A DNA stretch of 64,000 nucleotides from contig OKRB01000001.1 of assembly GCA_900290245.1 (NCBI GenBank), positions 1-64,000 of the forward strand. Reading direction: 5' to 3'. This document shows, piece after piece, positions 1-64,000 of the stretch (positions are counted from its first letter, which is position 1; every line of letters begins with the position of its first letter). Under the pieces are notes generated by a model. It did not search any database and was not told the DNA's origin. It saw only the letters and a program-made list of their open reading frames with translations. This DNA is from Candidatus Sulfuritelmatomonas gaucii. GTDB lineage: Bacteria; Acidobacteriota; Terriglobia; Terriglobales; Acidobacteriaceae. The position numbers were made by a program, and so were the translations under genes.

Positions 1-350
1 CCATTGAGTACCCCCTACCCCCCATCCCCCGTTTTGGGGTTAAGTGATTTTCCCTTCAATGAGTTGCTCTCTGATCACTCACGCCGAGCGACTGATTCGA
101 AGTGGGTTATCGCGCATAATCGTCCATCCAAAGGAGTTATGCCGACGACCGGCAACCAACCACCGCAGATCAATCGCCATCTTGTACGGGATTCATTTCC
201 TCATTGTGCGCCAATCGGCGAATTGATCTGCAGCCTTCAGGAAAAATCTATTTTGCGCGCAGTCAATGAGATAGATGCGGGAGCCGGGACAAGATCAGTT
301 GACAAGTTTTGGGGTGCACCCCTTGGGTGAGACAGTTGGAGAAATGCGGA
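1..350. other. Non-coding stretch downstream of trmFO
   Basis: No convincing gene is seen. A plus-strand open frame covers most of it, but its translation has no domain-like pattern and begins in a C-rich tract (about 11-36) resembling simple C-rich intergenic sequence. The segment lies 3' of trmFO; no clear hairpin with a T-run was found. Confidence 0.5.
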
Positions 351-1814
351 CTAAGCAGTTCGCGAGCGGCCAATGCCTGCCGACCCTGAAGTTGGCGCTG
401 CGTCTCCAATGGTTGCGCGCCATGCATCGAACGCGGCCAGCGCGCGCTCGCATTGCAAGCGGTGGCGTTGCTTCTTATCGCGAATTCTCTTGCGCACCTC
501 TTCGTCGAGCGGATCAAGCAAATCGAACGTGATATTCGCTGGCTGGAAGTTCTTTGCGTCGGCATGCGTGATGTAGTGAACGAGCGATCCGAGGGCCGTC
601 GCGCGCGGTAGAGGCGCTGGTTCGTCGCCTCGTCCAAGCGCTGCCGCGTAGATGCCCGCCAACATTCCTGTGGCAATCGACTCAGTGTAGCCTTCCACTC
701 CGCAGATCTGGCCGGCAAACATCAGTACCTGCCGCGGCGAAGACTGGAACCCCAGATCCTTCGACTCGTGCGCTTCGCGATCTCGCTCAGGATGACAGGC
801 TTTGGGCGCAAGCCGCAGGCATTCGTCCAGCAACACGGGCGCGCAGATATATGTGTTGCGATGAATCTGGCCGTAGCGCAGGAAGCGCGCATTTTCGAGT
901 CCTGGAATCAGCTGCAGTACGCGCGCCTGTTCGCCCCACTTCAAGTGATTTTGAAATCCAACCAGGTTGTAGCTGTCGGCGCGAAGATTCTCCTTGCGCA
1001 ACTGCACCACGGCCCACGGGGTGTTACCGGTGCGTGGATCGCGCAGGCCTACTGGCTTCATCGGTCCAAAGCGCAGCGTGTCGCGGCCGCGCCGCGCGAG
1101 CACTTCAATCGGCAAACATCCCTCAAAATATTCGAGTTTCTCCCACTCTTTTTTCTCGGCTGCTTCAGCCGCGAGCAGCGCCTCATAAAATCGGTCGTAC
1201 TCGGCACGGTCCATGGGGCAGTTGATGTAGTCGGCCGTTCCCCGGTCCCAACGTGCGGCAAAGTAAACGCGGCTCATGTCGATGGATTCGGCATCGACAA
1301 TCGGGGAAATTGAGTCGTAAAAGGCCAGGTGGCCGGCGCCCGTCATCCGTTCGATCTCCTTGCTCAGCGCTTCAGAGGTCAGCGGGCCGGTAGCCACGAT
1401 GGTCGCGGCGATCGCCGGATCCGCCGGCTCCAGGCAAGTCACTTCTTCGCGAATCACGCGGATTCCGGGCTCGGCCGCGATTGCCTCGGTGATGCGCCGG
1501 GAAAACTCCACGCGATCGACTGCCAGCGCGTGGCCCGCAGGCACTGCAGTCTCATCGGCGATGCGCAACAGCGCTGACCCTCCTCGCCGCATTTCCTGCT
1601 TCAGCAGCCAAGGTGCACTCCATTCCGACTCACTTTTCAAAGAATTTGAGCAAACCAGTTCGCCGAATTCCGTTGTCTGGTGTGCGGGTGTCAGGCGCAA
1701 TTTTGCATCCACCAGCGCGCGCATTTCGTAGAGATCCACTTCGCAGTCCAGGCGCGCAGCGGTTAGCGCGGCCTCCGGACCGGCCAGACCGCCGCCAATC
1801 ACGCGAATTCTCAC
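351..1814 (-). CDS. trmFO: TrmFO, folate/FAD-dependent tRNA (uracil-54-C5) methyltransferase
   Basis: Makes ribothymidine at position 54 of tRNA, using methylene-tetrahydrofolate and FADH2 in the cytoplasm. The N-terminal FAD Rossmann motif GGGLAG sits at residues 7-12, and the C-terminal family block FAGQICGVEGYTES is intact. The GTG start was chosen because its GTGA overlaps the stop of the acetyltransferase upstream; the longer frame adds 36 Arg-rich residues ahead of the Rossmann strand. At 487 residues it is longer than the usual 430-450. Part of the excess is residues about 340-358 (CHPERDREAHESKDLGFQ), placed just before the conserved FAGQ block where other TrmFO proteins have a short turn. 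The DNA of this insert resembles a dispersed acidobacterial repeat. An Ala/Ser/Gly-rich tail also extends the C-terminus. Function is sure; activity with the insert is untested. Confidence 0.93.
   Translation of the reverse strand: MRIRVIGGGLAGPEAALTAARLDCEVDLYEMRALVDAKLRLTPAHQTTEFGELVCSNSLKSESEWSAPWLLKQEMRRGGSALLRIADETAVPAGHALAVDRVEFSRRITEAIAAEPGIRVIREEVTCLEPADPAIAATIVATGPLTSEALSKEIERMTGAGHLAFYDSISPIVDAESIDMSRVYFAARWDRGTADYINCPMDRAEYDRFYEALLAAEAAEKKEWEKLEYFEGCLPIEVLARRGRDTLRFGPMKPVGLRDPRTGNTPWAVVQLRKENLRADSYNLVGFQNHLKWGEQARVLQLIPGLENARFLRYGQIHRNTYICAPVLLDECLRLAPKACHPERDREAHESKDLGFQSSPRQVLMFAGQICGVEGYTESIATGMLAGIYAAALGRGDEPAPLPRATALGSLVHYITHADAKNFQPANITFDLLDPLDEEVRKRIRDKKQRHRLQCERALAAFDAWRATIGDAAPTSGSAGIGRSRTA
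747..797 (-). repeat. Dispersed-repeat-like insert inside trmFO
   Basis: On the minus strand the segment opens TGTCATCCTGAGCGA and closes GTCGAAGGATCTGGGG. This is the GAGCGA...TCGAAGGATCT pattern that I recall as a common dispersed intergenic repeat in Acidobacteria. Here it is in frame (17 codons) and encodes the extra residues of TrmFO. A degenerate relative (GAGTCGAAGGATGACAG) occurs at 21576-21592. Confidence 0.6.
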
Positions 1815-2347
1815 GACGCCGCTCCGTCGGGGCCATTCTGAAGGACAGGCGCTTCGCCCTGTGCGCCAGTCCCCTGCGCCAGCCGCTCCAGCGCGTCGCC
1901 GCTTATGCGAACATTGCGCCACTCATCCAGAAATTCAGCGCCCATGGCGCGATAGAAGTCGATGGCTGGCGTATTCCAATCCAGGACTTCCCATTGCATG
2001 CGCTGGCAGCCCATTTTCAGCGCAACCGCCGCCACTTCTCTCAGCAGCGCCTTGCCGATACCGAGGCTGCGGAATTCTGGGTGCACAAAGAGATCTTCAA
2101 CATAAATGCCTGGCCGCCCCACCCAGGTGGAGTAGTTGAAGAAATAGAAAGCAAACCCGGCAGGCCGACCGTCGAGCTCGGCGATCAGGCAGTAGTAGAA
2201 GGGGTTTGGGCCAAACCCATCGCGGACCAGGCCCTCCTCGGTCGCCGTCACCGCGTCCGGCGCCCGCTCAAAGATCGCCAATGCACGAATGAACGCCAGT
2301 ATCTGGGGGGCGTCCGCGGCGGTCGCCTTGCGTATCACGATTCCCAT
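1811..2347 (-). CDS. GNAT family N-acetyltransferase
   Basis: A 178-residue single-domain acetyl-CoA-dependent acetyltransferase. The central block YVEDLFVHPEFRSLGIGKALL is split here as YVEDLFVHPEFR and SLGIGKALL (motif A, pyrophosphate binding). It is followed by the motif-B-like WNTPAIDFYRAMGAEF. The overall pattern resembles diamine (spermidine/spermine-type) acetyltransferases, but the substrate cannot be fixed from sequence. The ATG start at 2347 lies 6 nt after a TAGAAT -10 element with no Shine-Dalgarno, so the transcript is probably leaderless. Its stop overlaps the trmFO start by 4 nt, implying a two-gene operon and translational coupling. Confidence 0.85.
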   Translation of the reverse strand: MGIVIRKATAADAPQILAFIRALAIFERAPDAVTATEEGLVRDGFGPNPFYYCLIAELDGRPAGFAFYFFNYSTWVGRPGIYVEDLFVHPEFRSLGIGKALLREVAAVALKMGCQRMQWEVLDWNTPAIDFYRAMGAEFLDEWRNVRISGDALERLAQGTGAQGEAPVLQNGPDGAAS

Positions 2348-2353
2348 ATCTCG

Positions 2354-2359
2354 ATTCTA
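2354..2359 (-). promoter_or_regulatory. -10 element of leaderless promoter for the GNAT-trmFO operon
   Basis: TAGAAT on the minus strand, separated by 6 nt from the ATG at 2347, so transcription would start at or next to the start codon. No good -35 match was found 16-18 nt upstream. Confidence 0.55.
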
Positions 2360-2858
2360 GAGGCCGTTATCTACCTTTGCCCGCAGTCTACCCGGCTCAT
2401 GACAGGCTTTCTTCTGTGATAGAGGCCACAAGCGGCATGGCGGCCGGCTAGCTACCATAGCAACCGTGTGCCTCGTGGCTAAAGGTGCCGTGGGTGAGGG
2501 CGACTAACGGACGAGGCGCCGCGTCCAAAAAATGGAGCGCACTGCTGCCCAAGACTCTTGGGAAGCGCGGTTTAGGCGTGCCCCCCTCTTGTGCGGGGTA
2601 GTGGATTGGATTTAACGTGGGTTCTGCTGGAAAATGGGCTCTGCCGGATCGACTGGGGCCGGTGCCCCGTTTCGGTGTGCGCGGAGACGCTGGCACCTGA
2701 ACGACAATCATGCCGAACGATCGTTGGATCGGTTGGTTCCGATCTTCGAAAATCGAGCCGGCTGTAGATTTGCGGCCGGCCCACCGCTGGGTGACTGGGA
2801 AATTGAATTTTTTCGAGCTTGCGGGCAGTAGACCTCCCGCCGCTCCCAAGGAGAAGAC
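2360..2858. other. Intergenic region with two small palindromes
   Basis: About 500 nt between divergent genes. No coding frame looks real. It holds a perfect 10-bp palindrome AACGATCGTT (2716-2725), followed at once by a small hairpin GATCGG-ttggtt-CCGATC (2727-2744). Both lie about 115-145 nt upstream of the TPR gene and could be operator sites or leader structure. A Shine-Dalgarno AAGGAG precedes the ATG at 2859. Confidence 0.4.
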
Positions 2859-4079
2859 ATGAAGCGCAATCTTTCAATTAGGCTGGGTCTGACCGCTGCC
2901 GTGGGCCTTTTGGCATGCGTCCTGGCTCCTGCTCAAGATCAGCAACCGGCTGCTGCAAACGCTGCAAATGCGGGCAAAATCCACGGTCGTGTCATTAATC
3001 CCACAGGCCAACCCCAGGGGGCGGGCTCAGTGAGCCTCTCCACGGACGGGGGAGCGACGTTGAAATACACCTTCCCGGTCTCTGATACCGGTGAATACAC
3101 GGGCGAAGCTCCTGCCGGCACTTATATGTTGATCTACCGAGCGCCCGACACCCCGGCCGGAAAGATGGTCGACTCGATCCGCGGCGTCAAAATTGTGGCC
3201 GGACAGGATACGGCCCAGGACGACGACATGTCGCGGCAGGAATACATCGACAAGATGTCGCCGGACGAGAAGAAGCAGCTTGAGGATTTGAAGAAATCCA
3301 ACGCTGACGCGTTGAAGGCGAACCAGCTCATTAACGTGCTCAACGCCGACCTAAGGACCGTAGGCCAGGACAAGAAAGACATCGACGGCGCGAACGCCTC
3401 CGCGGTACAGGCTCTCGGCGCGACGGCCTCCAAGGCAGATATTGCTAATAAAGCCGAAGAGATCAAGACCGCGAAATACACAGACATTGAAAGCCTGATG
3501 ACTAAGGACACCGGCCTCAAAACCGACGAGGCGCTGCTGTGGGTGAACCTGGGTTACGGACAAGCTGGACTCAAGAAGTATGACGATGCAATTACCTCAT
3601 ATAAGAAGGCCATTGACCTGGAGTCCGCCTCGAAAAAGCCGCGCGGAGGTGTTCTTGGTCTCGCAAATGCCGGGTTGGGCGAGATCTACGCCCGCACCGG
3701 CAAAGTGCAGGATGCCAACGCAGCCTATGATGCCGCCGCCAAAGCCGATCCCACCAATGCGGCGCTTCATTTGAGAAACGAAGCGGTGATTTTCTTCCAG
3801 CAGAACAACGGTCCCGCCCAGGTCGCCGCGGCTGACGAAGCGATCAAGGTGGATCCCAACCAGGCGATTCTCTACTACATCAAGGGACAGGGGCTGGTGC
3901 AGAACGCGACGGTCGATCCCAAGACGCAGAGGATTGTTCTTCCGCCGGAGTGCACGGCAGCCTACCAGAAGTATCTGGATCTTGCCCCCACCGGCCCCTA
4001 CGCTGATGAGGTCGCGGGCATCCTGCAGCAAGCGGGAGAAAAGGTCAGCTCCTCTTACAAAGCTCCCAAATCGAAGTAG
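2859..4079 (+). CDS. Secreted TPR protein with carboxypeptidase-regulatory-like N-terminal domain (paralog 1)
   Basis: A 406-residue exported protein. A Sec signal peptide occupies about residues 1-25 (MKRN start, hydrophobic core, LAPAQD cleavage region). Residues about 38-115 form an Ig-like beta domain of the carboxypeptidase-regulatory/CNA-B kind, with GKIHGRVINPTGQP and GEYTGEAPAGTY. A charged helical stretch follows. From about residue 215 TPR-like helices appear (ALLWVNLGYGQAGLKKYDDA, ALHLRNEAVIFFQ). The start is fixed by AAGGAG 8 nt upstream. It is a tandem duplicate of the next gene, colinear along its whole length. The role is unknown, probably a periplasmic or surface scaffold. A clear terminator follows, so the two copies are transcribed separately. 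Confidence 0.8.
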   Translation: MKRNLSIRLGLTAAVGLLACVLAPAQDQQPAAANAANAGKIHGRVINPTGQPQGAGSVSLSTDGGATLKYTFPVSDTGEYTGEAPAGTYMLIYRAPDTPAGKMVDSIRGVKIVAGQDTAQDDDMSRQEYIDKMSPDEKKQLEDLKKSNADALKANQLINVLNADLRTVGQDKKDIDGANASAVQALGATASKADIANKAEEIKTAKYTDIESLMTKDTGLKTDEALLWVNLGYGQAGLKKYDDAITSYKKAIDLESASKKPRGGVLGLANAGLGEIYARTGKVQDANAAYDAAAKADPTNAALHLRNEAVIFFQQNNGPAQVAAADEAIKVDPNQAILYYIKGQGLVQNATVDPKTQRIVLPPECTAAYQKYLDLAPTGPYADEVAGILQQAGEKVSSSYKAPKSK

Positions 4080-4105
4080 CTCGACTGCAATCCTTCGCAA
4101 GCAGG

Positions 4106-4140
4106 GGCGTCCGAGTGTGGACGCCTTTCTTGCCTGTTTT
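4106..4140 (+). terminator. Intrinsic terminator after TPR paralog 1
   Basis: A 7-bp stem GGCGTCC / GGACGCC with a 6-nt loop, followed by a T-rich tract TTTCTTGCCTGTTTT. Confidence 0.75.
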
Positions 4141-4191
4141 CCATTCGTATGCTGACCCCGGCGAGTCTCAGTTCTCACGGCCGCGATTACG

Positions 4192-4210
4192 CTCTACAAT
4201 CCATTCCATG
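4192..4210 (+). promoter_or_regulatory. Leaderless promoter of TPR paralog 2 (19-nt sequence shared with moeA)
   Basis: The -10 TACAAT (4195-4200) ends 7 nt before the ATG at 4208; TTCTCA at 4172-4177 is a possible -35 with 17-nt spacing. The 19 nt from CTCTACAAT to the ATG recur exactly at 5454-5472 upstream of moeA. Confidence 0.6.
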
Positions 4211-5416
4211 AGACGTACTTCTGCTCTCAGGCTCAGCCTTTGCGCCCTTGTGTGCGCGTTGGCGCCAAGTGCCTTCTCCGCGTTTGCCCAGGAGTACTCG
4301 CCACCGCCCACGGGCCGGATTCACGGCCGCGTGATCAGCCCCACGGGGCAGCCGCAGAATGGCGGAACAGTCAGCCTCTCCACCGACGGTGGCGAAACGT
4401 CGACATACAGCTTCCCGGTGTCTGGCAACGGCGAATACACCGGCGAAGCATCGATTGGCGAATACACACTGCTTTATCGCGCCACCGACACTCCTGAAGG
4501 CAAAGTGGTCGATTACATTCAGGCCGTCATCATCCTCGCAGGAAAAGATGTGGCGCAGGATGTCGATATGACACGCCAGGAGTATATGGACCGGCTGTCG
4601 CCTGAGCAGCAAAAGCAAATCCAGGCGATGCGCGCGGCAAGCGCCGCCGCGGCGGCAGCCAGCAACCTGGCAAACGACGTTAATGCTCACCTCGAGGTCG
4701 TGAATCATGACCTTCAGGACGCCGAAAAAGCACGAGTGTCCGCCGTGGAGATCCTGGGGAACACAGCCACGCAGCAGGATATCGATGCCAAGGCTGCAGA
4801 GATCGCGAATGCGAAGTACACCGAAATCGAAACTCTCATGACCAAGGACACCGCCTCAGATCCGAACGAACCGATTGTGTGGATCGACCTGGCACGTGCG
4901 CAGTTGGGCCTGAGGAATTACCTGGATGCAGAAACCAGCTTCAAGAAGGCTCTAGAACTGGAATCGAAAGCACAGAAGCCTGAGCCACAGGTTCTGGGAG
5001 CGATTGAAGGCGGTCTAGGCGAAGTTTATGCTCGCACCTTGATGGTGGACGATGCGAATGCCGCCTTTGACGCTGCAGCCAAGGCCGATCCCGCGGACGC
5101 AGCCCTTTACCTCGAAAATCAAGCCATCATTTTCTTCCAGGCAAAGAACGTCACAGCGCAAGTGGATGCCGCTGACAAGGCCATCAAGGCCGACCCCAAC
5201 AATGCTTTTCTCTACTACATCAAGGCGCAGGGACTCGCGCAGGACGCGCCCTTCGATGCCCAGGCAGACAAGTCCATATTGTCTGCGGAATGCATCGCGG
5301 CGTTTCGCAAGTACCTCGAACTGGCTCCGACCGGGCCCTTCGCGGCGGACGTGAACACGGCTCTCGAACGGTCTGAAGAAAAGCCGAGCGCGCCAACTCC
5401 TCCACCGACAAACTAG
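4208..5416 (+). CDS. Secreted TPR protein with carboxypeptidase-regulatory-like domain (paralog 2)
   Basis: A 402-residue paralog of the preceding gene. It has a signal peptide (residues about 1-28, ending SAFAQ), the same N-terminal beta domain (GRIHGRVISPTGQPQ), an Ala-rich helical section, and C-terminal TPR-like repeats (DPNEPIVWIDLARAQLGL; ALYLENQAIIFFQAKN). ATG 4208 was chosen over a longer upstream frame because the signal peptide begins there and a -10 hexamer lies 7 nt before it. The C-terminus is short and Pro-rich. Conserved spacing between the two copies indicates an old tandem duplication that then diverged. Molecular role is not known. Confidence 0.8.
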   Translation: MRRTSALRLSLCALVCALAPSAFSAFAQEYSPPPTGRIHGRVISPTGQPQNGGTVSLSTDGGETSTYSFPVSGNGEYTGEASIGEYTLLYRATDTPEGKVVDYIQAVIILAGKDVAQDVDMTRQEYMDRLSPEQQKQIQAMRAASAAAAAASNLANDVNAHLEVVNHDLQDAEKARVSAVEILGNTATQQDIDAKAAEIANAKYTEIETLMTKDTASDPNEPIVWIDLARAQLGLRNYLDAETSFKKALELESKAQKPEPQVLGAIEGGLGEVYARTLMVDDANAAFDAAAKADPADAALYLENQAIIFFQAKNVTAQVDAADKAIKADPNNAFLYYIKAQGLAQDAPFDAQADKSILSAECIAAFRKYLELAPTGPFAADVNTALERSEEKPSAPTPPPTN

Positions 5417-5453
5417 TTTGCCGGCGCGCTGACATTTGGACACCGTCGCGACC

Positions 5454-5472
5454 CTCTACAATCCATTCCATG
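5454..5472 (+). promoter_or_regulatory. Leaderless promoter of moeA (same 19-nt sequence)
   Basis: The -10 TACAAT (5457-5462) lies 7 nt before the ATG at 5470; there is no Shine-Dalgarno. The 19 nt are identical to those ahead of TPR paralog 2. Upstream TTTGGA (5435-5440) is a weak -35 candidate. Confidence 0.55.
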
Positions 5473-6750
5473 GGTTCTGTCTTACCCACGTCCAAAGTGT
5501 TGAGTTTTCACGAGGCCGCGAAACTCGTGGCGGCGCGCGCTTCAAGGCTGGCGCAGTGCAAGCCATCGGTCGAACGCGTGGAACTCGCTCGGGCTTCGGG
5601 CCGTGTGCTCGCCGAGGTGCTCAGTGCCGACAGCGACCAGCCTCCCTTTGCCCGCTCAACCCGCGACGGCTTCGCCTGCCGCGCAGACGAAGCCGCGTCT
5701 CGTCGGCTCCGTCCCGTGGCCGGCTCGACGCGCGCCGGTGAAGCGCCGGCACGCACACTGCCTCGCGGTGCGGTCTGGGAGATCATGACCGGTGCACCGA
5801 TTCCCCGAGGGGCTGACGCCGTGATCATGCTGGAACACGTCGAGGCGAGCGGCACTCCGTCGGCGCGAACCATCCGTCTACTACCCCAGCGTGCGATCAG
5901 GAATGGCGAGAACATCGTCGCTCGTGGTGCGCAGGCGCGCAAAGGCGATGCGCTGCTGCCAGTGGGAACCACGATCGGTGCGGCACAAATAGCGCTTGCC
6001 GCGTCCTGTGGTTGCGTTGAGCTGAAGGTTTTCGTCCGGCCTCGCGTGGCGATCCTCGCCACAGGCGATGAGTTGGTGCCGATCAAGTCAAAGCCGGGTC
6101 CCGGCCAGATTCGCAACTCAAGCAACGCGATGCTGGCCGCGATGGTGGCTGCAGCCGGCGGCGAGCCATGGCTCCTGCCTATCGCGCGCGACACGGCAAA
6201 GTCCCTCGACGCCGCGCTGGCTCGAGCCGCAACGGCCGATCTTCTGATCATCACCGGCGGCGTTTCCGCAGGCAAATTCGACCTGGTCGAACCTGCTCTG
6301 GCCCGCGCCGGAGCCAGATTTCATTTCACCGGAGTGCGCATCCAGCCGGGTAAGCCAGTGGTCTTTGCGGAGTTGGGTCGCCGCGCCCACACCGTCCAAA
6401 GCCGGAGCGGCACAACGTGCTGCTTCGGCCTTCCCGGCAACCCGGTCTCATCCGCAGTCACATTTCTGCTCTTCGGCGTTCCGGTGCTCGCCGCAATTGG
6501 CGGCCGCCGCGAACTCGGCCCTCGCTTCGCACTCGCGCGACTGGTGGAAGATGTCAAAGCGAAGCCCGGCCTTACCCGTTTTCTGCCGGCAGCGTGTACC
6601 TTCTCCGATTTAGTGCCCCAGGTCGAACTGGTTCCGTGGGAAGGGTCGGGAGACCTGGCCGCCATGGCCCGGGCGAACTGTTTCTTGGTGGTACCCGAAG
6701 AATCTGACCATCTTCACGCGGGCGATATCGCTCGCATTCTTCTTGTCTGA
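5470..6750 (+). CDS. moeA: MoeA, molybdopterin molybdenumtransferase
   Basis: Inserts molybdate into adenylylated molybdopterin, the last step of Mo-cofactor assembly in the cytoplasm. The 426-residue length is normal. Family blocks appear in order: domain III/I start STRDGFACRA, the MTGAPIPRGADAVIMLEHV region, TGDELVPI then IRNSSNAMLAAM (MoaB/Mog-like fold), ITGGVSAGKFD, and CFGLPGNPVSSAVTF, ending in the C-terminal beta domain. It is followed 8 nt later by moaC, so the two form a Mo-cofactor operon. moaD/moaE lie separately at 34.6-35.4 kb, and no molybdoenzyme is visible in this window. Confidence 0.93.
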   Translation: MGSVLPTSKVLSFHEAAKLVAARASRLAQCKPSVERVELARASGRVLAEVLSADSDQPPFARSTRDGFACRADEAASRRLRPVAGSTRAGEAPARTLPRGAVWEIMTGAPIPRGADAVIMLEHVEASGTPSARTIRLLPQRAIRNGENIVARGAQARKGDALLPVGTTIGAAQIALAASCGCVELKVFVRPRVAILATGDELVPIKSKPGPGQIRNSSNAMLAAMVAAAGGEPWLLPIARDTAKSLDAALARAATADLLIITGGVSAGKFDLVEPALARAGARFHFTGVRIQPGKPVVFAELGRRAHTVQSRSGTTCCFGLPGNPVSSAVTFLLFGVPVLAAIGGRRELGPRFALARLVEDVKAKPGLTRFLPAACTFSDLVPQVELVPWEGSGDLAAMARANCFLVVPEESDHLHAGDIARILLV

Positions 6751-6758
6751 GGAGTTCC

Positions 6759-7250
6759 ATGCCCAAACTTTCGAAGCTTTCGCATTTTGATTCGTCGGGC
6801 CAGGCACATATGGTCGACGTGAGCGGAAAACTGGCCACGCGGCGCACCGCGACCGCTTCGGCATTCGTCGAGCTTCCAGCAGCCGTCCTAGCGGCTCTGC
6901 CCGACAATCCCAAGGGCAATCCTCTTGAAGTGGCGCGCTTCGCCGGCATCCAGGCGGCCAAGCGCACGGCCGAGCTCATTCCCATGTGCCATCCTCTTTC
7001 TCTGACGCACGTGGATGTGAAGACACAAATCGTCGCCGGGGGCGTGCGCATTACTGCCAGCGCAGCCACCGCCGGCCCTACCGGGGTTGAAATGGAAACG
7101 CTCACCGCCGCGGCCGTCGCCGCGCTTACGGTTTACGACATGACCAAGGCGCTCGACAAAGCCATCGTTATCCGCGAGGTGCGCCTCGAATCCAAGTCCG
7201 GCGGCAAAAGCGGGCATTTTTCAAGAGATGCGAAATCGGCTGCACATTGA
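6759..7250 (+). CDS. moaC: MoaC, cyclic pyranopterin monophosphate synthase
   Basis: Converts the MoaA product (a 3',8-cyclo-GTP derivative) to cyclic pyranopterin monophosphate, the first intermediate of Mo cofactor. The protein has 163 residues, the family norm. Conserved blocks include HMVDVSGKLATRR, AAKRTAELIPMCHPLSLTHV (active-site MCHPL), TGVEMETLTAA and VYDMTKALDK, the last carrying the catalytic Asp/Lys. A Shine-Dalgarno GAGGAG lies just before the ATG, 8 nt after the moeA stop, so it is co-transcribed and translated with moeA. Confidence 0.95.
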   Translation: MPKLSKLSHFDSSGQAHMVDVSGKLATRRTATASAFVELPAAVLAALPDNPKGNPLEVARFAGIQAAKRTAELIPMCHPLSLTHVDVKTQIVAGGVRITASAATAGPTGVEMETLTAAAVAALTVYDMTKALDKAIVIREVRLESKSGGKSGHFSRDAKSAAH

Positions 7251-7336
7251 TGCACGGTGCTCCGGCCAAGCTTCGCCTGGGCGGGATGGGCGCGCAAAAC
7301 CTGGAATTGACTTAAACTTGGATCAAGCGGCTCCAT

Positions 7337-7421
7337 GCGGAAGTGGTGAAATGGCAAACACACCAGCCTTAGGAGCTGGCGCCCAAAAGGCTTGCGGGTT
7401 CAAGTCCCGCCTTCCGCACCA
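7337..7421 (+). tRNA. tRNA-Leu (anticodon UAG)
   Basis: A class II tRNA with a long variable arm. The 7-bp acceptor stem is GCGGAAG / CTTCCGC, the anticodon stem-loop CCAGC-CTTAGGA-GCTGG gives anticodon TAG, and the T arm contains GGGTTCAAGTCCC. Discriminator A and an encoded CCA end at 7421. It reads CUA and other CUN leucine codons. Confidence 0.95.
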
Positions 7422-7444
7422 AATCCCCTTCCAAGCCCGAAATT

Positions 7445-8317
7445 TCAGTTGCCGGTCCGAACTGGTCCGGTTGTGTCTTTCGCCTGAAAGTTGGGAACAG
7501 TTTCGCTTCGCGCATTCCGTCCGTGCGTCGCGGCGAACCTGTCATCATGCCGATGCGGGATCGCCCAAACCTTGTAACTGTTGAAGAGAAAAATTCCGCC
7601 AAGGAACAGCAACCAAACCCAGAGTGCAAAGCGCAGCGGTCGGCGAGGAACGTGTGTGCTCACCAGCGTTCCCGAAACCGCTCCAGCAACGCCGCCGATG
7701 ATTAACTGCAGCAACAGCGCGGGATCCGTCAGGTGTGCGAACCAGTGCGCGCCGCTGCCGACGAGCGAAACCAGGAAGCCGAAGACGATATCGGTTCCAA
7801 CAACCTGCGCAGGCTCGAGCGGGGTAAGGGCAAGCAACGCGGCGCTGCCGAGAGCGCCCGCTCCGGCCGAAGAAAATCCAACCTCTGCGCCCACCGGAAA
7901 CATCAGCCACGGGAGCAGGGAACTCCGCTTGCGCGCACCGGAATTCTGCCGCATGGGGCGGAATGAATAGAAAAGCTGCCAACTCGCCGTCGCCACCAGG
8001 ATCGCGCCAAGAATCGCGTTGAGCAGGTTTGCCGATCCTGCCGTTACCAGGTGCCGCAGAAGCAGTGACCCCACAAGCACGCCGGGTGCGCCGCCCAGCA
8101 GCATGAAGCCCAGCGTGCGCCATGCCACATTGCCACGCGCGATCTGCGCCGGCGTCAGGATCAGCTTGACCGCCGCTGAAAACGTCAACCCGATACCCAC
8201 TGCGACCGGCGCCGGCACACCAAGAAACAAGACAAGGACAGGCACGGTGATCGTACCGGCGCCTACGCCTGTGAGCGCAATAAACAGCGCGATCAGAAAT
8301 CCGATGATGTAATGCAT
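7445..8317 (-). CDS. TauE/SafE-family membrane exporter (probable sulfite/organosulfur exporter)
   Basis: A 290-residue integral membrane protein with about eight hydrophobic segments in the two-repeat TauE/SafE arrangement. The first repeat starts IIGFLIALFIALTGVGAGT with the family's GxGxGxxxxP-like signature; the second begins near residue 145 (FPVGAEVGFSSAGAG). An Arg/His-rich tail of about 40 residues follows the last membrane segment. SD AAGGGG lies 8 nt before the ATG. It is the last gene after cysD-cysN-cysH, so export of sulfite or another sulfur anion is a reasonable guess, but substrate specificity in this family is poorly predictable. A 20-bp inverted repeat separates it from cysH. 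Confidence 0.82.
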   Translation of the reverse strand: MHYIIGFLIALFIALTGVGAGTITVPVLVLFLGVPAPVAVGIGLTFSAAVKLILTPAQIARGNVAWRTLGFMLLGGAPGVLVGSLLLRHLVTAGSANLLNAILGAILVATASWQLFYSFRPMRQNSGARKRSSLLPWLMFPVGAEVGFSSAGAGALGSAALLALTPLEPAQVVGTDIVFGFLVSLVGSGAHWFAHLTDPALLLQLIIGGVAGAVSGTLVSTHVPRRPLRFALWVWLLFLGGIFLFNSYKVWAIPHRHDDRFAATHGRNARSETVPNFQAKDTTGPVRTGN

Positions 8318-8333
8318 TCGTGGCCCCTTGCTA

Positions 8334-8405
8334 CCAGTTCGTAGTTCTTAGTTGCGATCGTCTCAGACGGGAACTGAAGACAGTGAACTAAGAACTATGA
8401 ACTGG
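8334..8405. repeat. 20-bp inverted repeat between cysH and the tauE-like gene
   Basis: Arm 8334-8353 (CCAGTTCGTAGTTCTTAGTT) pairs with 8386-8405 with one mismatch around a 32-nt loop. The distal arm covers the cysH stop codon. There is no T-run, so it is not a classical terminator; it may be an mRNA 3'-protecting hairpin, an attenuator, or a small repetitive element. Confidence 0.8.
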
Positions 8406-9090
8406 CAGCTTCTATGTGGATTCCGCACTCGACCTTGCGCCCTCCCCATCGGCCCGACCGCGGGTCGTTGGGATCGAGCGGCAGCGTGGTACACGGCTCG
8501 CAGCCGATGGAGGTGTAGCCGCGCTCATACAGCGGCAGCAAGGGAATCTGAAGCTGCTCGCACGCGTACCACACGTCGCGCGTTGTCCATTCGGCAAGCG
8601 GCGCAAGTTTCAACACCTGCTTGCCGCCTGGCAGGGCAAACTTCGCGCGCTCTTCCAGAGCCGTGCGGCTGCGCGCCTGCTCGCGACGCAGGCCGGTAAG
8701 CCAAACGCGATACTGCGCCACCGCCTTGAACAACGGCTCAACTTTGCGCAGCCCGCAGCAGCGGTCGGGCGCGCTTTGATACAGCAGGCCGTGTTCGGCC
8801 TCTTGCTCGGCGACTGTTTTTTCCGGCAGCAGGGTGGTCAGATTCAGTCCCCACTCACGCGCAATGCGATCGCGATAGGCGTAAGTTTCGGCAAAGTGGT
8901 AACCGGTGTCGAGGAAAAGAATCGGGATCTGCGGCTCAACTTCGATAGCAAGTTTCGTCAGCAGCACGTCTTCGGCCTGGAAGCTGCAAGTCAGGCAAAC
9001 ATCGCCTGTGCCCGTCACTTCGCGCACCAGCACTGCACGCACCGCATCCAATTTGAGATTCACTTCTGCGCCAATCTCCGCAATGCTCAT
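8395..9090 (-). CDS. cysH: CysH, assimilatory APS reductase (iron-sulfur type)
   Basis: Reduces adenosine 5'-phosphosulfate to sulfite and AMP with thioredoxin. The 231-residue protein has the PP-loop-fold block CSFQAEDVLLTKL (residues 35-47), the cluster ligands RCCGLRKVEPL (C111, C112) and CEPC (C197, C200), and the catalytic C-terminal ECGIH (C222). The CC...CxxC set marks the [4Fe-4S] APS reductases and is absent from PAPS reductases. That implies no APS kinase is needed, which fits the decayed kinase-like tail of the neighbouring CysN. Its ATG overlaps the cysN stop (TAATG). Confidence 0.93.
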   Translation of the reverse strand: MSIAEIGAEVNLKLDAVRAVLVREVTGTGDVCLTCSFQAEDVLLTKLAIEVEPQIPILFLDTGYHFAETYAYRDRIAREWGLNLTTLLPEKTVAEQEAEHGLLYQSAPDRCCGLRKVEPLFKAVAQYRVWLTGLRREQARSRTALEERAKFALPGGKQVLKLAPLAEWTTRDVWYACEQLQIPLLPLYERGYTSIGCEPCTTLPLDPNDPRSGRWGGRKVECGIHIEAASS

Positions 9091-10835
9091 TACAAACCCG
9101 CCTTTTCTGTTGAAGGAAAAACGCCTGCACGTAGCAGTAACTGATGCACGGCCGCCATCGCGTGCATGGCTTCGCTCGCGTCGAGGGTGATTTCAAATCC
9201 GCCTAGGCTAGCCACCAACGTCGTGTCATCACCTGCACGCACCACAAGCCCTAGCAAGCCGGATTGCGATTGGATCGAGGTGACGGCGTGCAAGAGGTCG
9301 GGCTCGAGCAGGAAAACATCACTTTCGCCGTCGATGCGGCACGTGACCGCGCCTACGGCAAACAGCGAACGCTCGACGGCGTCAATCAACGCGGTGGGGC
9401 CGGATAACTCCAGCACACCGCCGCGATGACCCCAGCGCGCCTCGCGCTCGCCGGCGGTCACGCGTCCCCAGGCAGCCGACTCATCATCTTCGCCTCCGGG
9501 AGCCGACCCAAACGCCGCGGTGATCATCCCTGCTGCAACCGTCGCGTTGGTTTCTGGGTCGATCAGAATGAATGCGCCCATCGAGCGATTTTCGCGATAA
9601 AGATCGACCGCGATCGGACGCAGCAGGCTCAGCGAAACTGCTCCGATATCGTTCATGTGCAGCGTGGGCGCCGGTCCATGCTTGAGCGCGGCCAGATCTA
9701 CACGATGATCGATCGACGAAACGAATGCCGGCACAACGTGGCTGGTGTGTTTCAGCAAGTAGCGGCGGTTTGGCTCGAGCGGACGCCGGTCCATCCATAC
9801 CAGCGAAGCTTTTGCGGCGCGCGCAACCGTTGGCGCATGCTGCGCGCCGGCGATCAAATCGCCGCGGCTGATATCGAGTTCGTGATCGAGCACCAATGTG
9901 ACCGACAATGGCGCTTGAGCTGCCTCGAGGTCGCGGTCAAACGTGACGATGCGTTCCACTCTTGCCGTGCGCCCTGAGGGATACACAGTAACCTCATCGC
10001 CCGGGCGAATCGTTCCCGACGCAATCTGCCCAGCGAACCCGCGAAACGTATTATCGGGCCGCAGCACACGCTGCACCGGGAAACGGAAATGCTCGTTGTG
10101 TGTTTGCCGCGCCGAAGGCAGCGATTCCAGCAATTCGAGCAGCGACGGCCCCGGGTACCAGGGCATCGCACCAGGACTGCTCGCAGCGCGATGCACAACG
10201 TTGTCGCCTTTCAATGCGCTGACAGGGATAAAATGCGCCTCGACCGGCGAGCCGGTGTCCGCCGCGATCTGCTCGAGCACGGTGCGGAAATCCGTCTCGA
10301 TCGCGCCAAATGCCGCCTCGTCGTAGCCGATGAGGTCCATTTTGTTCACGGCCACCAGCACGTGGCGCACGCGCAGCAGCGACGCAATATACGCGTGCCG
10401 CCGCGACTGGATCTGCACGCCCTTGCTTGCGTCGATCAACACGATTGCGGCATCGGCTGTGGATGCCCCTGTGGCCATGTTGCGCGTGTACTGCTCGTGG
10501 CCCGGCGTGTCGGCAATGATGAACTTGCGCCGCGCGGTCGAAAAATAACGGTATGCGACGTCGATCGTGATGCCCTGTTCGCGTTCCGCGCGCAGGCCAT
10601 CGGTCAGCAGCGCGAAATCGATCTGTCCCGGTGCGGTCGTGCCTTTGCCTTCAATTGAGCGCACCTGATCTTCGTAGACTGATTGCGTGTCGTAAAGCAG
10701 CCGGCCTATCAGCGTCGACTTGCCGTCGTCTACACTGCCGGCAGTGGAAAAGCGCAGCAAGTCCTTTTCGCGCTCATGCGTCAAAAACTCGCCGATTTCG
10801 AACTCTCTGTTCTCAAACTCTGCCGTAGTCCCCAA
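9090..10835 (-). CDS. cysN: CysN, sulfate adenylyltransferase GTPase subunit with degenerate CysC-like tail
   Basis: GTPase subunit of ATP sulfurylase; it couples GTP hydrolysis to APS formation by CysD. It has the EF-Tu-like G domain with P-loop GSVDDGKST (residues 33-41), REQGITIDVAYRYF, DTPGHEQYTRNM and NKMD, then the beta-barrel domains. Residues about 468-581 resemble a shortened APS kinase: WGHRGGVLELSG matches the start of CysC and GGFEITLDASEA its end. The Walker A (GLSGSGKST in active enzymes) is missing and the middle is cut by roughly 70 residues. TTG at 10835 was chosen because GGAGG lies 5 nt before it; the open frame runs back to a TTG at 10937, which would overlap cysD by about 56 nt. 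The 5' end lies in a purine-rich repeat. Confidence 0.88.
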   Translation of the reverse strand: MGTTAEFENREFEIGEFLTHEREKDLLRFSTAGSVDDGKSTLIGRLLYDTQSVYEDQVRSIEGKGTTAPGQIDFALLTDGLRAEREQGITIDVAYRYFSTARRKFIIADTPGHEQYTRNMATGASTADAAIVLIDASKGVQIQSRRHAYIASLLRVRHVLVAVNKMDLIGYDEAAFGAIETDFRTVLEQIAADTGSPVEAHFIPVSALKGDNVVHRAASSPGAMPWYPGPSLLELLESLPSARQTHNEHFRFPVQRVLRPDNTFRGFAGQIASGTIRPGDEVTVYPSGRTARVERIVTFDRDLEAAQAPLSVTLVLDHELDISRGDLIAGAQHAPTVARAAKASLVWMDRRPLEPNRRYLLKHTSHVVPAFVSSIDHRVDLAALKHGPAPTLHMNDIGAVSLSLLRPIAVDLYRENRSMGAFILIDPETNATVAAGMITAAFGSAPGGEDDESAAWGRVTAGEREARWGHRGGVLELSGPTALIDAVERSLFAVGAVTCRIDGESDVFLLEPDLLHAVTSIQSQSGLLGLVVRAGDDTTLVASLGGFEITLDASEAMHAMAAVHQLLLRAGVFPSTEKAGL

Positions 10836-10840
10836 CCCAA

Positions 10841-10881
10841 CCTCCGCTTTCTCGCTCCCTTGTTCCCTCGGTCCCTGCCTC
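10841..10881 (-). repeat. Purine-rich AAGGGA-type repeat tract
   Basis: The minus strand reads as degenerate units such as GGGACCGAGGGAACAAGGGA between the cysD stop and the proposed cysN start, and supplies the cysN ribosome-binding site. Similar tracts occur at 25354-25413 (inside lptC-lptA) and 53215-53245. Confidence 0.5.
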
Positions 10882-11838
10882 TCAGAAATACCCTTCCCGT
10901 TTCTTGATCTCCATCGAGCCTTCCTGGTCGTGGTCAATCGCGCGATTCGCCCGCTCTGACGAGCGAAATGAAATCAGCTCCGCAATAATGGCGGGAATGG
11001 TATCAGCGTCAGAGCGAATGGCGCCGGTGCAAGGGCTGCAACCCAGCGAACGCAGCCGGCACTTCACCATCTGTGGCTTCTCGCCGGGCAACGCGACAAA
11101 GCTCTGCTCAACGGGCAACAGCGCCTCGCCACGTACAAACATGGGTCGCTCCTTGGCGAAGTAGAGATCCACGACCGGAATCTTTTCTTCGTGGATGTAT
11201 TGCCACACATCCATCTCCGTCCAGTTTGAGAGCGGAAACACGCGAATGCTTTCGCCGGGATGGATGCGTGCGTTGTAGAGATTCCACAGTTCGGGCCGCT
11301 GGTTTTTCGGATCCCACTGACCGGCCGTATCGCGAAACGAATAGATTCGCTCCTTGGCGCGCGACTTTTCTTCGTCGCGGCGCGCACCGCCAAAGGCCGC
11401 GTCGAAGTTGTAGTGGCGCAACGCATCGAGCAGCGCCTGCGTCTTCAGTAGGCCGCAGCAGCGCTTGGTATCGAGCACAACAGGATTGGTTCCCGCGGCG
11501 ATGGCCGGCTCATTGCGCCACACCAGCAGCTCCGCGCCTACCCGACGCGCCATCGCATCACGAAACGCGAGCATCTCAGCGAACTTGAAGCCAGTATCGA
11601 TGTGCAGCAGTGGGAAGGGAATCGGGGCGGGATAGAAGGCCTTCTGCGCAAGCCGCAGCATCACCGAGGAATCTTTGCCGATGGAGTAAAGCATCACCGG
11701 ACGCTCGAACTCCGACGCGACTTCGCGCAGAATGTGAATGCTCTCCGCCTCAAGCAGGCGAAGGTGGTTGACCCGCGAGGTCGCGGAAATGCTGTGACGT
11801 GGCGGGGACAGGGATAAATCGTTTTCGGCGACCGGCAT
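10882..11838 (-). CDS. cysD: CysD, sulfate adenylyltransferase subunit 2
   Basis: Catalytic subunit of ATP sulfurylase: sulfate + ATP gives APS + PPi. The 318-residue protein has the PP-loop [10 protein letters not shown] (residues 51-60), [13 protein letters not shown], the [18 protein letters not shown] block, [13 protein letters not shown] and the C-terminal [10 protein letters not shown]. All are characteristic of CysD and set it apart from CysH. The ATG is preceded by GAGAGG, which lies inside a small hairpin (11839-11856). First structural gene of the cysDNH operon; transcription is proposed to start about 180 nt upstream, after a Cys-rich leader peptide. Confidence 0.95.
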
Positions 11839-11856
11839 GATGACCTCTCAGGTATC
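11839..11856 (-). promoter_or_regulatory. Hairpin over the cysD ribosome-binding site
   Basis: The minus-strand sequence GATACCTGAGAGGTCATC can fold as ACCT/AGGT with flanking GAT/ATC, placing the GAGAGG Shine-Dalgarno within loop and stem immediately before the ATG. It could limit cysD translation until upstream translation or structure changes. Weak as a stand-alone stem. Confidence 0.4.
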
Positions 11857-11880
11857 GGGGAGATGCTGAAGGCCGGTGCG

Positions 11881-11924
11881 CACAAAGACAAACCCGGCGT
11901 TCAGCTACGGGTGCGTCTTCTGTG
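11881..11924 (-). promoter_or_regulatory. Leader hairpin between Cys-rich leader peptide and cysD
   Basis: On the minus strand CACAGAAGAC pairs with GTCTTTGTG (nine pairs, one bulged G) and, inside that, ACCCG with CGGGT, leaving an 11-nt loop. It begins 23 nt after the leader-peptide stop. There is no U-run after it, so if it regulates it more likely acts on translation or through Rho than as an intrinsic terminator. Confidence 0.5.
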
Positions 11925-11947
11925 TCTATTGTGCTGAGGAGAAGAGA

Positions 11948-12016
11948 CTAGCGGCGACACCCGTCGAAGATGTTCGACAGGCAACAACAACCGCGGATTT
12001 GCAGGGTGCAAACCAT
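11948..12016 (-). CDS. Cysteine-rich leader peptide of the sulfate-assimilation operon
   Basis: A 22-codon frame, too short for usual gene calling, beginning MVCTLQIRGCCCL and ending DGCRR-stop. Five of 22 residues are Cys (3, 10, 11, 12, 20), with three consecutive Cys codons TGT TGT TGC. The ATG at 12016 lies 10 nt after the -10 TACGAT, so it would be the first AUG of the transcript with almost no leader. An in-frame ATG 12 nt upstream overlaps the -10 element and is unlikely to be transcribed. Polycysteine leader peptides controlling cys operons by ribosome-mediated attenuation are known in actinobacteria. The position ahead of cysD, the Cys run, and the two downstream hairpins suggest the same logic here. 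Expression is inferred, not shown. Confidence 0.7.
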   Translation of the reverse strand: MVCTLQIRGCCCLSNIFDGCRR

Positions 12017-12026
12017 GTGTCGAGTC

Positions 12027-12055
12027 ATCGTAGCAAATCACATTCGCGGGCGCAA
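12027..12055 (-). promoter_or_regulatory. Promoter of the cys leader-cysDNH operon
   Basis: The -10 TACGAT (12032-12027 on the minus strand) is preceded by TGC, giving an extended -10. TTGCGC (12055-12050) sits 17 nt upstream as a partial -35. Confidence 0.6.
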
Positions 12056-12087
12056 GCGAACGAAACCGCGAGCGACGCGTTTCTCGC

Positions 12088-14331
12088 CTATTTCAGCCGC
12101 GCGCCCAGCGGCACCTCTTCGAGAAATCCCGCCAACACGGGCGCGCCGCCTTCAAGCGATGCGGCCAGCAGCATTCCGTTCGACACCAGGCCGCGCATCT
12201 TGCGCGGAGCCAGATTGGCAACGATGACAATCTTTCGGCCAATAAGCTTTTCGGGTTCATAGTATTGCGCAATACCAGCCAAAATCTGCCGCTTCTCATA
12301 ACCGAGGTCGACCTCAAGGCGCAGCAGCTTGTCGGCCTTCGGTACGCGCTCCGCGACCAGGATCTGCGCAACGCACAGGTCGACCTTGGCGAAATCATCG
12401 ATGGTAATCTGCTGCGTCTGCGGCGTGGCAGCCTCTTGACCTTGCGCTGCGGGAGCAGGTGTCACAGGGGGCGCCAGGGGAGCCTCGGCAGGCGCGGGCA
12501 CGGGCGTGGAGTTCAAGCGGCTGCTGGCCAATGGTGTGGGCACCTGGTCGACCTTTGCGGTGTTCAAAGGCTGCTCGGGATTTGCCGGTCCGGCCGCGGT
12601 GGGTGTCAGCTTTTGATGTGCGCGAACTGAGGTTTTGTCTGTGCCAGTTGTGGGGTTCACGGACGTCGCCGCCGGAGCGTGCGAAGGGGCAACGATTTCG
12701 TCTTTGCTCGCGGCCTCGACTGCCGTGCGATTGTTCTGGTCCTCAAGATTCTGCATGCGTTCGATTGCGTCCTTTTCCGCGCGAGGAAACAGCGGCGCAG
12801 GCTCACCGAATTTCGTGCCCGGCTTCAAGCCGCCCCACGCGAGATCCTTCAAGAATCCATTCCCGGCAGCGTCTGCAAGCTCGCCCTGCCCGAGTTGTTG
12901 CCAAACTTTCGCTGCGGCATCGGGCAATATGGGAAACACCAATGCCGTGATGATGCGGATGGCCTCGGCAGCGGTTGCCAGCACGCGCGCCTGCAGCTTC
13001 CTATGGTCGGCGTCGGTTCGATCCACCGGCTTCTTCCAGGGAGCATTGGCCGTCAGGTAGCCGTCGGTCCCGGCCACCAGGAGCCACAGGTTCTTCAAGG
13101 CTTCGGAGAAATCTAGCTCATCAAAAGCTGGACCAAACGAAGCAATTGCGCCCACCGCGCTCGCGCGCAATGCCGCTTCGGCTTGCGTCTCTGCTCCGGC
13201 TTCAGGCACCTCGCCGGCAAAGTACTTGTGCACCATGTTCACTACGCGGCTCACAAGATTGCCGTATCCGTTGGCCAAGTCTCCGTTGTAGCGCTGCACC
13301 AGCGCATCAAACGAGAAGTTGCCATCCTGCCCGAAGGGAATTTCGCGCAGAAGGAAGTACCGCAACGTATCGGCGCCAAGCACGTCCTGCACGGTCTCAG
13401 CCCGCACAATGTTGCCTCGCGACTTCGACATCTTTCCCTGGTCGAAGAGCAGCCAGCCGTTGGCCCGCACCGATCGCGGCACGGGAATGCCGGCCGCCAT
13501 CAGGAACGCCGGCCAGTAGACGCAATGGAAGCGGCTGATCTCTTTACCGATCAGGTGAATGTCCGCCGGCCAGAATTTCCTGAACTTCTCGTCGTCCTCG
13601 GAGCCATATCCAAGAGCAGTAATATAGTTGGCCAGCGCGTCGAGCCAAACATACACCACGTGCTTTTCGTCGCCAGGCACGGGAATGCCCCACGAAAAAC
13701 TGGTGCGGCTCACCGAAAGATCCTTGAGGCCGCTGCGCACAAAGCTGATCACTTCGCGCCGCGTCGACTCCGGCGCCATGAATCCCGGATTCGCCTCGTA
13801 AAACTCCAGCAGCCTGCGCTCAAACGCCGAAAGCTTGAAGAAGTAGTTCTCTTCGCTTACTGTTTCGGTGGGCCGGCCGCAATCGGGGCAGGGCGTACCG
13901 GGAGGGCCGTCAACATACGCTTCATCGGAGACGCAGTATTGCCCCGTGTACGAGCCCTTGTAGATGAATCCACGATCGCGCAGTGTAGCGAACAGCTTCT
14001 GCACGCCGCGCCTGTGGCGCTCCTCTGTGGTGCGAATGAAGTCGTCGTAGGTCAACCCCAGCCGGTCCCATAACCCACGAAATTCCGCCGCAACCTGGGT
14101 CGCGAACTCCTGAGGCGTGCATCCGGCGAGCTTCGCCGATCGCTCAATTTTCTGGCCGTGCTCGTCGGTTCCGGTCAGGAACCACGTCTCGATGCCCAGC
14201 GCCCTCTTGCGTCGCGCAATGGCGTCGCACACGATCGTCGAGTAGGCATGGCCCAGGTGCGGCCGCGCGTTTACGTAGTAAATCGGCGTGGTCAGATAAA
14301 AACGATTTGGATGCGGACTGGTTTCGGTCAT
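12088..14331 (-). CDS. metG: Methionyl-tRNA synthetase with C-terminal tRNA-binding domain
   Basis: Charges tRNA-Met with methionine. The class I HIGH signature is PHLGHAYS (H25, H28) and KMSKS is at about residues 300-304 (GKMSKSRGNIV). A zinc-knuckle motif CPDCGRPTE lies near residue 140, and the alpha-helical anticodon domain follows. The last ~105 residues (IDDFAKVDLCVAQI to the end) are an EMAP-II-like dimerising tRNA-binding domain. Between them, from about residue 530 to 640, lies an unusually long Ala/Pro/Thr-rich, low-complexity linker. 747 residues in all; other MetG proteins with this domain are about 650-680. No SD is obvious; a TAAGAT -10 candidate is about 50 nt upstream. Confidence 0.95.
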   Translation of the reverse strand: MTETSPHPNRFYLTTPIYYVNARPHLGHAYSTIVCDAIARRKRALGIETWFLTGTDEHGQKIERSAKLAGCTPQEFATQVAAEFRGLWDRLGLTYDDFIRTTEERHRRGVQKLFATLRDRGFIYKGSYTGQYCVSDEAYVDGPPGTPCPDCGRPTETVSEENYFFKLSAFERRLLEFYEANPGFMAPESTRREVISFVRSGLKDLSVSRTSFSWGIPVPGDEKHVVYVWLDALANYITALGYGSEDDEKFRKFWPADIHLIGKEISRFHCVYWPAFLMAAGIPVPRSVRANGWLLFDQGKMSKSRGNIVRAETVQDVLGADTLRYFLLREIPFGQDGNFSFDALVQRYNGDLANGYGNLVSRVVNMVHKYFAGEVPEAGAETQAEAALRASAVGAIASFGPAFDELDFSEALKNLWLLVAGTDGYLTANAPWKKPVDRTDADHRKLQARVLATAAEAIRIITALVFPILPDAAAKVWQQLGQGELADAAGNGFLKDLAWGGLKPGTKFGEPAPLFPRAEKDAIERMQNLEDQNNRTAVEAASKDEIVAPSHAPAATSVNPTTGTDKTSVRAHQKLTPTAAGPANPEQPLNTAKVDQVPTPLASSRLNSTPVPAPAEAPLAPPVTPAPAAQGQEAATPQTQQITIDDFAKVDLCVAQILVAERVPKADKLLRLEVDLGYEKRQILAGIAQYYEPEKLIGRKIVIVANLAPRKMRGLVSNGMLLAASLEGGAPVLAGFLEEVPLGARLK

Positions 14332-14419
14332 GTACGGGGCATTTCGTTCGCGCGCGGGGCTAGACAGCAGGATTGGCGGTCTCTCTCCATCTTACGGCAT
14401 AAAAACTGGCTATCAGAGA

Positions 14420-15016
14420 TCACGAGATCCACTGCATGACCGTCCAATTCTGCTTCACCCAGCGCGTACCGTCGTTGGTGAAGGCAACCCAGAAGCCCTC
14501 TCCGCATAATCCGCCGCACCAATGCATAGCATAGACAGTGGCAAGTGTATGGGTGTGGTTAAAATACACTCCGCTGAATGTGTAGAGCGCCGGAGCTCCC
14601 CTGTACTTCTCGGCGATCTCTTTCTCTGGAGGCGTCCCAAATCTCGTCGATTCAAATTCAGCTTGTTCTTTTGGCGAAAGCAGATGAAGCGGCTCTTTAA
14701 AGGCCCATGCCCCCGCGTCGAGTTTCCAGCGTTCGTGGCAGTGAGCATCGAAGTCCGCGAGAACCTCTCTCCCATCCAAAAGGTAATCATCCGGAAAGCG
14801 GATCGCCAGATGCGGATTCGTGCTCCTGGTTGCGTGACGAACCTTCGCATTGGCGGTCTCTGCAGATGGATCGCAGGGCTCATTTGGCCCGACCGGATCA
14901 ACCGTCGCATCAGCAACCAGCCATAGATCGTGCGGCCAACCCGGGCCAGCAGTTTCGCCGACAGGGATAAGGCTGGAGTAGATCTGAAACGAGTCAGCAA
15001 TGCGCTCCGCAGGCAT
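14420..15016 (-). CDS. Hypothetical secreted protein whose signal peptide lies in another frame
   Basis: 198 residues. I recognise no named domain, but the body looks like a real acidobacterial protein: RIADSFQIYSSLIPVGE, LWLVADATVDPV, and a C-terminal YFNHTHTLATVYAMHWCGGL and WVKQNWTVMQWIS. The ATG used here has no ribosome-binding site. The frame stays open upstream only as far as a TGA about 57 nt before this ATG. Just upstream, in another frame, a strong GGGGAGAG site and an ATG (15120) start a 25-codon signal-peptide-like frame that ends at 15043. The simplest reading is a small indel near 15043-15075 that disconnects signal peptide from body, so the gene may be broken or the assembly may contain an error. 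Confidence 0.55.
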   Translation of the reverse strand: MPAERIADSFQIYSSLIPVGETAGPGWPHDLWLVADATVDPVGPNEPCDPSAETANAKVRHATRSTNPHLAIRFPDDYLLDGREVLADFDAHCHERWKLDAGAWAFKEPLHLLSPKEQAEFESTRFGTPPEKEIAEKYRGAPALYTFSGVYFNHTHTLATVYAMHWCGGLCGEGFWVAFTNDGTRWVKQNWTVMQWIS

Positions 15017-15042
15017 TGCATGCGGTTCCGGTCCCTGTGCGA

Positions 15043-15120
15043 TTACTTGACAATCAACGTTGAATCAGGAACAGAATAGACAAGAATGCACAGAATGAAG
15101 CTGACGAGAGTGCGGCTCAT
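15043..15120 (-). pseudogene. Disconnected signal-peptide segment of the 14420-15016 gene
   Basis: Encodes MSRTLVSFILCILVYSVP followed by seven residues and TAA: a short basic start, then a hydrophobic core, as in a Sec signal peptide. GGGGAGAG lies just before the ATG and a -10 TAGAAT at 15165-15170. The downstream body is in the frame beginning one base earlier, so restoring one indel would join them. Confidence 0.5.
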
Positions 15121-15164
15121 GAACTCTCTCCCCAAATCGAGCCTGTAAGGATCTCTTATCTTCG

Positions 15165-15170
15165 ATTCTA
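15165..15170 (-). promoter_or_regulatory. -10 element upstream of the frameshifted secreted-protein gene
   Basis: TAGAAT on the minus strand, about 45 nt before the SD-preceded ATG at 15120. Confidence 0.4.
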
Positions 15171-15268
15171 GTGCGGTTTCAAGTGTGCGGCTAGACAATA
15201 CCCACAGAGGTCGCAACTTCCTGCTCTGTTAAAATAGCCTTGAAAATCAAGGATTTTGAGGCTCTCGC

Positions 15269-17308
15269 GTGGTTTTGGAACTGGAAAAGCGGCTTGGGCG
15301 TAGCCTGCGCGCCATCCTGAAACAAAAATACGATCTTGAAGTCGCGAACATTCCGCTCGAGACGCCGCCCGACCTGCGCCTGGGCGAAATCGCCACGCCC
15401 ATCGCGTTTGAGCTGGCGCGCAAGCTGCGCAAGGCGCCGAAGATCATCGCCCAGGAGATTGTCACCGCGCTGGGCGAGGTGGAGGGGTTCGCTCATTTTG
15501 AAGTAGCAGGCGCGGGTTACATTAATGCGCGGCTCGATCGCGCTGCGGCCGTACGCATGATGGGTTGGGTCCAAAGCGGTCTGCCGCACGCGAAGGGCCA
15601 CGCGCTCGTTGAGCACACCAGCATCAATCCAAACAAGGCAGCGCACATCGGCCATTTGCGGAATGCGATCCTCGGCGACACGTTTGTGCGCCTTCTGCGC
15701 GCCGCCGGGTACAAGGTCGATGTGCAGAACTACATCGACAATACCGGCGTACAGGTGGCCGATGTCGTCGTGGGATTTCTGCATTTGGAAAGGAAATCGC
15801 CCGTCGAGATCCGCACGCTGATTGCCGACTCCACAAAGCTTGCGGCAGGTCCCGAAGGCTACGACGCGGCGATCGATTACTATTGCTGGGATCTTTATGC
15901 GCGCACCTCGCAGTGGTACGAGCAGGGAACCGCCGACGAGAAGGCCGCGCGCAAGAAACTGCGCCTTGACACGCTGCATCTGATCGAACGCGGCGGCAAC
16001 GAGACCGCCGAAATCGCTGATCTTATCTCGATCGCCGTCCTGCGCCGCCATCTCGAGACCATGCTGCGCCTCGGCATCGAGTACGACTTTCTCCCGCGCG
16101 AGAGCGAAATCCTGCACCTGAAGTTCTGGGATGCGGCTTTTGAGAAGCTCAAAAAATCAGGCGTGCTTTATTTCGAGAACGAGGGCAAGAACAAGGGCTG
16201 CTGGGTGATGACGCGGCCTGGCGCGCCGACGCAGCCAATTCAAGACGACAACGGCCTGAAGGGTACTGATGATGACGCGAAGGTGATCGTCCGTTCCAAC
16301 GGCACCGTCACCTACGTTGGCAAGGACATTGCCTATCACCTTTGGAAGTTCGGCTTGCTCGGCCGCGACTTCGGCTACAAGCGATTCTTCCAGTATCCCG
16401 ATCACGAATGCTGGATCTCCGCTGAGGCCGGCGAGAAAGAACACCCGCACTTCGGCGATGCAAGCGCGATCTACAACGTGATCGACTCGCGTCAGTCTGA
16501 CCCGCAGGCCAATGTCGTCCAGGCCCTGCGAGGCATGGGCTACGCTGAGCAGGCCGATCACTATACGCACTTCAGCTACGAGATGGTGGCCCTCACACCG
16601 CGTTGCGCCATTGAACTCGGCTACGAAGTGGTGGAAGAAGATCGCGGCCGCGCGTACATCGAGGTCAGTGGACGCAAAGGCTTCGGCGTCAAGGCTGACG
16701 ACCTGATTGACAAACTCATCGCCGCCACACGCGCTGAAGTGGATGCGCGCCAGACCGGCGGAACGGGCGAGAATGCCGACGCCGAGCGACACAAGATCGC
16801 CCGCCAAATCGCCATCGGCGCGTTGCGCTATTTCATGCTCAAATACACCCGCAACTCGGTCATCGCCTTCGACTTCAAAGATGCACTAAGCTTCGAAGGC
16901 GAAACCGGGCCCTACATCCAGTACGCCGTCGTGCGCATCCGCAATATCTTCCGCAAGGGCGGAACGAGCCCTGAAGCGGCGTTAGCGGAATTAGCGGAGC
17001 TGGAACCGGGCCGCATCGCGCAATTTCTCTCCGGTGAGGAGAACGATGACATCTGGGCGCTCTGGCTGCGCGCTGGCAGATCTTCCATGGTTTTGGAGCA
17101 GTGCATCTCAGGTTCAGAACCGGCATACCTTGCGAAGCACGCGTTCCAGCTCGCGCAGGAGTTCGCTAACTTCTACCACCGCCACCACATCCTCACAGAA
17201 GAGGACCCCGCGCGCAAGACACTTCTGCTCGCCACCGCCGCAATCACCCTTCGCGAACTGGTCGCATCGCTCGCCCTGCTCGGCATCGAAAGCCCCGAAG
17301 CGATGTAA
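15269..17308 (+). CDS. argS: Arginyl-tRNA synthetase
   Basis: Charges tRNA-Arg. 679 residues. An N-terminal additional domain for tRNA D-loop recognition (residues about 1-110) is followed by SINPNKAAHIGHLRNAILGD, whose AHIGH is the class I signature. The family core EFANFYHRHHIL and C-terminal LGIESPEAM, typical of the DALR anticodon-binding end, are also present. GTG start; a TTGAGG site lies a few nt upstream, and TAAAAT at about 15231 is a plausible -10. An intrinsic terminator starts on the stop codon. Confidence 0.95.
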   Translation: MVLELEKRLGRSLRAILKQKYDLEVANIPLETPPDLRLGEIATPIAFELARKLRKAPKIIAQEIVTALGEVEGFAHFEVAGAGYINARLDRAAAVRMMGWVQSGLPHAKGHALVEHTSINPNKAAHIGHLRNAILGDTFVRLLRAAGYKVDVQNYIDNTGVQVADVVVGFLHLERKSPVEIRTLIADSTKLAAGPEGYDAAIDYYCWDLYARTSQWYEQGTADEKAARKKLRLDTLHLIERGGNETAEIADLISIAVLRRHLETMLRLGIEYDFLPRESEILHLKFWDAAFEKLKKSGVLYFENEGKNKGCWVMTRPGAPTQPIQDDNGLKGTDDDAKVIVRSNGTVTYVGKDIAYHLWKFGLLGRDFGYKRFFQYPDHECWISAEAGEKEHPHFGDASAIYNVIDSRQSDPQANVVQALRGMGYAEQADHYTHFSYEMVALTPRCAIELGYEVVEEDRGRAYIEVSGRKGFGVKADDLIDKLIAATRAEVDARQTGGTGENADAERHKIARQIAIGALRYFMLKYTRNSVIAFDFKDALSFEGETGPYIQYAVVRIRNIFRKGGTSPEAALAELAELEPGRIAQFLSGEENDDIWALWLRAGRSSMVLEQCISGSEPAYLAKHAFQLAQEFANFYHRHHILTEEDPARKTLLLATAAITLRELVASLALLGIESPEAM

Positions 17309-17329
17309 AAGCAGCTATAAGCTGCTTTT
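17307..17329 (+). terminator. Intrinsic terminator overlapping the argS stop codon
   Basis: A perfect 10-bp stem AAAAGCAGCT / AGCTGCTTTT with a 3-nt loop; the 3' arm ends in TTTT followed by CGATTT. It uses the last two bases of the TAA stop. Confidence 0.8.
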
Positions 17330-17448
17330 CGATTTGCCAACCCCACGCCCCAGCATTGACAATGCCGCGGTAGTGGTCTGACCAGCTTCCGCTGTCGCGA
17401 AATTCTTTCGCCAGCTCGGGCCGCTCCATTCACAATCGGGGGCTTTCC

Positions 17449-20400
17449 ATGTATCGGTCGCGTCAGTTCTCGCTGCTTTGTGTCTTCGCCGCAATCGCCA
17501 TCATCGTCTTCGTTTCTCCTGCACGGTCCCAGGTCGCCCTCGAACACGCGCCGCCCGATACTACCTCGATCCTGCCGCCGAACCCGCATGCCTCCGAGCC
17601 AGGCCTGCTCTTTTATCTTTCCGGCGATCACGGCTTCAACGCCGATTATGCTGCCGGCGGCAATCCCGTACCCAATTACTTGCACGACGTCACGATTCTC
17701 CCCAACGGCGTCTCGGGTTCCTACATTCAGTGCGGCAACAGCCAGCTGCTCTCTTACTGGGCGCCCGGCAACATTTACTCGCAGCGCGGGACGCTCTCGT
17801 TCTTCTGGCGCTCGCGTGATCCGCTCGATGAGACCGAGTTCCCCGTCTTCCGCGTCGGCTTTGCCGACCACTCAAGCTGGGACATGGTCTGGCTACGCAT
17901 CGACTGGAACGGCCACGGCTTCGACGCTTTTGTTACCGACGTCAACCTCGGTCGCACGCGCGTCTCAGTCAAGCTGCCGGAGATTCCCAGGCCGGACCAG
18001 TGGCTGCATCTTGCCCTCGCGTGGGACGAGACCAGCGGTATTCGCTTCTACATTGACGGCAAATTGATGGCGACCAGGGAAGCCACCGGCCTGTTCGACA
18101 CTGCGCTCGATCAGCTCGGCTCGCACTCGCGCATCATCGGACCGACCGGCGTCGAAAGCTCCTACAGCTACGACCGCGGCGGCGACATCGACGAACTGCG
18201 CATCTATGACCGCATGTTGAGCGACGACAACATCGCCGGCCTTGCGAAGAATCAAATTCCGCAAGACATTCCGCCGCTCAATCGCAAAGTGGCCACGGGC
18301 CCCTCGCCGAATGAGTCCGCGGCGGCGATCGTGCCGAGCGAAGGCCAGTATGACTCCGGCTCAGGTCACGCGACAGACTGGCAGCAGGAGTGGAATCTCA
18401 AATACGGCTGGAACCGGCCCGGCGACGATCCCGTTCTGCTCAACGAGGAGTACACCACTGTTCGCAAGGTCGAGATTCACGACGTTTACGATCTTGATCG
18501 CTGGTGGTGGAAGGCAACCGACGGCATTCGCGAAACGACATGGCCCGGCGTCTACAATCGCTCGCGCATCATTGGGCGCGATGACTACTTCGAACTGCCC
18601 GATTGGGATTGCTACTCGCTCTCCGGCAAGACCGTCACCTTCTACATGCCCGATGAGCCGTGGAACCATTTCGAAATCGAGGGCGGAGCGTGGGGAACGT
18701 GGACGTTACTCGCGCACGACAGGGAGAAGGCCGCGGACTCAGAATTAACTCTCTTCGTGCAGCCCATCGGCCAGGAGGTCACCTACCACCAACTCGACGC
18801 ACCCATTACCGGCCAGAAGGTTCGCTTCGTCAACGTCGAGCAGGAGCAGCCCCTCGGCGAAGTTTCAGCCTACTTCGTGCATCCCGGTATGGAGCCCACA
18901 GGGGTCGATACACTTCGGTATCGCCTCACCAGCAGCGCCAACGCCGCAGACAATCCTTCGACGGTGCCGCTCGTGAATTATGTTGAGGGCCGCTTTCCGG
19001 CTGACGAGCGAACGACGATGATGGCCATGCCCGCTGCGGGGCCCGGCCCTGGCCCACGCTCTGCCCGCCGCCAGAACACACCATCTGAAAGCGCGCCCGC
19101 CGGCCTGCCCATTGTCCACATCCTGATCCCCGCCGACTTCCGCTCGCAAATGGCCGGAGAGGGCCACGGCTCTTCCTACGGATGGGAGAACATGGACGGC
19201 GGCCTCGACGGCATCGCCATCGATCTGCCTCCGCTCAGAATTCAACCCGACGCCGACGGCGTGATTCCGCTGAACATCCAGGTGAAGGACCCGCTGTGGC
19301 CGATGCGCAACATGCTCTACTTCACATTCGCAGTCAAGCCCGGCACGCCGCACACGCTCTGGCTCGACACGCGTGACCGCATTCTACCCAACGGCAAGAG
19401 CCTATACATCACCATTGCCGCGCAGAGCGCAGACTTCTCGACAGCTGCGCTTGAGGGCGCCGAGGTTCGCCTCATCTTCAAGCCGTACAGGGACGCGTTG
19501 CACGAGGATGTCTCCGACCGCCTGACGCAGGTGCGCGATGAATTCGCCAACCTCGTCGAAGAATCTGTCAGTTCGCGCCGGCTCAACCTTTTCAACCGCT
19601 TCGACGCCGACATCACCGATCTGCTGCGCGTCGATCCAGAAAACACGCTGGCCCGCGACTACTGGCACGAGATGAACCACGAGCAGGCGCGCCCGCCGTT
19701 CATTCTGCCGCAGGCACCGCCGGGCGTACCGCAGTGGGCATTCCTGCAAGTGGAAGACCTGGGCTACTTGAAGCGCCTCATCAACTGGTACATCGACAAT
19801 CGCCAGATCTCAAACGGCGAGTTCGGCGGTGGCCTGTCAGACGATAGCGACTTCACTGAGTGGTGGCCGGGCTTGGCTCTGATGGGTTCCACGCCGGAAA
19901 AAATCAAGGCCTCGCTTTGGCGCGAAATGGACGCGATGTATGCGCAGCACATGTTTACCAACGGGCTCGCCACCATCCAGACTGACGAGTTGCACAGCTA
20001 CGAGGACGGCCTCAACGTGCTCAGCGAATCCATGTTCCTCGATTTCGGCAGCCCCAAGCAGATCGAGCGTGCCATGGTGACGGCCAAGCGCCTGGAGTGG
20101 CTTACGGGCATCAACGATGCCGGCCATCGTCATGTGCGTTCGAATTACTTCAATGGCGCCAAAATGGCTACCGGCGGCGTGTGGGGCTGGTCGAAGGAGA
20201 GTTCGTACATGGACTTTCATCCTGCGCTCTCGCTGGTGCTTTTCAACGGCATGCCTGAGACGCGCAAGATGATCCTCGAACTTGCCGACGGCATTTTGGC
20301 CCACTATAAGCCCGGGCCCGACGGCAGAAAGACGCTGCACCTCGAAGTCAACTTCAAAACCGACGAAGACAAGCCCACCGGCATGCGCGCGTGGTTCATT

Positions 20401-21453
20401 CTTTGGGCCGCCTACCGCTGGACCGGAGATCCCAAGTACGTGCAACCCTTCGTCGATTCACCGGTGGAATCGCTCGGTCTCGTCAACGCCGACATGCTCG
20501 ACATGCTGAATCTGCGCAAGCAGGAATCCGATCCGATCGTCGCTGCCGCCAGCAGAGTGAGCGGTCCCACCGGCATCGCGCAGCCCAGCGAAACCCTCTG
20601 GCAGCTTGCCTGGCAGGTTACCGGCGACAGATCGTATCTCGACAAGGTCTACGCCTCGCAGATTCAAACCGCGCACGAGCGCGAGTTCATCAACACCCAG
20701 GGCAGCCTGTGGATCGATCGCATCTACTTCAATAACGGCGAGCTGCAGCGCTCACGCCTGGGTGGCGTGGCGCTCATGCGCAACTACTGCTACCCCGGCA
20801 ACGCGGTGAGCTGGCGATTTGACGCGCCGGCCGACGACCAGAGCGTGGCAATTCTCGTCCCCGAGGCCACCCCCGATCACGTCAAGATCATCGCCTACAA
20901 TCTCGATCGCGTTCCTGTCACCGCGCAGATGACCGGCTGGGAGGTCGATCCCGGTGAGTGGACCATGACGCAGGGCACGCAGACCGGAATCGGCACCGCG
21001 CCGCCCGCAACAGATGCTCCCGTGCAGGACCTAACAACCAAGACCGTCCCTTTCGAGCGCAGCAAGTCCGTCACTATCACCTTTGCGCCGCGCACCACCA
21101 CGGTCATCGAGCTCACGCTCAAGAACAAAGGCGTGCCCTATTGGTCGCGCCCCGATCTCGGCATCGATCCTGAAGATGTCAAGGTATCGGGATCCACAAT
21201 GACAGTTACCGTCCACAGCGTGGGCGCTGTCGATGCGCCGGCATCAAAGGTTGTGCTGCGCGACAAAGCAGGCAAGACGCTTGCGACAGCCGATGTGCCC
21301 GTGCTCAAAGCGCCGCTCGACCTGATGCCCAAGACTGCGCAAGTCACGCTGGAAGTTCCTGTCGGCGCCGATTTGAAAGGTGCGAAGGTAACGGTGGAGT
21401 GCGGCGGCGACGTACCGGAGATCACGCTGATGAATAACAGCGTGACGCTATGA
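17449..21453 (+). CDS. Large secreted LamG-domain protein, possible polysaccharide-active enzyme
   Basis: 1334 residues. A signal peptide (about 1-28, ending SPARSQ) is followed by a LamG/concanavalin-type beta-sandwich at about 45-275, with GTLSFFWRSRD, WLHLALAWDETSGIRFYIDG and DIDELRIYDRMLSDDNIAGL. Residues 320-500 form another beta-rich region. From about 760 to 1060 a helical, aromatic-rich part looks like an (alpha/alpha) toroid of the polysaccharide lyase or glycosidase kind: LWREMDAMYAQHMFTNG, HVRSNYFNGAKMATGGVWGW, GMRAWFILWAAYRWTGDP. The last ~100 residues (VKVSGSTMTVTVHSVGAVDA) resemble a CARDB adhesion module. I could not identify a catalytic signature, so enzymatic function is a guess. 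It stands alone between argS and rpoN. Confidence 0.7.
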   Translation: MYRSRQFSLLCVFAAIAIIVFVSPARSQVALEHAPPDTTSILPPNPHASEPGLLFYLSGDHGFNADYAAGGNPVPNYLHDVTILPNGVSGSYIQCGNSQLLSYWAPGNIYSQRGTLSFFWRSRDPLDETEFPVFRVGFADHSSWDMVWLRIDWNGHGFDAFVTDVNLGRTRVSVKLPEIPRPDQWLHLALAWDETSGIRFYIDGKLMATREATGLFDTALDQLGSHSRIIGPTGVESSYSYDRGGDIDELRIYDRMLSDDNIAGLAKNQIPQDIPPLNRKVATGPSPNESAAAIVPSEGQYDSGSGHATDWQQEWNLKYGWNRPGDDPVLLNEEYTTVRKVEIHDVYDLDRWWWKATDGIRETTWPGVYNRSRIIGRDDYFELPDWDCYSLSGKTVTFYMPDEPWNHFEIEGGAWGTWTLLAHDREKAADSELTLFVQPIGQEVTYHQLDAPITGQKVRFVNVEQEQPLGEVSAYFVHPGMEPTGVDTLRYRLTSSANAADNPSTVPLVNYVEGRFPADERTTMMAMPAAGPGPGPRSARRQNTPSESAPAGLPIVHILIPADFRSQMAGEGHGSSYGWENMDGGLDGIAIDLPPLRIQPDADGVIPLNIQVKDPLWPMRNMLYFTFAVKPGTPHTLWLDTRDRILPNGKSLYITIAAQSADFSTAALEGAEVRLIFKPYRDALHEDVSDRLTQVRDEFANLVEESVSSRRLNLFNRFDADITDLLRVDPENTLARDYWHEMNHEQARPPFILPQAPPGVPQWAFLQVEDLGYLKRLINWYIDNRQISNGEFGGGLSDDSDFTEWWPGLALMGSTPEKIKASLWREMDAMYAQHMFTNGLATIQTDELHSYEDGLNVLSESMFLDFGSPKQIERAMVTAKRLEWLTGINDAGHRHVRSNYFNGAKMATGGVWGWSKESSYMDFHPALSLVLFNGMPETRKMILELADGILAHYKPGPDGRKTLHLEVNFKTDEDKPTGMRAWFILWAAYRWTGDPKYVQPFVDSPVESLGLVNADMLDMLNLRKQESDPIVAAASRVSGPTGIAQPSETLWQLAWQVTGDRSYLDKVYASQIQTAHEREFINTQGSLWIDRIYFNNGELQRSRLGGVALMRNYCYPGNAVSWRFDAPADDQSVAILVPEATPDHVKIIAYNLDRVPVTAQMTGWEVDPGEWTMTQGTQTGIGTAPPATDAPVQDLTTKTVPFERSKSVTITFAPRTTTVIELTLKNKGVPYWSRPDLGIDPEDVKVSGSTMTVTVHSVGAVDAPASKVVLRDKAGKTLATADVPVLKAPLDLMPKTAQVTLEVPVGADLKGAKVTVECGGDVPEITLMNNSVTL

Positions 21454-21489
21454 AGGAAAGCTGTCAGCTTTTAGCATTCAGCAGGTTGC

Positions 21490-21526
21490 CCCATCCTTTT
21501 CGCGGCTCCATCGTGAAAAGGGTGGG
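21490..21526. repeat. Hairpin repeat between convergent genes
   Basis: CCCATCCTTTTCGCG pairs with CGTGAAAAGGGTGGG (13 of 15 positions) across a 7-nt loop. The CCCATCCTTT...AAAGGGTGGG pattern resembles a dispersed repeat I associate with Acidobacteria. It lies between the ends of the LamG gene and rpoN and may also terminate transcription. A degenerate TCGAAGGATGACAG repeat follows at about 21578-21592. Confidence 0.6.
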
Positions 21527-21617
21527 ACAACATCATGCCAGCCCCTCATTCTTTCGGCCTAAGCGATGCACTGCGATGAGTCGAAGGATGACAGTGGGGA
21601 GGAGCTTAAAGCTGCTT

Positions 21618-23213
21618 CTAATCCCGCTTCCGTCGCTGGTGCGTCGACGGAATGTTCATGTCCTCGCGGTATTTGGCCACGGTGCGGCGGGTGAGTTGAA
21701 TTCCTTGATTCTGCAGCATCGCCGCAAGCTGATCATCGGTGAGGGGATGCTTCGCGTCTTCGTCCTCAATCAACTTGCGCACCTTACGCTTCAGCACCAG
21801 CAGCGGCGTATCTGCGCCCTCAGGTCCATTTGAACCTTCGCTGAAAAAGAATCGCAGCTCCAGCACGCCCTGCGGTGTGTGCGCGTACTTGTTGGCTACG
21901 GCGCGGCTCACGGTTGAAGGGTGAACCCCGATCTCTTCCGCTACTTCCTTGATCATCATGGGCCGAAGCGCTTCAACGCCCTTCTCCATGAACTCCTGCT
22001 GCCGCCGGACAATTACTTCACACGTGCGCAGAATCGTGCTCTTCCTCTGCGCGATGTTGCGCATCAGTTGCAGAGCGGAGCGGAACCGCTCCTTGACGTA
22101 TTCCTTCACTTCCTTTTCGGTATCGGATGAAACCAGCATGCGCCGGTAACGCTGGCTCAACCGCAGGCTGGGCAGATCCTCTTCGTTCATCGATACCACC
22201 CACTCGCCGCCGCGCTTCACAAAGAACACATCGGGCTCGATCAGCCGCGTCTGCTCGCGGTTGTACATGCGCCCGGGGCGCGGGTCGAGCGTACGAATGA
22301 AATCGACCGCGGCATGCGCTTCTTCGACGGTCACCTGCGCTGCGCGCGCCAGGTCTTTCACATCCCGCTTCTGCAACAGCGCCAGGTGATGATCCACAAT
22401 CAGCGCTGCAATTTCCATCACCCGTCGCCGCTCTTCAATCTTGGCGTTCGCTTCCGCGCTCAAGCTGCGATGCGGGTCCTCAGCGCGGTTGGGCTCTTGA
22501 AGCGGCTTTGCGTATAGATGGTCAAACTCCTGCAGTTGGGCTGCGATTTGGATCGACAGGCATTGCCGCAAATCGCGGGCGCCTACGCCGGCCGGATCAA
22601 GATGATGTACCAGGTCAATTGCACGGTGGATCAGATCAAGCGCTGCGGCCTGCTCCGCCGCATGGCCATTTGAGGCTGCAGCATCCTGCGAGGTCCCAGT
22701 GAACGCTGACGCCAGTTCCACATCTTCAGCGGCGAGGTAACCGTCCTCGTCCAGATTGCCGACTACAAACTCAGCGGCTTGATGCAGGCCTTTGTCGAGG
22801 CTTAATGCTCCCAGCTGCCACGCCAGGTGATCGGACAGAGTCGTAGGCTGGGAGAGAAAGTTCTCAAACGAGGGCTTTTCATTATCCTCGTATTCCGGCT
22901 GCGTGCGGTAGCCAGGATCGAGATACTCCTGGAAGTACGAGCCAAAATCGATCTCGTTAAAGATATCTTTGGGCGGCGTAACAGCTTCCTCGACGCCGCG
23001 CTCGAGCCGTTCTTCGCGGACGGCCACCTCATCCAGTGTCGGAACCGATTCGTCAATCTCTTCCAGGACGGGATTTTCGACCATCTCGGCATCGATCATC
23101 TCCTTCAGCTCGAGCTTGTTCAAGGCAAGAACGCTCACCATCTGCATCAGGCCCGGAGTCAGGACCTGGCGTTGCGCCACTTTCAGACTCAGTTTTGGTT
23201 GCAGCAGCGCCAT
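21618..23213 (-). CDS. rpoN: RpoN, RNA polymerase sigma-54 factor
   Basis: Alternative sigma factor needing AAA+ activators. 531 residues. Region I is Gln/Leu-rich (LLQPKLSLKVAQRQVLTPGL), an acidic region II follows (residues about 55-115), then the core-binding and DNA-binding domains with a helix-turn-helix near EEIGVHPSTVSRAVANKY. The RpoN box RRTVAKYREDMNIPS is at the C-terminus. It lies downstream of lptCA and lptB, the order seen in many Gram-negative bacteria. An imperfect hairpin at about 23302-23338 lies in its leader. Confidence 0.96.
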   Translation of the reverse strand: MALLQPKLSLKVAQRQVLTPGLMQMVSVLALNKLELKEMIDAEMVENPVLEEIDESVPTLDEVAVREERLERGVEEAVTPPKDIFNEIDFGSYFQEYLDPGYRTQPEYEDNEKPSFENFLSQPTTLSDHLAWQLGALSLDKGLHQAAEFVVGNLDEDGYLAAEDVELASAFTGTSQDAAASNGHAAEQAAALDLIHRAIDLVHHLDPAGVGARDLRQCLSIQIAAQLQEFDHLYAKPLQEPNRAEDPHRSLSAEANAKIEERRRVMEIAALIVDHHLALLQKRDVKDLARAAQVTVEEAHAAVDFIRTLDPRPGRMYNREQTRLIEPDVFFVKRGGEWVVSMNEEDLPSLRLSQRYRRMLVSSDTEKEVKEYVKERFRSALQLMRNIAQRKSTILRTCEVIVRRQQEFMEKGVEALRPMMIKEVAEEIGVHPSTVSRAVANKYAHTPQGVLELRFFFSEGSNGPEGADTPLLVLKRKVRKLIEDEDAKHPLTDDQLAAMLQNQGIQLTRRTVAKYREDMNIPSTHQRRKRD

Positions 23214-23443
23214 AGTTGAGTTTCTTTCGCAATCGTTCGCAATATCTCTGTCTAGATGAGCTTACCCGCGTGAGAAGAAGTTTAAAACAGGAACTCTCTC
23301 CATTCGAATCACCCGTTCGAGTGATTGTCCCGGAATGGGTAATGTCCCAACCCGGATGCTCTATCTATGGACCTTAGGCCACGAGCCGCGTCCTCAGCGC
23401 GACCCATTAGGATATGCGCGATCTCCCTTCGCCGTCCAGAGCG

Positions 23444-24172
23444 TCAACCCAGCGAAAATCCCTCGCCCAGGTAAATTCGCCGAACCTCCACGTCGTTGCC
23501 CAGTTCGTGGGGTGTGCCGGAACGGAAGATCCGCCCTTCGGCAATAATGTAGGCCCGATCGGTCACGCTCAACGTTTCGCGCACATTATGGTCTGTAATT
23601 AAAACGCCAATCCCGCTTGCCTTCAGGTCAAAGATGATTCTTTGCAGCTCCAGCACCGCGATCGGATCAATGCCGCTGAATGGCTCGTCGAGCAGGATGA
23701 AGTTTGGCTGAATGCACAGCGCGCGCGCAATCTCTACGCGCCGCCGCTCGCCTCCCGAAAGAGCATAACCGCGGGTCGTGCGAATGTGGCCGAGGTTCAG
23801 CTGGTTGATCAGCTTCTCAGCGCGCGAGCGCCGCTCCTGATTACTCAGCGACTGCGCCTCCAGCACCGCCAAAATATTTTCTTCCACCGTGAGCTTACGA
23901 AAGACCGATGGCTCCTGGGGTAGATAGCTGATGCCGTAGTTGCGCGCCCGCAGATACATCGGGAGCCGCGTAATGTCGTTCTCATCTACCAGCACCCGCC
24001 CGGTTTCAGGCGGCACAAGTCCCACGATGATGTAGAAGCTGGTGGTCTTGCCGGCGCCATTCGGGCCCAGCAAGCCCACCACTTCCCCGCGCGAGATTTT
24101 CAGGTTGACATTTCTGACAACCTGGCGTCGCTTATAGCTCTTGCCGATTCCCTCGGCAATCAATGTCTGCAT
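23444..24172 (-). CDS. lptB: LptB, LPS-export ABC transporter ATPase
   Basis: Cytoplasmic ATPase that powers LPS extraction from the inner membrane by LptFG. 242 residues. Walker [18 protein letters not shown] (residues about 36-52), Q-loop YLPQEPSVF, signature [15 protein letters not shown], Walker [14 protein letters not shown] and switch His in [11 protein letters not shown]. The signature and Q-loop wording match LptB (former YhbG) rather than amino-acid ABC ATPases. It follows lptC-lptA by 25 nt and precedes rpoN. Confidence 0.95.
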
Positions 24173-24197
24173 TGATCTCGCTGGCTCTCTTCCGCCG

Positions 24198-26783
24198 CTA
24201 CTTCACGTGCACTTCCGGCGCGGTCGTCTGTGTAATGGTCTCGCGGCCGCCACCTTCGATACTGACGCTATCATCGCCGCTATGGAAAATCAAAGCTTCG
24301 CCGGTTACCGTTCCGCGTTGGGGATCAGTTAATTTCGGCGGCGCAGCAGAAGTCCCGGTCAGCACGTACTCTCCGGTGACACTTGAGTACGCCAGTTGTT
24401 CCCCGCTTCCATTCCGGCCCTGCGAGGTAAGCACCACGTGCCCCGTCGCTGTCATGCGGTCCACTTGCGTTTGCCTGCTTGATTCTCCTTCCTGATTCGT
24501 GGCCGGCATCAGCCTTAGTTCGACTTCATGGGAAGAGGTAGTCGCCGTTCCCGTTTCGGCGATGACCGCGTCCAGCACGCCAGCGCGCATCACTGCTCTA
24601 CGCTCGGCGTCCGAGTACCAAAGATCGCCCCCGCGCACACGGATCACCGCCGGAACGGCCGTCGTGGTGCCGGTTGCAGGACGTCTCAGCGTGGAAGGCA
24701 CGCCCAATCCCGCCGCCGAACCGCCCGCACTGAGCATGACTGCTCTCACTGGCTCCGAGGGATTGGAGCTTTGCGCCACTAGTGTTTGCAAATGCTGGTT
24801 CAGCACGATCACCGGCGCCGACACGGAATTCGCCAGTTGCCACAAGCGCGCGTGCCCGCGGAATTTGACCTCGCCTGTTGATTCATTCATTTCCGCATCT
24901 GCCGAAATTACATGAGCCGGGCCATTGCCGCCGAGCGCCAGCGCGCCTGAGCCTGCCCCGGTGTCGGTCGCGCCACTGCCGCCGCCGGAGCCAGCTGCGG
25001 GCGTGTTGGCCCATGTTGCTTTTACATCGCCGTGCGCAAATGCGTCTCCCGACTGCTGCGATACATCCAGCTTCTCGGCGGTCAGCTCCATGCTGCCGTA
25101 CTCCATGCGCGGGTTAATCGTCAGGTGCAACCACTGGCCGGTATCTTCATAAACGGCCTTACCTGCCGTTGCGCTGATTGGAGGCTGCGCACCAGACTTC
25201 GAATCCCGAGACGAAGAATCTTCACCGGCGACTCTGGGTTTCGCAACTGGCTGCTCACGGAGCACGACATGACCATCGAGTTCCGCAGATTGCAAATCGG
25301 CTGTACTACTCACGACCGTTCCGCTCGCATCTCTGCCAGAAAACCTTTTGCCCCCATGTTCCCTTGCTGCCTTGGTTCCCAAGTCACGTGGTCCGTCGGT
25401 ACCTTGGATTCCACCTTCTGAAAATCGCGCCTCCAGGCGGTCGCCGGTCGCGGTTTGGCGCGCGCCGGTTGCAGTGGTCTGCGTGATCGTTGAGTGGCCC
25501 GTTCCGATGAGCTCCCTGAGCATCGACCTTTGCGCGAACGTTCCGGTCACCTCATCGGCGGCCATCTTTGAGGGCACCGCGGCTGCGCTGCCATGCCGGG
25601 TTTCGCTCGTGACCACCACCCCACCAGTTCCATGCAGGCTTTGCAACTCCACTTGTCCCTTGCCCGCATCGTCAAATTTCAGCTGAGCCGTGGGAGAAGT
25701 CCATGTCCGGGTTACACGCAGCGCTTCGGCCTGCCCCGCGTTCGCCCGACCTGACTGCTCGCTCTCAAACTGAACGCCGCGCTCCAGATTCGCCTGCTTC
25801 AACTGGCCCTGAGCCGTGAACTCAAGCTCTGCAATAGGCGAAGTTCCATGCATCGTCCAGCCCTGCCGGGCTGAATCCATGGTCACACCGCCTTCCAGTC
25901 GTCCTTGGCGCGGCTGGCTATGTTCGTCAAAGCCCAATTGTGCTGTAGGAGCTGCCAGGCGGCCGCCGGTTGCAGTCTCTGCCGTGAATCCGCCAGTCGC
26001 ATCGAGCTGCTGTGCGGTGCCGTCTACACGGAACGAGATCTTTGCCTGGGCGGCGTCGGCCTTCCCACCCCGGTAGCTCACCTGTGCCGCGCGCAGCACG
26101 CACACCTGTGCGTTGCGATCAAACTCGGCGTGCTGTGCCCGCACCGTAACCAGCTCGCCGGCGCGGCTGGTCGTGAGCTCCACGTCGTGGTCCAGAGTCA
26201 GGTAGCCATGCTGCGAGTCGTACATGGCGCCGACCGCGCTCCCTGAACCCTGCGCCATCGTGAAATCGACACGCTTCGCCGTCGCCACCAATCCCGTGTC
26301 CCTGTCAAAGGTCACACCGCTCGTGTTCAGGTGGATCTGCCCCGAGACGCCGGCTGCACTGGCGGCTTTGGCGTTGCCGGCCGCGCCTGGAGCCGGCCGC
26401 GTTAGCACCATCTCCACGGGCCCCTCGGCAATGGCCAGACTGCTCTTCTGGTCGTAATCGAAGGTGTCACCAGTAATCTCGTCGACTTTGGTACCGTCTT
26501 CGCCGTAGAGCTCAATCTGCACGTCGTGCAATTGAATTCGGTTGTCTCTGAGCTGAACATATCGAGAGGCATGAATCTTGAACTGAGAGTGTGCGCCGTA
26601 CGCATGAACGAAGCTGAACTCTTTGGCCTCCTGCTGGATGTTTTGGGCCAGCCGCTGCGGCAGATCGCGACGATTCAGCACATTCTTCAACTTCGCTTTG
26701 ATCAGAAACCCACCCAGCGCCGCCAGCAGCAGCAACGCAGCCACCAGCACTATGGTTCGGATTCGTTCGATCGTAAACTGCAC
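24198..26783 (-). CDS. Fused LptC-LptA LPS transport protein, expanded
   Basis: An 861-residue protein where separate LptC (about 190) and LptA (about 185) are expected. Residues 9-30 form a single membrane anchor, then an LptC-like beta-jellyroll ([40 protein letters not shown]). Several OstA-type beta repeats follow, separated by low-complexity stretches (for example [20 protein letters not shown]). The C-terminus has LptA-like [18 protein letters not shown]. It presumably forms a long periplasmic bridge carrying LPS from LptFG/LptB to LptD. GTG start 3 nt after the upstream gene's stop. A segment around residue 460-475 ([16 protein letters not shown]) is encoded by purine-rich repeat DNA. 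The LptC-LptA assignment is firm at the ends and loose in the middle. Confidence 0.82.
25354..25413 (-). repeat. Purine-rich repeat inside lptC-lptA
   Basis: The minus strand reads in units such as TTGGGAACCAAGGCAGCAAG and GGGAACATGG, like the tracts at 10841-10881 and 53215-53245. It is translated in frame as a charged linker. Confidence 0.45.
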
Positions 26784-26786
26784 AAA

Positions 26787-27434
26787 TTAATTTCCCACTC
26801 CGAGCCGCGCCGCCAGTCGCTGGGCGAGGCTCTCACCCAGTTCACTCCACAACAGGCGCGCTGTCGCGCCGGATGCTTTTTCGACAGCAGCCGTCAGTTC
26901 TACGAGCTGGCGCACGTTTTCCTCCACATGTTTGGCGCCCACTTGGTCGAGATCTGCGTCTTCCTCGAGGAAGGGTGCGTCCGTGCCAAAATCGATCCGG
27001 ATGTGGCCATCCTGCTCATAGGCGCCTTCGTCGAAGAGCGGGCCGTAGCCCGTGACCCGCACCAGCCGCGGTCCGCGGACCCAGCGGGGATCGAGTCCCG
27101 CCGCGGCTTCGAGCTCCCACAAGTTCCAGCCGATCTGGAACTCATAAGCGTAGTCGTCGTGCAGCAGCTCCAGCGCCTGCTCGACGGCCTGCCGCGGATC
27201 AGCGCCAGGGCCGGAACCAGGACCCTGGGCCTGCAAAGGTTGGCCCACCATGCGCCCGTAAACCCGCTCAAAAACCGGGGATTCGCTCCAGTCCACCGGC
27301 CAAACCGTGGCGGAATAGACCTTCGCTTCGCCGCCATGCGTGGCAAAGCCGCCCAGCACGGCCATCAGCTTATCGGGGAGCGCCTCGAGGCACAGGTTCG
27401 GATACCACAAGCTCAAATAGAGCGCGTCAGCCAT
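26787..27434 (-). CDS. Conserved-looking hypothetical protein upstream of lptC-lptA
   Basis: 215 residues, soluble, acidic, with no signal peptide. Begins MADALYLSLWYPNLCLEALP and contains YEFQIGWNLWELE and IRIDFGTDAPFLEEDADLDQ. I do not recognise a family. The start was set at 27434 instead of an ATG-like codon 15 residues upstream because a -10 TAAAAT lies 8 nt before it, the leaderless pattern seen elsewhere here. It sits between glyS and lptC-lptA, is followed 3 nt later by the lptC-lptA GTG, and so is probably translationally coupled to LPS transport. Confidence 0.7.
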   Translation of the reverse strand: MADALYLSLWYPNLCLEALPDKLMAVLGGFATHGGEAKVYSATVWPVDWSESPVFERVYGRMVGQPLQAQGPGSGPGADPRQAVEQALELLHDDYAYEFQIGWNLWELEAAAGLDPRWVRGPRLVRVTGYGPLFDEGAYEQDGHIRIDFGTDAPFLEEDADLDQVGAKHVEENVRQLVELTAAVEKASGATARLLWSELGESLAQRLAARLGVGN

Positions 27435-27442
27435 CGATATTG

Positions 27443-27448
27443 ATTTTA
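27443..27448 (-). promoter_or_regulatory. -10 element of leaderless promoter for the 27434-rpoN operon
   Basis: TAAAAT on the minus strand, 8 nt before the ATG at 27434; no SD. It would give lptCA-lptB-rpoN a promoter separate from glyS. Confidence 0.5.
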
Positions 27449-27539
27449 GACGTGTGGAGGCTGGTCTGGATGCGAGCAAGATCGCCCCGTTAATGTAGCG
27501 GCTTTTGGGTGGGAGCGGCGGCGAGCAAAGGAATGGCAG

Positions 27540-29642
27540 TTATCCCGTCACAATCTCGCTGAAATCCGCCATGGTCGAAAAGTTCTTGAGAACCTGTTCA
27601 ATCAGCCCCAGATTTGAGCTGCGGACCGTCTCATCCGCATCGAGCACCATGACCTTGTCGAAGAATGCATCCACCGTGGGCCGAAGTGTGGCGATCTGCG
27701 CCAGCGCCTCGCGATAGGCACGCTGTTCGCGCAGGTTTGCGATTTGCGGGGCAAGCTCCTTTGAGCGGTCCCACAGGTCGATTGCCTCGAGGGCCAGTTG
27801 GGCGAGCTTTGGCTGCGAAGGCTGGTAGCCCTTCTCCTCTGCCTGCCGCAGGATGTTCTTGATGCGCTTGAACGCAGCTGAAACGGCAAGGAAATCCGCG
27901 GAGCCGCGCACCGCGGCGAGCGCCTCGGCCCGCGCGATCGTGTCACGCACATCGTCAGCGCCGACGGCGAGCACGGCGTTGACCATATCGTAGGTGAAAC
28001 CGCGCACGTCCTTTAGATAAAACTGCAGCCGCTCGCGGAAGAAATCGCTCACCTGCGTTTTGCCGGCATCGTTCACGCCCGAGGCTTTTATTACGTCTTC
28101 CAGGGTCAGCGGCAATCCCGACTCGGCGAGAATCTTCACGATCGCATTTGCCGCGCGGCGCAGCGCGAACGGATCCTTCGATCCCGTCGGCGCGTTGCCG
28201 ATACCGAACATGGCAACGATGGTTTGAACGCGGTCGGCGAGGCCAAGCAACTGGCCTTCGACCGTCGACGGAATCGCATCTTCAATCGAAGCCGGTGTGT
28301 ACTGGTCGTAAATGGCTTTCGCGACTGTCTCGCCCAGGCCCTGCGCCCGCGCGTAGAGTCCGCCGATGATGCCCTGCAGCTCGGTGAATTCCTTCACCAG
28401 CTCCGTCGTCAGGTCGGTTCTGGCCAGCGCCACGGCCTTGAATAGCGCGGCCTCGTCGAATGCGGCGTCCCCTACCCGCGCTTCTGCCGCCAGCGCGGTC
28501 GCCACGGCAAGATTTTGCTCAGTTTTCCAGTAGTAGCTCCCCAGTTCCTTCTGGAAGGTCACATTTTTGAGGCTCTCGAATCGATCCGCAAGCGGCGTCT
28601 TCTGGTCGAAGTCCCAGAAGAACCGCGCATCTTTAAAACGCGCTCGCAGCACGCGAGCATTGCCGTGGCGAATGATCGCCGCGCCCTCTTCGTCGGTCTG
28701 GGTGTTGAGTACGGCGAGGAAGTGCGGCAGAAGCTTACTCGCTGTGTCGGATTTGACCTCTGCATCTTCCATCGCGAAGTACTTCTGATGATCGCGCATC
28801 ACGGTCACCAGAACTTCTTCGGGCAGGTCCAGGTACTCGGGCTCAAAGTCGCCGACGATCACGGTCGGCCACTCGGTCAAATGCACTACGGTTTCGACCA
28901 GCGGCTCATCTTCGCGCCAGCGCGCGCCTGGTATGGTGCGCGTGGCCGCATCGAGCGCCTTGCGGATGAACTGCCGGCGCTCGGCCACATCGGCAACCAC
29001 GGCTGCGTCGAGCAGACTCTTGGCATAATTTCGCGCCTGATCGATCACGACGGGAACATCGCCGTGTAACACGCGATGGCCGCGGCTCGCGTTCCCCGCG
29101 GTGATCCCGGCAATCTCCACCGGAACCACGTTCGAGTCCATCAGGGCCACGACCCAGCGTACTGGTCGAACAAAGCGTTCCGGCTTTCCCGCGCGCCAGT
29201 ACATGTTTTTGGCCCAATAAACGGCGAGCACTTCCTTCGGCAGCTCGGCCATCAGGATCTCGCTCGCGGTGCGTCCGGTCTGCTTTACCGAAGCGCCAAC
29301 ATATTCGCCCCTGGACGTCTCCACTTTCTTCAGGTCCGCAACCGTAGCGCCTGCCTTCTTCGCGAATGCCTCGGCCACGGCGGTCGGCGTGCCATCCTTG
29401 AAGGCCACCTTCCACGACGGGCCCATGACCACCTTTTCGGCGTCGGCCTGCCTGGCGAGCACGCCCTCGGCCAGCACAGCCAGCCGCCGTGGCGTGGAGT
29501 AGGTGGTAAGCTTCGCCTCGGGCGCAACAAGACGCTCACGCTTGAGCAGATCGCTCACGCGCTTGCCCAATTCGGCCTCCGCCCCTGCAATCATGCGGGC
29601 GGGAACCTCTTCAAGCCCGATCTCAAGTAAGAAGTCTGACAT
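27540..29642 (-). CDS. glyS: Glycyl-tRNA synthetase beta subunit
   Basis: Beta chain of the bacterial alpha2beta2 GlyRS, providing tRNA recognition. 700 residues, normal length. Begins with the family's FLLEIGLEEVPARM, continues with AVYWAKNMYWR and FVRPVRWVVAL, then TVMRDHQKYFAMED, YARAQGLGETVAKAIYDQY and GNAPTGSKDPFALRRAANAI, and ends in a helical anticodon-binding domain. glyQ lies 21 nt upstream, so the two chains are made together. Confidence 0.96.
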   Translation of the reverse strand: MSDFLLEIGLEEVPARMIAGAEAELGKRVSDLLKRERLVAPEAKLTTYSTPRRLAVLAEGVLARQADAEKVVMGPSWKVAFKDGTPTAVAEAFAKKAGATVADLKKVETSRGEYVGASVKQTGRTASEILMAELPKEVLAVYWAKNMYWRAGKPERFVRPVRWVVALMDSNVVPVEIAGITAGNASRGHRVLHGDVPVVIDQARNYAKSLLDAAVVADVAERRQFIRKALDAATRTIPGARWREDEPLVETVVHLTEWPTVIVGDFEPEYLDLPEEVLVTVMRDHQKYFAMEDAEVKSDTASKLLPHFLAVLNTQTDEEGAAIIRHGNARVLRARFKDARFFWDFDQKTPLADRFESLKNVTFQKELGSYYWKTEQNLAVATALAAEARVGDAAFDEAALFKAVALARTDLTTELVKEFTELQGIIGGLYARAQGLGETVAKAIYDQYTPASIEDAIPSTVEGQLLGLADRVQTIVAMFGIGNAPTGSKDPFALRRAANAIVKILAESGLPLTLEDVIKASGVNDAGKTQVSDFFRERLQFYLKDVRGFTYDMVNAVLAVGADDVRDTIARAEALAAVRGSADFLAVSAAFKRIKNILRQAEEKGYQPSQPKLAQLALEAIDLWDRSKELAPQIANLREQRAYREALAQIATLRPTVDAFFDKVMVLDADETVRSSNLGLIEQVLKNFSTMADFSEIVTG

Positions 29643-29663
29643 ACCGTTGTTTCTTTCGAGCCT

Positions 29664-30632
29664 CTAGCCGCTAGCAGCTGCTTCTTGCTGCGCCGTCCAC
29701 GCCTTGGCCACACCAACGGCCAGGTTACGAATTCTCCCAATCACGCCCACGCGCTCCGTCACGCTGATGGCACCGCGCGCGTCTAGCAGGTTGAACAGGT
29801 GCGAGCACTTCAAGGCCAATTCATACGTAGGCAGTAGCGGGAATCTTTGTTTTTCCTTCGGACTCGCGTTTTCATCTGTCAGCAGCGTGCGGACCTTTTC
29901 CAGCAGTGCCTGCGCCTCTGCCTCGTAACTGTTGAAGTGCTCCCAAAGCCGCGCCACGTCGGCCATCTCGAAGTTGTACACCGAGAACTGCAGCTCTTCA
30001 GCAAGCCGCACATCGTCATAGGTCACCTGCGCTCCGGTCTCCGGATCACGCGCCCACACAATGTCGTAGATTGAATCGACATCCTGCAAAAACGCGGCGA
30101 TGCGCTCCATGCCGTAGGTGAGCTCGGCGCAGATGGGGTCCAGATCCTGCCCGCCGCACTGCTGGAAGTAGGTAAACTGCGTAATTTCCAGGCCGTCCAG
30201 CATCACCTGCCAACCGACGCCCCATGCGCCGCCCGCGGGCCACTCCCAGTTGTCCTCTTCGAACTTAAGGTCATGGTGCTTCAGGTCGATGCCCATGGCC
30301 TCAAGCGATTCGAGATACAGCTCCTGAACGTTGACTGGCGGCGGCTTGAGGATGAGCTGGAATTGGGTGTGCTTGAAGAGCCGGTTGGGGTTCTCGCCGT
30401 AGCGCCCATCGGCCGGCCGGCGCGAGGGCTGCGCGTAGCCCACCTTGTATGGCTTGGGCCCAAGCACGCGCAGAAACGTCTCTGGGCACATCGTGCCCGC
30501 GCCCACCTCCACGTCGTAGGGCTGCTGAATCACGCACCCGCGCTCCGCCCAGAACGCCTGCAGGCGGAACAAAAGGTCCTGGAAGGTGAGGGATGTGGGG
30601 CTTACGCGCGGTGCGGGCTGGGCTGTAGACAC
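29664..30632 (-). CDS. glyQ: Glycyl-tRNA synthetase alpha subunit
   Basis: Catalytic class II core of alpha2beta2 GlyRS. 322 residues. Carries [58 protein letters not shown] and [13 protein letters not shown], all strongly conserved in GlyQ. GTG start at 30632 preceded by a GAGAGAG stretch. A -10 TAGAAT at about 30666-30671 gives a short leader of roughly 27 nt. The preceding 200 nt hold no visible gene. Confidence 0.96.
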
Positions 30633-30850
30633 GGGCTCATCTCTCTCATTGGGACTAAGGGATGATTCTATCAGCCGGAACGCGTGCTTCCGTCACTGCG
30701 ATGTGACCCCGGATTCACACTTTGGTCACGTTGCCATAGCCTTCTAGATCAATAAGATCAGCGCTGAGATCCGCAATCCGGCGGAGAAAGCTCAAGCCTT
30801 GGTATAGAACCATGGACATCGAATCGGCTCCGCTTCCAAAACCAGTTTGA

Positions 30851-31609
30851 TTACCCACCCAGCCTCGCCAGCGCCTCCGCGCTGCGCAGTTTCTTCTCCA
30901 GATGCCGCTCCAGCGTCTGCAATGTGAACCGGCGCAAATCCTGTCCGCGCTTGCGCGTCCAGGGCTCGACGGCAAAGGCCGACGCCGGCGCGCGTAGCAT
31001 CCGTTGGGCCAATTGCCAGCTATCGGCAGAGAGCTCACTGGCGCTGCCATTGCGATGCAGCCCGCAGAACAAGCCGTCGGCATAATTCGAGAACGACACT
31101 TTAGCCGCCTGTAATGCCTCGCCACAAACGATGCAATGAGCGATATCCGGCAGAAGACCCATCAAGCGCGTCATCCAAAGCGAGAAGTACGTCAGCGGCA
31201 TCCACGGCTGGACGGTTTCCGATTGGGCAGCAGTTGTGTGTTCGAGCACGGAAACGAGCAGGCGAAAGACTGTTTCCTGCGGATCGCGTTCGGGCAGGGC
31301 CTCGTCAATCACCTCGGCGAAGAAACTCAGCACGGCCATGCGTGCGTGATCGACAGGCGCCGAGAGCGGCGAGCGGAGGATCTCCAACTGATCGAGACGA
31401 ACGAGTTCCTGCCTTGGCCGCTCAGCAAACCAGGCGCGAGCCAGAGTCATCGGCTCCACAGCCCCGCCAAAACGTTTGCGGCTTTTGAGCGCCGCTTTGG
31501 CCACGCCGCGCATGCGGCCGTAATCGCGCGTAAAGAAGCTGACGATGAGGTCAGACTCATGCACTGGCCAGGTGCGAAGGACTACCGCTTCCGAGGTGAG
31601 CACGGGCAT
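30851..31609 (-). CDS. recO: RecO, DNA repair protein
   Basis: RecF-pathway mediator that anneals complementary strands and loads RecA onto SSB-coated DNA. 252 residues. The N-terminal OB fold starts TSEAVVLRTWPVHESDLIVSFF and continues RMRGVAKAALKSRKRFGG. A helical middle follows, then the Cys motif CIVCGEALQAA with FCGLH about 22 residues on, the zinc site seen in many RecO proteins. No clear SD. Lies between the ferredoxin gene and glyQ on the same strand. Confidence 0.9.
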   Translation of the reverse strand: MPVLTSEAVVLRTWPVHESDLIVSFFTRDYGRMRGVAKAALKSRKRFGGAVEPMTLARAWFAERPRQELVRLDQLEILRSPLSAPVDHARMAVLSFFAEVIDEALPERDPQETVFRLLVSVLEHTTAAQSETVQPWMPLTYFSLWMTRLMGLLPDIAHCIVCGEALQAAKVSFSNYADGLFCGLHRNGSASELSADSWQLAQRMLRAPASAFAVEPWTRKRGQDLRRFTLQTLERHLEKKLRSAEALARLGG

Positions 31610-31710
31610 GCATCTTCATCATCGCACTGCAAAGATACAAACGCGCATCCGGCCCGAGGGCAGGACGCGCGTTGGTGACGATTCAGGATGTCGCGAGCAA
31701 CAGCGCTCGA

Positions 31711-31971
31711 TCAGCGCCCGAAGTGCTTCGCATTCTTCTCGGAAAAGTGCGCCCACTTCTCCGGCAGATCGTCCTGGGCAAAGATGGCCGAGACCGGGCA
31801 AACCGGCACGCAAGCGCCGCAGTCGATGCACTCGACCGGGTCAATAAACAACTGATCGGACTCGGCGAAATCTGCTTCATCTTTCTTTGGGTGGATGCAA
31901 TCGACCGGACAGGCGTCCACGCAGGCGGTGTCCTTTGTGCCGATACAAGGTTCTGCAATTACGTATGCCAT
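31711..31971 (-). CDS. Seven-iron (3Fe-4S/4Fe-4S) ferredoxin
   Basis: 86-residue electron carrier of the FdxA type. The first cluster motif is C9-x7-C17-x3-C21-P with C25; the second is C48-x2-C51-x2-C54-x3-C58-P. The wide spacing between the first two Cys residues marks the [3Fe-4S] site of 7Fe ferredoxins, like those of Azotobacter and actinobacteria. GGAGAG lies 6-7 nt before the ATG. Redox partner is not apparent from the neighbours (recO and suhB). Confidence 0.92.
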   Translation of the reverse strand: MAYVIAEPCIGTKDTACVDACPVDCIHPKKDEADFAESDQLFIDPVECIDCGACVPVCPVSAIFAQDDLPEKWAHFSEKNAKHFGR

Positions 31972-32116
31972 TTCTGCTCTCCGGGGCTTTCAGCGGTCCT
32001 ACAAGCTCGGGCCGCTCAGGACTTCACGTCGCTGATAGTAGCACACGGCGCCGAGGGCTCGGGTCAATCCGTGGGAATCGGGTTTTGCCATGCGAGAACA
32101 ACAGGGAGTAGTGAGC

Positions 32117-32226
32117 AGCCAATAGGGAATAGAAAAACAGTGAGGGAGCAAACGCCGGCTCATTCGCAAAGGAATCACGTTTCGAGGGAATCGGTTCGCG
32201 TCTCTTCTTTCTATTCCCTACTGGCT
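32117..32226. repeat. Imperfect 19-bp inverted repeat flanking the 3' end of suhB
   Basis: Arms AGCCAATAGGGAATAGAAA (32117-32135) and 32208-32226 pair with one mismatch over a 72-nt loop; similarity extends outward as GAGAACA on both sides. The distal arm covers the suhB stop codon, the same arrangement as at cysH (8334-8405). Confidence 0.7.
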
Positions 32227-33129
32227 ATTACCTGTTCTCTCTCTCCGCGCCTGCGCAAACTCCTCGGGGGTAGGGATGGGCGACAAGCCCCGCCCGGCGA
32301 ACATGTCGCGGAAAAACCCAATCAGCTCGTCGTGAATCAGCCCATTCGACGCAAGAACTTCGTCGCTGGCGAGTTGCACATGCGCGCCGGAAAAGTCAGT
32401 GACGCGGCCGCCGGCCTCCTCCACAAGCAGAATTCCAGCCGCCGTGTCCCATGGATTCAGGTTGAACTCCCAAAACGCGTCCATTCGCCCACAGGCCACG
32501 TACGCCAAATCGAGCGCCGCCGAGCCGGCCCGCCGCACCCCGTGCGAGCGCAGCGTGAATTCGTGGTAGAAGTGAACATTCGGGCTCGAATGGCGTTTGC
32601 GGCTGGGAAAGCCGGTTGCCAGCAGTGCCTCAGCGAGTTCGGCCGTGCGCGAGACCCTCACCGCATTGCCATTCAGTCGCGTACCGTGCCCGCGCTCGGC
32701 AGAGAACAGCTCATCGCGCATGGGATCGTAGATGACTCCGGCCACCAGCGTGCCGTCCTGGTCCGGTCTGGTGCCTGCGGGGCGGTGCTCCAGTCCCAAG
32801 GAAACGGCAAACTGCGGGAATCCGTGAGCGAAGTTCGTGGTTCCGTCCAGAGGGTCAACGTACCAGCGGAACTCGCCTTCCAGCCGATCGCGCGTGCCCT
32901 CTTCGCCATAAACTCCGTATTCCGGAAAGGCCTCGCCGAGCCGGGTGCGCACAAGTTTTTCCACGGCACGGTCAGCTACCGTCACCAGGTCTACGTCGCC
33001 CTTGTACTCGGTCTTGACACCCTGGGAGAAGTACTCGCGCAAGCGCGCACCCGCTTCGTGCGCAATCTCCGACGCTTTGGGGACGTACATCAGAGTCGAT
33101 GCAATCGCCTGCTCTGTCTCCCCCCTCAC
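32218..33129 (-). CDS. suhB: Inositol monophosphatase family protein (SuhB-like)
   Basis: Mg-dependent phosphatase of the IMPase fold, acting on inositol-1-phosphate or related sugar phosphates; in E. coli SuhB also serves in rRNA antitermination. 303 residues. Metal-binding motifs: YGEEGT (motif with the first Glu), WYVDPLDGTTNFAHGFP at about residues 88-104, and WDTAAGILLVEEAGGRVTDF near the C-terminus. The GTG start overlaps the stop of the hfq-like gene as GTGA; an internal ATG at residue 14 (MYVPK) is an alternative. Coupling to an Hfq-like RNA-binding protein is notable but the joint role is unknown. Confidence 0.88.
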   Translation of the reverse strand: MRGETEQAIASTLMYVPKASEIAHEAGARLREYFSQGVKTEYKGDVDLVTVADRAVEKLVRTRLGEAFPEYGVYGEEGTRDRLEGEFRWYVDPLDGTTNFAHGFPQFAVSLGLEHRPAGTRPDQDGTLVAGVIYDPMRDELFSAERGHGTRLNGNAVRVSRTAELAEALLATGFPSRKRHSSPNVHFYHEFTLRSHGVRRAGSAALDLAYVACGRMDAFWEFNLNPWDTAAGILLVEEAGGRVTDFSGAHVQLASDEVLASNGLIHDELIGFFRDMFAGRGLSPIPTPEEFAQARRERTGNSQ

Positions 33130-33434
33130 AAGGCAGCCCCGTTTGCCGCGGGGGGGGCGACTGTCTCATAGCGTGGCGCCCGGCGCCGGCCCACTTCGCT
33201 GATCGTGCGAATCTGGTTCTTGTAAATGAAAAGGTTGGGTTGGCCCTCACGCGTCAGGCGCAGCATGGAATCGTCAAAATACTCAATCCAGCCGCGCACC
33301 GTTTCGCCGTCGCGCAGTTTGATGTTCACAATTACCTGGCGCTCACTCAGTGAGCGCAGATAGAGCGCTTCCTGGCCGGTTTCGCCAGGTGGAGGCGTTT
33401 TGGAGCGGCGGCGCGATGAGAGGGGCGGTGTCAT
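33126..33434 (-). CDS. Hfq-like Sm-fold RNA-binding protein
   Basis: 102 residues with an Arg/Ser/Pro-rich N-terminus, an Sm domain at about 24-80, and an Ala/Pro-rich tail. Sm1-like part: LSERQVIVNIKLRDGETVRGWIEYFDDSMLRL is matched here in pieces SERQVIVNIKLRDGETV and GWIEYFDDSMLRL. Sm2-like part: LFIYKNQIRTIS, where canonical Hfq has YKHAIST; the conserved His is Asn73 here. Hfq normally acts as a hexameric sRNA chaperone. The fold is convincing, but the changed Sm2 motif makes U-rich RNA binding uncertain. The start lies 6 nt after a -10 TAAAAT, so the mRNA is probably leaderless. Overlaps suhB by 4 nt. Confidence 0.75.
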   Translation of the reverse strand: MTPPLSSRRRSKTPPPGETGQEALYLRSLSERQVIVNIKLRDGETVRGWIEYFDDSMLRLTREGQPNLFIYKNQIRTISEVGRRRAPRYETVAPPAANGAAL

Positions 33435-33440
33435 ACAGCC

Positions 33441-33446
33441 ATTTTA
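33441..33446 (-). promoter_or_regulatory. -10 element of leaderless promoter for the hfq-like/suhB operon
   Basis: TAAAAT on the minus strand ends 6 nt before the ATG at 33434; no Shine-Dalgarno and no clear -35. Confidence 0.55.
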
Positions 33447-33654
33447 GATGCAGGGGCTGACGACGATGGCTTCTGGGGGCGCAAATCTCCTATGCCAGTA
33501 TCGGTTAATCGCGATCGCTCGCACCGCAGCGGGTCGCGGTTTGGCAATGACGCGTTCAACGCGCCAAGACACTCTGGCGGCGCATCGCATCCAACGCGAA
33601 TCAAACTGACCTGTGGTCGATAGGCGGTTTGGCGGCCACCTTTTGCGCTGATTG

Positions 33655-34593
33655 TCAGTTACTCTTTACCAGCGCATCGCTATAGTAGCCGGTCTTGTTG
33701 CGGATGTTGAATTCGTCTGGAGCGGCGCGCGGAATTGTCACCACGACACGATGAAAATCGGCGCCGGCGTCCTGGCGGCGCGGATAATAGCCGACCAGGT
33801 ACTGAGTGCGAAGATCGTCGCTGACTTGGGCAAAGGCTTTGTCCAGACCGCCGTCGCCCACATAGAAGTGTTTGCCGCCGGTCTGTTCCGCCAGCGTGAT
33901 CAGCGCATGTTCGCCTCCGATGTCACGTCCGGCGCTGGCCTCAATTGGCACGTCGATGATCGAGTAAATCATGACCTCGTTGCGCAGCGCGGCCTCCAGG
34001 GCGTCAGCGTAAGTTGAGGTCTTGGCCGTGTCATCGCCATCGGAGATCACCACCAGCACCTTGCGCCCTTGCTTCGGCCCCAGCCGTTCCGCTCCCACAG
34101 AGATGGCCTCGTAGAGCGCGGTTGCCCAATCGCTGTGCAACTCATGAAGACCACGGTCGATGACTGCCAGCTTATTGGTGAAGGGCGTCAACTCGTGCAC
34201 CGTGGTTGCAAACTGGAGCACGCTCATTTGGTCCTGGGGGCGAAGGATGGCCTGCGCGAAACGCTTCGCCGCGCCCTCCTCTTCGCTCATGTCTTTCTGC
34301 ACGCTTCCGCTGGTGTCAATGGCCAGGGTCAGGTTCAGCGGCACTTCCGACTGCTTCTCGAAGATTGCGATCTGCTGGGGGCGCCCATCCTCGAAAATTG
34401 CGAAATCGTCGCGCGTCAGGTTGCCGACAATTGCGCCGTCTTTGTCGGTTACGTTCACGAAAATGTTGACGAGCTTGACGTCCACATGAAGTGTCGTTTG
34501 TTGGGCGGCCAGCGCCAATGGCGTCACCAGAAGCAAGGCCCGGCTGCCAACTCGCCGGCAAAGGCTGACCCATGCGCCGCGCCTAGCCTTCAT
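33655..34593 (-). CDS. Secreted VWFA-domain protein, acidobacterial type
   Basis: 312 residues with a signal peptide (about 1-31, ending LALAAQ). A short beta domain (VDVKLVNIFVNVTDKDGAIV, LTRDDFAIFEDGRPQQI) is followed by a von Willebrand A domain with the MIDAS motif DTSGS at residues 93-97 and SDGDDTAKTS downstream. The order beta domain - FAIFEDG - VWA is that of the acidobacterial VWFA-related family, many copies of which occur per genome in this phylum; this is the best single taxonomic clue in the window. Start set at 34593, overlapping the moaDE gene by 11 nt; the longer frame runs antiphase through moaE and has no signal peptide at its start. Confidence 0.85.
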   Translation of the reverse strand: MKARRGAWVSLCRRVGSRALLLVTPLALAAQQTTLHVDVKLVNIFVNVTDKDGAIVGNLTRDDFAIFEDGRPQQIAIFEKQSEVPLNLTLAIDTSGSVQKDMSEEEGAAKRFAQAILRPQDQMSVLQFATTVHELTPFTNKLAVIDRGLHELHSDWATALYEAISVGAERLGPKQGRKVLVVISDGDDTAKTSTYADALEAALRNEVMIYSIIDVPIEASAGRDIGGEHALITLAEQTGGKHFYVGDGGLDKAFAQVSDDLRTQYLVGYYPRRQDAGADFHRVVVTIPRAAPDEFNIRNKTGYYSDALVKSN

Positions 34594-35356
34594 GCGTTGC
34601 CTCCGCTGTGCCCATCGCCAACTCCTTGGGGAACGGCTCGCCGGGCGCCCACACAGCGCCATCCACAAAGGTTTCCTTCTTCCAGATGGGAACGGTCTGC
34701 TTGAGGTTGTCGATGAGCCAGCGGCAGGCCTCGAAGGCCGCACTGCGGTGCGCGCTGGCCACCACGACCAGCACACTAGTTTCGCCAATCTCCAGCCGGC
34801 CAAGGCGGTGAACCATCGTCACCTGGTGGACGGCGAATCGCTCGTGTGCCTTGCGGCCAAGCTCCCTCATCTGCCTCACGGCCATTTCCTCGTACGCCTC
34901 GTAATCCAGATGGAGGGTTTTTCTCCCGCGCGAATGGTTGCGGACAATCCCGTCAAAGACCACAACGGCTCCGTCATCGCCGCGCTTGGCGGCTGCGACA
35001 ATCTTCCCGGCATGGATCGGCTCGCGTGTCAGCGCGACGACGATCGCCTGTTCTCCCTCGCTCTGGTCCAAAGCGTCCTCCGTCCTCTCAGGATCTGGAC
35101 GCGCAGTCCCGCCCGAGACCGGCGGAAGCAACCCCACTTCGTCGCCATCGTGCAGAATCGTGGCAGCTTCGGCATATTCGGCATTCACGCTGACGGCAAT
35201 ACCGCGCAGCAGTTGCTCTGGCGCGCCGTCGCGGCAGGTCGCCGGCAAGCGCTCAAGCAGCATCCCAACGGAAGCGCCGTCCGGCAATTCGACAGGAACA
35301 GCCGAAGGACCCAGCCAGTCTTTCAAAACTCCAAATGGAATCACTTGCACACGCAT
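34583..35356 (-). CDS. Fused MoaD-MoaE molybdopterin synthase
   Basis: 257 residues carrying both subunits of molybdopterin synthase. Residues 1-83 are MoaD (ubiquitin-like, MRVQVIPFGVLKDWLG to DEVGLLPPVSGG) ending in the Gly82-Gly83 pair that must become the thiocarboxylate. After a linker, residues about 110-250 are MoaE, with VVFDGIVRNHSRGR, HRLGRLEIGE and the catalytic-Lys region PIWKKETFVDGAVW. A similar fusion, MoaX of Mycobacterium tuberculosis, is known and has to be cleaved after the GG to work, so processing is expected here too. ATG 35356 was chosen because MoaD begins there and TATTCT lies 9 nt upstream; the longer frame adds 49 Arg-rich residues. Confidence 0.92.
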   Translation of the reverse strand: MRVQVIPFGVLKDWLGPSAVPVELPDGASVGMLLERLPATCRDGAPEQLLRGIAVSVNAEYAEAATILHDGDEVGLLPPVSGGTARPDPERTEDALDQSEGEQAIVVALTREPIHAGKIVAAAKRGDDGAVVVFDGIVRNHSRGRKTLHLDYEAYEEMAVRQMRELGRKAHERFAVHQVTMVHRLGRLEIGETSVLVVVASAHRSAAFEACRWLIDNLKQTVPIWKKETFVDGAVWAPGEPFPKELAMGTAEATHEG

Positions 35357-35365
35357 CTCACGAAA

Positions 35366-35371
35366 AGAATA
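35366..35371 (-). promoter_or_regulatory. -10 element upstream of moaDE
   Basis: TATTCT on the minus strand, 9 nt before the ATG at 35356, suggesting a leaderless or near-leaderless mRNA. Confidence 0.45.
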
Positions 35372-35515
35372 CTGCCTGCCAGTTAGACGTTGCAGAGAAG
35401 GATTCTTCGCTCTGGCGGGTCGCCTCCTGCGTTGTTGCATGGCCGGGCGGGGCAGTCGATTCGGCCAATATCTGCCTGGCCGGAGCGGATAGAGCTTTGC
35501 CAAAATGCCCTACAA

Positions 35516-35550
35516 CGCAAAAGAAAAGGGCCGGCTGGTTAACCGGCCCT
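35516..35550 (-). terminator. Intrinsic terminator of lon
   Basis: On the minus strand an 8-bp stem AGGGCCGG / CCGGCCCT with an 8-nt loop is followed by TTTTCTTTTG, 22 nt after the lon stop codon. Confidence 0.85.
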
Positions 35551-35571
35551 GCGAGGCTGTATAAGCGGCGC

Positions 35572-38004
35572 TCACGCCGCAGCGGTCACCGAAAGGGCCG
35601 GCGCCAGCGGCTGCATTTGCGGCCGTGCTGCCACTAGCGGGAGGGCCACCGACAAGACGTCTTCAATCTGGTCGGCATAGTGCACGGTCACGCCCTTTAT
35701 CATCTCCGGTGTTAGATCCTCTTCCACATTCTGGCGGTTTTCAGCAGGCAGGATGATGTTTTGCACCCCGGCCCTGCGCGCGGCCAGGAACTTCTCCTTG
35801 ATACCGCCTACCGGCAACACGTTGCCGCTCAGCGTGATCTCGCCGGTCATCGCGGTTAGCGGTCGCACCGGCGTATCCGTCAGCAGTGAGGCCAGCACGG
35901 TGGCCATCGTGACGCCGGCTGACGGGCCGTCCTTGGGAATCGCACCTGCCGGCACGTGGATGTGGATGTCCATCTCCTTGTTAAAGTCCTCGGCCAACCC
36001 CAGCCGTCCGGCGTTCGAGCGGACCCAGGTAAGGGCAGCCTGCATGGACTCCTGCATCACCTCGCCGATCTGTCCGGTCATGGTAAAGCCGCCCTTGCCC
36101 TTCATCTTGTTGGCCTCGATGAAGAGAATGTCGCCCCCGGCCGGTGTCCAGGCCAGGCCCACGGCCACGCCCGGACGCTTCACCCGCTCTGCCACCTCGG
36201 TGTCCACACGAACCTGTATGCCGCCAAGAAATTCCTTCAGGATCTCCTTGGTGACGACGAGCTTTTCGCTGTTTCCCTCAACCACGCGGCGCGCCTGCTT
36301 GCGGCACACGGTTCCGATCGTCTGCTCCAGCTTGCGCACGCCCGCCTCGCGCGTGTAGTGCCGGATGATGTGCCTCACCGCGTCCTCCGGAAACTCGATC
36401 TGCTCCGCCGTGATCCCGTTTTCCTTGATTTGGCGTGGAATCAGGTACCGATTGGCAATGTGCACCTTCTCTTCTTCGCTATAGCCCTGCAGCGGAATGA
36501 TCTCCATGCGGTCTTGCAGCGGTGCCGGAACTGTGTCCAGCATGTTCGCGGTGCAGATAAACAGAACCTTCGAGAGATCGAACGGGACGTCGAGATAGTT
36601 GTCGCGGAATGTGTTGTTCTGCTCCGGATCCAGCGTCTCAAGCAGTGCCGAGGCGGGGTCTCCCCTGAAGTCGCGTCCCAGCTTGTCCACTTCGTCGAGC
36701 ATAATCACCGGGTCGTTGGTTTCCGCCCGGCGAATGCTTTGGATAATTTGTCCCGGCAAAGCGCCAATATAAGTGCGCCGATGCCCGCGGATCTCCGCCT
36801 CATCGTGCATCCCGCCCAGGGAGACGCGCTGGAACTTCCGGCCAAGCGCTCGCGCAATTGATCGTCCGAGGCTGGTTTTCCCTACGCCCGGAGGGCCAAC
36901 GAAGCAAAGAATTGGTCCCTTCATCGTGGGCTTCAACTCGAGCACGCTCAGATAATCCAGGATGCGATCCTTCACCTTCCTGAGTTCGTAGTGGTCCTCA
37001 TCAAGGATCTGTTTGGCTACGCCGATATCGATCTTAGAGCCTGAGCTTTTTGCCCAGGGAAGGACGGCCAGCCACTCAATGTAGTTCCGGGTGAGCGAAT
37101 AATCGGCCGCCATAGGCGACATTCTCTGCAAGCGGGCGAGCTCCTTGAGGGCCTCCTTCTTTACGTCGTCGGGCATGCCGGCAGCTTCGATCTTCTGGCG
37201 CAGATCTTCCACATCGCGCTGCCCCTCATCCTGTTCTCCCAACTCCTTCTGGATGGCCTTGAGCTGTTCGCGCAGATAATAATCGCGCTGCGACTGCTGC
37301 ACCTGGTCCTGCACCTCGTTCTGGATCTTGGCGCGCAACTGCTGCACCTCAATCTCCTTGGCAAGAAGCTTGTTCAGTTGCTCGAGCCGGTCTTCGATGC
37401 CCCGCGTCTCAAGCAGAAGCTGCTTCTCGTCGGTGGTCAGGAAGGGCAGAGAGGAGGCGACAAAATCGACCAGGCGGGCCGGCTCGTCAATGTTTGCGGC
37501 GATGGTCCGCAATTCGTCAGAGAGTGTTGGCGACTCGGAGACGATCTGCTGGAACTGGGCAATGACATTGCGAACCAGGGCTTCAAAACCCGAGGAAGGC
37601 GCTGGCGCGACGTCCTCCAATGTCTCCACCTCGGCCATCATAAAAGGCTCAGCTTGAAGAAACTGCACCAGGCGGACCCTGCTTACCCCTTCAGTGAACA
37701 CAAATCGGCTCTGGTTCGGCATGCGAACCACCTTGTGCACCGTGGCCAGGGTTCCCACAGAGTGCAGGTCTGCCGGCTTGGGAGAATCCAAGCGGGGGTC
37801 CAGTTGGGCGGCAACAACAATCGCCCGCTCCTCACCCAGGGACTCGATCAACTGAATGGAGCTTTCCCTGCCCACCGTCAGCGGCAGTACGGCGTGCGGA
37901 AACAGGACGGTGTCGCGGACGGGCAACACCGAAACCCGGCGCAGCCCAGAGCCGCTTTGCTGCGATGAGATCTCGAGTGGAGCTGCGGGATTTTGATTGG
38001 ACAT
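35572..38004 (-). CDS. lon: Lon ATP-dependent protease
   Basis: Cytoplasmic AAA+ serine protease for damaged and regulatory proteins. 810 residues. N-terminal substrate-binding domain (from VLPVRDTVLFPHAVLPLTVG), a coiled-coil helical segment (about 200-300), Walker A GPPGVGKTSLGRS near residue 370 and Walker B ALLETLDPEQ region. The C-terminal protease domain has catalytic Ser695 in DGPSAGVT and Lys about 738 in GGIKEKFLAA. ATG 38004 was chosen for the GGAG 8-9 nt upstream; six more codons are open before it. An intrinsic terminator follows. No heat-shock operator was recognised upstream. Confidence 0.97.
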   Translation of the reverse strand: MSNQNPAAPLEISSQQSGSGLRRVSVLPVRDTVLFPHAVLPLTVGRESSIQLIESLGEERAIVVAAQLDPRLDSPKPADLHSVGTLATVHKVVRMPNQSRFVFTEGVSRVRLVQFLQAEPFMMAEVETLEDVAPAPSSGFEALVRNVIAQFQQIVSESPTLSDELRTIAANIDEPARLVDFVASSLPFLTTDEKQLLLETRGIEDRLEQLNKLLAKEIEVQQLRAKIQNEVQDQVQQSQRDYYLREQLKAIQKELGEQDEGQRDVEDLRQKIEAAGMPDDVKKEALKELARLQRMSPMAADYSLTRNYIEWLAVLPWAKSSGSKIDIGVAKQILDEDHYELRKVKDRILDYLSVLELKPTMKGPILCFVGPPGVGKTSLGRSIARALGRKFQRVSLGGMHDEAEIRGHRRTYIGALPGQIIQSIRRAETNDPVIMLDEVDKLGRDFRGDPASALLETLDPEQNNTFRDNYLDVPFDLSKVLFICTANMLDTVPAPLQDRMEIIPLQGYSEEEKVHIANRYLIPRQIKENGITAEQIEFPEDAVRHIIRHYTREAGVRKLEQTIGTVCRKQARRVVEGNSEKLVVTKEILKEFLGGIQVRVDTEVAERVKRPGVAVGLAWTPAGGDILFIEANKMKGKGGFTMTGQIGEVMQESMQAALTWVRSNAGRLGLAEDFNKEMDIHIHVPAGAIPKDGPSAGVTMATVLASLLTDTPVRPLTAMTGEITLSGNVLPVGGIKEKFLAARRAGVQNIILPAENRQNVEEDLTPEMIKGVTVHYADQIEDVLSVALPLVAARPQMQPLAPALSVTAAA

Positions 38005-38439
38005 TGAGTGTCTCCGTATCAACTTTTCTTAATTAGATAATTCAGAACCGGAAAAGTTGCAAGACTTACCTACTCCCTTTGACGTTTCCATTGTCCTTTA
38101 ACCCCCTTTGTTACGCCGTAGTTGCCCACGTGGTTCCCCAAAAACAGGGCCTTGGCACGTCCGTGCGCCCGGCTCGAGAACCTGCGAGGAGGCTACTTCA
38201 GTCCGATCCGTGCTGTCTCCGATCCCGAGAAACCAGGCGGCTGATGCCGGATGGTCGCAGGCCGGCTCCTGAAACTGACTCCACAGCGTCGTTCGTCGGG
38301 TGTATCGGCGGAAACGGCGGGAAGGTGAGCATTCGCGACTGGCGTCCCAGGGTGCGTCGAGCGTACTACGCAGCTCATTTTCTTCACCAAAACCCATCGC
38401 CAGGCGAAGGGCGCAGGCGGTTCAGCCCAGGGTCGGTGC
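38005..38439. other. Gene-free stretch between lon and the anti-sigma gene
   Basis: About 435 nt. It contains the lon leader (SD GGAG; a possible -10 TCTAAT at about 38031-38036 on the minus strand). The remainder shows only short frames in all phases with no recognisable protein pattern. It may hold an untranslated tail of the sigma/anti-sigma transcript. Confidence 0.5.
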
Positions 38440-38715
38440 TCATCGGCCACCGGGCGCCATTCCAGGCTCCATTCCGCCGTCCTCGTCTTTCTTGATGGCC
38501 GATTCGATGTGCTCCCAAACCTGGTCAGAGGGTTCCGCGCTCGGAAACAACTGGCGGGCAGCATCCGCGATGGTTTCCAGATCGGCCAGCAACGCGCGGC
38601 AAAGCTCGCAGCTCTGCAAATGGGGGTGCGCGGAGACGTCTTCCCCTGTGCCAATCAGCTCAGGGAGGTGAGCCTGGAATTCGGAACAGTTCGCTTTGTT
38701 GAAATCGCCGGTCAT
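38440..38715 (-). CDS. Putative zinc-finger anti-sigma factor, soluble
   Basis: 91 residues. The zf-HC2 signature is present: Cys10, then H32-x3-C36-x2-C39 (HLQSCELC), which coordinates zinc in ZAS-type anti-sigma factors. No membrane segment follows; most relatives have one, so this would be a cytoplasmic inhibitor or a redox-sensing form. The ATG overlaps the sigma factor stop as ATGA, giving tight coupling to its partner. Assignment rests on the motif and the neighbour. Confidence 0.75.
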   Translation of the reverse strand: MTGDFNKANCSEFQAHLPELIGTGEDVSAHPHLQSCELCRALLADLETIADAARQLFPSAEPSDQVWEHIESAIKKDEDGGMEPGMAPGGR

Positions 38716-39401
38716 GACCGTTCCTCCTGGCGCCGCTGGGCTCGTAGAGCTTCGCGCAACTTCAGCCGTGCTTTGTGCAGTTGCGATTTGCTATTGCCAA
38801 TTGAGCATTCCAGCATTGAAGCAATCTCATTATGCTCAAAACCTTCAACGTCGTGAAGGATAAAGATGAGCCTGTAGCCGGCTGGTAAATCGGCTACAGC
38901 CCGTTCCAACGCCAGGCGATCAATCGCCCCTGTCAGGGTAAGGTCGGGGGCGCCAAAGCTGCGGCTGGGGCCCTCTTCCGGGGTTGGCTCCATGGCTTCG
39001 TCGAGCGAAATCAGCGACAGGCCCTTCTTGCGTAATTGCATCAACACCACATTGATGGCTAGCCGGTGCAGCCAGGTGGAAAAGGCCGAGTCGCCGCGAA
39101 ACGTGGCGATCTTCCTGTGTAACTGCAGAAACGCCTCCTGCGTCAAATCTTCGGCTTCCGCAATATTACCCACCATACGGAGGCAAAGAGAGTAGATTCG
39201 CCTTTTGTGCAGTGCGTAGAGTTGAGCAAAAGCCTGGTGATCACCGGCCTGCGCGCGAGCCAGTACCTCGGCGTCTTGAGGATTGGGCGTGCTCGTGGTG
39301 GCATAGTCGGATCGACCAGGGGCGCTCCCAGGCGATCCGTCTGAGTTGCGGTTTGATCGAATGCGATTGGGCGCTTGCGTTGGGGATGGGGAGTCGGACA
39401 T
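38712..39401 (-). CDS. ECF-family RNA polymerase sigma factor
   Basis: 229 residues. After a ~40-residue Ser/Pro-rich N-terminal extension come region 2 (AFAQLYALHKRRIYSLCLRM, GNIAEAEDLTQEAFLQLH, FSTWLHRLAINVV) and region 4 (ALERAVADLPAGYRLIFILH, IASMLECSIGNSKSQLHKAR). Regions 1 and 3 are lacking, as in group IV sigma factors. AAGGA lies about 9 nt before the ATG. Co-encoded with a zinc-finger anti-sigma protein. The divergent Omp85-SurA-TamB operon begins about 460 nt away, so an envelope-stress role is conceivable but only by position. Confidence 0.9.
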   Translation of the reverse strand: MSDSPSPTQAPNRIRSNRNSDGSPGSAPGRSDYATTSTPNPQDAEVLARAQAGDHQAFAQLYALHKRRIYSLCLRMVGNIAEAEDLTQEAFLQLHRKIATFRGDSAFSTWLHRLAINVVLMQLRKKGLSLISLDEAMEPTPEEGPSRSFGAPDLTLTGAIDRLALERAVADLPAGYRLIFILHDVEGFEHNEIASMLECSIGNSKSQLHKARLKLREALRAQRRQEERS

Positions 39402-39859
39402 GCGCTTCCTTGGGAATTATTTTCGAAACCGTTCTCGGTACGCGAACAAGGATTAGATGCGGAAATGCCCCAGGAATGGGCTCTCGGATCAGCCCGGCCA
39501 CCAGTACGAGAACTTCTGGCGAGCTAGTTTGGTCATTGCAGGGAAAAGAGCGGCGATTGGGGGGTCAAAACGGATGATCGCATCTCCCGTTTTGCCGCAG
39601 CTTCCTTCCTCGTTAGTATATGTGGAGGCGATTAGGGTTTGCTGGGTTGAAGGAAAAACAACGGAAGGCGGGACCCTTCGAGAGCTCCTGATGCGCTGTT
39701 TCTGATTGAATTGAAATAGGGTTTCCCGCACTTCTTGATCGAAATATGGTTTTCAAGACAAAGCCGGCAGAGAGATGCGGCGCTCAACCGGGCCCCCGAC
39801 TGGAAGTGGATGCCGGTGGGGCGGTTCACAGGGGCTCTCGGCGTCTAGTTGTTGCTGAG
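39402..39859. other. Divergent intergenic region between the sigma factor and Omp85 genes
   Basis: About 458 nt. On the plus strand TTGCCG (about 39594) followed 17 nt later by AGTATA, overlapping TATATG, is a candidate promoter for the Omp85 operon. An open frame from 39746 runs into the Omp85 gene but reads as Arg-rich filler before the signal peptide. Nothing else is recognised. Confidence 0.35.
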
Positions 39860-42800
39860 ATGGCTCGCCTCAACGAACGATTCGTTCGAAGCAGGGAATT
39901 ATGCTTATCCGTTCTGATCTGCCTGCTGGGAATGCACGCCGCCGCATGGTGCCAGCCGCAGGCCGCGAGCGCCGGTGCCGATTCTTCTCAGGTGGACCCG
40001 TCCCAGACGACCTCAAACCCCCAGGCGGCCAACGATTCCATACAGGTATGGGAAGGCTTGACGGTGCTGAATATTTCGTTCGAGGGTGTTCCGGCGACCC
40101 GCATTGAGCCGCTTCCTGAGGATCTTGCCCAGGGTGTCGGATCCCCGCTCACAGCCGAAAACCTGAAAAGGAGTTTGCGCCAACTCTTCGCAAGCGGTTA
40201 TTACGACACGATTGAGGTTGAGGGCAAGCGACAAGATGGTGGCGTTGCTCTGATTTTTGTGGGGCAGCCGCGCACGTTTATCGGCACGGTTGGCGTGTAT
40301 GGAGCGACCGGACCTACCGCGAACACCCAATTGGAGCGCGCCAGCCAACTCGAGGCCGGCGCTCGCTTCACCGATGCCAAAATGAAGCGGGCGCTCGACC
40401 AGATGCGCACGTCACTCGAAGAGAACGGCTATTACCGGCCGGCGATCACCTACACCCAGACCCCGCACCCTGACGAACAGCTAATGGACATCGAGTTCCG
40501 CATTGTCTCTGGGCCGCGAGCGCGTGTGGGAAAGGTCTCTGTGACGGGCGATTCGGGGATGAAAGCGGACGAATTCCGGCGCCATGCACACCTGCGCACC
40601 GGCGCTTACGTCGACCGGGATACCGCGAATCACGCATTGGATGGAGTGCTTCGGGAATATCAACACCAAAATCGATTGGAAGCCGAGGTCAAGCTCGAAT
40701 CCGCGACGTACGACCCCAAGGCGAAAGCAGTGAACTATCAATTCACAGCCAACCGCGGGCCTGTCGTGGAAGTGAATATCGAGGGCGCCAGTCTCGATCC
40801 GGATCGGATCACTCGGCTGGTTCCCATCTTTGAAGAGGGTAGCGTTGACGAGGATCTCCTCAATGAAGGCAATCGCCGATTGCGTGATTACTTCCAGCGC
40901 ATGGGCTACTTCGATGCCAAGGTCGATCACAAACGGCAAACCGTCGGCAACGCCCAGGTCACCATTGTCTATACGGTACAGCTCGGGCCGCGGCGCCGCG
41001 TCGACAAGGTTTCCATCATCGGAAACCACTACTTCGACACCGCGACACTCAAGGATTTGATCAGCGTTCGCGCAGCCGATGTTCTCGACCGCCACGGAGT
41101 TTACAGCCAGGGATTGGTATCGGGCGACGTTGGCGCGCTCGAAGCCGTGTATAAGAACAACGGCTTTGCCGATGTGAAGGTCACACCGGAGACCAGCACG
41201 CCGGAAACGGTGACCGCCGATAGCTCTCTGCCACCGACCCGTACGGCGGCTCGCCCTTCTGCCATCGCCCGCACCGCGCCGCTCACGGTCACATATCACA
41301 TTGCTGAAGGGAAACAGTTGCACGTGGGCACGATGCAAATAGACGGGAACGAACACATCGCCACCGGAACACTGGTTTCGTTGCTGAACACTGCTCCCGG
41401 CCAATTACTTTCCCCCCGCAATCTGGCCCTGGACCACGATGCTTTGCTGACCGAGTATTACAGCCGGGGTTTTGACCGGGCGGCTGTCAACGTTACACAG
41501 CAGCCTGAGCCGGCCGATCCCGCCAAAGTCGACGTGGTCTTCAGTATTGTTGAAGGCCAGCAGATCTTCGTTCGCAACGTGCTCTTGACGGGTTTGCAAT
41601 TTACGCGTCCTCAAACCGTGGCGCGAGCCATCACTTTGAGGGCCGGCAATCCGCTCGACCAGACGGCGCTCTTTGATACGCAGCGCAACCTTTATTCTTT
41701 CGCGCTGTTCAATGAAGTGAATACGGCTGTTGAGAATCCTGCCGGAGACGCGACGGAGAAGACGATCCTGCTCGAGATAGCGGAAGCGCGGAGATGGACT
41801 TTGACATACGGCTTCGGGTTCGAGGCGCAAACCGGGCAGCCTCAAAACAACTGCTCGGGTGCGAGCGTGGTGGGCGTTGCCTGCAGCCCAAACGGAAAGA
41901 CAGGCGTCAGCCCCCGTGTGCTCATTGACATCACCCGCAACGGCCTCTTTGGCCGGGCGCAGTCGGCATCGCTGCAAGGTACGTATGGCCTGCTCGAGCA
42001 AAGTGTCGGCATCCAATATCAGGTTCCGCATATTGAAGGAAATCCCAACTTCGGCTTTACCTTCTCTGGTGGATACGCCAACAGCCAGGATGTCTCCACG
42101 TACGTCGCTTCCCGTTTGGAAGGCGCATTCCGGTTGACGGAAAACTTCAACCATCCCGAGTCGTGGCTATCGAGAGCAAATACCTTCATCTATGAGCTGG
42201 ATTTTCGCCGGGTGAAAGTGGCGGCCAGCAGCTTGCAGGCCTACCCTGGCGAGATTTCGGAACTCTCGACTGCGACGCGTGTGGGCGGGCCCGCCTTTAC
42301 ATGGATTCGCGACACACGCGACGTGCCGATGGATGCGCGTCGGGGCACCTACACCAGTTTTCAGGAGTTCCTATCTGACAGGCTCTTTGGTGCGCAGGCC
42401 GAATTCAATCGCATTGACACTTCGAATTCAAGCTATTACGCATTCGACAAGGGAAGATTTGTGCTGGCTCGCAACACACGCTACGGCCAGGTGCGGTCAT
42501 TCGGTACCGGTTCAAGCGGATTGATTCCGCTTCCGGAGCGTCTCTATGCCGGCGGCGCCGTCTCGTTGCGCGGATTCTCTCAGAACGCGGCCGGACCCCG
42601 CGATCCCGAGACCGGCTACCAGATTGGCGGCGCGGGAGCACTGATCAACAATACAGAGCTGCGCCTCCCGCCGCCCACGTTGCCGTGGCTGGGCAATACC
42701 GTGAGCTTCGTCGTCTTTCACGATATGGGCAATGTGTTTACGAATGCGGGCGATGCATGGGCCAGTGCGCTGCGCGTTCGCCAGCCCGACAGCGATGCAT

Positions 42801-43123
42801 GCAGAGACGCGGTCGCAACCAACCCGTCAGGGTACCCAACGGGTTACACTCCTACCGGCAACCCAGCTTCCACCGGGACGCAGGGACTGTGCAGCTTTAA
42901 TAATTTCTCGCATTCTTTGGGTGTTGGCCTGCGCTATCACACGCCGGTCGGACCGATCCGCTTCGATGTCAGCTATAACCTGAATCCACCCATCTATCCG
43001 GTCAACATCAACTATTCGATCCCGACCGCCAAGGGAAGTACGATTCCGGGGTTTGCAACGGCGCCTTACCTCGGCCAGGCGCCCCACATTCTTTTCTTTT
43101 TTAGTCTCGGGCAGGCATTTTAA
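39860..43123 (+). CDS. bamA: BamA/Omp85-family outer-membrane assembly protein with about seven POTRA domains
   Basis: Inserts beta-barrel proteins into the outer membrane. 1087 residues. Signal peptide at about 1-31 (LCLSVLICLLGMHAAAWCQ). By eye seven consecutive POTRA units of about 75-100 residues start at VWEGLTVLNISFEG, RTFIGTVGVYG, ARVGKVSVTGDS, PVVEVNIEGAS, RRVDKVSIIGNH, LHVGTMQIDGNE and IFVRNVLLTGLQ. The C-terminal 16-strand barrel starts near RWTLTYGFGFEA and ends ILFFFSLGQAF with the terminal Phe typical of barrels. E. coli BamA has five POTRAs. ATG 39860 was chosen because the signal peptide begins there. The stop overlaps the next ATG (TAATG). Confidence 0.92.
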   Translation: MARLNERFVRSRELCLSVLICLLGMHAAAWCQPQAASAGADSSQVDPSQTTSNPQAANDSIQVWEGLTVLNISFEGVPATRIEPLPEDLAQGVGSPLTAENLKRSLRQLFASGYYDTIEVEGKRQDGGVALIFVGQPRTFIGTVGVYGATGPTANTQLERASQLEAGARFTDAKMKRALDQMRTSLEENGYYRPAITYTQTPHPDEQLMDIEFRIVSGPRARVGKVSVTGDSGMKADEFRRHAHLRTGAYVDRDTANHALDGVLREYQHQNRLEAEVKLESATYDPKAKAVNYQFTANRGPVVEVNIEGASLDPDRITRLVPIFEEGSVDEDLLNEGNRRLRDYFQRMGYFDAKVDHKRQTVGNAQVTIVYTVQLGPRRRVDKVSIIGNHYFDTATLKDLISVRAADVLDRHGVYSQGLVSGDVGALEAVYKNNGFADVKVTPETSTPETVTADSSLPPTRTAARPSAIARTAPLTVTYHIAEGKQLHVGTMQIDGNEHIATGTLVSLLNTAPGQLLSPRNLALDHDALLTEYYSRGFDRAAVNVTQQPEPADPAKVDVVFSIVEGQQIFVRNVLLTGLQFTRPQTVARAITLRAGNPLDQTALFDTQRNLYSFALFNEVNTAVENPAGDATEKTILLEIAEARRWTLTYGFGFEAQTGQPQNNCSGASVVGVACSPNGKTGVSPRVLIDITRNGLFGRAQSASLQGTYGLLEQSVGIQYQVPHIEGNPNFGFTFSGGYANSQDVSTYVASRLEGAFRLTENFNHPESWLSRANTFIYELDFRRVKVAASSLQAYPGEISELSTATRVGGPAFTWIRDTRDVPMDARRGTYTSFQEFLSDRLFGAQAEFNRIDTSNSSYYAFDKGRFVLARNTRYGQVRSFGTGSSGLIPLPERLYAGGAVSLRGFSQNAAGPRDPETGYQIGGAGALINNTELRLPPPTLPWLGNTVSFVVFHDMGNVFTNAGDAWASALRVRQPDSDACRDAVATNPSGYPTGYTPTGNPASTGTQGLCSFNNFSHSLGVGLRYHTPVGPIRFDVSYNLNPPIYPVNINYSIPTAKGSTIPGFATAPYLGQAPHILFFFSLGQAF

Positions 43124-43941
43124 TGAGCACAGTGGCCACAGTCCGGAACTTGCTCACGAGTGAACGAATTTGTGTGTGTGTGATGACCGTGTGTCTGATC
43201 GCGTGCAGCGCAGCCCGGGGCGCGAGCCAAAGCGGGCAATCGGCAGCGCAGAACCAACCGTCCAATGCCGCTTCCCCCGTAGTGCTCGATCGCGTCGTGG
43301 CCGTAGTGAACAATCGCGCCATCCTGTTCAGCGACGTTGAAGACGAAATTCGGCTTTCGATTCTCGATCCCGTCCGTGGCGGACAGGGCCCGCTCACCGA
43401 GCAGCACGCGCTCGAAGAACTCATCAGCCGCGCGCTCATTGAACAGCAAATTCGCCAGGAAGATCTGCAAGCCATCGAACCCTCGCAACAGGACGTAAAT
43501 ACCCGCCTGGAGGACCTTCGCAAGCAGCTTCCCGCCTGCATCCGCCAGAACTGCGCCTCCGACGCAGGATGGGCGGTATTTCTGGCGTCACACGGCCTCA
43601 CGGTAGAACGTGTCGAGGCTTACGCCCGCTACCGCGTTGAAATCCTGCGCTTCATCGAGCAGCGATTCCGTCAGGGAATTCAAATCTCCCAGCAACAGAT
43701 TGAAGATTATTACCACAACACGCTTCTGCCGCAGTACGCGCCCGGCGAGGCGGTTCCTTCGCTGGAGCAAGTTGCCTCCAGGATTCAGGAGATCCTGCTG
43801 CAGCAGCAGGTGAATGTGCTGTTCGATAACTGGCTCGACAATTTGCGCCAGCAGGGCGACGTGGAAGTGCTTGACCCAAAGCTGGCGCCGGCGCTCAACG
43901 ATCTCAGCGCCCCTCGCGAACCGGGAAGGGGTGATCCGTGA
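43123..43941 (+). CDS. SurA N-domain-like periplasmic chaperone without PPIase domain
   Basis: 272 residues with a signal peptide (about 1-33). VLDRVVAVVNNRAILFSDVE at residues 55-74 is the hallmark start of SurA. LEELISRALIEQQIRQED and a helical SurA_N-type domain follow. The parvulin prolyl isomerase domain expected next is absent; instead helical sequence continues to QQVNVLFDNWLDNLRQQGDV, like the SurA C-terminal helix. Thus the chaperone core seems kept and the isomerase lost. Between and overlapping both Omp85 and TamB genes (TAATG and GTGA), so it probably escorts barrel proteins to this machinery. Confidence 0.82.
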   Translation: MSTVATVRNLLTSERICVCVMTVCLIACSAARGASQSGQSAAQNQPSNAASPVVLDRVVAVVNNRAILFSDVEDEIRLSILDPVRGGQGPLTEQHALEELISRALIEQQIRQEDLQAIEPSQQDVNTRLEDLRKQLPACIRQNCASDAGWAVFLASHGLTVERVEAYARYRVEILRFIEQRFRQGIQISQQQIEDYYHNTLLPQYAPGEAVPSLEQVASRIQEILLQQQVNVLFDNWLDNLRQQGDVEVLDPKLAPALNDLSAPREPGRGDP

Positions 43942-46900
43942 GCGATCGTGACGCCGCTCCCATCGCGCAGGAGCACGCGATGCCTCCCGATCCGTCGTCA
44001 GGCCGCATGCGGCGCCGCCTGCGCAGGTTTTTCCTCCGCCATCTTCCGCTCAGTGTTGCCGGCGCATTCGTTTTGCTGCTTCTTCTGGCGGCTGGAGCGT
44101 ATTTTGCCGCGAGCACGTCCGCATTCGAGAACGTGGTGCGCAAACGCCTGATCGCGGAGATTGGGAATCTTACCGGCGGCCGGGTTGAGATTGCATCGTT
44201 CCACTGGCGCCTGTTTCATCTCGAGGCGGAGGCAGACGGAGTGGTCATTCACGGCACGGAAGATCCGGGCGAAGCACCGTACGCGCAAGTCGCAAGCCTG
44301 CGAGTGCAGGTGAGCATCCTGGGCATCTTGAGTCCCCACGTTCAGCTGCGCAACCTTAACATCATCCGGCCTAGCCTGCACCTCATCGTTTATCCGGACG
44401 GGTCGACGAATCAACCGCACCCCCGCAAGCCTGAAACATCGAGCAAGCCTGCGATCGAAACACTCTTCAACCTCCAGGCTGGCCATGTCGCGGTCGAGAA
44501 TGGCACGTTGGACTTCGACGACCGCGCTGCGGTGTTCGATTATCAAAACCGCTACGCGCCGCTCGATTTCGAAGCCAATGACGTTTCCGTGGTCACGCGC
44601 TATGCGCGCGCGGCGCATGGCGCACCTGAGTTCTATCGGATTGAGGTGGGCGCTACGAATCTCAATCTGACGCGTCGTATCCCGCGAAGGAAAACGGCCG
44701 CTGCACAGGGTGCGGTACAGGCCACACTCGATCTGGAGCAGAATCGCGCCTTTTTACGCAGCTTGACGTTCAAGGCACGCGGTTCCGGAATCAAGGATCA
44801 GGGACTCCTGGTCTCTGGAGTTCTTGAAGATTTCACTCATTCACGATGGCAGGCCAAAGTTGCAGGCGATCTTGACATGCGGCTGCTCGAGCCGGTTACC
44901 GGATACGCCGACGCTCCAGAAGGCATTGCCCGGGTCGATCTCTCGGCAGCGGGGCTTGAAGGAGCATTCGACATCGATGGCGGCGTCCATGTGGCACAGG
45001 GGTCGTATATCGGGGCGGGCATCACGGCGGCGGGCATCACTCTCGATGCGCGGGTTCATGCGGATCGCAAGCAGCTCCTGATCACCCAGATCGTTGCGCG
45101 CCTGCGGCAAGGCGGAGAAATTCAGGGCTCGGTCGACCTGGAGCCGTGGCTGCCCGCAGCTTCCTCCGTGATCACGAGGCCCCCAGCAATCGAAGCTGAA
45201 GGAACTCCCGGCGCGCGAAATGTTCTGGTCCGAGCGGCGCCCTGGAACGTCCCGGTGAATGGTAAAGTTACGGCAGCCTTCAAAGACGTGACGCTGGACG
45301 CGATCCTGGATATGGTGTGCGCACCTCCATTCAGGCGTCTGGGCCTGGACTCCCTGGTGAACGGCCCGGCGGAGGCCACCTGGTCCAATGGTGACGCGCG
45401 CAGCATCGCCGTCACTGCAGCTTTCGGCCTGAGCCCCTCCGCACACGCTCCCGCTGGGGAAGCTCCCACCCGCGGTGCAATCGATGCGACCTATAGACAA
45501 CGAACCGGCGCAGTGGAGTTGCGCGAACTGGAGCTGCAACTTCCCGCCAGCGAGCTGGATGCGCGCGGCGCCATTGGCGCTTATCCCTTGAAAAGCGCAT
45601 CGGCAATCAACGTGGATCTTCATTCGCACAACCTGGGAGAGTTCGATACGGTGCTGCGCGGTTTGGGACTCGAGCGCAGCGGTAAAACCGGAATCGCTGC
45701 TTTGCCGGTAGGCCTGGCGGGCCACGCAGATTTTCACGGTACCTGGACCGGCTCGCTGGTTAAACCGCATCTCACCGGTTCCCTGAAGGCCACAAACTTT
45801 GCTTTGGAGATGCCCACGGCAAACGGCAACTCGAACCAGCCACAGACTGTGCACATGGATTCCGTCGAGGCCGTGGGGAGTTATTCGCCGGCCCAGATTG
45901 CTATACAAAGCGCGCAGTTCGTCCGCGGAGAGTCCAGGATCGTACTCAGTGGAACACTGGATGCCTCGGATGGCTCCGAACAGAGCTTCGACAAGAACTC
46001 TGTTGTGCACGCGCAGATTGCAGGCACGAACGTCGACATCGCGGACATTCAACCAATCTTCAGTACCGGCAGCGGCCAGCGCTTCCCGATAACAGGAGAT
46101 CTGAACACGCGCATCCAGGTCGACGGACCGCTGCATGCGCCATCAGGTTCCGGCTCAGTGGAAATAAATGGCGGCAGCCTCTATGGCGAAGCGGTCGACC
46201 ACCTCCAAATCGAAGGTGCGATTGCAAACGAAGAACTCAAAGTAACGTCGGCGACGCTCAAGGGCGCCGGCGGCACCATCGCTGCTTCAGGCAGTTACGA
46301 CTTCAGAGCCAAACGCTTTCAAGTCGACGCGTACGGTGCAGGCATCGACGTCTCGCGGGTTCGCTGGTTGCAGCAGCACAATTTGGATGCAACCGGCCAG
46401 CTGAGGATTTCAGTGACAGCCTCCGGCACCTTGGACGATCCAAATTTGCAAGCTGAAGCTGAAGTGAACCCGCTCAGTCTTGGGGGGCAGAGATTCGGAG
46501 CACTTCACATATTGACGCACGCTGCCAACCGGGCTCTTCACTACGACGCGAGCACACAGTTGGAGGGAGCCGAACTTACACTTCGAGGCGACACCGCGCT
46601 GAACCACGAATACCAAACCCAGGCGCAGCTTGCCTTCACGCAGTTCAACATAGGCGCGCTTCTCAGAATGGAGCACGTCGCCGCGGTCAGCGGAGAATCG
46701 GCGCTGGCCGGCACGGTCGCGATCTCCGGTCCGCTGGCGCATCTTGACCAACTTCATGGAGACATACAGCTCCGTCAATTGGCCATGACCATCGCAGGGG
46801 TCCCACTCGAAAGCGATGGCGGCGTCCATGCCACGTTGTCAGGTGGCAGCATTCACCTCGATCCCCTCCACGTGACGGGCGAAGATACTGACGTGCGCGC

Positions 46901-48212
46901 GCAAGGCACTGTATCGCTTCAGGGCTCGCGGCAGATTGATCTTGCGGCCGACGGATCCATCAACCTCAAGCTCGCCGAAACTCTCGATCCCGACCTGACT
47001 GCTGCCGGCGTCACCACTTTCAAGGTCGCAGCGCACGGTCCACTGGAACACCCCAGCCTTCAAGGCAGCATCGAATTCCAGAATGGCTCTCTTTCCCTTG
47101 AGGATCTGCCCAACGGCCTGAGCCAGTTGCACGGCACGCTGGAGTTTAACCAGAACCGGCTTGAAGTGAAAAGCCTGACTGCGATGAGCGGCGGTGGTTT
47201 GCTCAGCGTGACCGGATTTCTTGCTTATCAACGCGGCATCTTCGCCAACCTGTCGGTCACCGGCGATGAGGTTCACATCCGTTATCCCGAGGGAGTCACC
47301 TCGCTCGCCAACGCCAAATTGCAACTGCAAGGCTCGCAGAACAACCTTCTGCTTTCAGGTGATGTGCTCATCACCCGCTTCGGCATGAACCCGGACGTCG
47401 ACCTCGCAGCCTTGGGTTCCCAGGCCAACAGTTCTCTACAGACGATTGCGGCGCCCGAATCCGCCTCGAACCACGTGCGGCTCGATGTGCACATCGCCTC
47501 CTCGCCGCAGTTGAGCTTCCAGAATGCTTTTGCCAAGCTTGCCGGCGACGTGGATTTGCGTTTGCGCGGCACCCTGGCCTCGCCGTCACTGTTGGGCCGC
47601 GTCTCGATCACTGAAGGCAGCGCCATGATTGCGGGAACGCGCTATGAACTGGAGCGCGGCGACATTACGTTCACCAATCCGGTCCGGATCGAACCCCTTA
47701 TCGATCTGAGTGCCACGGCGCACGTTGAAGACTACGATATCTCCCTCGGCCTCAATGGACCACTGCAAAAGCTGGCAATCACCTACCGCAGCGACCCTCC
47801 GTTACCTGAGACTGACGTGGTGTCGCTCCTCGCCCTGGGCCACACGGCCAATCAGCAGCGCCTCTACACTCAGCAACAGGAGCAGTCCATCACCAATCCC
47901 ACCACCGATTCGCTTCTCGGTGGGGCGCTGAATGCCACGGTCAGCAACCGCGTGCAAAAACTCTTTGGGGCGGGCTCTGTAAAAATCGATCCCAACTACC
48001 TTGGCGCCTTCGGCAACTCCACTTCGCGGATCACCGTCCAGGAGCAACTGGGTCGCGACGTGACGCTCACATACGCAACCGATGTGAACACAACCAGCCA
48101 GCAGTTGCTCCAGGCCGAAGTCGCCATCAACCGGCACGTTTCCCTGGTGGTGGCTCGCGACGAATCGGGCGTCTTTTCCATGGTCATCAAGGCCACGCGG
48201 CGCTACCGCTAG
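43938..48212 (+). CDS. tamB: TamB-family translocation and assembly/lipid-bridge protein
   Basis: 1424 residues, AsmA/TamB superfamily. A cytoplasmic basic start and one membrane anchor (about 36-58) are followed by a very long beta-helical or beta-taco periplasmic body of repeated short strands. The C-terminal DUF490-type domain contains GRVSITEGSAMIAGTRYELERGDITF, quoted in part as GRVSITEGSAMIAGTRYEL. The family spans the periplasm and is implicated in barrel assembly with an Omp85 partner and in phospholipid transport. GTG start overlaps the preceding stop as GTGA. No separate TamA is seen, so the upstream Omp85 protein is the likely partner. Confidence 0.92.
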   Translation: MSDRDAAPIAQEHAMPPDPSSGRMRRRLRRFFLRHLPLSVAGAFVLLLLLAAGAYFAASTSAFENVVRKRLIAEIGNLTGGRVEIASFHWRLFHLEAEADGVVIHGTEDPGEAPYAQVASLRVQVSILGILSPHVQLRNLNIIRPSLHLIVYPDGSTNQPHPRKPETSSKPAIETLFNLQAGHVAVENGTLDFDDRAAVFDYQNRYAPLDFEANDVSVVTRYARAAHGAPEFYRIEVGATNLNLTRRIPRRKTAAAQGAVQATLDLEQNRAFLRSLTFKARGSGIKDQGLLVSGVLEDFTHSRWQAKVAGDLDMRLLEPVTGYADAPEGIARVDLSAAGLEGAFDIDGGVHVAQGSYIGAGITAAGITLDARVHADRKQLLITQIVARLRQGGEIQGSVDLEPWLPAASSVITRPPAIEAEGTPGARNVLVRAAPWNVPVNGKVTAAFKDVTLDAILDMVCAPPFRRLGLDSLVNGPAEATWSNGDARSIAVTAAFGLSPSAHAPAGEAPTRGAIDATYRQRTGAVELRELELQLPASELDARGAIGAYPLKSASAINVDLHSHNLGEFDTVLRGLGLERSGKTGIAALPVGLAGHADFHGTWTGSLVKPHLTGSLKATNFALEMPTANGNSNQPQTVHMDSVEAVGSYSPAQIAIQSAQFVRGESRIVLSGTLDASDGSEQSFDKNSVVHAQIAGTNVDIADIQPIFSTGSGQRFPITGDLNTRIQVDGPLHAPSGSGSVEINGGSLYGEAVDHLQIEGAIANEELKVTSATLKGAGGTIAASGSYDFRAKRFQVDAYGAGIDVSRVRWLQQHNLDATGQLRISVTASGTLDDPNLQAEAEVNPLSLGGQRFGALHILTHAANRALHYDASTQLEGAELTLRGDTALNHEYQTQAQLAFTQFNIGALLRMEHVAAVSGESALAGTVAISGPLAHLDQLHGDIQLRQLAMTIAGVPLESDGGVHATLSGGSIHLDPLHVTGEDTDVRAQGTVSLQGSRQIDLAADGSINLKLAETLDPDLTAAGVTTFKVAAHGPLEHPSLQGSIEFQNGSLSLEDLPNGLSQLHGTLEFNQNRLEVKSLTAMSGGGLLSVTGFLAYQRGIFANLSVTGDEVHIRYPEGVTSLANAKLQLQGSQNNLLLSGDVLITRFGMNPDVDLAALGSQANSSLQTIAAPESASNHVRLDVHIASSPQLSFQNAFAKLAGDVDLRLRGTLASPSLLGRVSITEGSAMIAGTRYELERGDITFTNPVRIEPLIDLSATAHVEDYDISLGLNGPLQKLAITYRSDPPLPETDVVSLLALGHTANQQRLYTQQQEQSITNPTTDSLLGGALNATVSNRVQKLFGAGSVKIDPNYLGAFGNSTSRITVQEQLGRDVTLTYATDVNTTSQQLLQAEVAINRHVSLVVARDESGVFSMVIKATRRYR

Positions 48213-48380
48213 GGCGATTCCCTTAGATACGCCCCCACCCCGAAAAGGTATTGCCGCCCCGCCGATTCGCGCAACCCTGCGCGCTGATCTGGTGTCTAAT
48301 GAGGGGCGTGCAAGAGGAACGGAGGCGATCGTCCGACGCATGCGCCGTCGTCCAGAAGACGCCACAGAGGAGGAAACCCC

Positions 48381-49160
48381 ATGACAAGAATCATTCGTCC
48401 CAGTAAAACCTTGGTATTGGCCGCGGCCATGATTGGATTGATCGTGGCCGTTCCACCCGAATCGCGGGCTGCTGCGGGGCCGCAGGATTTGCCCAGCGCG
48501 GTTCAGGCCAAGCTGAATAAGTCGCAGTTCAAAGACGTCAAAGTGAGCGCCGACGCGACCGGCATCGTAACGCTGACTGGATCGGTCAGCCTCTACGAGT
48601 ACAAGTCCGATGCAGAAAAGAACGCACTTCACGTCAAGGGTATTAAGGCGGTGCGAAACCTGATTTCGGTAGCGGGCCCTACGGTTTCCGATGCCGATCT
48701 GGAGAAAAAGCTAGGCGAGCAATTGACCTATAACCGTGAGGGTTACGGAAGTATGTATGACGCCATCACATTGCAGATTCAGGATGGGGTCGTGACCCTG
48801 GGCGGTCATTCTCACGACTATCCCGATCGGGATTCTGCCGTGGCGCTTGCGGCCACCACCCCCGGCGTGAAGGATGTGGTCGACAACATCGAGGTGGATC
48901 CTGTGTCGCAGATGGACTGGGGAATCCGCATTGCTGTGGCGCGCGCCGTCTACAGCTTCCCCTCGCTGAGCCGATACGCGATCGACCCCGCCCATCCCAT
49001 TCGCATCTCTGTTCAGAACGGCCACGTGGAGCTCTATGGCCTGGTAGACTCACAGGCGGACAAAGAAGCTGCGGGGCTTCGCGCCAACACCGTGCCCGGA
49101 GTATTCAGCGTCGAAAACGATTTGCAGGTAGCCGGCCAGCCCGCCGAAAAGAAGCCGTAG
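48381..49160 (+). CDS. Secreted protein with three BON domains
   Basis: 259 residues. Signal peptide about 1-32 (ends SRAAA). Three BON units follow, each with a central GxVxLxG strand: GIVTLTGSVSL, GVVTLGGHSHD and GHVELYGLVDS, and each ending in a (G/V)V..V.N turn. BON domains bind phospholipid or stabilise envelopes (OsmY, DolP-type); a periplasmic role is expected. A strong SD GAGGAGG lies 9 nt before the ATG. A strong terminator follows, so it is a single-gene unit after the tamB operon. Confidence 0.88.
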   Translation: MTRIIRPSKTLVLAAAMIGLIVAVPPESRAAAGPQDLPSAVQAKLNKSQFKDVKVSADATGIVTLTGSVSLYEYKSDAEKNALHVKGIKAVRNLISVAGPTVSDADLEKKLGEQLTYNREGYGSMYDAITLQIQDGVVTLGGHSHDYPDRDSAVALAATTPGVKDVVDNIEVDPVSQMDWGIRIAVARAVYSFPSLSRYAIDPAHPIRISVQNGHVELYGLVDSQADKEAAGLRANTVPGVFSVENDLQVAGQPAEKKP

Positions 49161-49183
49161 ACCTGAACTGCGGAAGTGCAACT

Positions 49184-49222
49184 CGCGCGGACCTGGGTGA
49201 TCCAGTGTCCGCGCGCGGTTTT
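49184..49222 (+). terminator. Intrinsic terminator after the BON gene
   Basis: A 9-bp stem CGCGCGGAC / GTCCGCGCG extended by an inner CTGG/CCAG, followed by CGGTTTT. Confidence 0.8.
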
Positions 49223-49388
49223 CCAAGCCATTCCGGGCTGGCGCTCGAGAGCCGATGATTCCGTCGCGGCGCCGGAGGCGGCAATCGTTCGTCACCGCGC
49301 GATTGCCGATGAAATGTTTATGCTGTAGAGTGCCTTTTTGGCCCGCTGCAAGCTGGCAGAGGAATTGTGCGGGCACGAAGGAGACTTG

Positions 49389-50564
49389 ATGGAGCCGGGA
49401 TTGCAGCCCGAAGTCAAGAACCAGGCTGGGAGCCGCTCCCCTTCTGTCCCTGATCCTTTGCTACAGCCGGCAATCAGCGGCCACGAAGCGGACAAACAGC
49501 AAGAAGCGTATAGGCCCGACCGCATGGAATGGATCCTCATTGGTCCTCAGGGCTTGCGCGCCGGATGGTCGATTCTGCTTTTTGCTGCGTCGTTCTATTT
49601 TTTCCGCCTGATCATCGGAACGATCTTCTACTCTACCGGGCTCGTGGACGAGACGAGAGTCGATTCAGCCGCAAACGTTCTGCCTGGAACCCTGGCCGCG
49701 CTTCTTGCGCTTGCGGGCACCGCTGCATGGATCAGCCTGCTTGAAGGGCACCGCATTCGGGATTACAATCTGGTTGACCCGCGCATCGCCCGGCATCTCC
49801 TCTCCGGCCTGATCTCCGGATTTGCGGCGATTTCCGTCCTCGTGGGATCGCTGGCCTGGGGCGGCTGGTTGCGCTTTGGCGCAGATGAGCTTTCGGGCGC
49901 GCAATCCCTCGGTCTCGCTGCGATGTGGGGCTGCGTCTTTCTCCTCGTGGGCCTGGTCGAAGAAGGTCTCTTCCGGTGTTATGGTTTGTTCACGCTCTCG
50001 CGCGGCATCAACTTCTGGTGGGCGCTTTCGGCAGAGGCGGCGATTTGCCTTTATGTGCTTGAGCGCGGCGGCAACGGCGCCAATGGCGTGTTCGCCGCGG
50101 CGGGCCTCGGCCTGATCCCGTGCCTCATCCTTCACTTCAGAGGCGCTGAAGGGAGTTGCTTCTGGCAGGCCGCGTGGGTGACTTCCACGCTCTTCGGCGT
50201 CTATCACACGCGCAACAGCGGAGAAAACTGGGTGGGAATTCTCGCGGCCGCCGCGATCGGCTTTGTGTTCTGCGTGAGCGTTCGGGTGACCGGGTCGGCC
50301 TGGTGGGCCATCGGCTGTCATGCGGCCTGGGATTGGGCTGAAACCTACTTTTACGGCACCTCAGACAGCGGAATGGCCGCCCAGGGGCATTATTTGAGTA
50401 CCACGCCCGCAGGCAATCCGCTGTGGAGCGGGGGCTCCGACGGCCCTGAAGGCAGCTTGCTGGTCCTTGGCGTCATTGTGCTGCTTGCGCTCTTTCTGGT
50501 TGTCAGCCATGGCTGGAACAAGCTTCGCGCCGGCGACCTGTCAACGGATCCGGCGGCAGGCTGA
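49389..50564 (+). CDS. CPBP-family intramembrane metalloprotease
   Basis: 391 residues, about eight membrane segments after a ~50-residue polar N-terminus. Catalytic motifs of the CPBP (Abi/CAAX) family: EEGLFR at about residue 194, H-x-x-x-N in YHTRNSGEN, and GCHAAWDWAE near residue 310 with the second His. Cleaves substrates within membranes; relatives include Rce1 and bacteriocin self-immunity proteins. Specific substrate unknown. ATG 49389 has GGAG 8 nt upstream, better than the longer frame. Confidence 0.88.
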   Translation: MEPGLQPEVKNQAGSRSPSVPDPLLQPAISGHEADKQQEAYRPDRMEWILIGPQGLRAGWSILLFAASFYFFRLIIGTIFYSTGLVDETRVDSAANVLPGTLAALLALAGTAAWISLLEGHRIRDYNLVDPRIARHLLSGLISGFAAISVLVGSLAWGGWLRFGADELSGAQSLGLAAMWGCVFLLVGLVEEGLFRCYGLFTLSRGINFWWALSAEAAICLYVLERGGNGANGVFAAAGLGLIPCLILHFRGAEGSCFWQAAWVTSTLFGVYHTRNSGENWVGILAAAAIGFVFCVSVRVTGSAWWAIGCHAAWDWAETYFYGTSDSGMAAQGHYLSTTPAGNPLWSGGSDGPEGSLLVLGVIVLLALFLVVSHGWNKLRAGDLSTDPAAG

Positions 50565-50686
50565 GGAACTTGCGATGCGACTTTGGCTGAACCGAAGCGC
50601 CGATGTTCCTTTGCGCGACCAGCATTTCAATGAATATTTCAAAGGCGGTGCCGCTGCGACGTGCGGCGGTATTCTGTAGCTGACCG

Positions 50687-53203
50687 ATGCCTGAAACACC
50701 CCCAGTAGATTCTGTTCCAGTCGGACCGGCGTGGGCCTCGGGCCACACCCGCAAACGGCGCTGGCCGCGGATTGTCTTATGGACCCTCGCCAGTCTCCTG
50801 CTGCTCCTCCTGCTGGCCGTCGGGGGCGGCGTTTTATGGATTCGCTCTGCGGCGCTTGCGTCACTGCCTCAACTGGACGGCGAAGTGCATCTTCAAGGCC
50901 TCTCCGCGCCCGTCACGGTCGCGCGCGACGCTCACGGCGTGCCCCACGTCAGCGCCGGTATGCAGGATGATCTATTCGTCGCGCAAGGTTACGTGACCGC
51001 CCAGGATCGGCTGTGGCAGATGGACAGCCTGCGCCGCGCCGCCAATGGCGAACTGGCCGAAATCCTGGGTCCCTCGCTGCTGGAGTACGACAAGACGCAG
51101 CGCGTCCTCCAGATCCGACTCACTGCCCAGCGCGTCTACGAACATCTGCCTGAGGACAATCGCGCGCGCCTGAATGACTATGCCCGTGGCGTCAATCTTT
51201 TCATCGCGCAATGCGAGCGTTCCAACACGCTTCCCGTGGAGTTTCGCTTGTTGCGGTATCAGCCGCAACCCTGGACCGCAGTCGACTCCATCAGCGTTGG
51301 CCTCAATATGGTGCAAACCCTCGATTCGCACGTGGCCACCAAGCTCTCTCGCGCCCGCATCTCCGCAAGGCTCAATAACCCGGCGCTTGAAGCGGATCTC
51401 TATCCGGTCGGATCGTGGCGTGACCGGCCGCCCACGGGGCTGAAAGTGGACCTCAGCGAGCCGCAGCCGCATCTTGCTCCTCAAAAAAAGGAAGACGATG
51501 ATGAAAATAATGAAACCTACCTCGCGCCGTTCAAGGCGTCTCATGCCATCGCGCTCCCATCGTCGCGGGTGATGGCCCTGCTCGGGCTGGCTCCCTGCGA
51601 TGGCTGCGCCGTGGGATCAAACAACTGGATTATCGATGGCAACCACACGGCAAGCGGCAAGCCGATCCTCTCGAACGACATGCACTTGACCCTGCGCGTG
51701 CCCGACACCTGGTATATGGCTGATCTGCGCGCTCCCGGATTTCACGCAGCCGGCGTCACGCTGCCGGGGTTTCCGCTGATTATTGCCGGACACAACGAGC
51801 ACGTAGCCTGGGGATTCACGGCTCTGTTAGGTGACGTCCAGGATCTCTACGTTGAAAAGCTCGATGGCAAGGGCAACTACGAGGGCGTGGACGCTGCGTG
51901 GCGCCCGCTGGCTGTCGAACGCGAGGTCATTCACGTGCGCGGCAGCAAGGATGTTTTTCTCAACGTCGACTCCACCGACCATGGACCGCTGCTCAATCCA
52001 CTTCTTCCCAAAGGCGATCCGCCGATCGCTCTTAAGTGGACCCTTTACGATCCCGACCTCAATACGCTTCCGCTCTACGCGATGAATGTGGCGTCGAATT
52101 GGGCGGAGTTCTCAGCCGCGCTTGCCCGGTGGTGCTGGCCCACGCAGAATCTGGTTTACGCGGATGACCATGGGCACATCGCCTACCACGCCATCGGCAA
52201 GGTGCCGCTGAGGTCTGCCGGCCTGGTCGATGTTCCCATCACCGACAGCGTGCACGAGTGGCAAGGCTATATTCCGTTCGACGCAATGCCCTACGCCGTC
52301 GATCCTCCATCGGGTTTTCTGGCCACGGCCAATTCGCGCGTCACTACCGACAAATCTCTTTACCCGATCACCGACGACTGGATTGCTCCCTATCGCACCG
52401 AGCGCATTTATAAAATGCTCGATGGCCGCGACGAGCTTACACCGAAGGACATGCTGGCCGCACAAACCGACATCTACAGCGAAGTGGACGAGGAGATGGG
52501 TGATCGCTTTGCCTTTGCCATCGACCACACGCCCGGCCCCGAAGGCAACGGTGACGCTCGCATGCGGCAGGCGGCCGACTTGATGCGCAAATGGGATGGC
52601 CGGCTCACCACCGACTCCGTCGCCGCATCACTCGTTACACAGACGCGTGCCGCGCTGTGGCCGCTGATTCTGGAGCCGAAGCTGGGCAAGCTGGAGGACG
52701 ATTACCACTGGAGCGAAAAGGATTTCGCCGAAGAAGAGATCATCATGCACGCCAAGCCGGAGTGGCTGCCAAACAACTACAGGAACTGGGACGCTCTGCT
52801 GGCCGCCGCGGTTCGCAAAGGTATGGATAACGGTCATGCGCCTGACGAGCTTTCGCAATGGACTTATGGAAGTTGGCACGAGATCGATCTCGAGCATCCG
52901 CTGGCGCGCTTCCTGCCATTCATCGGCCGCATAGCAGACATTGGGCCTGAGCCCATTGGCGGCGACGGCACCACCGTGAAACAGATCGGCCGCGACGTCG
53001 GTCCTTCGCAGCGCTTCACCATGGATTGGAGCAACATCGACGGGTCAACCGAGAATATCGTGCTGGGCGAGAGCGGGAACCCGTTGAGCCCCTATTTCCG
53101 CGACCAGTGGAACAACTGGTACAACGGAACGACATTCACTTTGCCCTTTACGCCAGCTGCTGTAGCGGGCGCGACCCGCCATACCCTGCGACTTCTGCCG
53201 TAA
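50687..53203 (+). CDS. Penicillin acylase family (Ntn-hydrolase) protein, membrane-anchored
   Basis: 838 residues. A basic start and one membrane anchor (about 26-52) are followed by the alpha chain, a spacer, and the beta chain beginning at Ser311 in CAVGSNNWIIDG. That Ser becomes the N-terminal nucleophile after autocatalytic cleavage. AHGVPHVSAGMQDDLFVAQG and TAQDRLWQMDSLRRAANGEL are typical alpha-chain blocks, and IAGHNEHVAWGFTALLGD a beta-chain block. Family members hydrolyse beta-lactam side chains, acyl-homoserine lactones or other amides; which applies here cannot be read. TATTCT lies 11 nt before the ATG and no SD is seen. Confidence 0.9.
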   Translation: MPETPPVDSVPVGPAWASGHTRKRRWPRIVLWTLASLLLLLLLAVGGGVLWIRSAALASLPQLDGEVHLQGLSAPVTVARDAHGVPHVSAGMQDDLFVAQGYVTAQDRLWQMDSLRRAANGELAEILGPSLLEYDKTQRVLQIRLTAQRVYEHLPEDNRARLNDYARGVNLFIAQCERSNTLPVEFRLLRYQPQPWTAVDSISVGLNMVQTLDSHVATKLSRARISARLNNPALEADLYPVGSWRDRPPTGLKVDLSEPQPHLAPQKKEDDDENNETYLAPFKASHAIALPSSRVMALLGLAPCDGCAVGSNNWIIDGNHTASGKPILSNDMHLTLRVPDTWYMADLRAPGFHAAGVTLPGFPLIIAGHNEHVAWGFTALLGDVQDLYVEKLDGKGNYEGVDAAWRPLAVEREVIHVRGSKDVFLNVDSTDHGPLLNPLLPKGDPPIALKWTLYDPDLNTLPLYAMNVASNWAEFSAALARWCWPTQNLVYADDHGHIAYHAIGKVPLRSAGLVDVPITDSVHEWQGYIPFDAMPYAVDPPSGFLATANSRVTTDKSLYPITDDWIAPYRTERIYKMLDGRDELTPKDMLAAQTDIYSEVDEEMGDRFAFAIDHTPGPEGNGDARMRQAADLMRKWDGRLTTDSVAASLVTQTRAALWPLILEPKLGKLEDDYHWSEKDFAEEEIIMHAKPEWLPNNYRNWDALLAAAVRKGMDNGHAPDELSQWTYGSWHEIDLEHPLARFLPFIGRIADIGPEPIGGDGTTVKQIGRDVGPSQRFTMDWSNIDGSTENIVLGESGNPLSPYFRDQWNNWYNGTTFTLPFTPAAVAGATRHTLRLLP

Positions 53204-53214
53204 AAGGGCGGGCG

Positions 53215-53245
53215 ACCAAGGGAACGAAGGGACGAGGAACGAGGA
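53215..53245 (+). repeat. Purine-rich AAGGGAACG-type repeat tract
   Basis: Degenerate 8-10 nt units (CCAAGGGAACGAAGGGACGA) between the acylase and the next gene; its end GAGGATC acts as the apparent ribosome-binding site for the ATG at 53252. Confidence 0.5.
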
Positions 53246-53251
53246 TCGGCG

Positions 53252-55057
53252 ATGGCCGCGGTGAACGAATCGAAGCACGGTTGGAAGCGATTTGCCGGGC
53301 CAGCGGTGATTCTCCTCGCAGCCTTCGTTGCAATCGTTCCGCAGCTCATTCGCGGCAACTCCTGTGGCCACGACTTCGATGTCCATCTCGTCTCCTGGCT
53401 CGATTGCGTCAACAGTTGGCGTCATGGCATTCCCTATCCACACTGGGCGCCTAGCCCCAATTACGGCGCGGGCGAACCGCGTTTCGTCTACTATCCGCCG
53501 CTCACCTGGATGCTGGGAGCAGCCTTGGGCCTGGTACTTCCGTGGCCAATCGTTCCCATCGCACTCACCTTTCTCACCCTGGCCGGCACCGGCCTGGCCA
53601 CGCGCGCCCTGGCTCTTGAGGCGCTGGACGATACACCAGCCACACTCGCCGGCTGCGCGGCACTCTTTTCCGGCTACGCGCTTTTTACTGCTTATGAACG
53701 GGCTGCCTTCCCCGAGTCCGCCGGCGGTTTCTGGATTCCGCTTCTGCTTCTATATCTGCTGCGCGATCGCAATTCCTCCGCGCCGCTCGTCCGCCGCGCA
53801 TTCGACGGTTCAACAGTTCCGCTCGCACTTGCCGTTGCCGGTTCCTGGCTCTCAAACTTGCCTCTTGGTGTAATCGCCGGATACCTGCTGGCAGGCGGCG
53901 CGCTTTTATGGGCCCTCTTGAATCGAACCTGGGCACCAGTGCTTCGTGCCGCGGTTTCAGGCGCCCTCGGCTTCGGTCTCTCTGCGCTCTTCTTGCTCCC
54001 CGCCGCCTGGGAACGCTCATGGGTCGACTTCCAGCAGGCATCGCAGGACCCCGGCGCCAGAATCGAGGAAAGCTGGCTGTTCAGACACAACGCCAATCCA
54101 ATGCTCGCAGTGCACGACCAGGTCCTGCGCCAGGCCTCCTGGATCGCCGTCTCGATGATTGCTGTTGCCGCCCTCGGTTTGCTTGTGAGCTGGCGACGGG
54201 GCACGCTGCCCATCCCCAAAAACTCCGGCTCCCGCCATTGGTGGATCCCTTTGGCGGCCATTCCCATCGTCGTCCTCTTTCTCCTGTTGCCCATCTCACG
54301 GCCGGTCTGGCTTATGCTCCCCGAGATGCGCTTTCTCCAGTTTCCCTGGCGGTGGCTTGAAGCCGTTGAAGCGCCAATGGGCATTTTCTTCGTTGTGGCG
54401 ATTTGGTCTTCCAGCCGCCGCGCTCGCATCATAGCCGTTGCCGCATGTAGCGCGGCTTTCCTGGCAGCGACGGTCTTTGCGGGCACCCATTTTTTCCTGG
54501 TCTGCTACCCCGAAGACACTGTGGCTTCCGTGCTGGTCGATTACCGCGTCGACCCGGGATTTGAAGGACTGAATGAGTACGAACCACCCGGATCAGATAA
54601 CTCGACCATAGCTTCCGGCCTTCCCGATGCCTGCCTCGTGACCGATCCAGCCGACGTTCTCGGTAAGCCGGATCCCGACGATCCCGACTCTAACCCTACC
54701 TGGAGTGCGGATCAGGGTAGTTGTCAGGCTACGTTCGCGGGCGTTGATGCCGGGCGCGGCAACCCCGAGCACAGGGCTTTTCGCGCCACCGTCCCCCATC
54801 CCGGTTACCTGGTCCTGCGGCTCCTCAGATTTCCCGCGTGGCGCATTCGCTTGAACGGCCAGCCCATCACTGATTTGTCCAAACGGGAAGACGGCCTCGT
54901 CGTCGTACCCGTTCCGGAAGGTTCAGTCAATCTCACCGTCGACTGGACAACTACACCCGATGTGGTTTGCAGTCGCTGGGTAATCGCCTTGAGTGTGTTG
55001 CTGCTCGCGGCACTATGGTGGTTGGAACTCAGGTACAGGCATTCTCGTCTAAGATGA
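53252..55057 (+). CDS. Polytopic membrane protein, GT-C-like
   Basis: 601 residues with about ten hydrophobic segments to residue ~420, then a soluble C-terminal beta domain and one last membrane helix. The first luminal loop, CGHDFDVHLVSWLDC and PNYGAGEPRFVYYPPLTWML, has the acidic residues and the YPP motif seen in bacterial membrane proteins related to GT-C glycosyltransferases, including those labelled 6-pyruvoyl-tetrahydropterin synthase-related membrane domain. The stop overlaps the ispA ATG (ATGA), hinting at use of polyprenyl-phosphate sugars, which is inference only. Confidence 0.65.
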   Translation: MAAVNESKHGWKRFAGPAVILLAAFVAIVPQLIRGNSCGHDFDVHLVSWLDCVNSWRHGIPYPHWAPSPNYGAGEPRFVYYPPLTWMLGAALGLVLPWPIVPIALTFLTLAGTGLATRALALEALDDTPATLAGCAALFSGYALFTAYERAAFPESAGGFWIPLLLLYLLRDRNSSAPLVRRAFDGSTVPLALAVAGSWLSNLPLGVIAGYLLAGGALLWALLNRTWAPVLRAAVSGALGFGLSALFLLPAAWERSWVDFQQASQDPGARIEESWLFRHNANPMLAVHDQVLRQASWIAVSMIAVAALGLLVSWRRGTLPIPKNSGSRHWWIPLAAIPIVVLFLLLPISRPVWLMLPEMRFLQFPWRWLEAVEAPMGIFFVVAIWSSSRRARIIAVAACSAAFLAATVFAGTHFFLVCYPEDTVASVLVDYRVDPGFEGLNEYEPPGSDNSTIASGLPDACLVTDPADVLGKPDPDDPDSNPTWSADQGSCQATFAGVDAGRGNPEHRAFRATVPHPGYLVLRLLRFPAWRIRLNGQPITDLSKREDGLVVVPVPEGSVNLTVDWTTTPDVVCSRWVIALSVLLLAALWWLELRYRHSRLR

Positions 55058-55953
55058 TTGAAATGCCTGCGGACGTGAAATTGCTGCTTCAGGAAGGCGC
55101 CGAGTTGACTGATCAGGCGCTGGAGTCGCTAATTCCGTCTGCGGACACGGTTCCTGCGTCGATTCACGGCGCCATGCGCCACTCCGTTTTTGCCGGCGGC
55201 AAGCGGCTCAGGCCGGTTCTGGCCATGCAGGCGGGCGTCACCATCGCAGGCACCCTGCCCAGGGGAATCGAGCGGCTCGGTGCTGCGATCGAGATGCTCC
55301 ACACCTACTCACTCATCCACGACGATCTACCCGCTCTCGACAACGACGACCTGCGCCGAGGCAAGCCCACCTGCCACGTAGCTTTCGGCGAGGCGATTGC
55401 CATTCTTGCCGGCGATGCGCTGCAAACTAGAGCCTTCGAAGTGTTGGCCGGTCTCGAGTGTCCGGCCGCCGCCACCGTGCAGATCATCAGCCTGATCAGC
55501 AATGCCGTAGGCACCTTGGACGGCATGATCGGTGGCCAGGTGCTTGATCTTGAGAGCGAGCATTTGAAACCTACACCGGAACTCGTCGAGGCCATCCATC
55601 GCGCCAAGACCGGTGCATTGATCCGGGTGAGCGTTGTAACCGGCGGCATTTTTGGCGGCGCGACAGCAGACGATGTCGCACGCCTTGACCGCTTCGGACG
55701 CAAAGCCGGTCTCGCATTCCAGATTGTTGATGACGTGCTCGACATGACAGTCGACTCGGCGCAATTGGGCAAGACGGCGGGCAAGGATCAGGCCACTGAG
55801 AAAGCCACCTGGCCCGCAGTCTACGGAATTGACCAGAGCCGGCGCGACGCGGCGCAATTAATCGAAGAGGCGTTCGCCGCGCTCGCGCCGTATGGCAGTC
55901 GCGCCGAAGGTCTTAAAGCCGTCGCCCGGTACCTGGTCGAACGGAAGAACTAA
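55054..55953 (+). CDS. ispA: Short-chain polyprenyl diphosphate synthase (farnesyl diphosphate synthase type)
   Basis: Condenses IPP with DMAPP/GPP to FPP. 299 residues. First Asp-rich motif HDDLPALDNDDLRRGKPTCH, with D90, D91 and D96, is almost identical to that of IspA proteins; the second is FQIVDDVLDMT near residue 230. GGKRLRPVL (residues 48-56) binds IPP. Two insert residues in the first motif mark the bacterial short-chain (type II) FPP synthases. The ATG was placed at 55054, overlapping the upstream stop as ATGA; ATG three codons on is the alternative. Confidence 0.92.
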   Translation: MIEMPADVKLLLQEGAELTDQALESLIPSADTVPASIHGAMRHSVFAGGKRLRPVLAMQAGVTIAGTLPRGIERLGAAIEMLHTYSLIHDDLPALDNDDLRRGKPTCHVAFGEAIAILAGDALQTRAFEVLAGLECPAAATVQIISLISNAVGTLDGMIGGQVLDLESEHLKPTPELVEAIHRAKTGALIRVSVVTGGIFGGATADDVARLDRFGRKAGLAFQIVDDVLDMTVDSAQLGKTAGKDQATEKATWPAVYGIDQSRRDAAQLIEEAFAALAPYGSRAEGLKAVARYLVERKN

Positions 55954-56003
55954 GAGGGCATATCCGGGAGCGGGTACGGAGAGCGCGATTCGATCGTTGC
56001 TTG

Positions 56004-56339
56004 CTACTTCCCGAAAGCACGGCGAAGATTTTGGCCCTGGGCGGAGAGATCCTCGACTGCATTCTGCGCACGGCCGAGCACTTCATCGATCCGTTCAAGG
56101 TAACCGGGAAGAGCATTCCACCAGGCACATAAAGAATCCTGCTGGTCGATCAATGCCAGGGCGGTGCCGGTCACTGCGGTCAGCAGGCCTGCACGCCGAT
56201 TTCCAGTAATCAGCAGCGCTCCGCTTGCAGCCAGAGTGCTTGCAGCCGCAATCCTGATCCAATTTGCGGACTTCTCATTGTCAGCGGGCGTTGCGCCTAC
56301 TGAATCCTTTGCCCCTTTGGTGAGCGGCACAACTACCAT
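56004..56339 (-). CDS. Small hydrophobic hypothetical protein
   Basis: 111 residues. Start at 56339 chosen for the strong AAGGAGG upstream; a longer frame exists. Polar first 30 residues, then two short hydrophobic stretches (IAAASTLAASGALLI and AGLLTAVTGTALALI), then an amphipathic C-terminal helix (LERIDEVLGRAQNAVEDLSA). No family recognised; could be a small membrane-associated protein. Confidence 0.65.
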   Translation of the reverse strand: MVVVPLTKGAKDSVGATPADNEKSANWIRIAAASTLAASGALLITGNRRAGLLTAVTGTALALIDQQDSLCAWWNALPGYLERIDEVLGRAQNAVEDLSAQGQNLRRAFGK

Positions 56340-56481
56340 AACCCCTCCTTCAGCATTCGATGCCAAAGCCCGGCAGCGTGGGAAGCAGATTGCGTACAAA
56401 GTATGTCTCACATGCGAGTTTCAATTTGATTCTTCCTACATGATCGTCGCCAAAGCCGGCCCTCGCGAGCCGCTGATCATC

Positions 56482-56790
56482 CTAATCCAGATCGATTTCG
56501 CGTAGCGGCTTGCCTTCGGGGGCATCTTTCGCCTTTCGCATCGCCTCTTCGAATTTCTTTTGCAGCAAGTCGGCCTTGTTCTTCTCCGCGTCAACACTCT
56601 GGCGGAAGATGGACTCCGTACGCTCACCATGCTCGCGCATCGCCTTGGCCGCCGTCTCCAGGTCTTCAAACATCCGCTTTCGCGGCGCGGAGGTATGACT
56701 GACCAGGACACCAGTTGCTGCATCGATCTTGAGCATTGCCCCGCAATCCGGACAAGCCACTTCAAACGTCTTTTCCTTGTTCTTAGTCAT
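56482..56790 (-). CDS. Small zinc-ribbon/coiled-coil protein
   Basis: 102 residues. CPDCGAML at residues 13-20 is half a zinc ribbon (one CxxC only), followed by IDAATGVLVSH and a charged coiled coil from about residue 37 to 90 (ETAAKAMREHGERTESIFRQ). Function unknown. Start at ATG 56790; a TTG two codons earlier is possible. TACAAT at 56802-56807 lies 11 nt upstream. On the same strand as the preceding small gene. Confidence 0.7.
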   Translation of the reverse strand: MTKNKEKTFEVACPDCGAMLKIDAATGVLVSHTSAPRKRMFEDLETAAKAMREHGERTESIFRQSVDAEKNKADLLQKKFEEAMRKAKDAPEGKPLREIDLD

Positions 56791-56998
56791 TTCCAACTAA
56801 AATTGTATGCGCTGCGGCCGGTTTTCGCACGCAAGCGCACGATCCGCCCTCTCGCCACGTGCCAAACTCTTTCCCTGGTTCTGATTGACACGGGTGCGCC
56901 CCCGAGGAAAAGATGAATGCGCTGGACGTTTGCCGCCGGCGTGCGCCTCAATGGCGATTGATCTCCGGCGAACCCAATCTCCTTTCAGGAAGAATCAA

Positions 56999-58102
56999 AT
57001 GCGGCTGAAACGATCGCTTCCCTTGCTTGGAACTTCGGCGTTGCTCTTTGCTTGTGTCTTCATGGCAGCCGGCAAGACGCCGGGCCCAACCTCTGATCCC
57101 ACTGCAGAGGGCGCCCTCAGTTCGACGCCGCTGAAGGTCGACCGCCTCGATCCCTCGATCAACAGCATCATTCCGGCCGGCGCCATGCTCGAACGCATCG
57201 CCACGGGATTCACTTGGGTCGAAGGCCCGGTTTGGGACCGCGGCAGCTTGTTCTTTGCGGAAATTCCGTCGAACAGCATTCGGCGGTGGACGCCGGGCAA
57301 AGGCGTCAGCATCTTTCTTCAGCCCAGCGGCTATAAGGGCTCCGCTCCGTATGGCGGTAAGGAATCAGGCTCGAACGGCATGACGCTCGACACGCGCGGC
57401 CGGTTGACCGTCGCGGGCCACGCGCAGCGCGATGTGTTTCGCTTCGAATCGCTCGACGCCAAAGGGCCAATCACTATCCTTGCCGACAGCTACCAGGGCA
57501 AGCGCCTCAACAGCCCCAATGATTTGGTTTATCGCTCTGATGGATCGCTCTACTTCACCGATCCGCCTTACGGACTGCGCACGCAAAACGACTCCGACCC
57601 TGAAAAGCAGCTCAAGGTCAACGGCGTCTACCGCATTCCGCACGCGATTGAGCACAAGCCCGGCGCGTCGCCCGCCAACGCTGATTTGCAGCTCGTCGTC
57701 AACGATCTGCCGCGGCCCAACGGAATCGCATTCTCACCCGATGAAAAATATCTTTACGTTAACAACTCGGAGCCGAAGAGGATCTGGATGCGGTATCGCG
57801 TGAAGTCCGATGGCACGTTGGCCGATCCCAAGTTGCTCTACGATGCAACGGCCGATCCGCGGGTCGGCGGCCCTGACGGCATGAAGGTTGATATGGAGGG
57901 AAACATCTACAGCGCAGGCCCCGGCGGCGTCTGGATCTTTTCACCGGAGGGCAAGCCCCTGGGGACGATCGTGATGCCCGAGCGCACCGCCAATGTGGCT
58001 TGGGCCGGCCCTGATCGCAAGACGCTTTACATCTGCGCAAGCACAAGCATTTATCGCGTGCATCTCAAGATTGCCGGTGAGCCTTTTGTGAAAACCAAGT
58101 AG
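56999..58102 (+). CDS. Secreted SMP-30/gluconolactonase-type beta-propeller
   Basis: 367 residues. N-terminal signal peptide (about 1-24, LLGTSALLFACVFMAAG). A six-bladed beta-propeller with family blocks: GFTWVEGPVWDRGSLFFAEI, LNSPNDLVYRSDGSLYFTDP, LPRPNGIAFSPDEKYLYVNN and GGPDGMKVDMEGNIY. These carry the metal-ligand Glu, Asn and Asp. It likely hydrolyses an aldonolactone in the periplasm. AGGAAG lies 5 nt before the ATG. Near the hexarate locus, so sugar-acid lactone opening is a sensible role, though not demonstrated. Confidence 0.88.
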   Translation: MRLKRSLPLLGTSALLFACVFMAAGKTPGPTSDPTAEGALSSTPLKVDRLDPSINSIIPAGAMLERIATGFTWVEGPVWDRGSLFFAEIPSNSIRRWTPGKGVSIFLQPSGYKGSAPYGGKESGSNGMTLDTRGRLTVAGHAQRDVFRFESLDAKGPITILADSYQGKRLNSPNDLVYRSDGSLYFTDPPYGLRTQNDSDPEKQLKVNGVYRIPHAIEHKPGASPANADLQLVVNDLPRPNGIAFSPDEKYLYVNNSEPKRIWMRYRVKSDGTLADPKLLYDATADPRVGGPDGMKVDMEGNIYSAGPGGVWIFSPEGKPLGTIVMPERTANVAWAGPDRKTLYICASTSIYRVHLKIAGEPFVKTK

Positions 58103-58152
58103 CAGAGTACGTGGCGCCCCGCCGTGGATTCGTCCTGATAAAGCCGAGTCAT

Positions 58153-58764
58153 ATGGATAGATCGAATGGATACGAAGGGATTGCGCCGGAATTTCTGGCT
58201 CGCCGTGGCCGAGGTCGTTCAACCGGCGTGGGCGTGAATGAAGTGCGGAAGTGGGCCAGAGCGCTGCCGCCAGGAGCTGCGGTAATTGATCTGGGCTGTG
58301 GACCCGGTTTTCCAGTAACCGAGGTCCTGGTCGTCGAAGGACTGAATGTCTTTGGTGTGGATGCAGCGCCATCCTTCGTCGAGGCATTCCGGCGCAATCT
58401 CCCGAATACGCCGGTGGTCTGCGAAGCCGTCCAGGATTCGAAGTTCTTTGATCGAACCTTCGACGGGGTCTTGGCATGGGGGCTCATCTTCTTGCTCTCT
58501 GCCGAGGACCAGCAGCGCCTGATCCAAAGGTTCGCCGACATACTGGCGCCGGATGGCCGCCTGCTGTTTACGTCGACTGCAGAACCGCAGGTGTGGAGCG
58601 ATGCGATGACGGGATTGGAATCACGCTCCCTTGGGGCCCCGGAGTACCGCCGCCTGCTCTCTGAAGCGGGCTTTTCCTCAACCGATGAATATGAAGATGT
58701 AGGTCAAAACCATTATTTCGACGCCAAGAAGGGAAGCGTGAGCATCTCGCCCCGGCGCCCCTGA
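58153..58764 (+). CDS. Class I SAM-dependent methyltransferase
   Basis: 203 residues. Motif I VIDLGCGPGFPVTEVL binds SAM; VFGVDAAPSFVEAF is motif post I, FDGVLAWGLIFLL motif II and LAPDGRLLFTS motif III. The pattern fits methyltransferase domain 11/25 proteins acting on small molecules; substrate unknown. ATG 58153 begins the globular domain; a longer frame starts 14 codons earlier. Convergent with garD, whose 3' end is 10 nt away. Confidence 0.85.
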   Translation: MDRSNGYEGIAPEFLARRGRGRSTGVGVNEVRKWARALPPGAAVIDLGCGPGFPVTEVLVVEGLNVFGVDAAPSFVEAFRRNLPNTPVVCEAVQDSKFFDRTFDGVLAWGLIFLLSAEDQQRLIQRFADILAPDGRLLFTSTAEPQVWSDAMTGLESRSLGAPEYRRLLSEAGFSSTDEYEDVGQNHYFDAKKGSVSISPRRP

Positions 58765-58773
58765 CCCCTGTCG

Positions 58774-60318
58774 TCATGTCACCGGGCCCGGATTGAAAAG
58801 CACGAAATCGTTGTGCAATCCACAATGGTCGGCCCAGGTTTTCTTGCGCCCGCTCGCAACCTCAAGAATGAGCCGGAAAATCTCCCACCCTACGTCTTCC
58901 ACCGTCGCCTCGCCCGTCGCAATCGTTCCGGCATTCACGTCGATGAGGTCAGGCCAGCGCGCGGCGAGCCCGCTGTTCGACGCAACTTTGATCACTGGCG
59001 CCATTGCCAGTCCATACGGCGTGCCGCGGCCTGTCGTAAAGATGTGCATATTCATTCCCGCGGCCAATTGCAATGTGCCGCAGATAAAATCGCTGGCCGG
59101 CGTCGCTGCAAACACCAGCCCCTTCCGCGTCACGCGTTCGCCCGGACCGGCGACGCCCATCAGCGCCGTGCTGCCGGCCTTGGCAATCGATCCCATCGCC
59201 TTCTCGACAATGTTGGCCAGCCCGCCCTGCTTGTTGCCGGGTGTGGGATTCGCCGAGCGATCAGCCCCGCCCACGCGCAGATACTCGTCGTACCACGCCA
59301 TCTCGCGGACAAAATCCCGCGCAACCTCCTGCGTGGCCGCCCGCGCCGTCAGCAGATGCGCCGCGTCGCGCACCTCTGTCACCTCTGAAAACATCACCGT
59401 CGCCCCGGCGCGCACCAGCAGGTCAGCGGCAAAGCCTACCGCCGGATTTGCCGTCACACCCGACATCGCGTCCGATCCGCCGCACTGCAATCCGACCACG
59501 AGATCGGCAGCTGGGCACGTCACGCGCCGCCGCTGATTCAGCCGCGCCAGCTTCTTCTCGGCCAGCGCCATAATGTTCGCAACAATCTCGCCAAAGCCCT
59601 CATGCGCTTCCTGCATCACAGCAACGCTTGGCTCTTCCTCAAGAACAGGCAATGCGCCGGCAGGCATCAGCCGCACCGGCTGCATCTTTTCGCAGCCCAG
59701 GCTTACCACCATCAACTCGCCGCCAAAGTTGGCGTGCTGCGCAAGATTACGAAGCGTGCGAATGGGAATCGCCGCTCCCGGCGCATCAATTGCCACTCCG
59801 CACCCGTAGGGGTGTGTGATTGCCACCACATCGTCCACATTGGGATAGCGCGGCAACAACTCAGTCTTCATCCGCTTTACCGCGTAGCCCACAGTCGCGG
59901 CCACACATTGCACGGTCGTGCTGATGCCAAGAATATTTTTCGTCCCGACGGAACCATCGGGATTCCGATAACCCTCGAAGGTGTATCCCCCGAGCGCTGG
60001 CAACGGATTGGGTGTCGCTGTGGCCAGGGGACACGACGCAAGCGGCGGTGCATCGGGCGGCGTCATCAAGCCTTCATGCACCCAACCGCCGCGACGGATG
60101 GCCCTGTTCGCAGTTCCAATCGTCAGGCCATAGCGAACGATCGCATCGCCTTCAGCCAGGTCTGTGAGCGCGACCTTGTGCGCCTCGGGAATCGCGTCTG
60201 CCAGCACAAGCCCGTCAGCAAAACGTGTGCCCGCAGGCAATCCGCCTTCGTTCACCACAACTGCGACATTGTCGCGCTCGTGAACGCGAAGATATCGAGG
60301 CTCGCAGGCCAAGCTCAT
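58774..60318 (-). CDS. garD: Galactarate dehydratase
   Basis: Dehydrates galactarate to 5-dehydro-4-deoxy-glucarate. 514 residues, near-colinear with E. coli GarD. An N-terminal SAF-like domain ([22 protein letters not shown]) is followed by the large UxaA/GarD core with [76 protein letters not shown] and a C-terminal [20 protein letters not shown]. The Cys/His residues in these blocks bind the metal. A -10 TACGAT lies 6 nt before the ATG; the intervening GGAGAG could serve as an SD if transcription comes from gudD upstream. Confidence 0.95.
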
Positions 60319-60324
60319 CTCTCC

Positions 60325-60330
60325 ATCGTA
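60325..60330 (-). promoter_or_regulatory. -10 element just upstream of garD
   Basis: TACGAT on the minus strand, 6 nt before the garD ATG, consistent with an internal leaderless promoter in addition to read-through from gudD. Confidence 0.4.
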
Positions 60331-60386
60331 GACCTGTTACTGCGCCCCAGCGTGTTCTCGCGCTTCCTACTCCGTCGCTCTCTGTT

Positions 60387-61763
60387 TCACCGCACCAAGC
60401 ACGGCCGTTTCGGATCGAACTTCCACCCCGGAATGAGAAACTGCATGGCCATCGCATCGTCGCGCGCTCCAAGCCCCTTTGCCTGATACAACTCATGCGC
60501 CCGCTCGATCGCATCCAGATCCAATTCCACGCCCAACCCGGCGCTCTGCGGCACCTCGATCTTGCCTGCCCTGATCTGCAGTGGGTTGCGCGTCAGATGC
60601 TGCCCATCCTGCCAGATCCAGTGCGTATCGACAGCCGTAATCGCGCCCGGCGCAGCGGCTGCTACATGTGTCACCATGGCCAACGAAATATCAAAGTGAT
60701 TATTCGAATGCGATCCCCACATCAACCCATTCTCGCGGCACGTCTGCGCCACCCGTACCGCACCCTGCATCGTCCAGAAGTGTGGATCAGCAAGCGGAAT
60801 GTCCACGGCGTGCAGCGCAATCGCGTGCCTCAGCTCGCGCCAGTCCGTCGCAATCATGTTGGTCGCTGTCGGCAGGCCCGTCGCCTCGCGGAACTCCGCC
60901 ATGATTTCGCGCCCCGAAAACCCGTGCTCCGCGCCGCAGGGATCCTCGGCATACGCCAGAACATCCTGCTTGCCCTTGCACAACGCAACTGCTTCCTTCA
61001 GGCTCCATGCGCCGTTCGGGTCGAGGGTGATGCGCGCGTTGGGGAATCGCTTATGCAGCGACTCCACGATCTTCATCTCTTCCGCACCCGCCAGCACGCC
61101 GCCCTTCAGCTTGAAATCGTTGAACCCGTACTGCGCCTGCGCCGCCTCGGCCAGCCGGACAATTGCATCCGGCGTCAACGCTTCCTCGTCGCGCATGCTA
61201 AACCAGCCGTTCGCATCCTTGGCCGCACGCCGGTAGTCCAGGCCCGTCTTTCTGCTGTCGCCAATGAAGAACATGTAGCCCAGCACTGGCACACTCGCCC
61301 GCTGCTGTCCTTCGCCAAGCAGCGCCGCAACAGGCTTGCCGAGGAACTGCCCAAGCAGATCCAGCAGCGCCGACTCAATCGCAGTCATCGCGTGAATGGT
61401 CACGCGCAAATCGAACGTCTGCTGCCCGCGTCCTGTCGCGTCGCGAGCGCCGAAGTGTTCCTGCACCGCGTTAAGAATCGCATTGAAGTCGAAGGTCTCG
61501 CGCCCCACAACCAACGGCGCCGCTTCTTCCAGAACCTTGCGAATCTTCTCGCCACCTGGGACTTCGCCCACTCCGGTCTTGCCCGCCTCGTCTCTCAGCA
61601 AGACAAGATTGCGCGTGAAATACGGCCCATGCGCGCCGCTCAGGTTGAGCAGCATGCTGTCCCGCCCAGCTACGGGCACCACGCGCATCTCCGTCACACG
61701 CGGCGATTTTCCTATCGGACCGATCCCAACACTGCTTGCCTCGTTCTCTTCCGGTGATTTCAT
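60387..61763 (-). CDS. gudD: Glucarate dehydratase (enolase superfamily)
   Basis: Dehydrates D-glucarate (and L-idarate) to 5-dehydro-4-deoxy-glucarate, the same product as GarD. 458 residues. N-terminal capping domain, then the barrel with [13 protein letters not shown] (KxK catalytic Lys), TLDPNGAW (Asp ligand), AEDPCG (Glu ligand), [13 protein letters not shown], and [17 protein letters not shown] carrying the catalytic His. ATG 61763 chosen as the plausible N-terminus; the open frame extends 64 residues further through the intergenic promoter. GGAGAG lies close to the ATG. Divergent from the mannonate dehydratase-like gene and followed by garD. Confidence 0.94.
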
Positions 61764-61781
61764 GCCTCTCCGCTGCCGCAC

Positions 61782-61787
61782 ATCATA
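61782..61787 (-). promoter_or_regulatory. Extended -10 promoter of gudD
   Basis: TATGAT preceded by TGC on the minus strand (TGCTATGAT), 18 nt before the gudD ATG. Confidence 0.5.
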
Positions 61788-61825
61788 GCATCGGGAATAT
61801 GTCGCCCTTTGCACGATTGCGTCAC

Positions 61826-61864
61826 CCAACTTTACAGACCCGCGCTCCATCGCATAAAAGTTGG
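61826..61864 (+). promoter_or_regulatory. Candidate promoter-operator of the uxuA-like/MFS operon
   Basis: CCAACTTT (61826-61833) and its exact inverse AAAGTTGG (61857-61864) lie 31 bp apart, about three helical turns. They overlap a possible -35 TTTACA (61831-61836) and -10 CATAAA (61853-61858). A dimeric regulator binding both half-sites could control this operon and perhaps gudD. Confidence 0.45.
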
Positions 61865-61888
61865 AGATCAACGCTCGGGGAGGGAAAC

Positions 61889-62995
61889 ATGAACCGAAGA
61901 GAATTTCTGGCTTCAACCGGCGCGGCGGGAATCGCCGCCGCCACCGCAGCCTCACCGGCGTCTGCCAACGCGTCCCCCGCTTCTCAGCCTGTCCTGATGA
62001 AACTCGGCGACCAGACCGAGCCTACGAACGAGACGCACCTCAAATATCTCGCCCGTTATAGCGTGCGCAACATCTGCGGCTACCCGCAGATCGACGGCGA
62101 CCGGCTCTACGCCACGGTCGACGAGCTCAAGCGCATCGTCGATATGGCCGGTAAATACGGAATCAGCATCGACTGCATCGCGCCGCCGTTCCTTGCCTCT
62201 TCCTATATCGACACGGAAAAGCATCCCGCCATCATGCTCGCTGAAAGCCCCGAGCGCGACCGCGACATCGAGCAACTGCAAACGCTCATCCGCAACTGTG
62301 CGCAGGCCGGAATCCCGTCGATCAAATACAACATGAGCATCCTTGGCGTGCTGCGTACCGGCCGCGTGCCCGGCCGCGGCGACGCGCTCTACCACCAATG
62401 GAAGCTCTCTGAAGCGCATCCGAAAACTCCGCTCACTCGCGCGGGGGTCGTCAACGCCGACGCCTTCTGGGAGCGCATCACCTACTTCCTTGATCGCGTC
62501 ATTCCCGTTGCCAACGAGTGCAAGATCCGCATGGCCTGCCATCCGCAAGATCCCGGCGTACCGCCCGAAGGCTACCAGGGAGTGAACCGCGTGCTCGGCA
62601 CGATCGATGGACTCAAGAAGTTCATCACCATCCAGGAGAGCCCCTGGCACGGCCTCAATTTTTGCCAGGGAACGATCTCGGAGGACCTCGATGATCCGGG
62701 CACGCAGATCTTCGACGTCATCCGTTACTTTGGCAATCGCAAGAAAATCTTCAACGTCCATTTCCGCAACATTCGCGGCCATCGTGACGACTTCATTGAA
62801 GTCTTTCCCGACGAAGGCGACGTCGATTTCGTCAAAGCCATCCGCGTCTACAAAGAAATCGGCTACCCGTATATGCTCATGCCCGATCATGTACCGCTCG
62901 CCGCAGACAACGCCGACCCCGGTTCACTGCAATCCTTCGCCTTCTGCTACGGCTACATTCGCGCGCTTATTCAGGCGGTCAGCGAAGAAGCCTGA
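61889..62995 (+). CDS. Mannonate dehydratase-family TIM-barrel protein with Tat signal
   Basis: 368 residues. It starts [20 protein letters not shown], a twin-arginine signal with Ala-rich region. The mature part resembles Uxu[50 protein letters not shown] (Mn-ligand His/Asp region), [23 protein letters not shown] and [12 protein letters not shown]. coli UxuA is cytoplasmic and lacks a signal peptide. Export is predicted, though Tat-like starts on such enzymes occur widely in Acidobacteria. GGGGAGGG lies 4-5 nt before the ATG. First gene of an operon with the sugar-acid importer. Confidence 0.82.
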
Positions 62996-63057
62996 GCCGG
63001 CGCCTCGGCATGGTACCGTAAAAACGAAACCGAATCACCGCACGCATCCCCCGCATC

Positions 63058-64000
63058 ATGAGGACAGTTTTGGTTGAAGCGCGGCAATCGCGAGTTCGCT
63101 ATCTCATCATCACTATCCTCTTCATCGTCAGCTGCTTCAGCTTTGCAGATCGCTCGGCGCTCTCGCAGGCCGCCTCGGTCATGCCCAAAGGCATGAACCT
63201 GAACGCAGCGAGAATGGGCTATCTGCTCTTTGCCTTTGGCTGGGCCTACGCGCTTGGGCAATTACCTTCCGGCGGCCTGCTCGACCGCTTTGGATCAAAG
63301 CGCGTTTACGGCATTGCCATCATCGGATGGTCAATCTGCGCCTTTCTCACCGCATTCGCGGGCTATCTCGCCGCCAGCGCAGCCTTTACAGCGATCTTTG
63401 TTGTGCGGATTTTTTCCGGACTCTTTCAATCGCCGGTGTTCCCCGGCAACGGCCGCATCGTGGCCGCCTGGTTCCCGACCTCTGAGCGCGGGCGCACCTC
63501 GGCCATCTTCAATTCAGCGCAGTATTTCGCGCTGCCCATCTTCGCGCCCATCTTCGGATGGCTGATCCACATCGCCGGCTGGCGCAGTTGCTTCTGGTTC
63601 ATCGGCGTGCTCGGCTGCGTGCTGACCGTCGTCTGGTACTCCAACATCTACGGCGTCAAAGAGCATCCCCGCATCTCACCCGCCGAGGTTGAAACCATCG
63701 AACGCGGCGGCGGACTGGTCAACACCGACTCAGCCACGAGCGCCAAAAAGAACACGCTCACCTGGGCCACGGTCAAGAAGCTGCTCAGCTATCGCATGCT
63801 GGTCGGCGTCTACATTGGCCAGTTTTGCATCACCACCCTGACGTGGTTTTTTCTCACATGGTTCCCGCTTTACCTTGCGCAAGCCCGCCACATGTCGGTG
63901 CTCAAGGTTGGTTTCGCTGCCGCAGTGCCGGGACTTTGCGGAGGCATCGGTGGAATCCTGGGCGGCGTCATCTCCGACAAACTGCTGCAACGCGGCCACT
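63058..64000 (+). CDS. MFS sugar-acid (glucarate/galactarate-type) transporter, cut by window end
   Basis: First 314 codons of an open frame running past the window end. It belongs to the anion:cation symporter branch of the major facilitator superfamily, with GudP/GarP/ExuT wording: SCFSFADRSALSQAASVMP, GYLLFAFGWAYALGQLPSGG and LLDRFGSKRVYG (loop 2-3 motif), then VFPGNGRIVAAWFPTSERG. About eight membrane segments are present in the visible part. It lies 62 nt after the mannonate dehydratase-like gene and opposite gudD-garD, so hexarate or hexuronate uptake is the likely role. Confidence 0.88.
   Translation, partial: MRTVLVEARQSRVRYLIITILFIVSCFSFADRSALSQAASVMPKGMNLNAARMGYLLFAFGWAYALGQLPSGGLLDRFGSKRVYGIAIIGWSICAFLTAFAGYLAASAAFTAIFVVRIFSGLFQSPVFPGNGRIVAAWFPTSERGRTSAIFNSAQYFALPIFAPIFGWLIHIAGWRSCFWFIGVLGCVLTVVWYSNIYGVKEHPRISPAEVETIERGGGLVNTDSATSAKKNTLTWATVKKLLSYRMLVGVYIGQFCITTLTWFFLTWFPLYLAQARHMSVLKVGFAAAVPGLCGGIGGILGGVISDKLLQRGH

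Follow-up and report, generated by a model that had tools for sequence, protein, structure and literature searches.

The window, the whole 64,000-nucleotide stretch from Candidatus Sulfuritelmatomonas gaucii analysed here, carries genes of sulfate assimilation on its minus strand. On that strand metG ends at 12088 and is followed, from 11838 on, by cysD, cysN, cysH and a TauE/SafE permease gene. The gap between metG and cysD holds an extended -10 element (12035-12027) and a short leader open reading frame (ORF) that is rich in Cys codons and has its ATG 10 nt downstream of this element. The window's clade, as the term is used below, consists of thirty distinct relatives whose leader peptides have a common ending around Asp-Gly-Cys. 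The main features are as follows:

10882..11838, minus strand: cysD, sulfate adenylyltransferase small subunit, first gene of the operon (NF009214 and TIGR02039 over cut-off)
9090..10937, minus strand: cysN, large subunit (TIGR02034 and NF003478 over cut-off)
8395..9090, minus strand: cysH-type (P)APS reductase (NF002537 over cut-off)
7445..8317, minus strand: TauE/SafE permease, probable last gene of the operon (PF01925)
12027..12035, minus strand: extended -10 element TGCTACGAT (TG n TACGAT), from the sequence; 29 of the 30 clade members match TGnTAnnnT
11948..12016, minus strand: leader ORF MVCTLQIRGCCCLSNIFDGCRR with its stop codon, a conserved frame, putatively leaderless or with a 5' UTR of a few nt
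11981..11989, minus strand: putative regulatory Cys codons TGT TGT TGC; TGTTGT invariant in the 30 sequences of alignment A1
11844..11849, minus strand: Shine-Dalgarno (SD) sequence of cysD, GAGAGG, from the sequence

The start of cysN as listed overlaps cysD and is probably too far upstream. At the Rfam gathering score, the whole window returned only a tRNA, and seven leader loci gave no match; a tRNA-Leu gene lies on the plus strand at 7337-7421, just past the end of the cys operon. The named neighbours are Acidobacteriaceae MAGs, Terracidiphilus, Acidicapsa, Silvibacterium and Edaphobacter, a company that would put this genome among the Acidobacteriaceae.

The leader ORF comprises 22 codons, five of them for Cys, and ends with the stop codon at 11950-11948. 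The same frame is also listed from an upstream ATG at 12028, which overlaps the -10 element, so that 12016 is the sensible leader start. A two-hexamer sigma-70 site was not found by a generic scan of 11800-12100. In all 30 window-clade sequences the -10 element precedes the start by 8-11 nt (29 by script, L026 by eye; L026 is the sole member without TGnTAnnnT and has TATAAT). This spacing is too short for a Shine-Dalgarno site, and the leader mRNA should therefore be leaderless or nearly so. Leaderless genes average 13.3% in three Acidobacteria genomes, according to the part of a computed survey that concerns them (PMC3160421). A preliminary description, made from the letters of this DNA, had placed the extended -10 element, the ATG at 12016, the 22 codons with five Cys and the TGT TGT TGC run at 11989-11981, and all these coordinates hold. 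Its leaderless start agrees with the spacing kept throughout the clade, from which we infer the start of transcription.

Distribution of the leader and its Cys codons

Regions upstream of cysD were gathered without regard to the leader. Among the matches listed there were 128 family loci, of which four near-repeats (90%, ungapped over 200 nt) were dropped and 124 kept, with near-relatives remaining among them. The 25 listed cysD matches left out of the locus set were the 22 weakest, without a locus, the partial genes G258 and G283, and G221, which resembled a repeat of G150. To count as a leader, an ORF had to be 10-40 codons long and contain three or more Cys codons, two of them adjacent. Among the matches listed, such an ORF occurred in 103 of the 124 family cysD upstreams and three Cys in a row in 69 of the 124; here as in all locus counts, the loci are related and do not represent independent events. 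Dinucleotide shuffles of the same DNA gave the Cys-Cys ORF in 197/3720 cases (5.3%) and the three-Cys run in 20/3720 (0.5%), and the corresponding values for random genomic stretches, taken from 16 loci named Acidobacteriaceae or Acidobacteria, were 133/3443 (3.9%) and 16/3443 (0.5%). The other 21 loci had no such leader, and looser rules led to only one of them, L149 with two adjacent Cys, being taken as a likely leader. A further 28 loci were gathered later from the order, three of them in genomes already used; the Cys-Cys ORF was present in 28/28, including two genomes (L218 and L219) that belong to a different family of this order. Leaders of the cultured relatives Acidicapsa dinghuensis (L029) and Edaphobacter lichenicola (L039) are also among those collected. 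The Cys-Cys ORF of L231 sits far upstream and looks like chance. In the few listed loci from Bryobacterales and other phyla, reading by eye gave no convincing leader. The preliminary description had made its proposal depend on a frame shared with relatives, and the frequency of 103/124 stands against 3.9-5.3% by chance; the leader ORF is real and conserved beyond chance.

Of the 30 members of the window's clade, 29 have an in-frame start codon (GTG in L125) at a distance of 51 or 54 nt upstream of the Asp-Gly-Cys end. The exception is L111, in which one base was lost behind the Cys codons, leaving the peptide end altered and the stem of segments 1 and 2 (see below) intact. In two cases the public MAG name does not fit the content: L038, named "Rhodanobacteraceae", has an Edaphobacter-like cysD leader, and L043, named Bordetella parapertussis, has a CysD 73% identical to this acidobacterial CysD.

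The Cys codons of the leaders differ from those of the genes. The 103 leaders contain 435 UGU and 156 UGC codons, and six genes of the window contain 1 and 25. For the 48 family loci long enough to hold the gene, the cysD genes have 17 UGU and 200 UGC, and the leaders found there 146 and 50. Runs of seldom-used codons are known in some other leader peptides. A run of the seldom-used UGU fits a sensing role, although the same letters may also be held in place by base pairing of the leader RNA. The leaders offer a way to test whether cysteine sensing is sharpened by rare UGU codons.

Competing RNA pairings and terminators

Downstream of the Cys run, five segments with alternative partners can be drawn in the leader RNA:

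11973..11981, minus strand: segment 1 (CCTGTCGAA), partner of segment 2, next to the Cys codons on their 3' side (alignment)
11957..11968, minus strand: segment 2 (TTCGACGGGTGT), within the leader ORF, partner of 1 or 3 (alignment)
11907..11914, minus strand: segment 3 (GCACCCGT), 5' arm of the terminator-like hairpin and alternative partner of 2 (alignment, model)
11887..11917, minus strand: terminator-like hairpin 3:4 (GACGCACCCG..CGGGTTTGTC), U-rich run going on as TTTGTG to 11881
11894..11905, minus strand: segment 4 (GCTGAACGCCGG), partner of segment 5, with the remainder of the hairpin arm after it (alignment)
11865..11876, minus strand: segment 5 (CCGGCCTTCAGC), conserved in most A1 sequences

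The pairings 1:2, 2:3, 3:4 and 4:5 can each form in the window (-12.8, -10.6, -12.6 and -19.0 kcal/mol), and neighbouring ones exclude each other. The pairing 4:5 (11865-11905) is the strongest of the four and is kept in much of the window's clade. The preliminary description had drawn a hairpin at 11881-11924, which can form and has its core at 11917-11887, and had overlooked 1:2 and 2:3, the core of the proposed switch.

Both alternatives are well kept in the alignments. The 1:2 helix is paired in 93.7% of alignment cells and the 2:3 core helix in 92.5%. In alignment A2, 2:3 with the inner stem reaches 86.6% of cells paired against 27.8-50.2% when slid, and 1:2 plus 3:4 likewise 86.6% against 34.8-51.6%. 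Column shuffles in the window's clade matched 2:3 in 15/500 for paired cells, 3/500 for pair types and 220/500 for the covariation score, which lends weak support; for 1:2 plus 3:4 the same three measures gave 53/500, 250/500 and 336/500 and hence no support. Compensatory changes in this clade are few, too few to prove the helices, and it is conservation rather than covariation that carries the proposed helices there.

The geometry was considered for a ribosome whose footprint is assumed to extend 12 nt past the first base of the A-site codon. A ribosome at the second Cys codon would then reach about 11974 and hide segment 1, and one at the stop codon would hide segment 2. In a model with the ribosome on the Cys run and the RNA made up to the 3:4 loop, segment 3 of the window paired upstream with a probability of 1.00 (shuffled mean 0.45). 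The 23 window-clade leaders contained in the 124-locus set averaged 0.99, compared with 0.36 for shuffled tails, and all 23 reached at least 0.5; in 35 leaders with strong terminators the mean was 0.69 against 0.48, and 28 of them were at least 0.5. An equilibrium model with the whole terminator present gave a mean of 0.95 with the ribosome at the stop codon and 0.79 at the Cys run, with a drop of at least 0.3 in only 8 of the 35. The effect of ribosome position at equilibrium is thus small, and the model needs folding during transcription, on which trp operon attenuation likewise depends. The loci's own 2:3 duplexes average -17.0, compared with -14.2 for swapped and -13.7 for shuffled arms, and the own duplex beats 95% of swaps in only 6/35 and 95% of shuffles in 11/35; this modest separation is probably due to the CCC/GGG shared by all loci. 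By computation, a mutually exclusive antiterminator and terminator are so placed that a stalled ribosome favours the antiterminator, an effect weak at equilibrium.

Terminators between leader ORF and cysD were sought with a strict filter that required a hairpin at least as stable as -12 kcal/mol and, after it, a strong U-tract. Strong intrinsic terminators were present in 35 of the 103 leaders (for example L166, L011, L014 and L171), namely in 35/80 outside the window's clade and 0/23 inside it, compared with 7/1030 shuffles. The generic scan of 11800-12100 likewise gave no terminator on the minus strand and one terminator-like site on the opposite strand. The window's 3:4 hairpin lies at a place comparable to the terminators of the other clades and has a U-rich, interrupted tail (TTTGTCTTTGTG), with which it fails the strict filter. 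The earlier statement that a U-run is lacking therefore stands for the window's clade insofar as there is no clean U-tract, with the qualification that the hairpin tail is U-rich; it does not extend to other clades of the family, where strong U-tracts occur.

Proposed attenuation and its alternatives

We propose that 12035-11865 is a cysteine-responsive, ribosome-mediated attenuator of the trp/his type, which controls the cysDNH operon and is read by a leaderless leader peptide (probability about 0.72). The reading draws on the sequence, that is, on the conserved frame, the Cys run, the codon bias, the -10 spacing, the competing pairings and the terminators of other clades. In trp, his and leu leader-peptide attenuators, the regulatory codons are followed by the alternatives 1:2, 2:3 and 3:4 before the operon. 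The present leader is arranged likewise, its repeated end-product codons standing ahead of the operon that makes this product; it differs in the sensing of cysteine, the leaderless start and the Acidobacteriota host, and the window's clade adds the 4:5 pairing and has an imperfect U-tract. Trp leader-peptide attenuators are also described for actinobacteria in a passage of PMC1262725.

RNA polymerase would start at the AUG at 12016 or a few bases before, and a ribosome would follow it. With ample Cys-tRNA, the ribosome would reach the stop codon and cover segment 2, so that 3 could pair with 4 and transcription would end early. When Cys-tRNA is scarce, the ribosome, presumably translating a leaderless message, would wait on the Cys codons and cover segment 1; 2:3 would then pair before segment 4 is made, 4 could pair with 5, and the polymerase would continue into cysD. 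In the window's own clade, termination would have to take place at 3:4 with its imperfect U-tract.

The same leader could act in other ways. In translational attenuation, as in mycobacterial poly-Cys leaders, the leader RNA would mask the ribosome-binding site of cysD and a stalled ribosome would free it. The leaderless poly-Cys ORF before cys genes recalls M. smegmatis, whose cysteine genes a passage of PMC13236596 puts under translation attenuation, and the lack of a strict terminator in the window's clade would suit this mechanism, but the modelled SD accessibility hardly responds to the ribosome: it is 0.41 at the Cys run and 0.40 at the stop codon in the 23 window-clade leaders (one up and one down by at least 0.2) and 0.53 and 0.52 in the 35 strong-terminator leaders (three rise, two fall). 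Together with the strong terminators elsewhere in the family and an SD hairpin that is not conserved, this makes translational attenuation quite improbable. The hairpin in question is a 4-bp ACCT/AGGT stem over the SD (11839-11856), part of the preliminary description; it can be drawn, was not conserved by eye in alignment A1 and was dropped. In the alignment of cysD upstream regions that had been proposed as a check, the Cys-run frame and the 3:4 hairpin were kept and this SD hairpin was not.

Rho could also attenuate the operon, if a ribosome finishing the leader ORF left the RNA open to the factor and a stalled one shielded or refolded it. Rho has been suggested for mycobacterial cys leaders in a passage of PMC1262725, and the U-tract of the window's clade is degenerate; since none of its 23 leaders has a clean U-tract, Rho may lend help in that clade. 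Rho as the mechanism would need neither the conserved competition of 2:3 with 3:4 nor the intrinsic terminators that other clades have at a corresponding position, and we consider it unlikely. The earlier preference for a translational or Rho-linked mechanism thus gives way, with SD accessibility the same in both states and strong terminators in 35/80 leaders of other clades, and trp-type transcription attenuation is the likeliest reading, rather than SD masking or Rho. That the ORF encodes a functional Cys-rich small protein, binding metal or serving redox, with cysD control incidental, is hardly credible. Several Cys and an SNIFDGC-like end are conserved within the window's clade, but this end coincides with the 1:2 stem, which L111 keeps despite its altered peptide end; moreover, peptides of different clades vary widely outside the Cys residues, and such ORFs precede two kinds of sulfur operon. 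The original suggestion of a cysteine-sensing, ribosome-mediated attenuator in Acidobacteria is itself supported by the conserved Cys frame and the competing hairpins.

Leaderless poly-Cys ORFs reportedly precede cysteine genes in mycobacteria, in several operons of one mycobacterial genome. The acidobacterial leaders share this design, also with several operons per genome; the likeness noted here is one of design. The mycobacterial polycysteine attenuators with leaderless short ORFs are attributed to Canestrari et al. 2020 in passages of PMC13236596 and PMC9094748, and the cysteine genes of M. smegmatis are described as under translation attenuation in the former. In contrast, modelled SD accessibility is unchanged here, and the acidobacterial family, in another phylum, has intrinsic terminators and competing antiterminators. 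Poly-Cys leaders have also been predicted in Mycobacterium, Propionibacterium and Bifidobacterium, where, according to passages of PMC1262725, they lack obvious terminators and no conserved hairpins capable of termination were found. These likewise have Cys codon runs in short ORFs ahead of cys or cbs genes; as described there, their runs lie near the stop codon, whereas the longest run of the window's ORF lies in the middle and is followed by segments 1-5. In the open-licence literature we found no description of a cysteine attenuator of this sort in Acidobacteria, in agreement with the preliminary description; Lopatovskaya et al. 2010, cited in a passage of PMC4833913, could hold related predictions. 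The attenuators named in the relevant part of a regulatory-RNA survey are those for His, Leu, Thr, Trp, Ile/Val and Phe, with Cys not among them (PMC3766115), and a passage of a 2010 screen states that hardly any of the attenuators predicted in phyla like the Acidobacteria are tied to a function (PMC2965389).

Cys leaders at further genes

A covariance model built on the window's clade detects the leader once in the window's own genome; at E 0.01 it hits 32 of 300 family genomes, several of these matches being weak. Two genomes, G183 and G169, have the leader a second time, ahead of a gene of the siroheme sulfite/nitrite reductase type. The best NCBIfam models for these genes are nitrite reductase and NirA, both below cut-off, and the same holds for the reductase homologue of the window's own genome (L289, on contig C119). 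The L289 leader reads MGAMTCCRCCCMPSARHRTRV and is directly preceded by a -10-like hexamer; its GC-rich hairpin, after which comes TTTCATTT, falls slightly under the strict terminator limit. Including these three, a Cys leader lies upstream of 26/30 family reductase homologues, and 19 of the 26 have strong terminators. A set of 20 reductase homologues was chosen from genomes in which cysD had no match, and 17 of them carried such leaders, one with a run of eight Cys; neither the 30 nor the 20 loci were thinned for near-relatives. In L318, from a genome without a cysD match, the leader ORF upstream of the siroheme reductase gene has eight consecutive Cys codons (MCRCTCCCCCCCCAFVSSDARGLLT) and is also readable from an earlier start. 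The substrate of the reductase may be sulfite or nitrite, and a cysteine leader would speak for sulfite. Where cysDNH and siroheme reductase leaders occur in the same genome, they probably constitute a cysteine regulon.

For cysK, a similar upstream ORF was found in 4/25 family loci with a looser filter in which two Cys suffice, and two of these have five or six Cys in a row (a 26th locus was discarded for running into a contig end, and for four of the 25 no start codon was located). The window's own genome has, on contig C87, an ORF with three Cys in a row upstream of cysK (L323:1336-1458); a Cys-Cys ORF lies upstream of two of its 10 PALP-family genes, cysK being one of the two. The place of cysK as a third member is only a lead.

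More broadly, and tentatively, with the odds somewhat against so wide a reading, the Acidobacteriaceae may have a cysteine regulon governed by ribosome stalling that comprises cysDNH, the siroheme sulfite/nitrite reductase and perhaps, in some genomes, cysK. In each case a leaderless, UGU-rich leader of its own would feed a full terminator switch of the trp type, of separate origin from the translational form in mycobacteria; in the window's clade the switch would have grown to five segments (1:2/3:4 against 2:3/4:5) and would manage with little U-tract. The proposed attenuator itself may indicate how abundant soil bacteria tune sulfate assimilation, and it suggests that a leaderless start can serve trp-type coupling.

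Two copies of the leader differ from the usual arrangement. The second copy in G183 (L268:975-1303, contig C1) brings an apparent truncated 5' end of cysD ahead of the siroheme reductase gene, as if leader and cysD start had been copied as a cassette. In G177, which belongs to the window's genus and has no cysD match, a diverged leader (L270:975-1126, contig C2), possibly a relic, stands before another ORF and still contains a Cys-Cys ORF (MSRLYPSRACCRSNHFGGWPL).
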